DNA of 44,491 bases from Desulfocapsaceae bacterium (GTDB lineage: Bacteria; Desulfobacterota; Desulfobulbia; Desulfobulbales; Desulfocapsaceae). Of the stretch, positions 1 through 44,491 are shown piece after piece. The notes beneath the pieces were generated by a model, which saw only the letters and a program-made list of their open reading frames with translations, had not been told where the DNA came from and did no database searches. Location of the stretch: NCBI GenBank assembly GCA_030653035.1, contig JAUSAB010000051.1, positions 1 to 44,491 of the forward strand. The letters run 5' to 3'. A program made the position numbers and the translations under genes. How positions within the stretch are numbered: the first letter of the stretch is position 1; every line of letters starts with the position of its first letter.

Positions 1-131
1 TAAGCTCTTCCCGCACAGACTGGACATATAAATCCATCTGGCCATCTCACTCGGGTCAAAGCCTCGGCACAAGATTCTTCGGTACCAAATCGATGCTGCC
101 ATTCTATAAGAGAGAGTTCTGGCATCTTCAT
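1..131 (-). CDS. IS1595-type transposase, N-terminal part only (cut by window edge)
   Basis: Reading the minus strand from an ATG at 131 gives 43 codons with no stop before the edge. The product begins MKMPELSLIEWQHRF and continues through ALTRVRWPDGF to ICPVCAG. This is the start of the N-terminal zinc-ribbon region of IS1595-superfamily transposases (compare LRWSEGFVCPAC in the decayed copy near 12600). A GAGG sequence about 7 nt upstream fits a ribosome binding site, and a second in-frame ATG lies at 125. The catalytic domain is outside the window, so I cannot say whether the gene is intact. I found no matching terminal inverted repeat directly upstream of its start. Confidence 0.75.
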   Translation of the reverse strand, partial: MKMPELSLIEWQHRFGTEESCAEALTRVRWPDGFICPVCAGRA

Positions 132-210
132 AACGAAACCTCATTTATTCACTTGGTTTCTTAGTCTTGTTAAAGAGATAATCATTCAACTGAAAATAGG
201 GCAGAACCAT

Positions 211-498
211 ATTATATTAACGGGGTATCCATTTAGCGCAAGTGCCCCCCTATATGCAGTGTCTTGAGGTATGTAAACTTTCTCTGGGTTCGTAGACATT
301 TATCAGGGTGCCGTCAGTGGCAAATATGTGGAGTACTCGCATGAGTCACCTTCAGATTCAACGGCCAGCCACAAGTCCAGAATACGAGGCATGCTCTTCT
401 ATAGGCACGGCTGTTTCAATACCTTACCGGCAGATTGTCGAAGGAGACCACAATATGTAGTAGTGACTTGCGCTAAGTGGATACCCCCTATTATATTA
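211..498. mobile_element. Miniature (MITE-like) element with IS1595-like ends and 9-bp target duplication
   Basis: The element proper spans 220-489 (270 bp). Its left end (220 onward: ACGGGGTATCCATTTAGCGC) and the reverse complement of its right end (489 inward: AGGGGGTATCCACTTAGCGC) differ at two of 20 positions, and the match continues into AAGT. The sequence ATTATATTA flanks it directly on both sides (211-219 and 490-498), as a target duplication would. The ends share GGGGGTA and TTAGCGC with the right end of the IS1595-family copy at 13379-13401. No credible protein is encoded; the open frame from 328 crosses the right end and resembles nothing I know. I infer a non-autonomous element mobilised by an IS1595-family transposase. 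Confidence 0.7.
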
Positions 499-537
499 TT
501 ATATAGCAGCCGTATCACCCGCAATAACCTTTTATCT

Positions 538-572
538 GCCGGAGAAAAAGACAAAAGAACTCTTTCTTCGGC
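538..572 (+). promoter_or_regulatory. Stem-loop in the leader of the Fe-S/cytochrome/NrfD operon
   Basis: GCCGGAGAAA (538-547) can pair with TTTCTTCGGC (563-572), with one G-T wobble and a 15-nt loop. It lies about 50 nt upstream of the ribosome binding site of the operon and just inside the boundary of the miniature element. No T-run follows directly, so it is not an obvious terminator. Its function is unknown. Confidence 0.3.
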
Positions 573-622
573 TCGTTTTAAAACACTTTTTTTTTCAGTG
601 TATCAAGTTTAGGAGGCGTAGA

Positions 623-1390
623 ATGAATATCGAGGACTTGGAAAAGGAAAAAAATGAAGGCATTGAAAATTTGCCTTTGCAGGAACGTCGAAAATTCCTT
701 CAGATGGGACTTGCCGTTACCGGTGTTTTTCTGGGAGGGTCAGTACTGTCACTGACTTCAGTTTCGCATGCCGGCAATCAGAGCAATCAAGATTCGGATA
801 TTCCGGCAGAAGGCCAGTATCCATACCCCAAGCATTATGGCATGATTATGCGGCAAAACCGTTGTGTTGATTGCGAGAAATGCGTAGAGGCCTGCAAACA
901 GACAAACAATGTGCCTAACGGTCATGGCGCCTACAGAACAGCAATCCAGGAACGACTGACCACTGAGAATGGTTCAGAAAAACGGGAATTCAGGCCCGTA
1001 CTCTGCAACCACTGTAATCGGCCTCCCTGCGTCCGTGTCTGCCCGACAAAGGCCACCTATAAAGATCCTGCAACTGGCATAGTCGTCATGGATTACGCCA
1101 AATGCATCGGTTGCAAAACATGCATGGCAGCTTGTCCTTATAACGCCAGATATTTCAACCATGAAAAATATGCCATCGACAAATGCAATTTCTGTATCGA
1201 CACCAGACTTGCCGAAGGCAACACGGAAACCGCCTGCGCCGCAGCCTGTCCAGCCAGAGTAAGAATTTTTGGAGATCTAAAAGACAAATCCACTGAGATT
1301 TATCGTTTACTCCATACACCCGACACCAAGATCTGGGTTTTACGTCCCGACACCGGTGCCTTACCCAATGTTTTCTATATGAACGCATAA
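623..1390 (+). CDS. Tat-exported four-cluster ferredoxin subunit (DmsB/NrfC/DsrO type)
   Basis: This 255-residue electron-transfer subunit belongs to the complex iron-sulfur molybdoenzyme (CISM) ferredoxin family. A twin-arginine signal (RRKFLQ at residues 22-27, then a hydrophobic stretch ending SHA near 50) predicts export to the periplasm. Four cysteine groups follow: CVDCEKCVEAC, CNHCNRPPCVRVCP, CIGCKTCMAACP and a spaced CNFC...CAAACP. This is the usual layout for four [4Fe-4S] clusters. The ATG at 623 has an AGGAGG site just upstream. It is the first gene of a three-gene operon with a hexaheme cytochrome and an NrfD protein. It would carry electrons between the membrane quinone site and the cytochrome. 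The family resembles DsrO, but DsrM, DsrK and DsrJ are absent. Confidence 0.88.
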   Translation: MNIEDLEKEKNEGIENLPLQERRKFLQMGLAVTGVFLGGSVLSLTSVSHAGNQSNQDSDIPAEGQYPYPKHYGMIMRQNRCVDCEKCVEACKQTNNVPNGHGAYRTAIQERLTTENGSEKREFRPVLCNHCNRPPCVRVCPTKATYKDPATGIVVMDYAKCIGCKTCMAACPYNARYFNHEKYAIDKCNFCIDTRLAEGNTETACAAACPARVRIFGDLKDKSTEIYRLLHTPDTKIWVLRPDTGALPNVFYMNA

Positions 1391-1509
1391 ACCAGATAAT
1401 ATCAAAAAACATTAAGAGGAATGGCTTGTCAGGAAAATCTGTGGACAAACATCACAGTTACGCAACAAGCTGTTTCCCCGTTTATTCGCCGCTTTGCAGG
1501 AGAAAACAA

Positions 1510-2271
1510 ATGATTAAAAGCAAAATAAAAACAATTGGGGCTATAGTGCTGGCAGGGTCCTTTTTACTTGCCACGCCCCTTATCCATAACTCATTTTCCA
1601 CAGAGACATCTGGCGCCGGCCTCAATGCCCAGAACAACAACCGGAAATTCCTGTATGATGAACAAACAAAAAAAACCTATGGCCCCAAGGCCGACATAGT
1701 TTGGGACAAACCAACCAAAGTCGCTTTCAGTCACAAAATACATACCAAGGATGCTGGCCTCACTTGTACATCCTGCCACATTAGCCTCTTTAGAATGAAA
1801 GCTGGAGCAGCTCTTGCAAACGGAGACATGACCATGGCATCTATGGCAGAAGGAAAATTCTGCGGCACCTGCCACGATGGAAGTACAGCATTTGCCACGA
1901 ACACAAAATGTACATCCTGTCACACAAACGCCACTGAATTAACGCCCAAAGCCCCTATCGTCTGGACGAAACCGGTCGAGGCTGTAGTTTTTTATCATAA
2001 AGCCCACACCGAGGATTTTGGACTCGAATGTAACGCATGCCATGACGGTACATTTGCTATGCAGAAAGGCGCAGCAGAAAAAGCAGGGAATTTCACCATG
2101 CAAGCTCTTTATGATGGGAAATATTGCGGTAAATGTCACGATGGCTCTACGGCCTTTGCATCAAACACCCGTTGCAACACCTGCCATATTGGCGTCAAAG
2201 GCTATAACCGGATGATGGGGAACGACGGTGTTCACGGAGCAACCCACAAGGATACAAAGGCAGGCCATTAA
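1510..2271 (+). CDS. Periplasmic hexaheme cytochrome c (c7/c3-like, duplicated triheme modules)
   Basis: The 253-residue product has an N-terminal signal or anchor (MIKSKIKTIGAIVLAGSFLL) and six CXXCH haem-binding motifs: CTSCH, CGTCH, CTSCH, CNACH, CGKCH and CNTCH. The protein is an internal duplication. Each half starts with an IVW-KP segment and F-HK-HT, then carries three motifs ending in CHDGSTAFA and a final CXXCH. Histidines in the HKIHT and HKAHT segments are likely distal ligands. I chose the ATG at 1510 because GCAGGAG lies about 7 nt upstream; a longer frame from 1426 lacks this. It sits between the ferredoxin and NrfD genes, so it probably exchanges electrons with the ferredoxin in the periplasm. 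The physiological partner is not evident. Confidence 0.88.
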   Translation: MIKSKIKTIGAIVLAGSFLLATPLIHNSFSTETSGAGLNAQNNNRKFLYDEQTKKTYGPKADIVWDKPTKVAFSHKIHTKDAGLTCTSCHISLFRMKAGAALANGDMTMASMAEGKFCGTCHDGSTAFATNTKCTSCHTNATELTPKAPIVWTKPVEAVVFYHKAHTEDFGLECNACHDGTFAMQKGAAEKAGNFTMQALYDGKYCGKCHDGSTAFASNTRCNTCHIGVKGYNRMMGNDGVHGATHKDTKAGH

Positions 2272-2357
2272 GACCCAAATGAAGACGTTACGGGGCCATG
2301 ATGGTAATTCGTCTAAGCGCCCCTTGTGAAAGAAAACAAATCTGCAGGAGTAAAAAA

Positions 2358-3551
2358 ATGATAAACAAGTCAATATCAGCCATATTTGCCGAGACAGTGG
2401 AACCACGTCTGGCAACGCCAGGCATGAACAGGGCAACGATCTTTTTCCTGATTGTGACCGTGGTCGGTCTCAGTTGCGGCGTACTCTCTTTTATTTTCGG
2501 TCATCATGTCATCTATAACAATACCCGTGAAATGCCATGGGGAATGCTGATCTCCACCTATGCCTTCTGGGCTATTACCTCCACCGGTTTATGTATCTAT
2601 GCCGCTATGAGCCATGTCTTTGGCGGAACCCGAATGGGGATTGTCAGCAACCGTATGGTGTGGATGTCTATAATCTGTATCATGGGCGCCTTTGCCACTA
2701 TCGGGGTTGAAATTGCCAGCCCCCACAGAATGCTGATTTATAACATTATCTCCCCTAATCCTACCTCCAATATCTGGTGGATGGGTACACTCTACGGTCT
2801 GGCCGTGGGCTGTATGATCGTTGAATTTGCCGGCATTGTTACCGGACTTGCCAAGATCGCCCTGATCCTAGGCGTATTTGGCGCAATCGCCGAGGTTTTA
2901 GCGAACAGTTGTCTCGGTGGAGTCTTTGCCACCCTTCCCGCCCGTCCTTACTGGTATGGCGCGCAACTCCCTATCTATTTTCTCACCGCCGCCTTTCTCT
3001 CCGGCGCAGCCGCAGCCGTCCTTTTTAATTTTCTTGCCTACAAGATCCGGGGTGAAAAGATGAGCCAGTCCGTTCAGCTCGCCATGAAAAGTGCAGGCAA
3101 GGCCATGACTCTGGTGATCATCCTTTATACCGTCGCCACCTTCTGGCGGCTGATCAGTTTTTATGTGGGTGGACCTGAACTGGGAAGGACTGCAGCTAAT
3201 GCCTTAATCAGTGGACCACTTTCCATTAACTTCTGGGTTATGGAGGTTTGTATCGGCATTATTCTTCCTATTATGCTGATAATCCTGTCACGACTTGAAA
3301 ATGTCAGCATGATGGCTCTTGCCGGGTTTCTCGTTCTTGTCGGACAGTTCGTGGCTCGGTATGACTTAGTTGTTGCGGGTCAGATCGTTCCCCAGAATCT
3401 TGGGTGGGATGGACTTCCATCCTATTTCAGCTATGTTCCCTCCATCTTTGAATTTGGAGTCATTGCTGGTGGTATCGGGGTTGTTGCATTTGGTTTTCTT
3501 ATGGGTGAACGGGTATTTGGTAAGACCTTTACCCAAAAAGAACATCATTGA
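2358..3551 (+). CDS. NrfD/PsrC-family integral membrane quinone-interacting subunit
   Basis: This 397-residue polytopic protein has about nine to ten hydrophobic segments and is of the NrfD (polysulfide reductase NrfD) family. That family binds menaquinone at the periplasmic side and passes electrons to or from a ferredoxin subunit. The ATG at 2358 follows CAGGAG by 7 nt; the frame is open 20 codons further upstream but has no better site. It is the last gene of the operon, directly before a bidirectional terminator. With the ferredoxin and hexaheme cytochrome it forms a putative quinol:cytochrome c oxidoreductase. The set resembles the Geobacter Cbc-type and Nrf/Hmc-type complexes. The exact assignment and direction of electron flow are inference. 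Confidence 0.85.
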   Translation: MINKSISAIFAETVEPRLATPGMNRATIFFLIVTVVGLSCGVLSFIFGHHVIYNNTREMPWGMLISTYAFWAITSTGLCIYAAMSHVFGGTRMGIVSNRMVWMSIICIMGAFATIGVEIASPHRMLIYNIISPNPTSNIWWMGTLYGLAVGCMIVEFAGIVTGLAKIALILGVFGAIAEVLANSCLGGVFATLPARPYWYGAQLPIYFLTAAFLSGAAAAVLFNFLAYKIRGEKMSQSVQLAMKSAGKAMTLVIILYTVATFWRLISFYVGGPELGRTAANALISGPLSINFWVMEVCIGIILPIMLIILSRLENVSMMALAGFLVLVGQFVARYDLVVAGQIVPQNLGWDGLPSYFSYVPSIFEFGVIAGGIGVVAFGFLMGERVFGKTFTQKEHH

Positions 3552-3576
3552 TATTATTGCTTCTTTCTTTAAAAAT

Positions 3577-3608
3577 AAAAAAAGCCGCTCAAATGGGCGG
3601 CTTTTTTT
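3577..3608. terminator. Bidirectional intrinsic terminator between nrfD-like gene and murA
   Basis: The stem GCCGCTC (3584-3590) pairs with GGGCGGC (3595-3601) around an AAAT loop. An A-run lies on the left and a T-run on the right, so it can serve both convergent transcripts. Confidence 0.85.
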
Positions 3609-3632
3609 ATGGGAAATCTTGTTATCCTAAAT

Positions 3633-4901
3633 TTATTCCTGTTCTTTCCAGACTGTAGCTCCCAGGGCAGTTAATTTTTCCACCATCTGTTCATAACCAC
3701 GCTCCAGATGATATATTCGCGAAATCTCGGTTCTGCCCTTTGCTGCCAGACCGGCAATTACCAGTGACGAGCTTGCCCTCAGATCAGTTGCCATAACCGG
3801 CGCACCATTAAAGCCAGTCCTGCCCACCCCTTTGACCACGGCAGTACGGCCATCGATGGTGATATCTGCCCCCATCCGGTGTAACTCAGCCACATGCATA
3901 AATCTGTTTTCAAAGATCGTCTCATGAACCATCGATACCCCGTTACTCATGGCCATGAGGGCCATGAACTGGGCCTGCAGATCCGTTGGATATCCAGGAT
4001 AAGGCATGGTTGTAATATCAACACCCTTGAGCTTCCTCCCCCCTGTGGCATCCAACATGATTGTATTATCCGTCTCTTTAACCTCAATCCCTGCTGCTCG
4101 CAACTTATCCAACAAGGAGGGGAGATGCACAGGATTACAGTCAGTTACCGTCACCTTTCCCCCAGTGGCGGCAACCGCAATCAGATAGGTACCCGTCTCA
4201 ATCCGATCAGGGATGATCTCACTTTCAGCGGCATACAACCTCTCAACCCCATGAATGGTCAGCCGATCCGTGTCGCGCCCTCCAATCTCTGCACCCATGG
4301 CCGTCAGCATATCAACAAGATTACCGATTTCCGGCTCCCTCGCAGCATTCTTGATGATCGTCGTTCCTTGAGCAAGAGCGGCGGCCATAACCAGATTTTC
4401 AGTACCGGTAACAGATGGGACATCAAAATAAATAGTACACCCCTGCATCCGTCCAGCAATCTCCGCATCCACATACCCCTGTTCCAGACGACAGGTCACC
4501 CCTAACTGCTCAAACCCCTTGATGTGAAAATTGATGGGTCTAGCCCCAATGGCACAGCCACCCGGCAGAGAAACCTTTGCCTTCCCGAGACGGGCCAGAA
4601 GCGGCCCTAACACCAGAACCGAGGCCCGCATGGTCTTTACCAGTTCATAGGATGCCTCGGAATAGGTCAGATTGGTCGAATCAATCTTCAGGGTTGTCCC
4701 CTGCCTTTCCCAGGTTATCCCCAGAGATTCAAGAAGTCGAAGAATCGTTCGGGTGTCACGAAGATCTGGAACATTGGTCAGGGTATGCACCCCTTCCGCC
4801 AACAGGGTTGCGGCAATAAGAGGCAGGGCCGCGTTCTTGGCACCACTGATCCGTACTGTCCCGCACAGCGGTTTCCCACCTTCAATAATGAGTTTTTCCA
4901 T
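3633..4901 (-). CDS. murA: UDP-N-acetylglucosamine 1-carboxyvinyltransferase MurA
   Basis: The 422-residue cytoplasmic enzyme transfers enolpyruvate from PEP to UDP-GlcNAc, the first committed step of peptidoglycan synthesis. The N-terminal [11 protein letters not shown] holds the conserved Lys22 and Asn23. [11 protein letters not shown] holds the active-site cysteine (Cys116), the residue alkylated by fosfomycin in the family. The length matches the family (about 420). The gene follows prmC on the same strand with a 20-bp gap, so it is probably co-transcribed with prfA and prmC and ends at the shared terminator near 3600. Confidence 0.96.
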
Positions 4902-4921
4902 CTATCTGTTCATCTCCATTT

Positions 4922-5791
4922 CTATGTCATCATCTTGGCATGCAAGACCCTGTCCCGGCCGCTATAATCCTGCAGTACCTCAACCTGCTCAAAAGTTCGC
5001 TCGCCATCATCATTAGTAAAAAGCTGCATGACTGCCGGCCCCTGCTCTGCACCAATCTCCATAAAAAAATCACCACCTGCCCTTAACACTTGAGGCAAAG
5101 TTGTGCGTATCCGTTGAATAATATCCAGGCCACCAACGCCGCCATTGAGCGCCAGGTGCGGCTCAAAACACGCCACCTCCGGTTGCAATCCCTCCCGCAG
5201 CTCCTGTTCACTCACATAGGGAGGATTGGAAACCACCAAAGAGAAATAGGGGCGCGGGACAAAGGCACTGAGCAGATCCGCCTGTACCAAGGTAAGACGG
5301 TCAGCGACCCGATGCCTTACCGCGTTTATCCGGGCAACCTGCAAGGCTTGCTCCGAAAGGTCAACGGCTGTTATCTCACATCCCATTTCAAGTGCAAGGA
5401 CGATCCCAATAACCCCGCTACCACAACAAAGATCAAGAACAGGGCCGGGTTGCCATTGCCCGTTCTTCGTTGCAGCAAGGACAGTCTCCAACAGGAATTC
5501 AGTCTCAGGTCTCGGGATAAGGACGGCAGGGGTCACTATAAAAGGGAGAGACCAGAACTCCTTTTCACCTAGAATATAGGCCGTGGGTTCATGGCTGACT
5601 CGACGCGCCAGAAGGGATAAAAATTTCTGTTCCTGTCGTTCATCCACCTCAACTCCTGCCGCCAGAAACAGCCCGGATCTGGATTTTTCAAGACAGAATC
5701 CCAAAAGAAGCTCAACCTCAAGGGCAGCTTGTTCAACACCCGCCACTTCAAGCTGATTCACTCCAAAACGAATAAGATCAACAACACGCAT
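4922..5791 (-). CDS. prmC: Peptide chain release factor N5-glutamine methyltransferase PrmC
   Basis: PrmC methylates the glutamine of the GGQ motif in release factors. The product carries the class I SAM-binding motif VLDLCCGSGVIG and the diagnostic NPPYVS motif that holds the target glutamine. I placed the start at the ATG at 5791 (MRVVDLIRFG) because the conserved N-terminal helix domain of the family begins there, giving 289 residues. The frame remains open to a TTG at 5851, 4 nt after the prfA stop, which is an alternative (309 residues). Neither has a strong ribosome binding site. The gene lies directly downstream of its substrate gene prfA, the usual bacterial arrangement. Confidence 0.93.
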   Translation of the reverse strand: MRVVDLIRFGVNQLEVAGVEQAALEVELLLGFCLEKSRSGLFLAAGVEVDERQEQKFLSLLARRVSHEPTAYILGEKEFWSLPFIVTPAVLIPRPETEFLLETVLAATKNGQWQPGPVLDLCCGSGVIGIVLALEMGCEITAVDLSEQALQVARINAVRHRVADRLTLVQADLLSAFVPRPYFSLVVSNPPYVSEQELREGLQPEVACFEPHLALNGGVGGLDIIQRIRTTLPQVLRAGGDFFMEIGAEQGPAVMQLFTNDDGERTFEQVEVLQDYSGRDRVLHAKMMT

Positions 5792-5855
5792 GAAAAAATT
5801 ATGAAACAAAAATAAAAGAGAAGCAGCAGAGAAGTTAATCCGGGAGAGCAAACAC

Positions 5856-6923
5856 CTATTCTATTTCTTTTAACTTTTCCGCCTGATCATGACGGATCAA
5901 AGGATCAATAACCTCGTCCAGCTTGCCATCCATAATCGAATCAAGCCGGTACATGGTAAGATTAATGCGATGATCCGTCAGGCGCCCCTGAGGGAAGTTA
6001 TAAGTGCGGATACGCTCGCTCCGATCACCACTGCCAACCTGACTTTTACGATCCAGTGAGATCTTATCATGATGGGCCTGCTGTACCTGATCAAACAACC
6101 TGGCCCGCAACACAGTTAAAGCCTTGGCCTTATTTTTATGTTGCGACTTCTCATCCTGACAGATAACCACCAAGCCCGTTGGCAAATGAGTCACCCGTAC
6201 CGCAGAATCAGTTGTATTCACGCTCTGTCCACCAGGGCCGGAGGAACGAAAGACATCAAATTTCAACTCATTCATCCTGATATCTACTTCCACCTCATCG
6301 GCCTCAGGCAAAATGGCAACCGTCACGGCTGAGGTATGAATGCGTCCCTGGGTCTCAGTCTCGGGAACCCGCTGCACCCGATGGGTGCCGCTCTCATACT
6401 TCATCTTGGAATAGACCTGTTCGCCACTAATCAGGGAAATAATCTCTTTAAAGCCACCAGTCCCCAAAGGACTGGAAGACATAACCTCAATCTTCCAACC
6501 TTGAGACTCAGCAAAACGCGAATACATCCGATACAAATCGCCCACAAAAAGTGCCGCCTCATCACCACCCGTCCCGGCACGAATCTCCAGAAAAGTATTG
6601 CGCTCATCATTGGGATCTTTTGGCAGTAGCAATAGACGAATATCATCCTGCAAAATCCTTTCTTTCTCCTTCAACTCCTCGATCTCAACCCTTGCCAGCT
6701 CTTGCATCTCTTCATCTTCATCCCCCTGCAAGAGCAGCTTGTTATTCTCCATATCCAACTCTACCTGTTGATACTGCGAATAAAGGGTATAAAGCTTGAG
6801 CAGATGCGCATGTTCTCTGGCCACCTTCTGATAAGCCTTCTGATCATTCATGAGCGATGGATCAGAAAGCCTACCCTCAAGATGGGCAACCTTTTCTTGC
6901 AGATCGTCAAACTTATCAAACAT
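5856..6923 (-). CDS. prfA: Peptide chain release factor 1 (RF1)
   Basis: This factor recognises UAA and UAG stop codons and triggers peptide release. The GGQ motif is in [17 protein letters not shown]. The tripeptide at the codon-recognition site is Pro-Glu-Thr ([15 protein letters not shown]), the PxT signature of RF1 rather than the SPF of RF2. The ATG at 6923 gives MFDKFDDL, typical of the family, and 355 residues; a TTG three codons upstream is also possible. prmC follows almost directly. A terminator upstream separates this gene from rpmE. Confidence 0.95.
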
Positions 6924-6961
6924 GGGATTCAAAAGGCAGGATGAGTGGTGCGTGAAGAAAA

Positions 6962-6998
6962 CAAAAAGTCCACAACAATGTCACCCATTGCTGTGGAC
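6962..6998 (-). terminator. Intrinsic terminator downstream of rpmE
   Basis: On the minus strand GTCCACAGCAATG pairs with CATTGTTGTGGAC (13 bp, one wobble) around a 5-nt loop and is followed by TTTTTG. It lies between rpmE and prfA. Confidence 0.85.
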
Positions 6999-7036
6999 CT
7001 GAGATAAGTAAAAAAAGGCAGATAACTCCGCCAGAA

Positions 7037-7255
7037 TCAAGATTTCTTGTTTTCGAAATGCTTGGCGTAACGCTTATTGAATTTATCAATACGTCCTGCC
7101 GTATCAAGGACCTTCTGTTTCCCCGTAAAAAAGGGATGACAGGCGGCGCAAATTTCGACTCTCATCTCTGGTTGCAACGTGCCAATCTCCACTTCATTTC
7201 CACAGGCACATACCGCTTTTATTGTAAAATATTCTGGATGGATATCTTTCTTCAT
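7037..7255 (-). CDS. rpmE: 50S ribosomal protein L31 (zinc-binding form)
   Basis: This is a 72-residue ribosomal protein of the large subunit. It keeps the zinc-binding cysteines of the C+ form: CAC near residues 16-18 and CAAC near 36-39. Length and the ending [15 protein letters not shown] are typical. It lies between rho and prfA, a common neighbourhood. A strong terminator follows. Proteins of this form can act as a zinc reserve and are often paired with a zinc-free paralogue, but no paralogue is visible here. Confidence 0.95.
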
Positions 7256-7475
7256 AATTCCTTTCCCTCAGGAACAGGCCAAAGAGACTGTTCAGCTTAT
7301 CTTTAATGACGGCCCAAAGTGCTCCTTTTTCAGGAAAACACCTCACAAAAACGTCACAGCACATGCTACAAATAAAAAAAGTACTATAAATAAATAAGAC
7401 AAGAATTTCAATAAAAAAACTTAAATACCGGCATTACCCTCTTGAACGCAAAACCAAATCTCAATCAGTCATCAA

Positions 7476-8726
7476 TCAACTATTCATGGATTCAAAAAAT
7501 TCCTTGTTGGTTTTATGATGTTTCATCTTATCTATAAGAAACTCTACCCCATCAGCAGGATTCATAGAACTAAGCAACTTCCGCAGAATCCATATACGAT
7601 TAAGAGTGTCCGCATCCAACAGCAGATCCTCCTTACGGGTTCCGGAGCGCTTGACATCAATGGCAGGAAAAATCCTTTTCTCGGCCATCTTCCGATCAAG
7701 CACCAGCTCCATATTCCCTGTCCCTTTAAACTCTTCAAAAATTACTTCATCCATCCGACTTCCAGTCTCAACCAAGGCGGAGGCAATAATAGTCAGACTT
7801 CCTCCCTCCTCAATATTTCTGGCCGCCCCAAAAAAACGTTTTGGTTTCTGCAGGGCATTTGCCTCCACACCACCAGAGAGGATCTTGCCACTGGAGGGAG
7901 TCACCGTATTATAGGCACGAGCCAGTCTGGTAATACTATCAAGAAGAATCACCACGTCTTTTTTGTGCTCCACCAACCGTATTGCCTTCTCAAGCACCAT
8001 CTCCGCTACCTGGATATGACGCTGAGGCGGCTCATCAAAGGTTGAGCTGACAACCTCAGCCGCCAAAACCGATCGCGCCATCTCGGTGACCTCTTCCGGT
8101 CGCTCATCAATGAGCAGAACAATCAGATAGACATCGGGATGATTTTTGACAATGGAATTGGCAATCTTTTGCATCAGAACTGTCTTTCCGGTCCGGGGCG
8201 GCGCCACAATCAACCCCCGCTGCCCTTTGCCAATGGGCGCCATCATATCGATAAGCCGCATGGAATAGTTATCGGGCTGCCATTCAAGATTTAATTTTTC
8301 ATCGGGATGTAAAGGAGTCAGGTTGGCAAAAAGAGTTTTGGTCTTTGCTGCCTCAGGTGGATCAAAGTTGACAGTCTCAACCTTCAGCAAGGCAAAATAA
8401 CGCTCCCCTTCTTTAGGCGCACGAACCAATCCATCAATTGTATCACCGGTTCGCAGATTCAAGCGCCGGATTTGCGATGGTGAGACATAAATATCATCCG
8501 GGCCTGGCAGGTAATTATAATCAGGGGCCCTCAAGAAACCAAATCCGTCAGGTAAAATTTCCAGAACTCCACCGCCACGAAGCTTGCCATCTTCATCTGC
8601 CTGGGCCTGCAAAATAGCAAAAATAAGTTCCTGTTTACGCAAGGAACTTACCCCTTCAATCTTGAGTTTTTGACCAAGTTTTACCAGCTCATCAATTTTC
8701 TTCAGCTTTAATTCCGCCAGATTCAT
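7476..8726 (-). CDS. rho: Transcription termination factor Rho
   Basis: The 416-residue RNA-dependent ATPase ends transcription at Rho-dependent sites. An N-terminal Rho_N helical region ([18 protein letters not shown]) is followed by the cold-shock RNA-binding domain with the RNP motif DGFGFLR. The RecA-like core then has the Walker A motif APPRTGKT, the [10 protein letters not shown] segment and a Walker B region. The ATG at 8726 is preceded by AGGAGAAAAGGATTA, a good ribosome binding site; the frame stays open further upstream without support. The gap of about 220 bp to rpmE shows no obvious terminator. Confidence 0.96.
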
Positions 8727-9299
8727 TAATCCTTTTCTCCTATTATGGGATCCCACAGGGCGATAAAAAAACAATCTTTGTCATCCAAGTTTTCTCCCTG
8801 ATGACGAGAAAATCACAAAAACCGCCATTCATCGCACGCAGAGCAGTAGAAGTGATTTCACTTTTATAATCTCAGGCAACTTACATCCCCTTAGGGATGC
8901 TCCCCATATACAAACAACTACAAATCAAACTGATCGCAAACGACCAATCTCCCAAAGCACTGAATCACCCAAAATCGCCACAATGGACTTTATTCGATTC
9001 CATTCAGATACTTAGAAAATGGCCAGATATGAAATATTTTTATTTCTTAGTATGTATGATCTAAAGGATGGGACAGGGGCAAGGTTTGTACTGAAATAAT
9101 TATTTTGAAGACTTTCTCTTTTTTGCTCACAGCAACCAGTCACCAAACGTGACCTGTAAGCATATATGAAACACAGTATTGTAAATAGATCGGACAAAGG
9201 CAGGATTTTCTCACTGATGATTGCAAGTATATACGTACTTCAAAAAACCATGTCAACCTTTTTCACCAACTCAAGCCCTTCTAAAAGTAAAAAATCCAT
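8727..9299. other. Intergenic region upstream of rho, with palindromes
   Basis: No gene is supported in these 573 bases. I see a 14-nt inverted repeat AAGTGATTTCACTT (8850-8863), which touches a TATAAA-like box on the minus strand (8863-8868). There is also a small hairpin CATCCC-CTTA-GGGATG near 8883-8898. Both lie in the expected rho leader, about 125-170 nt before its start. A -35 box at normal spacing is not clear. The minus-strand frame at 9012-9197 encodes nothing recognisable. Confidence 0.4.
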
Positions 9300-9890
9300 T
9301 CAACCAGTCAAAAAACGAGCCAAATGATAGATCTGCAGGATTGTCCAGGCAAAAGAGCCGGAATTCTCAATCACCGAATCAGCCCGCAGCGCTTTTTCTT
9401 CAAGAGAAATCTGGGCGCTCACAGCAGTCCTCCCACCCTCCAGGCTTACCAGATCACGACTGACAATACGTTGCACACAACACTCAAGCTCTGCATAGAC
9501 GACCACGATCCAATCAAAATCATCCTGCCAGCCAACCTCAAACAGCAAGGGAACTTCAACCACCATCCCTGACATGTTCAACCTCTTTTCTGCAACCCGG
9601 CTTATAATTTCCTGCCGAACAAGTGGGTGAAGAACGAGTTCCACCCCTTGGCGAATTACAGGATCAGTAAACAGGGCCTGACGTAGAACAGGCCGTTCAA
9701 TATTGCCGTTCTGATCAAAGAAACGATCACCCCATTTTTCTCGGATTCCGTACCAGCCAGGCATCTTCTGTTGCAACAAGTCGCGGCAGAGAATGTCCGC
9801 ATTGAGCACATCGAACTTTAATCTTTTTCCTAAAAGCCCAGCCACAGAGCTCTTGCCAGCACCCATCCCCCCCGTAACTCCGACAATCAC
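9300..9890 (-). CDS. coaE: Dephospho-CoA kinase CoaE
   Basis: CoaE phosphorylates dephospho-CoA in the last step of coenzyme A synthesis. The 196-residue P-loop kinase has the Walker A GGMGAGKSS at the N-terminus, the LNADILCRDLL substrate segment and VVEVPLLFEVG. The GTG at 9890 has AGGAG 5 nt upstream, inside the end of the rluD-type gene; a GTG two codons earlier (9896) overlaps that site. Starts and stops overlap by a few bases with the upstream pseudouridine synthase gene, so translation is probably coupled. Confidence 0.92.
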   Translation of the reverse strand: MIVGVTGGMGAGKSSVAGLLGKRLKFDVLNADILCRDLLQQKMPGWYGIREKWGDRFFDQNGNIERPVLRQALFTDPVIRQGVELVLHPLVRQEIISRVAEKRLNMSGMVVEVPLLFEVGWQDDFDWIVVVYAELECCVQRIVSRDLVSLEGGRTAVSAQISLEEKALRADSVIENSGSFAWTILQIYHLARFLTG

Positions 9891-10876
9891 AAGCACTCCT
9901 GCACGACTTGTTTTGATTCATCGGCAAGCTGATCAAGAATCAACGAAAAATCGGACCACAATGGGGCCGAGAAGACAAGGGGGGCTCCGGTAACAGGATG
10001 GAGAAAACTTAACTGCGTGGAATGCAGCAATTGTCTGGGAAATTTTCTTTTTCCCCGCCCGCCGCCATAAACAATATCACCAGCCACGGGATGCCCCATA
10101 GAAGCCATATGTACTCGAATCTGATGAGTACGTCCGGTTTCAATCTGGAGCCGAACAAGACTAAACCCGGAAGAGAATTCTTGAAGTACTTGCCAATTTG
10201 TAGCAGCATATCTTCCATCCTCCCTGATGGCCATCTTCTGACGATGTACAGGATGCCGGCCAATTGCCGCCACGATCCTTCCGGTTTTCTGTTCCAGAAC
10301 ACCATGCAACAAGGCCAGGTAATACTTATCGACCAATCGGGCCTTAAAGGCATCAACAAGTTTTTGATGCGCCCCCTCCTCTTTTGCCACAACCATTAGT
10401 CCAGAGGTATCTTTATCAAGACGATGAACAATCCCTGGCCTGACAGCATCATCACCGACCCCGGCAAGGGCTTGACAATGATAGAGCAAGCCATTCACCA
10501 AGGTGCCTGTCTGATTTCCACTACCAGGATGCACGACAAGCCCTGGAGGCTTAGACAGCACCAGAAGATACGCATCCTCAAAAATGATCTCAAGGGGTAT
10601 GGGCTCCGGCAATAAATCCATTGCTGGAGACACAAACAAAGACCCGGCAACACACTCTCCAGCCTTCAGACAATAACTGTTCTTCCTATCAAGACCATCA
10701 ACCTTGATCAATCCAACCCGAACAGATTCCGTTACAACCGAACGGGAAGCCTCATGGACTGCACGCACCAGAAAGTGATCCAAGCGACACCCAGCCTCTC
10801 CGGCCTGGACATAGAAGATGAAACAATTCCCTGAAGGAGAAGGGACAGAAGAAGATTGACAACAACAATGACTCAT
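9887..10876 (-). CDS. RluA/RluD-family 23S rRNA pseudouridine synthase
   Basis: The protein has an S4-like RNA-binding segment (CRLDHFLVRAV onward) and a catalytic domain with the family motif HRLDKDTSGLMV, whose aspartate is the catalytic residue. Later motifs RTHQIRVHM and HPVAGD are also present. It would isomerise uridines in large-subunit rRNA; the length (about 330) fits RluD best, but the exact target sites cannot be read from sequence. The start is uncertain. ATG 10876 and ATG 10909 both lack a ribosome binding site, and the upstream ATG lies inside a palindromic repeat (10905-10950). coaE overlaps its 3' end. Confidence 0.88.
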   Translation of the reverse strand: MSHCCCQSSSVPSPSGNCFIFYVQAGEAGCRLDHFLVRAVHEASRSVVTESVRVGLIKVDGLDRKNSYCLKAGECVAGSLFVSPAMDLLPEPIPLEIIFEDAYLLVLSKPPGLVVHPGSGNQTGTLVNGLLYHCQALAGVGDDAVRPGIVHRLDKDTSGLMVVAKEEGAHQKLVDAFKARLVDKYYLALLHGVLEQKTGRIVAAIGRHPVHRQKMAIREDGRYAATNWQVLQEFSSGFSLVRLQIETGRTHQIRVHMASMGHPVAGDIVYGGGRGKRKFPRQLLHSTQLSFLHPVTGAPLVFSAPLWSDFSLILDQLADESKQVVQECL

Positions 10877-10904
10877 GACTGACAGCCATGCAAAGACTTT
10901 TTGT

Positions 10905-10950
10905 GCCATTGCGAAACAACTATAGCATTTTTGACCATTTCGTTACGGCC
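10905..10950. repeat. REP-like palindromic repeat, copy A
   Basis: The minus strand reads GCCGTAACGAAAT, a spacer of about 20 nt, then TTTCGCAATGGC, an imperfect inverted repeat. It shares the arm sequence with copies at 16550-16597 and 25159-25220. It lies at the 5' end of the rluD-type gene, after carD. Confidence 0.5.
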
Positions 10951-11058
10951 CATTATGCCGCTCATGGTGTTCAACGCTACAGTTATTTTAAGACAATAGC
11001 TTATTACAAAACAAATTTCATAATACGACCGAGACACGGACAAGACGCCACACAATAA

Positions 11059-11538
11059 TCAGGAAAACATCTTCTCAATCTGATCTGCAGTTTTGGTTTC
11101 GTCCATATTCCGGGCCAAAGAAATTTCTTTTACTATGAGATTTTTTGCGGTATCCATCATCTTTCTCTCTCCATAGGAGAGTTCTTTATCGACACTGAGC
11201 AAAAACAAATCCCGGAGAACAACCGCCACTTCGAAGATAGATCCCGTCTTAATCTTTTCCATGTAATCACGATAACGACGGTTCCAGGTCTGTGCGCTGA
11301 TCGCAATATCCCGGTCCCGCAGAATCCCCATGACCTTTTCCACCTCAGTTTTATCAATAATAGCACGAAGGCCAACATTAGCACTGCTTCTGGTAGGGAT
11401 CATGATCTTCATATCATTCTCAATGATCTTCATCACATAAAACGAATGATCCGTCCCTGCAACCGTCTGAGTCTCTATAGACTCAATCACCCCTACACCA
11501 TGAGCCGGATAAACGGCCATATCGCCTGCAAGAAACAC
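11059..11538 (-). CDS. CarD/CdnL-family RNA polymerase-binding regulator
   Basis: This 159-residue protein has the CarD_CdnL_TRCF domain. The N-terminal Tudor-like RNA-polymerase interaction part reads GDMAVYPAHGVGVIE, and the helical DNA-binding C-terminal part includes WNRRYRDYMEKI. Family members bind the RNA polymerase beta subunit and stabilise open promoter complexes. I chose the GTG at 11538. It gives MFLAGDMAVYPAHG, matching the family start, and has AGGAGG 5 nt upstream; an ATG one codon earlier and a GTG at 11571 fit less well. The gene stands alone between pth and the pseudouridine synthase gene. Confidence 0.9.
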   Translation of the reverse strand: MFLAGDMAVYPAHGVGVIESIETQTVAGTDHSFYVMKIIENDMKIMIPTRSSANVGLRAIIDKTEVEKVMGILRDRDIAISAQTWNRRYRDYMEKIKTGSIFEVAVVLRDLFLLSVDKELSYGERKMMDTAKNLIVKEISLARNMDETKTADQIEKMFS

Positions 11539-11797
11539 CATATCCTCCTGGTCAAGATGAATTGTCTGCACACAATCCTTTTGCCTTCATAAGGATTGTA
11601 TTACATTTTGTAATAAATGGAAGTCATCGAAACACAGTAACGACCCCCCCTTATCCAACACAAAAGCTGATTTTTTATCAGTGAAGGCACCACCGACTTC
11701 AGCCAAAACAACAATAAAAACATGTTTTATTACTAACATATTTTTTCAAATTATGCTCTTTAAAAAAAGATCCTCCCCCTGAAACATACCGCAACAC

Positions 11798-12394
11798 TCA
11801 CGGCTTTAGAGTATTTAGTAGGTTCATGGCCTTAGCAAGGCTATCACTCAGGAGACGCTCCAGGCCTTTTTCAATACTATCCATCCTCTGCCCCAGGAGT
11901 ACCTTTTCATCTGGCGTAAAAGGAGCCAAGACATATTTTTCCACCGGCATTCCTGAAAAAAGCCCCACCTTTCCCGGCCTGCCAATACCCAGTTTTAATC
12001 GCATGAAATCCTTTGTCCCCAGACACTCGACTAATGAGCGTATGCCATTATGGCCACCCGTCCCGCCTCCTGCAACTAATTTTACCCGGCCAGGCGCCAT
12101 ATCCAAGTCATCGTGCACTACAAGTATCTGCTCAGGCCGCACTTTGTAAAAGTCGACATATCTAGCCACAGCCTTGCCACTCAAATTCATAAAAGTGTTT
12201 GGCTTCAACAAGCAGACCTTACTCCCCCATAAATCGAGCTGTGCAGAATAAGCCTGCCATTTTTCGTGATCAACAGACACCCCAAACCTTCTGGCGAGCT
12301 CATCAACAACAATAAAACCAACATTATGACGGGTGGCAGCATATTCACTCCCAGGATTCCCCAAACCAACAACTAAAAACATATTTTCATTCAT
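11798..12394 (-). CDS. pth: Peptidyl-tRNA hydrolase
   Basis: Pth releases peptides from prematurely dropped peptidyl-tRNA. The 198-residue product carries VVGLGNPGSEYAATRHNVGF (catalytic His), KPNTFMNLSG, VHDDLDMAPG (catalytic Asp) and GGHNGIRS. In many bacteria pth lies directly downstream of rplY. Here a decayed IS1595 element and two terminators separate them, so pth probably needs its own promoter. A weak candidate (TATTAT near 12429-12434 on the minus strand, 17 bp from TTGTGC) lies at the IS boundary. The start at 12394 lacks a clear ribosome binding site; ATG 12382 is an alternative. Confidence 0.95.
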   Translation of the reverse strand: MNENMFLVVGLGNPGSEYAATRHNVGFIVVDELARRFGVSVDHEKWQAYSAQLDLWGSKVCLLKPNTFMNLSGKAVARYVDFYKVRPEQILVVHDDLDMAPGRVKLVAGGGTGGHNGIRSLVECLGTKDFMRLKLGIGRPGKVGLFSGMPVEKYVLAPFTPDEKVLLGQRMDSIEKGLERLLSDSLAKAMNLLNTLKP

Positions 12395-12456
12395 AGGGTC
12401 ACATCAGGCCATTGTTCAGAAACCACTATAATAGCAAAACACCATGCACTGCACAA

Positions 12457-13401
12457 GGAGTCGGTTAGCTCCACCTAAAGCATAATTCCACAGTAAATTT
12501 CTCCCAAAAAGGAGGCGCAGTGAAACTAATACTGCTGAAGCCAGGACTTGACTACCCGAATACCTATCGCAACTTTGTTGAAATGTTTTCTGACGACGCT
12601 GCTTGTTCAGCTTATCTGGCAAAATTACGTTGGTCAGAAGGGTTCGTCTGCCCTGCCTGCAAAACAAATTCTCCCCCTTGGCATGCAAGTCGTGGCCGCC
12701 TCACTTGCCAGTTTTGCCGCCATCAAACGTCAGTCACTGCAGGGACGATCTTTGATAAGACACGGACACCACTGACAACCTGGCTCGAGGCCGCGTGGCA
12801 CGTGAGCACAGCCAAAAACGGCATGTCTGCCAAAACGCTGGCGCGCACGTTGGGAACGAAAATCGAGTTGCGTGGACCATGTTACAGCGATTTCGTGTGG
12901 CCATGGTCGACGCCGAACGCAAACAGCTTTTTGGCAACATTGAAGTTGATGAAACCTTCATCGGTGGCGTCAAGCAGGGCGGCAAACAAGGCCGTGGCGC
13001 CACTAAAAGTATCGTGGCAATTGCCGTAGAAATAAAGAAACCCTCAGGTTTTGGCCGCGTACGAATGCGCCACATACCCGATGCTTCCGGTGCCTGCTTG
13101 CTGCCGTTTGTGTGCGACGTAACTGATCTAGGCTCTGTTGTTCACACCGATGGAAGGAGCGGATACAATGTTAAAGCGCTGGATTCTTGGTACACACAAA
13201 GGATCTGCAGTTCCTGAACACCTTCAGTCTTATCTGGAGGAGTTCACTTTCAAATTCAATAGACGCGCATCTCGGAGCCGTGGTCTCGTTTTCCGAAGAC
13301 TGCTTGACGGGGCAGTTGCTACTGGACCAGTTGCCGAGTACGACGGAACTAAAGGATATAACTGGGGGTAGTTAGTCAGGTGGCGCTAACCGACTACCCC
13401 C
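12457..13401 (+). mobile_element. Decayed IS1595-family insertion sequence
   Basis: The right end (13401 inward: GGGGGTAGTCGGTTAGCGCC, continuing ACCT) and the left end (12457: GGAGTCGGTTAGCTCCACCT) form imperfect terminal inverted repeats around a broken transposase gene. The left repeat has lost the outer G-run, and I see no clear target duplication. Both facts fit an old insertion. It lies between the rplY terminators and pth. Confidence 0.8.
12520..13371 (+). pseudogene. IS1595-family transposase, frameshifted and internally deleted
   Basis: Three reading-frame pieces make up one transposase. The first (from 12520) has the N-terminal zinc ribbon CPACKTN...CQFCRHQT and runs to KTLARTLG near 12855. 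The frame then shifts and continues as NRVAWTMLQRF and GNIEVDETFIGG (a catalytic Asp region) to VVHTDGRSGYN near 13170. A second shift leads to LKRWILGTHKGSAVPEHLQ and YLEEFTFKFNRR, ending at 13371. Between GYN and LKRW, a few dozen residues present in intact family members appear to be missing. The gene cannot encode an active enzyme by normal translation. Confidence 0.85.
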
Positions 13402-13403
13402 TT

Positions 13404-13442
13404 TAAAAAAAAATCCGGAAAAAGCCATAGCTCTCTCCGGAT
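13404..13442 (-). terminator. Second terminator downstream of rplY, abutting the IS
   Basis: On the minus strand ATCCGGA pairs with TCCGGAT around an inner AGAGC/GGCTTT helix and is followed by a run of T. The IS right end starts 3 bp beyond. Confidence 0.75.
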
Positions 13443-13444
13443 AA

Positions 13445-13468
13445 AAAACAAGACAACTCTCTTGTTTT
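13445..13468 (-). terminator. First terminator downstream of rplY
   Basis: AAAACAAGA and TCTTGTTTT form a 9-bp stem with a 6-nt loop. The minus strand continues with T-rich sequence. It lies just downstream of the rplY stop codon, in tandem with the next hairpin. Confidence 0.65.
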
Positions 13469-13482
13469 AATATTATTTCAAA

Positions 13483-14046
13483 TCACGCTGCTGAGGGTGC
13501 CTGAATTGTTACACAAACCGCATCACCCGATGTGAGCATCTTGAGGGTATCAGGAAACACCAGATTACTAACTGTGAAATTATCTCCAATTGCCAACTCG
13601 GTCACATCCACTTCGATCGTGTCAGGGATATCAAGAGGGTTCCCCTCGACTATCACTTTATTGGAAACAACCTCCAAAATCCCACCGACATCCACCCCTT
13701 TCGCCGCACCGGTCACAACAAGACTAACGGTAAACTTACGGACTTTATCCAGAGGAATCTCATAAAAATCAGCATGAATCAAGGTATCACGAACCGGATC
13801 GGTCTGCAATTCCTTAATCAAAACATGCCGGGAAGAATCTCCTTCAATATTTAAAGTAATAACCGCATTACGCCTTTGAATTTTTAATAACTGTTTAACA
13901 AGTGGCAGGGTCTCAAGCTGAAGAGACAGTGCCTCACGACCTGTTCCATACAGAACCGCCGGGGTATTTCCGGCCATCCGTAAACGCCGCATGGCCCCCT
14001 TCCCAAAATCTTTTCTTACTGAAGCGGACATTTCTTGTTGAAGCAT
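13483..14046 (-). CDS. rplY: 50S ribosomal protein L25 (general stress protein Ctc type)
   Basis: The 187-residue protein binds 5S rRNA. The N-terminal L25 domain (MSASVRKDFGKGAMRRLR, AVLYG, HADFYEI) is followed by the C-terminal beta domain of the long Ctc/TL5 form. The ATG at 14046 has GGAGG 5 nt upstream; an in-frame ATG five codons earlier overlaps that site. It lies downstream of prs in the ispE, tRNA-Gln, prs, rplY series and ends at two tandem terminators. Confidence 0.94.
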   Translation of the reverse strand: MLQQEMSASVRKDFGKGAMRRLRMAGNTPAVLYGTGREALSLQLETLPLVKQLLKIQRRNAVITLNIEGDSSRHVLIKELQTDPVRDTLIHADFYEIPLDKVRKFTVSLVVTGAAKGVDVGGILEVVSNKVIVEGNPLDIPDTIEVDVTELAIGDNFTVSNLVFPDTLKMLTSGDAVCVTIQAPSAA

Positions 14047-14164
14047 TTTTTCCTCCATCACGTTCCCGCATCATCTGCAAAAAAGCAGACAACCACAGAA
14101 CTTATTTATCTAAAAATACGATTACGCAGATCTTTTTTCAAACTTTCTCGCCAACACTGATCAG

Positions 14165-15103
14165 TTACACGAAAAGCGAACTGACCGAATCTTCATTATG
14201 AATACGATCAATAGCCTCAGCGAGAAGCTGAGACACAGACAATACTTTTATAATATCACATTTTAAAGCATCTCCACGCAAGGGAATGGAGTTGGTGACA
14301 ACCAAAGACTTAATACATGAGCTATTCAGACGTTCAATAGCAGGCCCTGACAAAACAGGATGCGAGCAACAGGCATGCACCTCCTTGGCGCCATGTTCAA
14401 GCAATGTCGCCGCCCCATTACAAAGGGTCCCGGCAGTATCCACCATATCATCGAGAAGAATCGCGACCTTGCCCTTCACATCACCAATCACGTTCATAGC
14501 CTGACACTCATTCGGACGATCCCGCCGTTTATCAATAATAGCAAGACCAGCATCAAGCCGTTTAGCAAAGGCACGAGTCCTTTCAACGCCACCGGCATCA
14601 GGTGACACCATAACCACGTCCTTGAATTGCTCCTTAATATACTTCAATAAAACAGGAGCGGCATACAGATGATCAACCGGAATATTGAAAAACCCCTGAA
14701 TCTGTCCGGCATGCAAATCCATGCACAGAACACGGCGCACGCCTACCGCCATAAACATTTCCGCCACAACCTTGGCAGAAATAGGCACCCTGGGGGCAAC
14801 TTTTCTGTCCTGACGCGCGTAGCCATAATAGGGTACGACAGCGGTAATCCTGCGGGCCGATGCCCGACGCAGGGCATCAACCATAATCACCAGCTCCATC
14901 AGATGATCATTGACGGGGGTACAGGTTGGCTGAATAATATAGACGTCATCGCCACGAACATTCTCTTTTATCTCAACAAATATCTCACCATCACTGAATT
15001 TCCTAACATCCGCCTCAGACAAGGGCAGGTTAAGGAACTCGCAAATTTCACGGGCCATTTGCGGATGGGCATTACCAGAAAATATCTTCGGGGCTTTAGG
15101 CAT
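14165..15103 (-). CDS. prs: Ribose-phosphate pyrophosphokinase (PRPP synthetase)
   Basis: Prs makes PRPP from ribose 5-phosphate and ATP for nucleotide, histidine and tryptophan synthesis. The 312-residue product has the family motifs [50 protein letters not shown] and the PRPP-binding loop [11 protein letters not shown]. The ATG at 15103 gives [14 protein letters not shown], the normal start. The frame is open upstream only because it passes through the tRNA-Gln gene. No strong ribosome binding site is seen. Confidence 0.95.
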
Positions 15104-15149
15104 AATATTTTTTACATTTACGGTAAAAGGATGATCCAACCTGTTTTTC

Positions 15150-15224
15150 TGGCTGGGGTGGAAGGGTTCGAACCTACGAATGCCGGGATCAAAACCCGGT
15201 GCCTTACCGCTTGGCGACACCCCA
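15150..15224 (-). tRNA. tRNA-Gln (anticodon UUG)
   Basis: The minus strand folds into a standard cloverleaf. The acceptor arm TGGGGTG pairs with CACCCCA, the anticodon arm CCGGG-TTTTGAT-CCCGG has anticodon TTG, and the T arm holds GGTTCGAACC. The discriminator is G and the CCA end is encoded (15150-15152). Its first base follows directly after the TGA of ispE, so it is probably cut from an ispE-tRNA-prs transcript. Confidence 0.97.
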
Positions 15225-16109
15225 TCACACAGGTTGCGCTACAAAAACTTTTATACCATTTTGTTGTTCTAATACATGAACTGCCTGCCGAGCAAGAGTT
15301 GACACGCCGCCGTCCTCATCAGTAAATATTCCAAAAACAGTTGGACCGCTTCCAGACATCAACACCGAAGAAGCACCCAAGCTAAGAAGGCCCTGCTTAA
15401 GTCGCTCTACTTCAGGATACGAAGAAAGAGTTATCTGTTCCAGATCATTGTTTCCTGCATACGGCAGAAAATGACTGATTTTTTTTTGAGAATCACGTAA
15501 TTTAGAATCTTTGTCTGCCATTGTCAACGCATATTTTTCATAAACCCAACGCGTGGACACAGGAAATCCCGGATTAACCAGAACAAATGTGCAATCTTTG
15601 AGAGATGGCACCGCACTCATCTGATCACCTATCCCTTCCGCCCGAACAGCACCAAAGTCCGTAACGAAAAAAGGGACATCTGCCCCCAATGGCCTGGCAA
15701 GCGCGATGAGATCAGCGACTGAAAAACCAGCCCCCAACAGCCTGTTCAACCCGACAAGCACGGTCCCAGCATCGCTGCTCCCCCCCCCAAGCCCGGCAGC
15801 AACAGGGATGTTTTTCTCAAGGGTAATACTGACCCCCACTTTTTCACACTCACATGCCGCAAGAAATGCCTCTGCCGCCCTGAAGACGATATTAGACCTA
15901 TCTTCCGGCAAATCAGAATCAGGACATCGCAAAACAACTCCCGGCTCATCCGTTACCGTAAGTGTGATCAGATCACACAGATCCAGTTTCTGCATCACGG
16001 TGTCCAGATCATGATACCCATCCGGGCGTCTTTTTATAATCCGCAAGAACAGATTCACCTTGGCCGACGCCCGGAGCACAAGAGAAGTTCCAGAACTCAC
16101 TGACACCAA
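15225..16109 (-). CDS. ispE: 4-diphosphocytidyl-2-C-methyl-D-erythritol kinase
   Basis: IspE is the GHMP kinase of the non-mevalonate isoprenoid pathway. The 294-residue product has [10 protein letters not shown] at the start, the glycine-rich ATP loop [14 protein letters not shown], and the C-terminal [10 protein letters not shown]. The start is a TTG at 16109 with GGGGA upstream; the adjacent GTG (16106) is equally possible. The stop codon touches tRNA-Gln. Confidence 0.95.
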
Positions 16110-16154
16110 GTTAGTCCCCCTTAATCCAACATCTCAAAGCAGAGTTCAAACTAC

Positions 16155-16475
16155 TTACCTTTTAACAGCCTTCACAAAGCGCATCTTCACATCATAAAGA
16201 ATGCCTTTCAGCATCCCTTCTTCATCCGACGTAAGATTTCCCTTTGTCTTTTCCTGTAAAAGCATCAAGGTATCAATACCATGACGGGCCAGATCATAAT
16301 CAATCTGCTTCTTTCCTGTTGTGGGATCAGCTATTTCACCCAGATGATAAAGCACTGAAGTATTGAGAGACATGACAAAAGCAGGAAAGGTCACATTAGG
16401 CATAACACACTTCCCCTCTCGATCAGGAACCTTACCTTCTCCACAAGGACAGCCCTGTTCTTTTTGTTCATCCAT
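16155..16475 (-). CDS. DUF1844 family protein of unknown function
   Basis: The 106-residue product matches the DUF1844 pattern I know from deltaproteobacteria: FPAFVMSLNTSVLYHLGE, then a Y-D-L-A-RHGIDTL segment, LQEKTKGNLT and LKGILYDVKMRFV. It has no signal peptide or membrane helix, and it looks all-helical. An N-terminal CPCGEGKVPD segment carries two cysteines. No function is established. It lies directly upstream of ispE on the same strand. Confidence 0.85.
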   Translation of the reverse strand: MDEQKEQGCPCGEGKVPDREGKCVMPNVTFPAFVMSLNTSVLYHLGEIADPTTGKKQIDYDLARHGIDTLMLLQEKTKGNLTSDEEGMLKGILYDVKMRFVKAVKR

Positions 16476-16549
16476 AGCGTAACCCCCAACTCCTTTAATC
16501 CGTCTTTCTCAAACCACAGTAACAGAAAATATCGTGACCACCACAGGAA

Positions 16550-16597
16550 AGCCGTAACAAAATAGCTTAAGGCCAGAATGGTTAATTTGTTACGGCT
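16550..16597. repeat. REP-like palindromic repeat, copy C
   Basis: AGCCGTAACAAA (16550-16561) and TTTGTTACGGCT (16586-16597) are perfect 12-bp inverted arms separated by 24 nt. It is the cleanest of three related copies and lies between serA and the DUF1844 gene. Confidence 0.65.
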
Positions 16598-16623
16598 CCT
16601 AAAATATCAAGCTATCCAGCTTG

Positions 16624-18219
16624 TTATTTATAACGTACCATCTCCAGGGCAATAGCCCCATCAATATACTCAAGGGCCTGGACTTCAGCCAATAATTCTT
16701 TAGAAATCGGCACATTGGTATTGAGGAAAATAACATTCTGTTCACTCGCCTCTTCCCGGCCAACTGTCATCCTGGAGATATTGACGCCGGCCTTACCCAG
16801 GGTCGTGCCAAGCTCACCGATCACACCCGGCACGTCTTTATTATAAACCAGAAGCATCGGTCCTGCCGGAAGCGCTTCCAGACGGAAGGCATTCAACCGG
16901 ACCAGACGTGGCTCTTTTTTACCAAAGACGGTTCCCATCAGGACATTCTCGCTCTCGCTGGATTTAACCCTGATGGTCAAGGTGTTGGTAAAATCATCAG
17001 ACTGTTCTGTTCTGGACTCGACCACTCGAATCCCCCGCTCCTTGGCAATAACCGGGGCGTTCACGTAGTTAACCGCCTCCTGGAGGATCGGGGTAAACAG
17101 TCCTTTCAAAAAGGCAACGGTAATGGGGCTGGTATTCATGTCCGCCAGATCACCACTGTATTCAATGCTCACATCCTGCACACTTCCTTTGGCGATCTGC
17201 ATATGCAGGGAACCCAACATCTCTCCCAAAGTGATATAGGGACCAACCTGGGCCAGCACGTCGCCGCTGACCGAAGGTACATTCACCGCGTTGGCAATAA
17301 CCCCGGTCTTCAGATAATCAGCCACCTGCTCGGCAATGGTCAAGGCCACATTTTCCTGGGCCTCACTGGTGGAAGCGCCAAGATGCGGCGTACAGATAAA
17401 ATTATTCAACCCGAGCATCGGGCAGTTTTCCATATTTGTTGGCTCCACGGCAAAAACATCAAGGGCCGCGCCGGCAATCTCACCATCAACCAAGGCTTTA
17501 TACAAGGCCGCCTCATCACAGACACCACCGCGCGCACAATCAATGAACATGGCATCTTTTTTCATGTTCTTGAAGAACTCGGTGGACAACACCTTGTCCG
17601 TCTCCTTGGTCAGCGGGACATGGACTGTGATATAATCAGAGCGTTTGGCCAGATCTTCTATGCTGACCAACTCCACTCCCAGCTTATCCACCAGATCTTT
17701 AGGCATATGGGGATCATAGGCAATGACCTTCATCCGCAATCCCTGCGCCCTGTTGGCAACAATAGCACCAATCCGGCCAATACCAAAAATACCCAAAGTT
17801 TTGCCAGTCACCTCACGACCCATGAAGCTCTTCTTCTCCCACTTCCCTGCCTTCATGGAGGCAGTGGCCTGAGGGATATTTCGTGACAGGGACATCATCA
17901 TGGCAATGGCGTGCTCGGCAGCCGTTGTGGCATTGCCATCAGGCGCGTTCATAACCACAATCCCTTTCTGGCTGGCCGCCGGGATATCCACATTATCAAG
18001 ACCGATACCGGCTCGCCCAACAACTCGCAATTTACCGGCCGCGGCAATGATCTCAGCAGTCACCTTGGTAGCGCTGCGAATCACCAGACCATCATAATTG
18101 CCAATAATCTTCTTCAACTCTTCTGGAGCAAGGCCGGTATTGATATCAACCTCCAGACCGGCATCACGTAAGATCTGCGCTCCAGCAGGAGACAGATTAT
18201 CACTAATCAGTACTTTCAT
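16624..18219 (-). CDS. serA: D-3-phosphoglycerate dehydrogenase
   Basis: SerA oxidises 3-phosphoglycerate, the first step of serine synthesis. The 531-residue protein is of the long form. It has a catalytic domain with GRAGIGLDNVDIPAA, the NAD-binding loop GIFGIGRIGAIVA, and the catalytic histidine in CTPHLGAST. After these come an intervening domain and a C-terminal ACT domain (MLLVYNKDVPGVIGELG) that in the family binds serine for feedback inhibition. The ATG at 18219 has GAGGAG upstream, and a plausible sigma70 promoter lies at 18249-18277. Confidence 0.96.
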   Translation of the reverse strand: MKVLISDNLSPAGAQILRDAGLEVDINTGLAPEELKKIIGNYDGLVIRSATKVTAEIIAAAGKLRVVGRAGIGLDNVDIPAASQKGIVVMNAPDGNATTAAEHAIAMMMSLSRNIPQATASMKAGKWEKKSFMGREVTGKTLGIFGIGRIGAIVANRAQGLRMKVIAYDPHMPKDLVDKLGVELVSIEDLAKRSDYITVHVPLTKETDKVLSTEFFKNMKKDAMFIDCARGGVCDEAALYKALVDGEIAGAALDVFAVEPTNMENCPMLGLNNFICTPHLGASTSEAQENVALTIAEQVADYLKTGVIANAVNVPSVSGDVLAQVGPYITLGEMLGSLHMQIAKGSVQDVSIEYSGDLADMNTSPITVAFLKGLFTPILQEAVNYVNAPVIAKERGIRVVESRTEQSDDFTNTLTIRVKSSESENVLMGTVFGKKEPRLVRLNAFRLEALPAGPMLLVYNKDVPGVIGELGTTLGKAGVNISRMTVGREEASEQNVIFLNTNVPISKELLAEVQALEYIDGAIALEMVRYK

Positions 18220-18248
18220 TTTAACTCCTCATAAGTCATAAATAAGTC

Positions 18249-18277
18249 ATAATGCGAATATAATTCTTTATGGTCAA
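18249..18277 (-). promoter_or_regulatory. Candidate sigma70 promoter of serA
   Basis: On the minus strand TTGACC (18277-18272), a 17-bp spacer and CATTAT (18254-18249) precede serA. Two direct copies of TTATGACTTAT at a 12-nt period overlap the -10 box and leader, possibly as a regulator site. The assignment is by pattern only. Confidence 0.45.
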
Positions 18278-18522
18278 CCTAACCCATATCCACCCAGAAT
18301 GGACAGATATAAGGAAATTTTATCCATTGCAAAACCTTACCTGAAATCGCCACACCAGCATCAATAATTTCCGAATCTCACGACAAAATTTCACAAAAAG
18401 ATAAATACTATACAAGTTTCGACCAAAGAGAACAACAAAAATACAACACTTTTCCATAAACCAATTTTCATCGCACAACCCCTGCAAACAGGGTCGAATA
18501 TGCCTCTCCGTCATCATAGCTA
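18278..18522. other. Non-coding spacer between divergent serA and gltX
   Basis: Apart from the two flanking promoter candidates I see no gene, T-box, riboswitch or strong hairpin here. A 65-codon minus-strand frame (18320-18517) resembles nothing known. Confidence 0.4.
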
Positions 18523-18551
18523 TTGAACAATAGAGTTGAAAACGATATAAA
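18523..18551 (+). promoter_or_regulatory. Candidate sigma70 promoter of gltX
   Basis: TTGAAC (18523-18528), a 17-bp spacer and TATAAA (18546-18551) lie about 70 nt before the gltX start. Confidence 0.5.
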
Positions 18552-18623
18552 GAGATCTTTTCATGTTTTATTCTACGTTACAACTATACTGATCAGCCAA
18601 ACCGATCATTCTAAGGAGTTTTC

Positions 18624-20111
18624 ATGACAGAAACACGACTACGCTTTCCGCCGAGTCCAACCGGTTATCTCCATATTGGCGGGGCCCGGACCGCCCTTTT
18701 CAACTGGCTCTATGCAAAAAAAACCGGCGGCAAACTGATCCTGCGCATTGAGGACACGGACACCGAACGTTCCACCCAAGACTCAATCCAGGGTATCCTC
18801 GACGGCCTGAACTGGCTGGGTATTGACTGGGACGAAGGTCCCTATTTCCAAACAGAATTCAGCACCGATCATCTGGCCGCCGCCAACCAGATGCTGGCGG
18901 AAGGGAAAGCCTACAAATGCTTCTGCACCAAAGAAGAGCTTGAGGCCAGAAAAGAAGCGGCCATGGCCGCCAAACAGGAAATGGGCTACAATGGAGCCTG
19001 CCGCAACCTGACTCCTGAACAGGTTGCAGAAAAAGAGTCAGCGGGACTGCCCTTTGTCATCCGCTTCAAGGTGCCTGAACGCAACGGCATGCTCGGTTAT
19101 GACGACAAGGTCCTCGGGCGTATTGAACACAGTTACAACGAGGTTGATGACTTTGTCATTGTCCGCTCCAACGGCAAGCCCCTCTACCTGCTCTGCAATG
19201 TGGTGGATGATATTCGTGACCGGATCACCCATGTGCTTCGCGGCCAGGATCACATGACCAATACCACCCGTCAGGTTCTGCTCTACGAGGCGTTGGGCGC
19301 CCCCATGCCGGTCTTTGCCCATATGCCGCTTACTCTCGACCTGAAAAAAGCCAAGATCTCCAAGCGCAGCCATGGCGAGATCGTCGCCGTTCATTTTTAC
19401 AAAGAACACGGTTTTATCCCCTGGGCCTTCTGCAATTTCCTTGTCCTTCTCGGCTGGTCACCAGGTGACGACACAGAGATCTTTTCCCGCGAGGAACTGA
19501 TTGAGGCTTTTACCCTAGAACGGATCAACAAATCCAACTCCATCTTCAACTACCGCAAGGGAGATGAAAAATTCTTCACCGACCCCAAGGCTATTGCCAT
19601 CAATGAACAGTATCTACGCACCATGGACATTGGAGAGATTGGCGACATGGTCCAGAAAGTCCTCGAGAAAGAAGGTTTATGGAATGCAGCCTATGCCGGT
19701 GAAAAAAAGGAGTGGTACCTGCACACCTTGGCCCTGATTCGCGACCGCTTTCATACCCTCAATGATTTCGCAACCCTTGGTCGCGCCTATTTTGCCGATG
19801 ATTTCCAGGTAGAGCAAAAACCACTTGAGAAAAACTTGCTCAAATTCCCAGACCTCAAGGAATGGCTGCCTCTGCTTGCCGACCGCTATCAAGCCCTTGA
19901 GCAGTTCACGACCGAGGAGACGGAACGGGTGGCGAAAGAGTTGGCCGAGGAGAAGGAAGTTAAACCCGGCGTCATTGTCAATGGCATGCGCACCGTGGTC
20001 ACCGGGCAACTGGCCGGCCCTTCCATGTATGATATCCTTATGACCCTGGGCCGGGACAAGGTAGTTCAACGTCTCCGCAATGTTAACAGGTTCTTTCAAC
20101 AGGCAGATTGA
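18624..20111 (+). CDS. gltX: Glutamyl-tRNA synthetase
   Basis: This class I synthetase charges tRNA-Glu. The 495-residue product starts [20 protein letters not shown], which holds the HIGH-type motif, and has the KMSKS-type motif KISKRSHG near residue 250. An AAGGAG site lies upstream of the ATG. glnS follows 38 bp downstream, so both are likely co-transcribed. Because a GlnRS gene is adjacent, this enzyme is presumably discriminating (tRNA-Glu only), which is an inference. Confidence 0.96.
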
Positions 20112-20149
20112 AAAACAATTCATTTGACAGAGAGCAGGATAAAAAAATC

Positions 20150-21844
20150 ATGACAGACAGCACTGAAAACTCACCCGAAGCAAGGCCTCTGGATTTTATC
20201 CGTCAGATCATTGCCGAAGACCTGCGGACCGGTAAACACCAGCACCCCGTAACCCGTTTTCCGCCTGAGCCCAATGGTTTTCTCCACATTGGACATGCTA
20301 AATCCATCTGCCTCAACTTCGGTATTGCTGTCGAAAACAATAGTCCCTGCCACATGCGCTTTGATGACACCAATCCCAGCAAGGAAGAATCCGCCTATGT
20401 AGAATCAATCAAAAAGGATGTCCAATGGCTGGGCTTTAACTGGGGCCAGAATCTCTTCTACGCCTCCGATTATTTTGACCGGTTGTATGACTATGCCATC
20501 CAACTGATCAAGCTCGGCCGCGCCTACGTATGCGAACTCTCAGCAGAAGAGATCCGGGCCTACCGCGGCACCCTCACCGAACCCGGCAAGGAAAGCCCGT
20601 ATCGGGACCGAACGATTGAGGAAAACCTGGATCTTTTCCAGCGGATGAAAGCGGGTGAATTTGCTGAAGGCAGCCGTGTCCTGCGGGCCAAGATTGACAT
20701 GAATTCCCCCAACCTCAACATGCGCGACCCGGTCATCTACCGGATCCTGAAGGTTGCCCACCATCGTACCGGAGATACATGGTGCATCTATCCCATGTAC
20801 GACTACACCCACTGCCTCTCCGATGCCATTGAAGGGATCACCCACTCCCTCTGTACCCTGGAGTTTGAAGACCACCGCCCTCTTTACGACTGGTGCCTGG
20901 ACACTCTGAAAACAGAATGCCATCCCCGGCAGATTGAATTCGCCCGCCTCAACCTGACCTATACGGTCATGAGCAAACGCAAGATTCTGCAACTGGTGCA
21001 GGGCGGCTACGTTGCCGGCTGGGATGATCCACGCATGCTCACCATCTCCGGCCTCAGGCGGCGTGGTTATCCCGCCGCCGCCATTCGCAAATTCTGCGCT
21101 GATATCGGTATTGGCAAGAGAGAAAGCTGGATCGATATGAGCGTTCTCGAAGGCGCGGTGCGTGATAATCTCAACGAGACAGCACCCCGAGTCATGGCCG
21201 TGCTCAATCCTTTGAAGGTGATCATTGATAATTATCCCGAGGGACAAAGTGAAGAACTCGAGGCCCAGAATCATCCCCAGAGGCCGGAGATGGGCAGCAG
21301 GACAATCCCCTTTTCCCGAGAGATCTACATTGAACGGGAAGATTTTATGGAAGATCCACCCAAAAAATTCTTTCGCCTGGGGCCAGACCGTGAAGTCCGT
21401 CTGCGCTACGGCTATTTTATCCGCTGCGTCTCCGTGGTCAAGGATACTGTCACGGGAGAGATCACGGCGATCCACTGCACCTATGACCCGGAAACACGAG
21501 GCGGTTCCGCCCCCGATAGCCGCAAGGTCAAAGGCACCATTCACTGGGTCTCCGCAGCGCACGCCATTTCGTGTCCGATACGGCTCTATGACCGCCTTTT
21601 CTTGAGCGAAAATCCTGATGCAGACAAAAATGTCGACTTCAAAGAACATCTAAATCCGAACTCTCTGACCACTCTTGACCACTGCATGCTTGAACCATCT
21701 CTGGGCAAAACGCAACCGGGAGAGTCCTTCCAGTTTGAACGAAACGGCTATTTCTGTACCGATCTGATCGATGCTCAGCCAGGCGCCCCAGTCTTCAACC
21801 GTATCGTCACCCTCAAGGATTCCTGGATAAAGACTGACAAATGA
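20150..21844 (+). CDS. glnS: Glutaminyl-tRNA synthetase
   Basis: This class I synthetase charges tRNA-Gln directly. The 564-residue product has the HIGH motif in [20 protein letters not shown] and the KMSKS-type motif VMSKRKIL. Its C-terminal anticodon-binding beta domains fit GlnRS (about 550 residues in E. coli). I chose the ATG at 20150 ([17 protein letters not shown]), with GCAGGA about 11 nt upstream; a TTG at 20108 inside gltX is unlikely. Bacterial GlnRS is considered of eukaryotic origin by lateral transfer. The matching tRNA-Gln gene lies 5 kb away. Confidence 0.96.
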
Positions 21845-21960
21845 AACAACGGGGTCGTCAGGCCTCACCTAAAACCAGATAAGAACCTGGCGATTCCACC
21901 CCTGTCATTGTGAAGTCCAGATGAGAGAGGTGTAGTTCTTTGAGTCGATATCCGGTGATA

Positions 21961-23343
21961 TTAGCAGGGAGCAAAACCGGGAGTGCGCGGGAAAGGAATC
22001 ACCTCCCGGATATTGGCCATCCCGGTGACAAACTGCACCAACCGCTCAAAACCAAGGCCAAAACCGGAATGGGGAACCGTACCATAGCGTCGGAGATCAA
22101 GATACCATTCATAACCGCTCGGCTCAATTCCCGCCTGTTGCATCCGGGCCAGCAGGACATCATATCGCTCCTCGCGTTGACTGCCGCCAATAATCTCACC
22201 AATCCCCGGCACCAGGATATCCATGGCCGCCACCGTCCGCCCATCTTCACTGACCCGCATATAAAAGGGTTTGATCGCGGCCGGATAATCAGTGACAATC
22301 AATGGCCGCTGATAAATCGTTTCCGTTAGATAGCGTTCATGCTCTGATTGCAGGTCAATTCCCCATTGCACCGGATAGGTGAAAGATTGCTTTGACTGCA
22401 AAAGTTCCTCTACCGCCTGGGTATAGGTAATATGAGCAAATTCCTGATCAACCACCTGCTGGAGTCTGGCAAGTAACCCCTTGGCAATAAACCGGTCAAA
22501 AAGGGCCAAATCCTCGGCACACTCGGCTAGAACCAGCCGCACAAGATATTTCAACATCTCTTCCGCCACATGCCTGTTTCCCTCCAGATCACAGAAGGCC
22601 ATTTCCGGTTCAACCATCCAAAACTCGGCCAGATGCCTGCTGGTATTAGAATTTTCCGCCCTGAAAGTAGGACCAAAGGTATAGACATTGCCCAGAGCCT
22701 GGGCATAGACCTCGGCCTGCAACTGGCCGCTCACGGTTAGACCGGCAGGGCGACCAAAGAACTCGCCGCCGCTCTCCTCGCCCACTTTGACCTCAGAAGC
22801 ATGAGAGGGAGTAGTTACCTGAAACATCTCGCCCGCACCCTCGCAGTCACTGGTGGTGATGATCGGCGTATGCACCTGGATAAAGCCACGATCCTGAAAA
22901 AAGGTATGCACCCCATAGGACAGCCGGGAACGAACCCGGGCCACCGCCCCCAAGGCATTGGTACGGGGCCGCAGATGGGTAATATTACGCAAAAACTCAA
23001 AAGAATGCTGTTTTTTCTGCAAGGGGTAGGACTCTGGATCGGCCCATCCCAGAACCTGCACCTCGGTGGCCCGCAGCTCAACCGCCTGGCCCTTGGCTGG
23101 TGACTCCTGCAAAATGCCGGTTACCAAAACACTGCAACCAACACTGAGCTTTTTGACCTCATCCCCATAATTGGCCAAAGTCTGATCAGCAATGACCTGG
23201 ATATTGGCCAGACTTGAGCCGTCACCCACCTCAATAAAAGAAAAGCCACTGGCATCCCGTCTGGTTCTCACCCAGCCCGCAACCTGTAGCTGCTCGCCTA
23301 TCTGCGGGGCAGCAAGAACATTCGCTATCCGTTTTTTCATCAA
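21961..23343 (-). CDS. asnS: Asparaginyl-tRNA synthetase
   Basis: This class IIb synthetase charges tRNA-Asn. The 460-residue product begins with the OB-fold anticodon-binding domain ([20 protein letters not shown]). The class II core follows, with motif 2 around [20 protein letters not shown] and motif 3 [13 protein letters not shown]. The ending [13 protein letters not shown] is typical of AsnRS rather than AspRS. It converges with glnS, and I see no strong terminator in the 116 bp between them. Confidence 0.95.
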
Positions 23344-23430
23344 ACAAACTCTTTTAAATGAGAGGAGTTAAGCCTTCAGCGTTCAGCAGACATGAAAATC
23401 AAACCATTGTCTTCAGGGTACTGAACACCA

Positions 23431-24348
23431 CTAACCAATAGCGGGATATTCCCGGCAGTACAGCACCATTTCCCCCTGACCGGGCAGTTCATCCAAACGT
23501 TTTCCGGTCAACCGGGCAAGATGAGCCCCAACCACCGGACACTTGACAGTCAAAAGAAAGAAAATATCCGCACCTGTTTCGGAAACTGCCTCCGACAATG
23601 TCTCAAAATTCCCCTGACCTTTGGAGAGAATAAGATCGGCCCGCTGAAAGACATGCAAAAACTCAGCCGAGCAACTGGCCAGGGGTGTTCCAGGACATGT
23701 CGTCCCATTAGTAATAATCCGGGCATAGTGATCAAGGCCGCAGTCCATGGCATCCGCAAACAGGGCATCATTAATAATAGGCCCTTCTTTCACCGCCACC
23801 GTCACCTCCAACCCCAGATCGACAAAACAACGAATAACCAGGGAATCATAGACAATCTCACCGCAGTTATCGACAAGGTACAACACACTGGATCTTGCAG
23901 GCAACCGGCTGACCCGCTCCAACAACAGCCGGCTCTCATCAACAGCAAAGGGAATTATTCGAGCCCGCGCCATAGCTGCCCCCACGTCAAAACGGGCCAT
24001 CGCCCCATAATCAATGATATTGCCGGCAATAGCCAGACGCAGAGCGGCAACCAAGGGCACCTCACTCTGCTCAACTTCCCGCAGGAGATCAGGCAGGATG
24101 GCAAGAGCCTGATCATTTGACGCTTTTTTAATAGCCAGATAAGGATCAGCGCAACCGGTGACCTTGGCAATGGCTGCATACACTGCCACCGAATTTTCCG
24201 GTGGAGTCAACGACATCTCCATCTGCGGCAGCAAAGCCGCGACCGTTCGGGCCACATCCAGATGCACGACCTCATCGGTCGTACTGATCCGCGCCACCCG
24301 TAGAGCCTGACCCATAAAACAGGCAAGGCAGTCAACAGAGGTCTTCAT
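23431..24348 (-). CDS. DUF89/ARMT1-like family protein (putative metal-dependent phosphatase)
   Basis: The 305-residue protein has the DUF89 (ARMT1-like) pattern. An N-terminal DCLAC cysteine pair sits at residues 6-10, as in the prokaryotic subfamily. The metal and phosphate site motifs are YLVDNCGEIVYD, KEGPIINDA and LSKGQGNFETL. Other family members are metal-dependent phosphatases proposed to remove damaged phosphometabolites; the substrate here is unknown. Its ATG overlaps the stop of the ttcA-like gene (ATGA), with AGGA upstream, so the two are translationally coupled. Confidence 0.85.
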   Translation of the reverse strand: MKTSVDCLACFMGQALRVARISTTDEVVHLDVARTVAALLPQMEMSLTPPENSVAVYAAIAKVTGCADPYLAIKKASNDQALAILPDLLREVEQSEVPLVAALRLAIAGNIIDYGAMARFDVGAAMARARIIPFAVDESRLLLERVSRLPARSSVLYLVDNCGEIVYDSLVIRCFVDLGLEVTVAVKEGPIINDALFADAMDCGLDHYARIITNGTTCPGTPLASCSAEFLHVFQRADLILSKGQGNFETLSEAVSETGADIFFLLTVKCPVVGAHLARLTGKRLDELPGQGEMVLYCREYPAIG

Positions 24349-25154
24349 AACAGGTATCCTTGCCGCACATTGGCCATGGCAGCAAAAATCGAGGCCTTAA
24401 TCCCTGGATCTTGCTGATAAAGAATAGGCAACATCTTCCGCAGATGATCACGCCGGGTATTCCCGGCCAATGGGCAAAGATTGTCAACCGGTACCAGACC
24501 AAGACTGGCAGCAATATCCTGCACCTCATGTTTTTCAATATAGGCCAGTGGGCGGATAAGGGTCAGCCGGCCGTCAAAAAGGCATTGCCTTGGCACCATG
24601 GTAGAAAGATTACCACTATAGAACATATTCAAAAAAAGGGTCTCAATGAGATCGTCCTTATGATGACCAAACGCGATCTTGTTGCACCCATACTCCTGGG
24701 CCAGATCAAAAAGCTGGTGACGACGCTGGCGGGAACAAAGAAAGCAACTCCACTCGGGCTGGTCTTTATCCCTCCGGGGAACAGGCGACACTGGGTCAGG
24801 GAAGCAAGATGAACCCGAGCCCCCGTCCATGGTTCGCACCTCAGCAAGCTCCCTGGCCTTTTCCACAACCAGAGGGATTCCGAATCGATGCAATTGCCGA
24901 CGTATCTCTTCAACCGGATTTATACCGCCATCACCCTCCCCCCAAAACCCCATATCAATATGGACAACACGCAAGGTGTAATGGATAGGGGCCTTCTTCA
25001 ACCACATCTGCAGCAACCAGGCCAGCACCAGACTATCCACCCCACCGGACACGGCAACCAGCACACAATCACCATGACTGAGCATGGAATAGGCCTGCAT
25101 GGCCTGGCCGATACGCCTGTTGACCTGCCTGGGGAGAATTGTTTCTGATCTCAT
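24345..25154 (-). CDS. TtcA-like tRNA 2-thiolation ATPase (PP-loop)
   Basis: The 269-residue N-type ATP-pyrophosphatase resembles TtcA, which thiolates cytidine 32 of tRNA using a [4Fe-4S] cluster. The PP-loop is SGGVDS (36-41). The cysteine pair CFLC is at 137-140, GHHKDD at 163-168, and a third cysteine at 227 (NLCPLAGN). These three cysteines match the family cluster ligands. Residues about 108-134 form an extra segment rich in Gly, Ser, Pro and charged residues before the CxxC. The first ATG (25154) lies 5 nt after a palindromic repeat and has no visible ribosome binding site, so the true start may be internal (for example Met17). It is coupled to the DUF89 gene. Confidence 0.85.
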   Translation of the reverse strand: MRSETILPRQVNRRIGQAMQAYSMLSHGDCVLVAVSGGVDSLVLAWLLQMWLKKAPIHYTLRVVHIDMGFWGEGDGGINPVEEIRRQLHRFGIPLVVEKARELAEVRTMDGGSGSSCFPDPVSPVPRRDKDQPEWSCFLCSRQRRHQLFDLAQEYGCNKIAFGHHKDDLIETLFLNMFYSGNLSTMVPRQCLFDGRLTLIRPLAYIEKHEVQDIAASLGLVPVDNLCPLAGNTRRDHLRKMLPILYQQDPGIKASIFAAMANVRQGYLL

Positions 25155-25158
25155 TAGA

Positions 25159-25220
25159 AGCTGTTACGAAATAACCATCGCCATGACACTGCTGCCTTGC
25201 TAACCATTTCGTTTACAGCT
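25159..25220. repeat. REP-like palindromic repeat, copy B
   Basis: AGCTGTTACGAAAT (25159-25172) and ATTTCGTTTACAGCT (25206-25220) are inverted arms differing by one inserted base. The copy ends 5 nt upstream of the annotated start of the ttcA-like gene. It shares the GTTACGAAAT core and the following AACCAT with the other copies. Confidence 0.55.
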
Positions 25221-25277
25221 CTCTATACCGGTCACGACAGTTCAATGTTGCGATTATTTTTGCACGACGGCTTGCCA

Positions 25278-25321
25278 TAAAAAATGCCTGCTGAATTTGC
25301 TTCACGCAAAACCAGCAGGCA
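25278..25321 (-). terminator. Intrinsic terminator of the lipoprotein gene
   Basis: On the minus strand TGCCTGCTG pairs with CAGCAGGCA, with an inner TTTTGC/GCAAAT helix and a 5-nt loop, followed by TTTTTT. It lies 40 nt beyond the lipoprotein stop codon. Confidence 0.8.
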
Positions 25322-25360
25322 ACCATAAAACAGGAATAACAAACAACCTGGCAGGGTTTG

Positions 25361-26008
25361 TTATTTTTGAAGATACGGACAGTCAGCCAGACGTTCTTTC
25401 AACCCCTGACGCACCAGCTCTTCTACCGTAATCCATTTAAAACCGCGATTTTTGACCTTGCCGATGGTAAGCAGATTACTTGACAACGCCTCCTGGGTCT
25501 CATCAAAAGAAGCGGCCCAGAGGACCATACCAGTATCTACATGCGTGAGAACCATTTCAAAGGCGGCAGAGGCGGGAGAATTCACCGACAGATCACTTCC
25601 ATCCCGCTCATGAAAACGAGTCACCTTGACCTCAAGAACCGCGTTGGCATTCAGCTTGGCACCAAGTGCCTTCATCTGCGCCAGACGACCGCCAGCCGCA
25701 TCGGTCAGCAAGGCGTCCAGTTGCCCCTCTGTCACCATATGAGCCTTGTTATCCTTCACCAGCTCCGCGCTAATCACCCCATCAACAAACCCGGCCACAC
25801 TTTCAGAAGTTGACGTGCCTTTACGCGCCGAGTTCATAGCCTTTTCAACCATCACTGTTGGCATCACAATAACACCTGTGAGCGGCTGAAGTGTTGCCGT
25901 TTTCTCTTCTGCCTGCTCACCCTTTTTTCCCATACAGGCGGAAAAAAAGACAGAACATAAAAAAGCCACCATCAAGATACTGGTTATTTTCCTCACTCTT
26001 GTTTTCAC
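25361..26008 (-). CDS. Putative lipoprotein of unknown function
   Basis: The product (215 residues from a GTG at 26008) starts with a basic MKTRVRK segment, a hydrophobic stretch and SAC near residue 25. This looks like a lipoprotein signal, although Phe at position -3 of the lipobox is unusual. The mature part has no motif I can name. It alternates helices and strands and includes VIVMPTVMVEKA, ALGAKLNANAVLEVKVTRF and DTGMVLWAASFDE. That is reminiscent of CsgG/LpoB-type periplasmic folds that sense a VLW-type strand, but this is weak. The GTG at 26008 has GAGG about 6 nt upstream; a GTG at 26020 is also open. A terminator follows. Confidence 0.75.
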   Translation of the reverse strand: MKTRVRKITSILMVAFLCSVFFSACMGKKGEQAEEKTATLQPLTGVIVMPTVMVEKAMNSARKGTSTSESVAGFVDGVISAELVKDNKAHMVTEGQLDALLTDAAGGRLAQMKALGAKLNANAVLEVKVTRFHERDGSDLSVNSPASAAFEMVLTHVDTGMVLWAASFDETQEALSSNLLTIGKVKNRGFKWITVEELVRQGLKERLADCPYLQK

Positions 26009-26069
26009 TAATGACCTCACTTAAAATTATACAGACATCTCATAATCCCAAACACCCCTACAACATTTC

Positions 26070-26669
26070 TTACAGCACGCCCTTTGAAGACAAGGCCCCT
26101 GTCACTAAAGGATTTAAGCCAGTGGCCTGAGCCATCGCCCGAGCCAGACCCTTGAAAATCGCCTCTATGATATGATGACTGTTTTCGCCATGCAGTAGAT
26201 CAATATGCAGGCTCACCCCGGCATGTTGAGAAAACGCCCGCATAAACTCAAGGGCCAGGGCAGTATCAAAGGCTCCCAGCTTCTGATCAGGAACTGCAAC
26301 GCCATAGTGCAAAAAAGGTCGATTGGAGAGATCGACCACAACACGTGCCAGTGTCTCATCCATAGGCAGGTAACTCAAACCATACCGGTTTATCTCACAT
26401 TTACCCCCCAAGGCTTTCGCAAAGGCCTGCCCCAGACAGATTCCCACATCCTCCACCGTATGATGGTCATCAACCTCAACATCACCTATTGCCTTGATCT
26501 CAAGATCAAAAAAACCATGCACAGCAAAAAGGGTCAACATGTGATCAAGAAAAGGAACCGCAGTATCTATTTTGGCAATACCAGTCCCGTCAATCAGCAA
26601 GGCCAGCTGAATATCTGTTTCACGGGTAACACGATGAACCAGACCATGCCGTTTTTCCATTGCATTCAT
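26070..26669 (-). CDS. hisB: Imidazoleglycerol-phosphate dehydratase
   Basis: HisB dehydrates imidazoleglycerol phosphate in histidine synthesis. The 199-residue single-domain form carries the duplicated manganese-site motifs DHMLTLFAVHG, DDHHTVEDVGI, QHAGVSLHIDLLHG and ENSHHIIEAIFK. There is no fused phosphatase domain, unlike the E. coli bifunctional form. AGGAAAGAG precedes the ATG. No other his gene is adjacent. Confidence 0.95.
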   Translation of the reverse strand: MNAMEKRHGLVHRVTRETDIQLALLIDGTGIAKIDTAVPFLDHMLTLFAVHGFFDLEIKAIGDVEVDDHHTVEDVGICLGQAFAKALGGKCEINRYGLSYLPMDETLARVVVDLSNRPFLHYGVAVPDQKLGAFDTALALEFMRAFSQHAGVSLHIDLLHGENSHHIIEAIFKGLARAMAQATGLNPLVTGALSSKGVL

Positions 26670-26856
26670 ACTCTTTCCTTACAAAGGAGATTATCCCTGC
26701 CAATGAATTAACACCCAAGCAAGGCTGTTTTCGACCAACAACAAACTCATGATTAGATAATTACTCTATTTATTCTATTCTTTAAAGAGCACCATCTCAT
26801 TTTTTATCTCATCCCATTTTTTTAACAATAGTGACTCAAAACAGAACTCTTTTTTA

Positions 26857-26886
26857 TTGACAAGAGACTCCCAGACTTGTTAGAGT
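26857..26886 (+). promoter_or_regulatory. Candidate sigma70 promoter of tRNA-Gly
   Basis: TTGACA (26857-26862), an 18-bp spacer and TAGAGT (26881-26886) lie 29 nt before the tRNA. The perfect -35 box makes this a good candidate. AT-rich sequence precedes it. Confidence 0.6.
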
Positions 26887-26914
26887 ATTTTCGTTTTTAC
26901 TTTATAGATATCGA

Positions 26915-26989
<75 letters not shown>

Positions 26990-27000
26990 TTAAAGATTCG

Positions 27001-27031
27001 AAAAGGTTCGACACAGTTCGAACCTTTTTTT
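27001..27031 (+). terminator. Intrinsic terminator of tRNA-Gly
   Basis: AAAAGGTTCGA pairs perfectly with TCGAACCTTTT across a 6-nt loop, followed by further T. It lies 12 nt after the tRNA and 35 nt before rplM. Confidence 0.85.
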
Positions 27032-27065
27032 ATTCATTGTACCAATCAGCATTTCGAGGAACACC

Positions 27066-27494
27066 ATGAAAACCTATCTGGCTCCAGTTAACGAGATCGA
27101 AAGAAAATGGTATGTCGTCAATGCCGAAGACAAGGTTCTCGGCCGCCTGGCATCAGAAGTCGCGTCTCGTCTGCGCGGCAAACACAAACCAACTTTTTCC
27201 ACCTTTATCGACAACGGTGATTTCATCATCATCACCAATGCCGACAAAATTAAATTAACTGGAAAGAAATGGGACGACAAAAAATACTACCGTCATACCG
27301 GATGGATGGGCGGGATTAAGGAACAAAACGCCAAAAAATTGTTAGAAGTACACCCAACACACCTCATCTTGAAGGCTGTCAAGGGGATGCTTCCAAAAAA
27401 CAAACTTGGCGATCAACAGCTCAAAAAACTTAAAATTTATGTTGGCAATGAGCATCCACATGCAGCTCAACTGCCTGCTGAATTAGATATTTAA
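27066..27494 (+). CDS. rplM: 50S ribosomal protein L13
   Basis: The 142-residue large-subunit protein has the family motifs KWYVVNAEDKVLGRLAS, TDNGDFIIITNADK-like FIDNGDFIIITNADK, YRHTGWMGG and KAVKGMLPKNKLG. An AGGA site precedes the ATG. It is followed by rpsI after 21 bp, the conserved L13-S9 pair. No promoter is clear between the tRNA terminator and the start, so partial read-through is possible. Confidence 0.96.
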   Translation: MKTYLAPVNEIERKWYVVNAEDKVLGRLASEVASRLRGKHKPTFSTFIDNGDFIIITNADKIKLTGKKWDDKKYYRHTGWMGGIKEQNAKKLLEVHPTHLILKAVKGMLPKNKLGDQQLKKLKIYVGNEHPHAAQLPAELDI

Positions 27495-27515
27495 TTTTTC
27501 GCGGAGAAAGCAACC

Positions 27516-27908
27516 ATGGCTCAAAATCGTTTTTATGCCACAGGGAAAAGAAAAACAGCAGTTGCCAGAGTATGGATTACTCCAGGCAGTGGCAAGGTCA
27601 TTGTCAACACCATGAGCGCGGATGACTATTTCGGTGGCACTTTCAAGACCTACAAAATAGCAACACCCTTCAAGGTAACCGACAATTTTGAAGGCTACGA
27701 TGTTATCGCCACCTTAAAAGGCGGCGGAAAATCTGCTCAGGTAGATGCGTTGACCCATGGAATTTCCAGGGCTCTGCTGCATGTTAATCCTGACAATAGA
27801 TTACCCCTGAAAAAATCAGGCCTTCTGACCCGCGACCCCCGCATGAAAGAGCGGAAAAAATATGGTCAGAAAGGCGCGCGCGCCAAGTTCCAGTTCTCTA
27901 AACGTTAA
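27516..27908 (+). CDS. rpsI: 30S ribosomal protein S9
   Basis: The 130-residue small-subunit protein has FYATGKRKTAVARVW at the start and the C-terminal RDPRMKERKKYGQKGARAKF, ending SKR. This tail reaches the P-site tRNA in known ribosomes. GCGGAG precedes the ATG. It is co-transcribed with rplM, and a strong terminator follows 100 bp later. Confidence 0.96.
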   Translation: MAQNRFYATGKRKTAVARVWITPGSGKVIVNTMSADDYFGGTFKTYKIATPFKVTDNFEGYDVIATLKGGGKSAQVDALTHGISRALLHVNPDNRLPLKKSGLLTRDPRMKERKKYGQKGARAKFQFSKR

Positions 27909-28010
27909 TTATTTTCTCTATTTAACGCCTTCGTTCTTGCTTGAAGGATGATACACTGTTGCTTCAAGTCTGAAGGAACTTGTAACGGAAAGGAAAATCG
28001 CTTTATCAGA

Positions 28011-28041
28011 GGGAATAACAGAACATCTGTTATTCCCTTTT
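28011..28041 (+). terminator. Intrinsic terminator of rplM-rpsI
   Basis: GGGAATAACAGA and TCTGTTATTCCC form a perfect 12-bp stem with an ACA loop, followed by TTTT. It ends 22 nt before argC. Confidence 0.85.
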
Positions 28042-28063
28042 CTCATTTCATCAGGTATCCATC

Positions 28064-29104
28064 ATGTTAAACGTCGCAATTATTGGCGCCTCAGGCTACA
28101 CAGGCGTTGAGCTGGCCAGGATTCTCTGCAACCATCCAGATGTCCAACTTACTGCCGCCACTTCAAGACAATATGCGGGCCAACCCCTGTCCCAGGTGTT
28201 CCCTAGTCTGCGCCAAAAAACCAGTCTTATCTGCGAAAATCTCAGCATTGAAGAACTGTGTACCAGGGCTGATTTCTTTTTCACCGCCGTACCCCACAAA
28301 ACGGCCATGAACATTGTCCCGGATCTCCTCATGGCCGGGAAGAAAGTCGTGGATCTTTCGGCGGATTTCCGGCTGCGTGATGTTGCTGTTTACGAGGAAT
28401 GGTATCAAAGACATACCGCCGCCGAACTGCTCAAGGAAGCGGTGTACGGCCTACCCGAATTATATCGAGATCAGATCCGCACCAGCCGACTCATTGCCAA
28501 TCCTGGCTGCTACCCTACGTCAATTATTCTGGCATTGGCCCCTCTCTTAAAGGCAGGTGCTATTGACCCGCAGTCAATTATCGCCGATTCAAAATCAGGA
28601 ACATCCGGGGCAGGCCGCTCGGCTCAAGTGGGTTCACTGTACTGCGAAGTAGCAGATGGTTTCCGGGCCTACAAGGTTGGCGGCACGCATCGCCATACCC
28701 CTGAGATTGAGCAGGAAATCAATACATTCCTGCAAAAACCGGTACGAATTTCTTTTACCCCGCATCTTCTGCCCATCTCACGCGGCATCTTGAGCACTAT
28801 CTATGCCCAACTGAAACCAGGGATTCAACAAGCAGACATCAGCCAGCTTTACGACAAGATGTATGCGCAAGAACCCTTTGTCCGCGTTCTCCCCGAAAAC
28901 AACTTTCCCGCCACCCAGTATGTGCGCGGGTCAAACTTTTGTGACATTGGCTTCAAAATTGACACACGAACCGGCCGCATCATCATCTTGTCGACCATTG
29001 ACAATATTGTCAAAGGCGCTGCCGGTCAGGCTGTCCAGAATATGAATCTGATGTGCGGCTTTACCGAAACCGCCGGACTGGAAGGCGCGCCCTTTTTCCC
29101 CTAA
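28064..29104 (+). CDS. argC: N-acetyl-gamma-glutamyl-phosphate reductase
   Basis: ArgC reduces N-acetylglutamyl phosphate to the semialdehyde in arginine synthesis. The 346-residue product has the NADP-binding loop [14 protein letters not shown], the active-site cysteine in NPGCYPTS and the [10 protein letters not shown] segment. Length and motifs fit the long (type 1) form. truA follows after 45 bp, probably in the same transcript. Confidence 0.95.
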
Positions 29105-29149
29105 ACATTCAGGGTACGGGACTTTGAATAAGTAGGAGCTCAACCTGCC

Positions 29150-29905
29150 ATGCGCAACATAAAACTCACCATCGCCTATGATGGAACCGATTATGGTGGC
29201 TGGCAGAGACAAAAAAATGCCATCACTATTCAGGGAGAGATTGAACGGCGGCTCCAGATCATAACCAATAAGCCAGTATCTCTGAACGGCGCCGGCAGAA
29301 CTGATGCTGGAGTGCATGCCAAGGGAATGATAGCAAATTTTCACACCGAGGCCACCATTCCCTGCCCGGCCTTAACCAGAGGACTGAATGGACTGCTTCC
29401 ACGATCCATCCGTATCATGGATGCCTGTGAAGAAGTCGATGGTTTTCATGCCCGCTTCTCGGCCAAGGCCAAGACCTATACCTACGCCCTGTTTACCGGC
29501 CAAATCCAGCCCCCCATGCAACGCCTCTACTCGGTGCATCTACCTCACCTCCCACAACAGACAAACATCAATCTCTGCCTCGAAAAAATCACAGGAACCC
29601 ATGATTTTGCCAGTTTTGAGGCATCAGGATCCCGCGACCTCAACGCCCCGAGTGTCCGCGGATCCGTGCGCACCGTTTATGAGGCAACTTTTACCCAAAT
29701 CACCCCGGAAATATCCCAGTTCCAATTCACCGCTGATGGCTTCTTGCGGCACATGGTGCGTAATCTGATAGGCACTTTACTGGAAACAGGAAAAGGTAGA
29801 CGCAGCATTCTGGAATTTGAACAAACACTCCAGGCAAAATCAAGAAGTACGGCAGGTCCAACAGCGCCTGCCCACGGTCTCGTTCTCGAAAAAATCTTTT
29901 ACTAA
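29150..29905 (+). CDS. truA: tRNA pseudouridine(38-40) synthase TruA
   Basis: TruA converts uridines 38-40 of tRNA anticodon arms to pseudouridine. The 251-residue product has YDGTDYGGWQRQ at the start, the catalytic aspartate in GAGRTDAGVHA, and FLRHMVRNLIGTLL near the end. The ATG at 29150 follows a TAGGAG site. About 200 bp of AT-rich sequence without a clear gene separate it from the next gene. Confidence 0.95.
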   Translation: MRNIKLTIAYDGTDYGGWQRQKNAITIQGEIERRLQIITNKPVSLNGAGRTDAGVHAKGMIANFHTEATIPCPALTRGLNGLLPRSIRIMDACEEVDGFHARFSAKAKTYTYALFTGQIQPPMQRLYSVHLPHLPQQTNINLCLEKITGTHDFASFEASGSRDLNAPSVRGSVRTVYEATFTQITPEISQFQFTADGFLRHMVRNLIGTLLETGKGRRSILEFEQTLQAKSRSTAGPTAPAHGLVLEKIFY

Positions 29906-30110
29906 ATTCACCTTTTGTTGTTTCTCTTTTCCTGTTGCCAAAAAGAAATGAAACAGGTACAGGAATGAAAATGAGTTTTTCAAAATACCCTTCATCAAAG
30001 CAATAATGGGAACAAACAAAAGCGTGAAAGAAATGATCAAAAAATGCAATGCATTCCTTTCATCCTTTTAAAGACTTACCCTTTAATTCTCTTTTCAACA
30101 GGATACTAAA

Positions 30111-31322
30111 ATGAGTTCTCCAATAATCACACTGGCAGACAGAGTTATTAACATCAAACCCTCTCCAACCCTGGCAGTAAATGCCAAAGCCAAGGCACTA
30201 AAGGCTGCAGGTGAGGACATCCTGAACTTCAGCGTCGGTGAACCCGACTTTGACACCCCACCCCATGTCTGTGAGGCAGGGAAAAAAGCGATTGATGAAG
30301 GATTTACCCGGTACACTGCTGTCCCTGGCATGCCTGAATTACGCGAGGCCATCTGCCAGCGCCTGCAGAAAGACAAAGGGCTTTCCTACACAATGGATGA
30401 GATCCAAGTCGCCTGCGGCGGCAAGCATGGCCTCTACAATATGTTCCAGGCAGTGATCAATCCCGGTGACGAGGTTCTTATTCCCACGCCCTACTGGGTC
30501 TCCTATCCACCCATGGTGCAGCTGGCAGGTGGCACGCCGGTATTGGTTCCCCTTTTGGAACAGGACAACTTTGACCTCAACCCTGATATCCTCCATAAAT
30601 ATGCCACCAACAAAACCCGGGCTATCATTATCAATTCCCCGTCCAATCCGACAGGTTCAGTTTTTTCAGTCGAGGCCCTGCAGGCCATTGGCAAAATGGC
30701 CCTTGAAAACGGCTGGTTAATCATCACCGATGATATCTATGACACCATCACCTATATGGACACCAAGCTCCCTCACATTCTGGAAGTTGACGACAAACTA
30801 AAAGAGCAGACTTTGATCCTGAACGGCGTCTCGAAGTCCTTTGCCATGACCGGATGGCGGATCGGGTGGACGGCCGGGCCAAAACATATCATTACCGCCA
30901 TGAATAAAATCCAGGGCCAATCAACATCCAACCCCACATCTATTTCCCAGAAGGCCGCCTTGGCTGCAGTCACTGGTCCACAGGATTTTCCCAAGACCAT
31001 GCAGAAGGCCTTTCTCCCCAGACGGGATTTTTTTGTTGAAGACCTGCGCTCCATAACTGGGGTGAGTTGTGTCAATCCCAAAGGAGCATTTTACGTTTTT
31101 CCCAATTTCTCCACATTCTTTGGAAAGACATTCAACGGCAAGGCCATTAACAATTCAGTGGATCTGGCCGATTACTTCCTTGATGAGGCAAAAGTAGCCT
31201 CTGTGCCAGGAGCCGCCTTCGGAGCCGACGATTTTGTCCGATTCTCCTTTGCCACCTCTATGGAGATCATCAAAGACGGCATGAGCAGGATAAAAAAAGC
31301 ACTCAGCAATCTCGAAGGATAA
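30111..31322 (+). CDS. Aspartate aminotransferase-type PLP enzyme (fold type I, class I)
   Basis: The 403-residue PLP-dependent transaminase has the core motifs FSVGEPDFDTP, YTAVPGMPELREAI, NSPSNPTGSVFS and the PLP-lysine region NGVSKSFAMTGWRIGW. It also has the C-terminal substrate arginine region VRFSFA. The pattern fits the Ib aspartate aminotransferase group (AspB-like), which interconverts aspartate and oxaloacetate. Other 2-oxo acid substrates are possible. The ATG follows ACAGGA. A strong terminator ends the gene. Confidence 0.9.
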   Translation: MSSPIITLADRVINIKPSPTLAVNAKAKALKAAGEDILNFSVGEPDFDTPPHVCEAGKKAIDEGFTRYTAVPGMPELREAICQRLQKDKGLSYTMDEIQVACGGKHGLYNMFQAVINPGDEVLIPTPYWVSYPPMVQLAGGTPVLVPLLEQDNFDLNPDILHKYATNKTRAIIINSPSNPTGSVFSVEALQAIGKMALENGWLIITDDIYDTITYMDTKLPHILEVDDKLKEQTLILNGVSKSFAMTGWRIGWTAGPKHIITAMNKIQGQSTSNPTSISQKAALAAVTGPQDFPKTMQKAFLPRRDFFVEDLRSITGVSCVNPKGAFYVFPNFSTFFGKTFNGKAINNSVDLADYFLDEAKVASVPGAAFGADDFVRFSFATSMEIIKDGMSRIKKALSNLEG

Positions 31323-31336
31323 TATCTGAAAAAACA

Positions 31337-31370
31337 AAAACCGGTTGCAGGGTATGCTGCAACCGGTTTT
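31337..31370. terminator. Intrinsic terminator between the aminotransferase and lysR genes
   Basis: AAAACCGGTTGCAG pairs with CTGCAACCGGTTTT (14 bp) across a 6-nt loop. A/T runs on both sides allow use in either direction. Confidence 0.8.
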
Positions 31371-31438
31371 CAACGCTTACTTCACTCAAGAATTCTGCCA
31401 GCTTCGTCCTCTTTCCTTCAATCCCTCCACTAAATCGA

Positions 31439-32431
31439 TTATTTCTTCAATATTAAGAGCTGCTTGGTCAGCAGTGATTGTTTTGCAAGCAAAGACTGGA
31501 GCTTCCACGGTGATGACAGACAGGCCCTGCTGGCGCTGCAGGTGGACATTACATCACAAAAAGCAAGAAATTCTGCCAAGGCATCACTCATAACCTGGCC
31601 TTTACGGGAAATCACCTGAAGTTGCCGCTTCATGTCGACCCCTTCCACTTTTAAACTTTTCAACCAGCCATGCTCCACTTCACGACACACCGTCAAAGAC
31701 GAAAGGCAGGCAATTCCTACCCCTGATTCAACCGCCCGCTTAATTGCTTCCGGATGCCCCATCTCCATGATCACGTGAACCTGATCAAGATATGCCTTCA
31801 TCTTCTCACGAAATATGGCAACGGTCCCCGATCCCTCTTCCCGCATAATCCATCGAGTATTCTTGAAATCTGTCTTCACATTAAATATCTCATTGCTGGC
31901 CAGAGGATCAGCAGGACCAACCAGAATCACCAGTTCATCCTTAAACCAGGGACGTATTATGGTATCAGGATGTTTTACCGGACCTTCAACAAAACCAATA
32001 TCAGCCTTGCCTTCACGAATAAGGGTCTCAGCATAACGGGTATGATGAACAAGCATGTTAATACCGACTTGGGCATGCATCCGTTTAAAGGCACCAATCA
32101 AATAAGGGAGGAGATAGTCACCAATGGTGGTACTGGCCACGATATTGATATGCCCGGTAAGCTCATCATTCTTTTCAGACATAATGCTCTCAACGTTACT
32201 GACCTGACAGACAATCTCTTTGGCAAGAGGTAATAGATATCGACCTCGCTCATTCAAGAGCAAACTCCGACCATGACGATCAAACAGAGGGCCGGCAAGC
32301 TGGTTTTCAAGTTCAGCCAAGGCCATACTCACCGCGGATTGGGTCACAAATAATTTTTTACTTGCCTTGGTAACCTGAGCAGTCTCGGCCACTGCAATAA
32401 ATATTTCTAATTGTCTCAAGGTGATAGACAT
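31439..32431 (-). CDS. LysR-family transcriptional regulator
   Basis: The 330-residue protein has the LysR N-terminal winged helix-turn-helix (LRQLEIFIAVAETAQVTKAS, then KLFVTQSAVSMALAELE). A periplasmic-binding-type effector domain follows (GHINIVASTTIGDYLLPYL, GHPEAIKRAVESGVGIACLS), reminiscent of CysB/CysL-like members. After the usual end of the fold (about residue 295) there is an extra Lys/Leu-rich tail with LLAKQSLLTKQLLILKK. The gene is divergent from nuoA, so it may regulate the nuo operon and itself; this is an inference from position. Its effector is unknown. Confidence 0.9.
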   Translation of the reverse strand: MSITLRQLEIFIAVAETAQVTKASKKLFVTQSAVSMALAELENQLAGPLFDRHGRSLLLNERGRYLLPLAKEIVCQVSNVESIMSEKNDELTGHINIVASTTIGDYLLPYLIGAFKRMHAQVGINMLVHHTRYAETLIREGKADIGFVEGPVKHPDTIIRPWFKDELVILVGPADPLASNEIFNVKTDFKNTRWIMREEGSGTVAIFREKMKAYLDQVHVIMEMGHPEAIKRAVESGVGIACLSSLTVCREVEHGWLKSLKVEGVDMKRQLQVISRKGQVMSDALAEFLAFCDVMSTCSASRACLSSPWKLQSLLAKQSLLTKQLLILKK

Positions 32432-32603
32432 TCACTTTTTCCTTATTCAATATTGCTTATAAAAAATATCTTTTTTTTAGATTAGCGATTCGGCACTTTA
32501 TCACGTATATACTTTTTCTCAATACTTTTCATGGATGTTCTCTCTAATCAGTAAATATTCCTATGAAATTAAACAAATAATTCACAATGCAAACATGAAT
32601 AGC

Positions 32604-32662
32604 CATTCATTATTCAGTTGACAAGCATTCAGGACTTCATTATAAAGGCATTCATTAATGAA
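32604..32662 (+). promoter_or_regulatory. Phased CATTCA repeats and palindrome over the nuo promoter
   Basis: CATTCA occurs at 32604, 32626 and 32649, spaced 22 and 23 bp (about two helical turns). It falls just upstream of the -35 box, within the spacer and at the start of transcription. The last copy begins a perfect palindrome TTCATTAATGAA (32651-32662). This looks like an operator array. The divergent LysR protein is one candidate ligand. Confidence 0.45.
32618..32646 (+). promoter_or_regulatory. Sigma70 promoter of the nuo operon
   Basis: TTGACA (32618-32623), exactly 17 bp, then TATAAA (32641-32646). This is near consensus and would start RNA near 32653, about 45 nt before the nuoA ATG. 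Confidence 0.75.
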
Positions 32663-32697
32663 GGGCTGATCGTTCAATCAATATAAGGAGCGTGAAT

Positions 32698-33117
32698 ATG
32701 GAGTTTCAATTTTCAGACTTTCTTTATCGCGACAATGTCCTCTGGATTGCGGCCTTCACCTTGGGTGGTCTCGCTTTTGCTTTTGGCCCCATCGCCATTG
32801 TTTATCTCCTCATGCCTCGCGGCACCCGTCAATTCGAAAACAGAAACAAGCAAGCCATTGAGTGCGGCATGGTTCCCATTGGTGACAGCTGGGTACGTTA
32901 TGGCGTTGTTTTTTTTCTGTATACCCTCATCTTTCTGGCCTTTGACGTCGATGTTCTTTTTCTGTTCCCGGTTGCCCTTGCTTACAATAATGAGATGTTT
33001 GCCTATAGGGATTTTGTAGAAATCGTCATCTTTGTCGGGATTTTATCACTCGCAATCGTTTACGCATGGACAAAGGGAGTATTCAAGTGGGAACGCAAAA
33101 TATACCTTCACCGTTAG
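32698..33117 (+). CDS. nuoA: Complex I subunit NuoA
   Basis: The 139-residue membrane subunit has three predicted helices, with the loop motif [20 protein letters not shown] and [12 protein letters not shown]. NuoA lies at the junction of the peripheral and membrane arms, near the quinone site. The ATG at 32698 has AAGGAG 7 nt upstream; a GTG two codons earlier is too close to that site. It opens the operon directly behind a strong promoter and overlaps nuoB. Confidence 0.94.
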
Positions 33118-33605
33118 AAGCAGTACCTTCATCATTTGTTCAATTTGCCATCGCCGACAAACTGATCAATCTAGGCCGGGCAAATTCCTTATGGCCACTT
33201 ACTTTCGGTTTGGCATGTTGCGCCATTGAGATGATGGCAACAGGATGTGCCAGATTTGACATGTCAAGATTTGGCGCCGAGGTCTTTCGCCCATCGCCAC
33301 GACAAAGTGATGTGATGATTGTAGCCGGCACCATTTCCAAAAAAATGCAACCGGGCATAAAAACACTCTACGATCAGATGCCTGAACCTAAATGGGTTAT
33401 GGCGTTAGGCAACTGTGCTATCTCGGGTGGACCTTTTGCATTTGAAGGACAGTATGGCATTGTCTTGGGCGCCGACCAGTTTTTACCGGTTGATGTCTAT
33501 ATCCCCGGATGCCCTCCACGGCCAGAGGCGCTCCTGCAGGGCATCATTGAGCTCGAACATAAAATTTCCGGCTGGAAAAGATGGAAAGACCCTGAAGCTG
33601 TATAA
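33087..33605 (+). CDS. nuoB: Complex I subunit NuoB (N2 cluster)
   Basis: This peripheral-arm subunit carries the terminal [4Fe-4S] cluster N2, which reduces quinone. The cysteine motifs are present: [21 protein letters not shown] and [12 protein letters not shown] favour the GTG at 33087, with AAGGGAG 7 nt upstream (172 residues). The ATG at 33066 is an in-frame alternative without a ribosome binding site. Either start lies inside the end of nuoA, so the two are coupled. Confidence 0.93.
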
Positions 33606-33688
33606 ACAAATTACAGCTTCCACGCCAAGTTTAATGCAATAAAGTCAACATCTTAAACCGCATCACACTCCTTCGGAGCCACAGGATC

Positions 33689-34177
33689 ATGATATTAGAA
33701 ACAACACAACAAGCACTGCAAGCACTCTTTGCCGGATCTGTTCCAGCAGATGGAGCTGAGGCTGCTACCCCTAGGGGTAATGGTGTTATCACTCGTAATT
33801 ACAAAATCCATGGATACCATCTTGACGCTCAGGTTGCCACAGACCAACTTCTTGCAGCTGTCACTATTCTTGATCATGCTGGATTTTTTATTGAAAGTAT
33901 CACCGGTGTTGACTGGATTAAAGAAAACCAGATGGAAGTCATCTATGATTTCTCCCGTTACGACTTTGACACCTGTCGAGTGGTTATCCGCACCAGAGTT
34001 CCTCGTGATCAACCCTTAGTGCCCACTATTTCCACAATATACGCCGGAGCAAACTGGCATGAGCGGGAGACCCATGATTTTTTTGGCATCAAGTTCACGG
34101 GTCACCCCCACCTCGTTCCCCTGCTCCTTCCTGAAGATGCAGATTTCCATCCACTCTTAAAGGATTTCAAGGCATGA
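33689..34177 (+). CDS. nuoC: Complex I subunit NuoC (30 kDa)
   Basis: The 162-residue peripheral subunit has the family signature WHERETHDFFGIKFTGHP and the ending LLLPEDADFHPLLKDF. It is separate from NuoD, not fused as in E. coli. Its stop overlaps the nuoD ATG by 4 nt. An 83-bp gap without features separates it from nuoB. Confidence 0.94.
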   Translation: MILETTQQALQALFAGSVPADGAEAATPRGNGVITRNYKIHGYHLDAQVATDQLLAAVTILDHAGFFIESITGVDWIKENQMEVIYDFSRYDFDTCRVVIRTRVPRDQPLVPTISTIYAGANWHERETHDFFGIKFTGHPHLVPLLLPEDADFHPLLKDFKA

Positions 34178-35292
34178 GCGCACCAATTCAACTCCGACCG
34201 GATGAAACATTTATCCTGAATGTAGGCCCCCAGCATCCTGCAACCCACGGTGTCCTCCGGGTTAAAATGCAAATGGATGGTGAATATATTGTCAAGTCAG
34301 AAACTGTCCTTGGCTATATCCATCGCATGCACGAAAAAATGGGAGAGAACAGAACATACGCCCAGTATCTTCCAAACCTAAGTCGCCTCGATTATCTTGG
34401 CGCTTTAGGCTATACCCATGGTCATGTCCTGGCTATAGAACGGGCCGCAGGAATCGAGGTGCCAGAACGTGCTGAGTATATCAGGGCCATCACCGTTGAA
34501 CTCAATCGAGTGGCATCACACCTTTTCTGGTTCGGGGCCTTTGTCATGGACCTTGGTGGCTTCAGCCCTCTTATGTACGCCATTCAGGATCGTGAACATA
34601 TTCTTGATATGCTGGAGGCAGTAACCGGCGCCCGTTTAACCTATTGTTATTACCGTTTTGGTGGTCTCTACAATGATGTGGACGATGATTTCACTGAGGC
34701 AGCAAAACGTTTTATCCCCCGCATGCGTAAATCTCTCAAAAAATATGACGCCTTGGTGACAGGCAATATTATCTTTCAAAAACGCCTGGAAGGGATCGCC
34801 CCTGTTTCTGCTGAGATGTGCCGTAAATATGGGGCCACTGGCCCCGTTGCCAGAGGATCTGGAATCAACTTTGATGTCCGCAAAAATGAGCCATATTCTG
34901 TCTACCCTGAATTTGACTTCGACATCCCGGTCTATCATGAATGCGACTCCATGGCTCGCTACAAGGTTCGCATGGATGAAATGGAACAATCACTGCGGAT
35001 CATCGAACAGGGTTTAGAGAAATTACCTGGCGGTCCTATCATGGCCGAGAAAAAACCAAAGAATATTAAACTGCCAGTAGGTGATTTCTATCAGGCAGTG
35101 GAAACCGCACGCGGCAGTTTTGGAATCAGAATCGTCAGCGATGGTGACAAAAATGCCTATCGACTGAAACTGCGCTCACCAACATATTCGAATATGCATC
35201 TTTTTGATGAGGCATGTGAGGGGATGTTGATTATGGATGCCCTTGCATTTATGGGAACTTTGGACCTCGTCATACCAGAAATGGACAGGTAA
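34174..35292 (+). CDS. nuoD: Complex I subunit NuoD (49 kDa)
   Basis: The 372-residue subunit forms the quinone cavity with NuoB. It is homologous to the large subunit of [NiFe] hydrogenases but lacks the metal-binding cysteines. The quinone-site loop VGPQHPATHGVLR is present, with YIHRMHEKMGENRTYAQYLP and ARGSFGIRIVSDG. It ends PEMDR, near the usual VDR ending. In canonical operons nuoE, nuoF and nuoG follow here. In this one, nuoH follows after only 92 bp. Confidence 0.95.
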   Translation: MSAPIQLRPDETFILNVGPQHPATHGVLRVKMQMDGEYIVKSETVLGYIHRMHEKMGENRTYAQYLPNLSRLDYLGALGYTHGHVLAIERAAGIEVPERAEYIRAITVELNRVASHLFWFGAFVMDLGGFSPLMYAIQDREHILDMLEAVTGARLTYCYYRFGGLYNDVDDDFTEAAKRFIPRMRKSLKKYDALVTGNIIFQKRLEGIAPVSAEMCRKYGATGPVARGSGINFDVRKNEPYSVYPEFDFDIPVYHECDSMARYKVRMDEMEQSLRIIEQGLEKLPGGPIMAEKKPKNIKLPVGDFYQAVETARGSFGIRIVSDGDKNAYRLKLRSPTYSNMHLFDEACEGMLIMDALAFMGTLDLVIPEMDR

Positions 35293-35384
35293 TTTCATTT
35301 CTAAATCAAAATGGAACAACAACTGACAACAGCTAAGCAGCGATGTTACCATTTGATTGGAAAATGGACTAAGGGAGAAGGACA

Positions 35385-36371
35385 ATGAGTTTAACATTAC
35401 TAAATGTCATAGTTGCTGTGGTGATAGCCATCGCCTTTGCAGCTGCCAACGCCGCCTATCTGGTCTGGGCTGAGCGTAGAGGTGCAGCCCGCATCCAGCG
35501 CCGTCCAGGGCCAAATATCAATGGACCGTTTGGACTGTTGCAGCCACCTCTTGACGGCATCAAACTGATGACCAAACAGTTGATGATCCCGGGAGGAGCT
35601 GACAAAATTCTATTTATGGTAGCCCCGGTACTGGCTATGGCACCAGCGATTATGAGTTTTGTCACCATCCCTTTCAGCGAGGGAATCGCCGCCCATAACA
35701 TGGAGATTGGCGTACTCATGATCTTCGCTTTTGCCTCCATGGGCGCGATGGCAATACTTTTTGCCGGCTGGGGATCTCGCAACAAGTATTCAGTCATGGC
35801 CTCGGTCAGAGCAGTCTCACAAAATGTCTCCTATGAAATTCCCATGCTGATCACTGCGATCACCGTGGTCATGGTCAATGGTTCCATGGATCTCAAAGCA
35901 ATCAGTACAGCCCAGGCTGGTGGTTTCTGGCACTGGAATATCTTTCCATCGCTGCAGAGTCCATTAATGCCTATCTCTTTTATCATTTTTTTCATCTGCT
36001 CCTTGGCAGAAACCAATCGTGCCCCCTTTGATCTTGGCGAAGCCGAGAGTGAACTGGTAGCCGGTTTCCACACAGAGTATGGTAGTATGGGCTTTGGTCT
36101 CTTCTTTATGGGAGAATATGCAAATATTGTCATTGGCGCCAGCCTGACAACTATTCTTTTTCTTGGTGGTTGGGATTGTCCTTTTGGCATGTTTCCGGGT
36201 GTCTGGTGGTTCTTACTCAAAATTTACATCCTTATCGCTACATTTATCTGGATTCGCTGGACCTTCCCCCGAACCACCATTTACGGACTGCTTAATCTGT
36301 CCTGGAAAATACTTATTCCTATCTCCTTGTTCAACCTGCTGCTCACAGCAGGATTACTGAAGGTGTTCTAA
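35385..36371 (+). CDS. nuoH: Complex I subunit NuoH
   Basis: The 328-residue membrane subunit links the quinone cavity to the proton channels. It has about eight helices. The conserved cytoplasmic loops are present: AERRGAARIQRRPGPN, GPFGLLQPPLDGIKL and NRAPFDLGEAESELVAGFHTEY, rich in the charged residues of the E-channel. The ATG follows GGGAGAAGG. A 25-codon frame (35311-35388) ends on the nuoH ATG but has no ribosome binding site. Confidence 0.95.
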   Translation: MSLTLLNVIVAVVIAIAFAAANAAYLVWAERRGAARIQRRPGPNINGPFGLLQPPLDGIKLMTKQLMIPGGADKILFMVAPVLAMAPAIMSFVTIPFSEGIAAHNMEIGVLMIFAFASMGAMAILFAGWGSRNKYSVMASVRAVSQNVSYEIPMLITAITVVMVNGSMDLKAISTAQAGGFWHWNIFPSLQSPLMPISFIIFFICSLAETNRAPFDLGEAESELVAGFHTEYGSMGFGLFFMGEYANIVIGASLTTILFLGGWDCPFGMFPGVWWFLLKIYILIATFIWIRWTFPRTTIYGLLNLSWKILIPISLFNLLLTAGLLKVF

Positions 36372-36372
36372 T

Positions 36373-36840
36373 ATGGGCGGTTATTTCAGCGAAATATTCA
36401 ATGGTAGTAAAAGCTTGCTCATTGGAATGGGTATAACCTTTCGGGAATTTTTCAAACCAACAGTAACTGTTCAATATCCTTATCAGACTATTAAGATGTC
36501 GGCACGGTTTCGTGGACATATCGAACTTATTGCCGATGAAGAAGGGAAGCCTAAATGCGTCGTCTGCGGAATGTGCGAGCGCGCCTGTCCTTCTGGCTGT
36601 ATCACCCTTGGCTCAACCTCGATAGAGATCGAGGTTGACGGCAAGATCAAAAAGAAGAAGGTTTTAAGCAAATACGATCTTGATTTCACCAAATGTTCTC
36701 TGTGTGGACAATGTGTTGAAAATTGTAGTTTTGGGGCAATAGAATTTTCAAAAGAATATAATCTTGCGTCTACTCGCAAGGAAGATTACCACTTTAATCT
36801 TCTTGAACGATTGAAGCGCTTGGAGGAGAGAAACGCATGA
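36373..36840 (+). CDS. nuoI: Complex I subunit NuoI (two [4Fe-4S] clusters)
   Basis: The 155-residue ferredoxin-like subunit holds clusters N6a and N6b: CVVCGMCERACPSGC and CSLCGQCVENCSFGA. It is the entry point to N2. With no NuoE, F or G encoded here, NuoI would be the outermost redox subunit and the likely docking site for an external donor such as ferredoxin (inference). It starts 1 bp after nuoH and overlaps nuoJ by 4 nt. Confidence 0.95.
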   Translation: MGGYFSEIFNGSKSLLIGMGITFREFFKPTVTVQYPYQTIKMSARFRGHIELIADEEGKPKCVVCGMCERACPSGCITLGSTSIEIEVDGKIKKKKVLSKYDLDFTKCSLCGQCVENCSFGAIEFSKEYNLASTRKEDYHFNLLERLKRLEERNA

Positions 36841-37385
36841 ATCCTTCCGTGGCCATAACAGAAGCGCCAGGTCTATTCACCGCTGACGGCCTGACTGGTC
36901 TGATATTTCTCATCATGATGGCAGTAACTCTCATTGGTGGAATTATTTCCTGTTGTGCAGAGCGACTAGTACGGGCAGTAGCAGGCCTCATTGTCTGTTT
37001 TATCGGGGTGGCCGCCCTCTATTATTTCCTAAACTCGCCCTTTATAGCCATGATGCAGATGCTCATCTATGTGGGGGCCGTCTGTATCACCATTGCCTTT
37101 GCCATCATGCTCGCCGCCCCAGAAGAAAGTAAAAAAAATGGCCCGGATGGACCCTTGTCAGGACCTCTGGGATTTATTACTGCAGGTCTGGTCACCATCG
37201 GATTGATCGTTATGGCGATGAGGGCAAAATTTACCTCTCTCCCCAAGGTCAGTGATGGGACGATAAAAGAAATGGGAATCCAGCTTCTGACCAGTTATTC
37301 CATGGTCTTTGAACTCATATCCATTGTCCTGTTGATTGCAATTATTGGGGCATTAGTTTTGGCCCGTGCTGGGAGGAGCAAATAA
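36837..37385 (+). CDS. nuoJ: Complex I subunit NuoJ
   Basis: The 182-residue protein has five predicted helices. FIAMMQMLIYVGAVCITIAFAI contains the family's TM3 region with its pi-bulge-type sequence (the YVGA core). It overlaps nuoI by 4 nt and shares one base with nuoK (stop TAATG). Confidence 0.93.
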   Translation: MNPSVAITEAPGLFTADGLTGLIFLIMMAVTLIGGIISCCAERLVRAVAGLIVCFIGVAALYYFLNSPFIAMMQMLIYVGAVCITIAFAIMLAAPEESKKNGPDGPLSGPLGFITAGLVTIGLIVMAMRAKFTSLPKVSDGTIKEMGIQLLTSYSMVFELISIVLLIAIIGALVLARAGRSK

Positions 37386-37711
37386 TGTCTCTACTTACTC
37401 TGTACAACAACCTTAACACCTTTCTTTGTCTGGCAGCCATGTTGTTTGGTATGGGCATCTACGGGCTTGTAACCCGTCGAACACTCATCGGGATGCTTAT
37501 TGCCTCTGAACTGATACTCGCCGCAGCGTCTATTAACTTTATGGCCTTTAACCGGTTTACGGCACCAGACCCCACAGTAGGGCAGGTATTTACCCTTTTC
37601 ATCATGGCCATTGCCGCAGCAGAGGCCGCCATTGGACTGAGCATAATCATTGCAGTGTATCGAAATTATAAATCTATCGACACTGAAGATCTGGTCGAAC
37701 TTAAAGGTTAG
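37385..37711 (+). CDS. nuoK: Complex I subunit NuoK
   Basis: The 108-residue protein has three helices and is of the NuoK/MrpC type. The conserved glutamates of the membrane proton path are visible in MLIASELILAAASINF and in AIAAAEAAIGLSIIIA. It is tightly placed between nuoJ and the first antiporter-like gene. Confidence 0.94.
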   Translation: MSLLTLYNNLNTFLCLAAMLFGMGIYGLVTRRTLIGMLIASELILAAASINFMAFNRFTAPDPTVGQVFTLFIMAIAAAEAAIGLSIIIAVYRNYKSIDTEDLVELKG

Positions 37712-37728
37712 AAAAAGGAACATCTGTC

Positions 37729-39210
37729 ATGGATATAACAACGGTCAGTTCCGTAAAACTTCTCATAACTCTACTCGTTCCGCTTATTGGCACCCTTGGT
37801 GTCATGTTTATGGGGAAAAACGAGAATATCAGGGAAGGCATCTCGTCGGTTGCCTCAATCATCCTGTTTTTACTTGTCGCCTCAATGATTCCGACAGTAC
37901 TTTCCGGTAAAACTTTGATCTTTCACATGTTCAGCATCCTTCCCGGAGTCAGCGTTACCCTGCGGGCTGACGCTATGTCCATGATTTTTGCCTTGGTGGC
38001 ATCATCCCTGTGGACCATCGCCGTCTTTTACTCCATGGGATATATGCGCGCCCACCACGAACATGCACAAACCCGGTTTAATGCCTGTTTTGCCCTGGCA
38101 ATCTTTGGCGCAATCGGTGTCGCATTTTCCGACAACCTTTTTACCCTTTATCTTTTTTACGAGATCGTATCAATCTGCACCTACCCTCTGGTTGCCCATC
38201 ATCAGGACACAGAAGGTTACAATGGTGCCCGGAAATATATTATCTATCTGACCACAACGGCCAAAGCATTTCTGTTGCCAGCTCTAATATTAATCTATGT
38301 CTTGACTGGAACCCTCGATTTTGCACCCAATATATCGACAGGCATTTTCCCACCAGATGTCAACAAGAGCCTAGTGATCATGCTCTACATTTTCTGTCTC
38401 TTCGGTTTTGCCAAAAACGGGGTTATGCCCTTTCATCACTGGCTGCCAGGCGCCATGGTTGCACCCACTCCCGTATCCGCTCTGCTCCATGCTGTGGCCG
38501 TTGTTAAGGTTGGTGTCTTCTGTACCACAAGAGTTATGCTGTATGTCTTTGGAGTGGATACCATGCATGCCTTGAACCTTGGGATTCCAACAGCCTACTT
38601 TGTCGGATTTACCGTGATTATGGCCTCAGTCCTGGCCTTGTCCAAAAATAACCTTAAGGAACGGTTGGCCTACTCAACCATCAGCCAGCTTTCTTATATC
38701 ATCATGGGTGTGGCGCTTCTTACCCCTGCAGGTATTGACGGTGGGCTGATCCATATCGTCAATCATGCCTTTTCCAAGATTACCCTCTTCTTTTGCGCAG
38801 GAGCCATTTATATTGCCGCTCACAAGAAAGATATCTCGGATATGGGGGGACTGGGCAAGACCATGCCCTTTACCTTTGGGGCCTTTGCCGTTGCCTCACT
38901 CTCCATGATCGGAGCGCCACCAGTTGCCGGATTCATTACCAAATGGAATCTGCTTGTTGGCTCCATTCAGGCCCACCAGATCGGGATACTGCTCATCCTG
39001 ATCGCCAGTACCATGCTCAATGTCGGGTATTTCGCACCCGTTACCATTAAGGCCTTTTTCGGCAAACGTCCGGACGGTGAAACGTATCAAGGTATCAAAG
39101 AGGCGCCATTGTCCATGCTCATCCCCATTCTCATCGCATGTACGATCTCTGTTCTCCTTGGAATCTTTCCTAACTTCATGATGCAATTTGTTAAGGTGGT
39201 GACAGGATGA
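37729..39210 (+). CDS. Antiporter-like subunit 1 of complex I (NuoL/MrpD type, short form)
   Basis: The 493-residue polytopic protein (about 14 helices) is of the proton-conducting antiporter family. The key charged residues are in place: Glu145 (LFYEIVSICTYPLV), Lys229 (FAKNGVMPFHHWLPGA), a second Lys in the HAVAVVKVGVF helix and Lys405 (FITKWNLLVGS). They match the TM5 Glu, TM7 Lys, TM8 Lys and TM12 Lys of the family. It lacks the C-terminal lateral helix of a true NuoL. It resembles MrpD and formate hydrogenlyase-type subunits more than NuoL. It takes the position where nuoL is normally found, and its stop overlaps the start of the next gene. Confidence 0.88.
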   Translation: MDITTVSSVKLLITLLVPLIGTLGVMFMGKNENIREGISSVASIILFLLVASMIPTVLSGKTLIFHMFSILPGVSVTLRADAMSMIFALVASSLWTIAVFYSMGYMRAHHEHAQTRFNACFALAIFGAIGVAFSDNLFTLYLFYEIVSICTYPLVAHHQDTEGYNGARKYIIYLTTTAKAFLLPALILIYVLTGTLDFAPNISTGIFPPDVNKSLVIMLYIFCLFGFAKNGVMPFHHWLPGAMVAPTPVSALLHAVAVVKVGVFCTTRVMLYVFGVDTMHALNLGIPTAYFVGFTVIMASVLALSKNNLKERLAYSTISQLSYIIMGVALLTPAGIDGGLIHIVNHAFSKITLFFCAGAIYIAAHKKDISDMGGLGKTMPFTFGAFAVASLSMIGAPPVAGFITKWNLLVGSIQAHQIGILLILIASTMLNVGYFAPVTIKAFFGKRPDGETYQGIKEAPLSMLIPILIACTISVLLGIFPNFMMQFVKVVTG

Positions 39211-39458
39211 TTGTCAATTTTATCGATTATCTACGAGACCGGCTACAGACAGTTATCTATTGTTGCTATGGTGGTATTACCTTCATAGTAATCTGGAGCC
39301 TGACTGTTGATACCAGCCACGCCCATACCTGGGCCGAAAAGATGATACCCGGATTCTGGTCTCTCTTTGGCCTTGGTTCCTGTGCAGTCGTTATTATGGT
39401 GGCAAGATTGCTCGGGAAAAGCGGGATCATGACCAGAGAGGATTATTATGACAACTAA
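39207..39458 (+). CDS. Small membrane protein inserted between the two antiporter-like subunits
   Basis: This 83-residue protein has two predicted helices (about residues 15-32 and 50-66), a short polar loop with HAHTWAEK, and an acidic end. It matches no canonical complex I subunit that I recognise. Its ATG overlaps the upstream stop (ATGA), and its 3' end overlaps the next gene by 11 bp. It must be translated together with both antiporter-like subunits. I infer an accessory subunit that packs between them. Confidence 0.75.
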   Translation: MIVNFIDYLRDRLQTVIYCCYGGITFIVIWSLTVDTSHAHTWAEKMIPGFWSLFGLGSCAVVIMVARLLGKSGIMTREDYYDN

Positions 39459-41235
39459 TTTTTTTCATCCGGCCCTCATTATGATTATAGGGGCACTTCT
39501 TTTGCCTCTGGTCAGGGGACCGTTCAGAAAGGCTTATCTTTTTCTGATTCCCTTATTGACCTTTATCGATGTATTTTACCTGAGTCAGCATCCAGGTACT
39601 TACGGCGTCGTACAATTTCTTGACTGGGAGCTTACCTTTGGTCGGGTTGATCGCTTATCCATGATCTTTGGCTTTATCATGTCATTAATGGCCATTATTG
39701 GTACCATCTACGGCCTGCATGTGGAAGATGAATGGCAGCATATCGCGGCTTGGTTTTATGTGGCAGGATCACTTGGTGTCATCTATTGCGGTGATTTTCT
39801 AGTTCTTTTTCTCTTCTGGGAAATGATGGCCTTTGCCTCAACCTTCTTGATCTGGTTTAAGAAAGATCCTGAATCTCTGGCGGCAGGATACAGATACATT
39901 CTGGTGCATACCTTTGGCGGAGTTATCCTTCTATTGGGCTTTGTTCTCAGATATCAAGCGACAGGCGACCTGTCCTTTGTCCAGCTCAATGTTCAGAATC
40001 CCGAACTGTATACCTGGTTGATCATGATTGGCCTGATGCTCAATGCAGCGGTTCCCCCACTGCATTCCTGGCTGCCGGATGCCTACAGCAAGGCGACTAT
40101 TACCGGGTCTGTCTTTATGTGCGCCTTTACCACAAAGACAGCCATCTACACCCTGGCCAGAAGCTGCGCCGGTTTTGATGTCCTTATTGTTCTCGGGGTC
40201 ATTATGGCTATTTATGGCATCATTTACGCAATCATGGAAAATGATGTCCGCAAACTTCTTGGCTGGGAAATTGTTTCTCAGGTTGGCTATATGGTGACAG
40301 GCGTCGGTATTGGTACCGCCCTTGCCATCAATGGTACATGCGCCCATGCCTTCGCTCATATCCTTTATAAAGGTCTGTTGTTCATGGCAGCAGGAGCTGT
40401 CATTCATGCCACTGGTAAATCTAAATTCACCGAACTTGGCGGACTCTATAAAAAGATGCCTGCCACCTTTGTCTTTTTGATAATCGGGGCAATATCAGTT
40501 TCCGCTTTTCCCTTTCTCTCCGGCTTTGTCTCCAAATCAATGATCATCTCTGCCAGCTTTGAATCACACATTCTCTGGGCCGGTTTTCTTTTAACCATGG
40601 TCTCGGCTGGAACCTTTCTCGTAGCAGGTCTCAGACTCCCTTATCTTCTCTTTTTCAGTGAAAATAAATGCTCTGCGGAGACCTGGGAAAAGGCAGTTGA
40701 TCCTTCATGGAACATGCAACTTGCTATGGCACTCGCTTCATTTTTCTGTATCCTTATCGGTTCGTATCTTCCTTTTCTCTATGGAATGCTCCCCAACACC
40801 GAAGTGGCATATCATCCTTATGGGGCCTATCATCTGAGTGAAACCCTGCAAATTCTGGCACTTACTGCTTTTGGGTTCTTCTTATTACGCAAACATATTA
40901 CTGCCAGAGAAACTATCAGTCTGGATCTGGACTGGTTTTACCGGAAAGGCGGCCAATGTTTTCTGTGGACAGTGACCAACCCTTTACAGTGGTTTGATAC
41001 CGCTTTCAGTAAAGCATATAGAGTTGTCGGTTTGAGCACCTTGATGACCACTTCACAATTCTGGTCATGGTTTGACTGGAATGGAATTGACGGCGTGGTT
41101 GATGGAACGGCCCGTTGTGTGCGCGCCATTGGTCAGCGCATCAGTCTGGTTCTCCAGCGCGGTCAGATTCAGCAGACAATATATTATACGGTAACATTTG
41201 CCGCCGTTATTCTTGTAGCTTACGTCTGGCTATAA
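39448..41235 (+). CDS. Antiporter-like subunit 2 of complex I (MrpD-like with NuoL-like C-terminus)
   Basis: The 595-residue protein is an antiporter-family membrane subunit with about 14 helices plus a long C-terminal part. Glu125 (LFWEMMAFASTFLIW) is the TM5 glutamate. At the TM7 position the usual Lys is Asn199 (LNAAVPPLHSWLPDAY), while a TM8 Lys is kept (Lys230, FTTKTAIY), and GFVSKSMI supplies the TM12 Lys. The C-terminus (GIDGVVDGTARCV, SLVLQRGQIQQTIYY) resembles the region of NuoL after its lateral helix. It may therefore be the functional NuoL equivalent at the far end of the membrane arm. It overlaps the upstream small gene by 11 bp. Confidence 0.87.
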   Translation: MTTNFFHPALIMIIGALLLPLVRGPFRKAYLFLIPLLTFIDVFYLSQHPGTYGVVQFLDWELTFGRVDRLSMIFGFIMSLMAIIGTIYGLHVEDEWQHIAAWFYVAGSLGVIYCGDFLVLFLFWEMMAFASTFLIWFKKDPESLAAGYRYILVHTFGGVILLLGFVLRYQATGDLSFVQLNVQNPELYTWLIMIGLMLNAAVPPLHSWLPDAYSKATITGSVFMCAFTTKTAIYTLARSCAGFDVLIVLGVIMAIYGIIYAIMENDVRKLLGWEIVSQVGYMVTGVGIGTALAINGTCAHAFAHILYKGLLFMAAGAVIHATGKSKFTELGGLYKKMPATFVFLIIGAISVSAFPFLSGFVSKSMIISASFESHILWAGFLLTMVSAGTFLVAGLRLPYLLFFSENKCSAETWEKAVDPSWNMQLAMALASFFCILIGSYLPFLYGMLPNTEVAYHPYGAYHLSETLQILALTAFGFFLLRKHITARETISLDLDWFYRKGGQCFLWTVTNPLQWFDTAFSKAYRVVGLSTLMTTSQFWSWFDWNGIDGVVDGTARCVRAIGQRISLVLQRGQIQQTIYYTVTFAAVILVAYVWL

Positions 41236-41262
41236 AACACTGATTTTTGAGGACCATCAGGA

Positions 41263-42789
41263 ATGGATCAACTACTTATAAATCCAAATTATCCACATAT
41301 TCTAAGCATTTTGATTTTCTTGCCGTTGGCAGGGGCATTATTATTATTCTTTGTGCAAAATGATTACTTTGCCCGTTTTTGGGCCTTGGGAATTGCAACT
41401 CTTACCGCCATACTCTCCATCCCCCTTGTCAGTGCCTTTGACCAAACATCAAGCAAGTTTCAATTTGCTGAACAGTACAGCTGGATAAACTCACTCAATA
41501 TTCATTATGTTATCGGGGTTGATGGGATCTCTATCTTGTTGGTGATGCTGACAACATTGATCATGCCTCTCTGTATTCTGGCGTCATGGACTTATATTAA
41601 GACCCGCGTACAGGCCTTCATGATCTGCCTGCTGATTATGGAAACTGCCATGCTCGGTGTCTTCATGGCCTTGGATTTTGTACTGTTTTACATCCTCTGG
41701 GAGGCCATGCTGATTCCCATGTACCTGCTCATCGGGATCTGGGGTGGTCCAAGAAAAATTTACGCATCAATCAAGTTTTTCCTTTATACCCTGGCAGGTT
41801 CCATCATGCTGCTGGTTGGAATTATCTGGCTCTACAAAACAAATAATTACTCCTTTTTTATCCCGGATATGATGTGGCAGAATTATTCACTGACCGCTCA
41901 GATCTATCTCTTTTTGGCCTTCTTTCTGGCCTTTGCCATCAAGGTTCCCATGTTTCCATTTCATACATGGTTACCAGCAGCACATGTGGAAGCGCCAACG
42001 GCAGGTTCTGTTATCCTGGCCTCCGTTCTCTTGAAGATGGGGACCTATGGCTTTCTCCGCTTTGCCTTGCCCATAACACCACAGGCTACCACGCTGCTCA
42101 TGCCGTATGTACTCTGGTTGTCGATTGCGGGCATTATCTATGGAGGTTTTACCGCTCTTGCCCAGCATGACATGAAAAAGCTGATCGCCTATTCCTCTGT
42201 TGGTCATATGGGATTTGTCACTCTGGGTATCTTTGTCCTTAACCTTGAAGGCATAGAAGGTGCCATCCTGCAGATGATTAACCATGGCATTACCACTGGC
42301 GCCCTATTCCTCTGTGTAGGAATGATCTACGAGAGAACGCACAGTCGTGAACTTCGTTCCGCCACCGGTGTTGGCAAATATATGCCAATCTATGTTACCT
42401 TTCTGGCCTTTTTCTCCCTCTCATCTTTTGGTTTTCCAGGAACGAACAGCTTTGTTGGCGAATTCATGATCCTTGCTGGTACGTTCAAACACAGTACAAC
42501 CCTTGCCCTGGCCGCCATTCCTGGTGCGGTCCTTGCCGCCGCCTACATGCTGCGCATGCTGCAAAAGATAATCTGGGGGGGAACGGATAATCCTGATCAG
42601 TCCTGGCTCAAGGATTTGAATCTGCGTGAGATTATAACATTATGCCCTTTCCTCTTTTTTGTTTTCTGGATTGGACTGGGACCACAGCCTTTTATTGATC
42701 TCATGCACATCAGTGTTGTAAACCTCCTAACGCAGTTTCATGCGCATCAGGGTCAGGCAGTTGCCGCTGCAGACTTAATTTTTCATTAA
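41263..42789 (+). CDS. nuoM: Complex I subunit NuoM
   Basis: The 508-residue antiporter-like subunit is clearly NuoM by its key residues. These are Glu147 (YILWEAMLIPMYLLIG), Lys227 (FAIKVPMFPFHTWLPAAHVEAP), the TM8 Lys (SVLLKMGTYGFLRF) and, diagnostic for NuoM, Glu400 in TM12 (SFVGEFMILAG) instead of Lys. A GAGGACC-type weak site precedes the ATG. It follows the second antiporter-like gene by 27 bp. Confidence 0.95.
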   Translation: MDQLLINPNYPHILSILIFLPLAGALLLFFVQNDYFARFWALGIATLTAILSIPLVSAFDQTSSKFQFAEQYSWINSLNIHYVIGVDGISILLVMLTTLIMPLCILASWTYIKTRVQAFMICLLIMETAMLGVFMALDFVLFYILWEAMLIPMYLLIGIWGGPRKIYASIKFFLYTLAGSIMLLVGIIWLYKTNNYSFFIPDMMWQNYSLTAQIYLFLAFFLAFAIKVPMFPFHTWLPAAHVEAPTAGSVILASVLLKMGTYGFLRFALPITPQATTLLMPYVLWLSIAGIIYGGFTALAQHDMKKLIAYSSVGHMGFVTLGIFVLNLEGIEGAILQMINHGITTGALFLCVGMIYERTHSRELRSATGVGKYMPIYVTFLAFFSLSSFGFPGTNSFVGEFMILAGTFKHSTTLALAAIPGAVLAAAYMLRMLQKIIWGGTDNPDQSWLKDLNLREIITLCPFLFFVFWIGLGPQPFIDLMHISVVNLLTQFHAHQGQAVAAADLIFH

Positions 42790-42828
42790 TCGTATTTAAT
42801 AAATAACGACCTACTGAAGGTACTACAC

Positions 42829-44241
42829 ATGCAATTTCTACCTGAGTTAGCACTGTTGGGAGCGGCTCTTGTCATCTTCCTGGTCAGTATAGGAAAGACT
42901 GACGCTGACAAAATAAAAATGATTGCTATTAGTCTTGGAGTAGCAGTATTTGCGGCAACGCTTTTCAGCTTAGGCCAGGATGGGCGACTTTTTTATGACG
43001 CCTACAAGATAGACCTTTACTCTCAGGTTTTCAAGACCTTGATTGCCGGGGCTATGTTGGTTGTCCTTATCCTGGGACGGAAACTGAAAGATATACAAAA
43101 CAGTGTTCATCCCGAGTACTATCTTTTTTTGTTTATCAGCGTCCTTGGTCTCATGATGCTGGTCTCAAGCGTTGAACTTCTATCAATTTTTGTGGCTATG
43201 GAACTCTCTTCCTTTGCTGTCTATATCATGGTTCCCATGCGTAATGACTCTGGGAATTATCATTTTCAGATGGAAGCCGGCATTAAATATCTGCTTTTTG
43301 GTGTCACCGCAACCGGATTCATGCTTTTTGGCATGAGCTATATGTTTGGTTTGACTGGATCGACTCAACTTGTAGTGGTCATGGAAAAACTTTCACATTT
43401 ATACAATCAACCAGCAGCAATCGTGGCTATCATGATGGTACTGGCAGGTTTCTTCTATAAACTTGCCCTCTTTCCTTTTCATTTCTGGGTGCCAGATGTC
43501 TATGAAGGCGCCTCCAATGAGACTACTGCCTTTATTGCCTCCGTCCCTAAACTAGCCGCAGTTGCTTTGCTGATTCGTCTTGTCAGTATGGTGAATGGAG
43601 AAGGACACGCTATTGTCAACATCCTGATGGTCTGTGCCGTTCTCTCCATGTTTTATGGTAACCTGTCAGCCCTTGTCCAGACCGATATCAAACGTATGCT
43701 TGGATTTTCAGGCATAGCCCATGCTGGATTTGTTCTCCTTGGTATATTAACCTTCCAAATCAGTGGCTACGCCAACGCCCTCTACTATATTATCGGTTAT
43801 GTAGTGATGAACCTGGCCTGTTTTCTGGTTATCTGTTCTGTTTCCAGCAATGGCGAGAATGTTCAGATCAAGGATTTAAGCGGGCTACATAAACGTTCAC
43901 CATTACTTGCGTTTACCTTGGCGGTGGCCCTTTTTGCACTCGCGGGCATTCCTCCCTTTGTTGGCTTTATGGGTAAATTCATGTTGCTTGCGGGTGCATT
44001 AAAACAAGGGTATCTCATTCTGGTCATCCTTGCTGCCATTAATACGGCAATTGCCATCTTTTATTATCTTTCTGTGGTTCGTGTCACCTTCTGCAGTGAT
44101 CCTGAAAACAATAACAGTATTGTCAGTGGCCTCTTTACTAACATGACATCCATTGTGCTTCTGCTCATTATTGTTATCATGGGTGTTGTCCCTCAACAAT
44201 TTGTTGATTTTGCCACATCTACTGTCCAATCAATGATGTAA
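42829..44241 (+). CDS. nuoN: Complex I subunit NuoN
   Basis: The 470-residue antiporter-like subunit next to NuoK has Glu125 (VAMELSSFAVYIMV), Lys211 (FFYKLALFPFHFWVPDVYEGA), a TM8 Lys (SVPKLAAVALL) and Lys383 (VGFMGKFMLLAGAL). The PFHFWVPDVYEGA signature is typical of NuoN. It is the last gene of the operon, followed by a strong terminator. Confidence 0.95.
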   Translation: MQFLPELALLGAALVIFLVSIGKTDADKIKMIAISLGVAVFAATLFSLGQDGRLFYDAYKIDLYSQVFKTLIAGAMLVVLILGRKLKDIQNSVHPEYYLFLFISVLGLMMLVSSVELLSIFVAMELSSFAVYIMVPMRNDSGNYHFQMEAGIKYLLFGVTATGFMLFGMSYMFGLTGSTQLVVVMEKLSHLYNQPAAIVAIMMVLAGFFYKLALFPFHFWVPDVYEGASNETTAFIASVPKLAAVALLIRLVSMVNGEGHAIVNILMVCAVLSMFYGNLSALVQTDIKRMLGFSGIAHAGFVLLGILTFQISGYANALYYIIGYVVMNLACFLVICSVSSNGENVQIKDLSGLHKRSPLLAFTLAVALFALAGIPPFVGFMGKFMLLAGALKQGYLILVILAAINTAIAIFYYLSVVRVTFCSDPENNNSIVSGLFTNMTSIVLLLIIVIMGVVPQQFVDFATSTVQSMM

Positions 44242-44304
44242 ATCATTGCTCCATCAAATCCAACAGGAATATCGATAAACACCACCTGTTGATGGAATAA
44301 AGAC

Positions 44305-44345
44305 AAAAAAAGCTCTTGTTCATTTTATGAACAAGAGCTTTTTTT
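44305..44345. terminator. Intrinsic terminator of the nuo operon
   Basis: AGCTCTTGTTCAT (44311-44323) pairs perfectly with ATGAACAAGAGCT (44327-44339) around a TTT loop. An A-run lies on the left and a T-run on the right. Confidence 0.9.
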
Positions 44346-44359
44346 ATATGAAACCAATG

Positions 44360-44491
44360 GTCGCGGTAGGGACGCCAGTTACCTGACGCCCCCCGCACAG
44401 ATCCGTACTTGCAGAACTACTGCATACGGCTCCTGCCAAAGGTTTTGACGTGAAACCGCTCGTGCGGAAGCGGATGGACTACCCTGCATGG
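44360..44491 (-). mobile_element. Group II intron, 3' end (domains V and VI), cut by window edge
   Basis: The minus strand contains a domain V-like hairpin (about 44430-44398). GAGCCGTAT pairs with GTACGGATC, a 2-nt AA bulge lies on the 3' side, and the GCAG-TAGTT-CTGC tip has a 5-nt loop instead of GAAA. A domain VI hairpin follows: GCGG plus GGGGCGTCAG, loop GTAA, then CTGGCGTCCC and CCGC. It has an unpaired A eight bases from the terminal GAC at 44360, as expected for a branch point. The reverse transcriptase gene would lie beyond the edge on the minus strand. Confidence 0.7.

Follow-up and report, generated by a model that had tools for sequence, protein, structure and literature searches.

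Green complex I was reportedly described by Degli Esposti and Martinez Romero in 2016. In rhizobia, according to the available portions of two further reports, two MrpD-like subunits replace NuoL in this enzyme (PMC9040806, PMC7415380). The same two MrpD-like proteins occur in Complex_I_3 of 'Ca. Manganitrophaceae', and the accessible text on such complexes with more than three pumps stresses a 26-residue insertion in the lateral helix (PMC9040806). Among the Mrp antiporters, group 3 operons are characterized, in the part of the source at hand, by having no mrpA and one or more mrpD (PMC8415708). An open question of bioenergetics is how many antiporter-like subunits can be arrayed in a complex I and by what they are coupled. 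We analysed an operon in which two antiporter-like genes enclose a third, small gene. The exchange of two proteins for NuoL is already known; the small gene between them appears to belong to an unnamed family.

The stretch of DNA that was analysed, hereafter the window, measures 44,491 nt and carries an operon in the order nuoA, B, C, D, H, I, J, K, X1, SML, X2, nuoM, nuoN (Table 1), where SML denotes the small protein and X1 and X2 the antiporter-like proteins encoded upstream and downstream of it. NuoA, NuoJ and NuoK were checked by profile, whereas NuoB, C, D, H and I were assigned from sequence, gene order and matches to the same genes in related loci. The families above whose cut-offs X1 and X2 score are named 'putative monovalent cation/H+ antiporter subunit D' (NF006236) and 'Na(+)/H(+) antiporter subunit D' (NF009310) in NCBIfam. 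Against the NuoL model TIGR01974, X2 reaches 168 bits and thus stays below the cut-off of 407.5. The operon contains neither nuoE, nuoF and nuoG nor nuoL, and the 118 contigs of the window's genome gave no match to NuoL (TIGR01974) at E ≤ 1e-100 and none to NuoF (TIGR01959) at E ≤ 1e-20. Judged by this gene content, the operon encodes a headless complex I: NuoL is replaced by X1 and X2, and X1-SML-X2 occupies its place. Elsewhere in the same genome, contig C42 (positions 39542-48513) holds three further antiporter-like genes with weak NF009310 matches; no second SML was found in this genome. Further upstream in the window, an ORF of 169 aa (12520-13029) has a start that we take to resemble the zinc-ribbon end of an IS1595-type transposase.

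Table 1. Positions of the operon genes and of the SML features in the window.
Feature	Position	Strand	Basis
nuoA, B, C, D, H, I, J, K	32692..37711	+	upstream, same operon
X1, antiporter-like, 493 aa	37729..39210	+	over NCBIfam cut-off NF006236
SML, 83-aa protein, predicted two-helix	39207..39458	+	ORF read, selection, AlphaFold2
SML first predicted membrane helix, residues 13-31	39243..39299	+	AlphaFold2
SML second predicted membrane helix, residues 50-74	39354..39428	+	AlphaFold2
AGAGAGGA, likely X2 ribosome-binding site	39435-39442	+	sequence, codon bias
SML EDYYD tail, residues 78-82	39438..39452	+	conservation, codon analysis
X2, antiporter-like, 595 aa	39448..41235	+	over NCBIfam cut-off NF009310, NuoL-like fold
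nuoM	41263..42789	+	TIGR01972 over cut-off
nuoN	42829..44241	+	TIGR01770 over cut-off

The likeness to green complex I, as far as the available descriptions of it go, lies in the two MrpD-like proteins in place of NuoL, which in the window exceed antiporter-D cut-offs. Sinorhizobium meliloti has the order nuoJ-nuoK-X1-SML-X2-nuoM-nuoN, identical to that of the window, with identities of 54% for X1, 36% for SML and 48% for X2; on its plasmid pB the gene in the SML slot is annotated as 'hypothetical protein'. The rhizobial operon, however, has nuoEFG, whereas the window operon is without these genes of the NADH module. With Complex_I_3 the window shares the possession of more than three antiporter-like subunits, but it has one NuoM, which sets it apart from the complexes with more than three pumps as the accessible text presents them. 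The available description of group 3 Mrp operons fits many genomes in which the same three genes follow mrpE/F/G/B/C/D-like genes. The window operon itself is a complex I operon and not an Mrp operon, having nuo genes in place of the Mrp genes.

That SML is a gene at all deserves attention, given its size. The ORF begins with ATG and comprises 83 codons. With the end of X1 at 39210 and the start of X2 at 39448, it overlaps its neighbours by the 4 and 11 bp that the sequence-only reading had reported. The same reading held that the protein is made in step with its neighbours; in the window its translation is coupled to that of both. Between the window copy and 12 same-genus copies dN/dS ranges from 0.035 to 0.117, the lowest value (0.035) carrying a saturated dS of 3.0. 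Pooled over 78 pairs of 13 same-genus sequences, pN/pS is 0.134 in the SML frame and 1.62 and 2.32 in the wrong frames of the same DNA, the kind of codon-level conservation by which the earlier proposal was to be judged. SML is a real gene under purifying selection over the whole ORF.

We could not assign the protein to any known family. The window protein matched no Pfam and no NCBIfam family at E ≤ 1, and among its relatives no Pfam family was matched by more than 3 of 46 and no NCBIfam family by more than 3 of 71. Searches of the PDB returned a light-harvesting protein as the best sequence match (E 0.46) and nothing better than E 7 by fold. A known-family identity was thus pursued with Pfam and NCBIfam (single proteins and alignments) and with PDB sequences and folds, and yielded chance-level matches only. 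A match to NCBIfam NF005561, a model of 569 positions and hence longer than X1, led us to consider SML as the C-terminal part of that model; we dropped the idea, as SML has no NCBIfam match at E ≤ 1. The protein is therefore as unrecognised as it had first seemed, with no Pfam, NCBIfam or PDB relative found. It was also said to differ from NuoA, NuoJ, NuoK and the standard Mrp small subunits, which agrees with the lack of a profile match and with the presence of those genes as separate genes in the same operons.

The AlphaFold2 model of SML, built on an alignment of 71 sequences (mean pLDDT 89.5, pTM 0.59), is a predicted two-helix hairpin, in line with the two helices suspected from the sequence. 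Besides the two long helices (13-31 and 50-74) it contains short ones at residues 2-11, 42-46 and 78-82. The numbers of K and R, which average 1.6 for residues 1-12, 1.2 for the loop and 2.1 for the tail, weakly favour both ends being inside. There is a precedent for a separate two-helix piece beside antiporter-like subunits: in Pyrococcus furiosus the N-terminal part of MbhI and helices 15-16 of MbsH' are, in the accessible part of the source, encoded apart from the antiporter-like subunits (PMC8415708). That piece, however, is as described there the end of a NuoL-like subunit, whereas X2 retains its own helices 15-16, and SML matched no PDB chain and no structure at better than the values given above. 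In the DAB1 inorganic-carbon complex, too, the gene of a small membrane protein, hneap_0908, lies between those of two partners of which one is NuoL-like; it is likened here by its description in the available text only (PMC13144422).

How constant is the association of SML with its neighbours? A homologue at E ≤ 0.01 was present in 53 of 58 related genomes. Of the five without one, three have a canonical NuoL (G005, G009, G047) and two neither (G003, G010), and four other genomes carry both kinds of complex I, the SML type and the one with canonical NuoL (G011, G013, G014, G016). By this pattern, the two types come and go inside a single genus. Among 296 genomes of the phylum, SML occurs in 132 (about 45%), X2 in 133 and both in 130. 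The few genomes with one and not the other divide as follows: in the two with SML only, the contigs stop inside or before X2; of those with X2 only, one has X2 beginning at base 5 of its contig, one (G239) revealed SML between X1 and X2 when the DNA was read, and in one the X2 match scores below the rest of the family. The slot is equally fixed. Among 150 listed SML places, X2 lies directly downstream on the same strand in 146, at a median distance of -1, and the four exceptions are contig ends; conversely, SML lies directly upstream in 146 of 150 listed X2 places, three of the other four starting a contig and the fourth being that of G239. A contig scan centred on X1, and hence independent of SML, was followed up for the best 80 of 585 confirmed loci. 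It found SML in 75 of them (44 Mrp-type, 31 Nuo-type); in four of the remaining five the contig ends 0, 2, 379 or 424 nt past X1, and the fifth is a locus, L184, to which we return below.

When the loci from both kinds of search are taken together, SML stands between X1 and X2 in 213 of 218 occurrences, a figure that counts some places twice (distinct sequences number 191). The other five comprise two locus or contig ends, one case in which a long overlapping frame upset the order, and the loci L098 and L151. The overlaps of the window are also widespread, with SML overlapping X1 in 106 of the 191 distinct copies and X2 in 156, the latter with the X2 start taken as the one nearest the SML end, a rule that tilts the counts toward overlap. 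Frames of 271-602 codons hinted at fusions of SML with X1, but re-annotation kept X1 separate and left these as overlapping frames; no SML domain was found on any X1 or X2 ORF in the loci read, that is, no natural fusion. By record title, SML reaches well beyond the phylum of the window: Marinimicrobia, Caldimicrobium and Deltaproteobacteria, Nitrospirota, Planctomycetota, Verrucomicrobia, Gemmatimonadetes, Spirochaetia, Clostridia and Pseudomonadota, nine phylum-level groups of which many records are metagenome bins. The sequence-only reading had looked to conserved presence in the same slot as support for a structural role, and to a lack of homologues in the same operon of related genomes as evidence against it. 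The former is what the 53 of 58 relatives and the 146 of 150 SML places with X2 downstream display, and the latter did not occur.

In its specific form, that reading supposed SML to be a spacer or lock that lets a fourth antiporter-like module join the arm, and in this form it is not supported. Nuo-type operons with the cassette do hold four antiporter-like genes (X1, X2, M and N). The same X1-SML-X2 cassette is, however, found in Mrp-type operons of the order E, F, G, (DUF4040), B, C, D, X1, SML, X2, which hold three antiporter-like proteins (mD, X1 and X2), and the fourth-module idea is weakened by their carrying SML all the same. Two exceptional loci add to this. L098 (3998-9774) is an Mrp-type operon with a tandem X1-SML-X2-SML-X2, whose second SML is divergent and keeps the acidic aromatic tail. 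L151 (13842-15870, minus strand) is a lone SML-X2 pair with no X1 within the 3.5 kb read and no Mrp genes on the same strand; it adjoins two ORFs (12680-13741) that by eye resemble regulators of the cyclic-nucleotide type. Since both loci show SML-X2 without an X1 of its own, SML would belong with X2. Going by these gene arrangements, the role of SML is not specific to a fourth pump. They suggest that its presence follows that of X2, which is NuoL-like and bears the lateral helix, and not how many modules there are. As a separate matter, in one single-contig genome (G030, locus L059) nuoH and nuoJ beside the cassette are split over three and two ORFs, which are frameshifts or sequencing errors.

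The sole clear exception among the loci seen is L184 (2734-4990), a deltaproteobacterial MAG contig on which X1 and X2 lie 16 nt apart with no SML between them. Either the complex may work without SML or the contig may be odd. A locus that manages without SML is what one would expect if SML were an assembly factor or an aid to the membrane insertion of X2, absent from the finished complex. Gene order and overlap, which put SML synthesis just before that of X2, and the pairing with X2 in L098 and L151 could be read in the same way. We nevertheless hold this explanation to be unlikely, if the strongest of those that compete with a subunit: co-occurrence is near-perfect and the slot fixed in two operon kinds and nine phylum-level groups, and such constancy is in our judgement commoner for a subunit, the genes of factors often moving.

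Weighted over 178 distinct SML sequences, position 44 is E or D in 92%, F50 is kept in 89%, G55 in 95%, C59 in 76% and K67 in 88% (the window has R at 67); F50, G55, C59 and position 67 are carried by the second helix. In the tail the same set gives 89% for E78, 80% for D79, 82% for Y80, 95% for Y81 and 70% for D82. The charges kept at or near the membrane (E or D44 and K67) raise the thought that SML lies in the ion path and, where X1 borders X2, supplies these residues and the tail carboxylates to complete a half-channel or a Na+/H+ site. X1 and X2, however, keep invariant or near-invariant charges of their own, E143, K227, H252, K348 and K403 in X1 and E125, K230, K308 and K363 in X2, the role of which we presume from what is known of the family. 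With their own charge sets, neither seems to need a borrowed residue. A hairpin from another protein that completes a half-channel does have a precedent, in that DabA2 gives a pair of helices to the NuoL-like DabB2 in the DAB2 structure as presented in the available text (PMC13144422), yet we regard an ion-conducting SML as improbable.

The conserved tail calls for a second look, as its codons do double duty. In the window EDYYD is written GAG GAT TAT TAT GAC, and AGAGAGGA lies inside these codons and the bases before them, ending 5 nt ahead of the ATG of X2 (39448-39450). The X2 start falls 8-14 nt before the SML end in 146 of the 191 distinct copies. Among such copies, GAG encodes E78 in 109 of 133, whereas it makes up 145 of 316 E codons at other positions of these genes (p 5e-13). 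The codon of Y81 leans to TAT, with 105 of 139 compared with 211 of 356 at other positions (p 8e-4). A weaker GAG bias at E78 appears in the 45 other copies, in which X2 mostly starts nearby (22 of 29 against 58 of 127, p 0.004). EDYYD is the strongest conserved motif of SML, but it shares bases with the ribosome-binding site and start codon of X2, and its conservation is thus partly explained by RNA. One could go further and suppose that translational coupling is the main reason why the ORF persists, its overlap delivering ribosomes to X2 and its peptide being of minor importance; the embedded X2 start and the GAG and TAT biases are what one would then expect. To our mind this is very improbable in view of the purifying selection on amino acids across the whole ORF and of the conserved F50, G55, C59 and K67, which are far from the overlap. 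Moreover, EDYY is kept in four of the five copies whose nearest X2 start is at least 20 nt downstream. The tail is thus constrained as RNA and, probably, as protein.

The AlphaFold2 model of X2 (pLDDT 90.3) is NuoL-like, with a predicted antiporter core, a long lateral helix at residues 495-569, where model confidence is lower (pLDDT 49-86), and a last membrane helix at 574-594; its best structural matches include NuoL chains and MrpD (Z 45). With an anchor in helix 15, the median distance to helix 16 is 86 residues in canonical NuoL (30 sequences, 5-95% range 86-92), 103 in Nuo-type X2 (85 rows, two of them the window's) and 101.5 in Mrp-type X2 (74 rows, 84-113). Over the helix region X2 would accordingly exceed canonical NuoL by about 17 residues, but the count depends on the alignment anchor: from an anchor 30 residues earlier, the distances are 130, 133 and 130.5. 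Set against the 26-residue insertion stressed in the available text on complexes with more than three pumps (PMC9040806), the medians for Nuo-type X2 and canonical NuoL are 103 versus 86 by one anchor and 133 versus 130 by the other. A hydropathy peak-picker gave a lateral helix of 80 in Escherichia coli NuoL and 96 in X2; a second version of it was discarded for picking the wrong helix in many rows (121 for E. coli, 131 for the window). Since the two anchors disagree, a longer lateral helix in X2 is a weak claim. Its length shows no rise with the number of antiporter-like genes.

In FastTree phylogenies the label of Nuo or Mrp context changes 2 times on X1, 6 times on X2 and 10 times on SML, and midpoint rooting of X1 separates 67 Mrp rows from 84 Nuo rows together with 7 Mrp rows. 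We limit the claim from these trees to context changes seeming few on X1. Mutual information between SML and X1 or X2, computed on 178 triples (Neff about 121), mainly reflects whether the operon is of the Nuo or the Mrp type, and no SML-X1 or SML-X2 pair stands out in both clades outside variable stretches.

Taken together, we favour SML as a permanent small subunit that belongs with X2 as its structural or assembly partner, and assign this a probability of about 0.62. Co-occurrence, the fixed slot, L098 and L151, the overlaps, purifying selection, the predicted hairpin and the conserved residues support it; L184, the lack of fusions and of standout covariation, the partial RNA explanation of EDYYD and the weak positive-inside signal count against it. 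In such a scheme X1, SML and X2 would be inherited as one cassette that replaces NuoL in one branch of complex I and MrpA in Mrp-type antiporters without mrpA. SML would be a membrane-embedded neighbour of X2, probably placed where X1 and X2 meet, and its two ends would face the cytoplasm. There it could hold X2 in place, possibly at the base of the lateral helix, or be needed for building X2 into the arm; ion movement by SML itself need not occur. A bolder version, which we offer tentatively and think rather less probable than its opposite, is that SML defines an unnamed subunit family, the obligate companion of the lateral-helix antiporter protein. X1-SML-X2 could then be a self-contained distal pump module that is plugged into quinone-reducing complex I in place of NuoL and into a stand-alone cation antiporter in place of MrpA, with SML as the adaptor letting two end-type pump proteins work side by side.

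The available literature on green complex I contained no mention of SML that we could find, although Degli Esposti & Martinez Romero 2016 and Chadwick et al. 2018 may mention it. For group 3 Mrp, the accessible text of three papers, figures aside, has no small gene between the extra antiporter-like genes (PMC5703873, PMC8415708, PMC7784846). PMC9040806 uses neither 'hypothetical protein' nor 'small protein', and PMC5703873 neither 'hypothetical' nor 'unknown function'. The cassette, present in about 45% of the genomes sampled from the phylum, is no curiosity. Probably, SML is a real and overlooked part of both a respiratory enzyme and the related salt pump, and one small gene offers a simple experimental handle. 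If SML is indeed a fixed subunit that accompanies every X1/X2 pair, the published part counts of green complex I and of cassette-bearing Mrp antiporters would be one too low, and models that explain a four-pump arm by the lateral helix alone would be missing a component.
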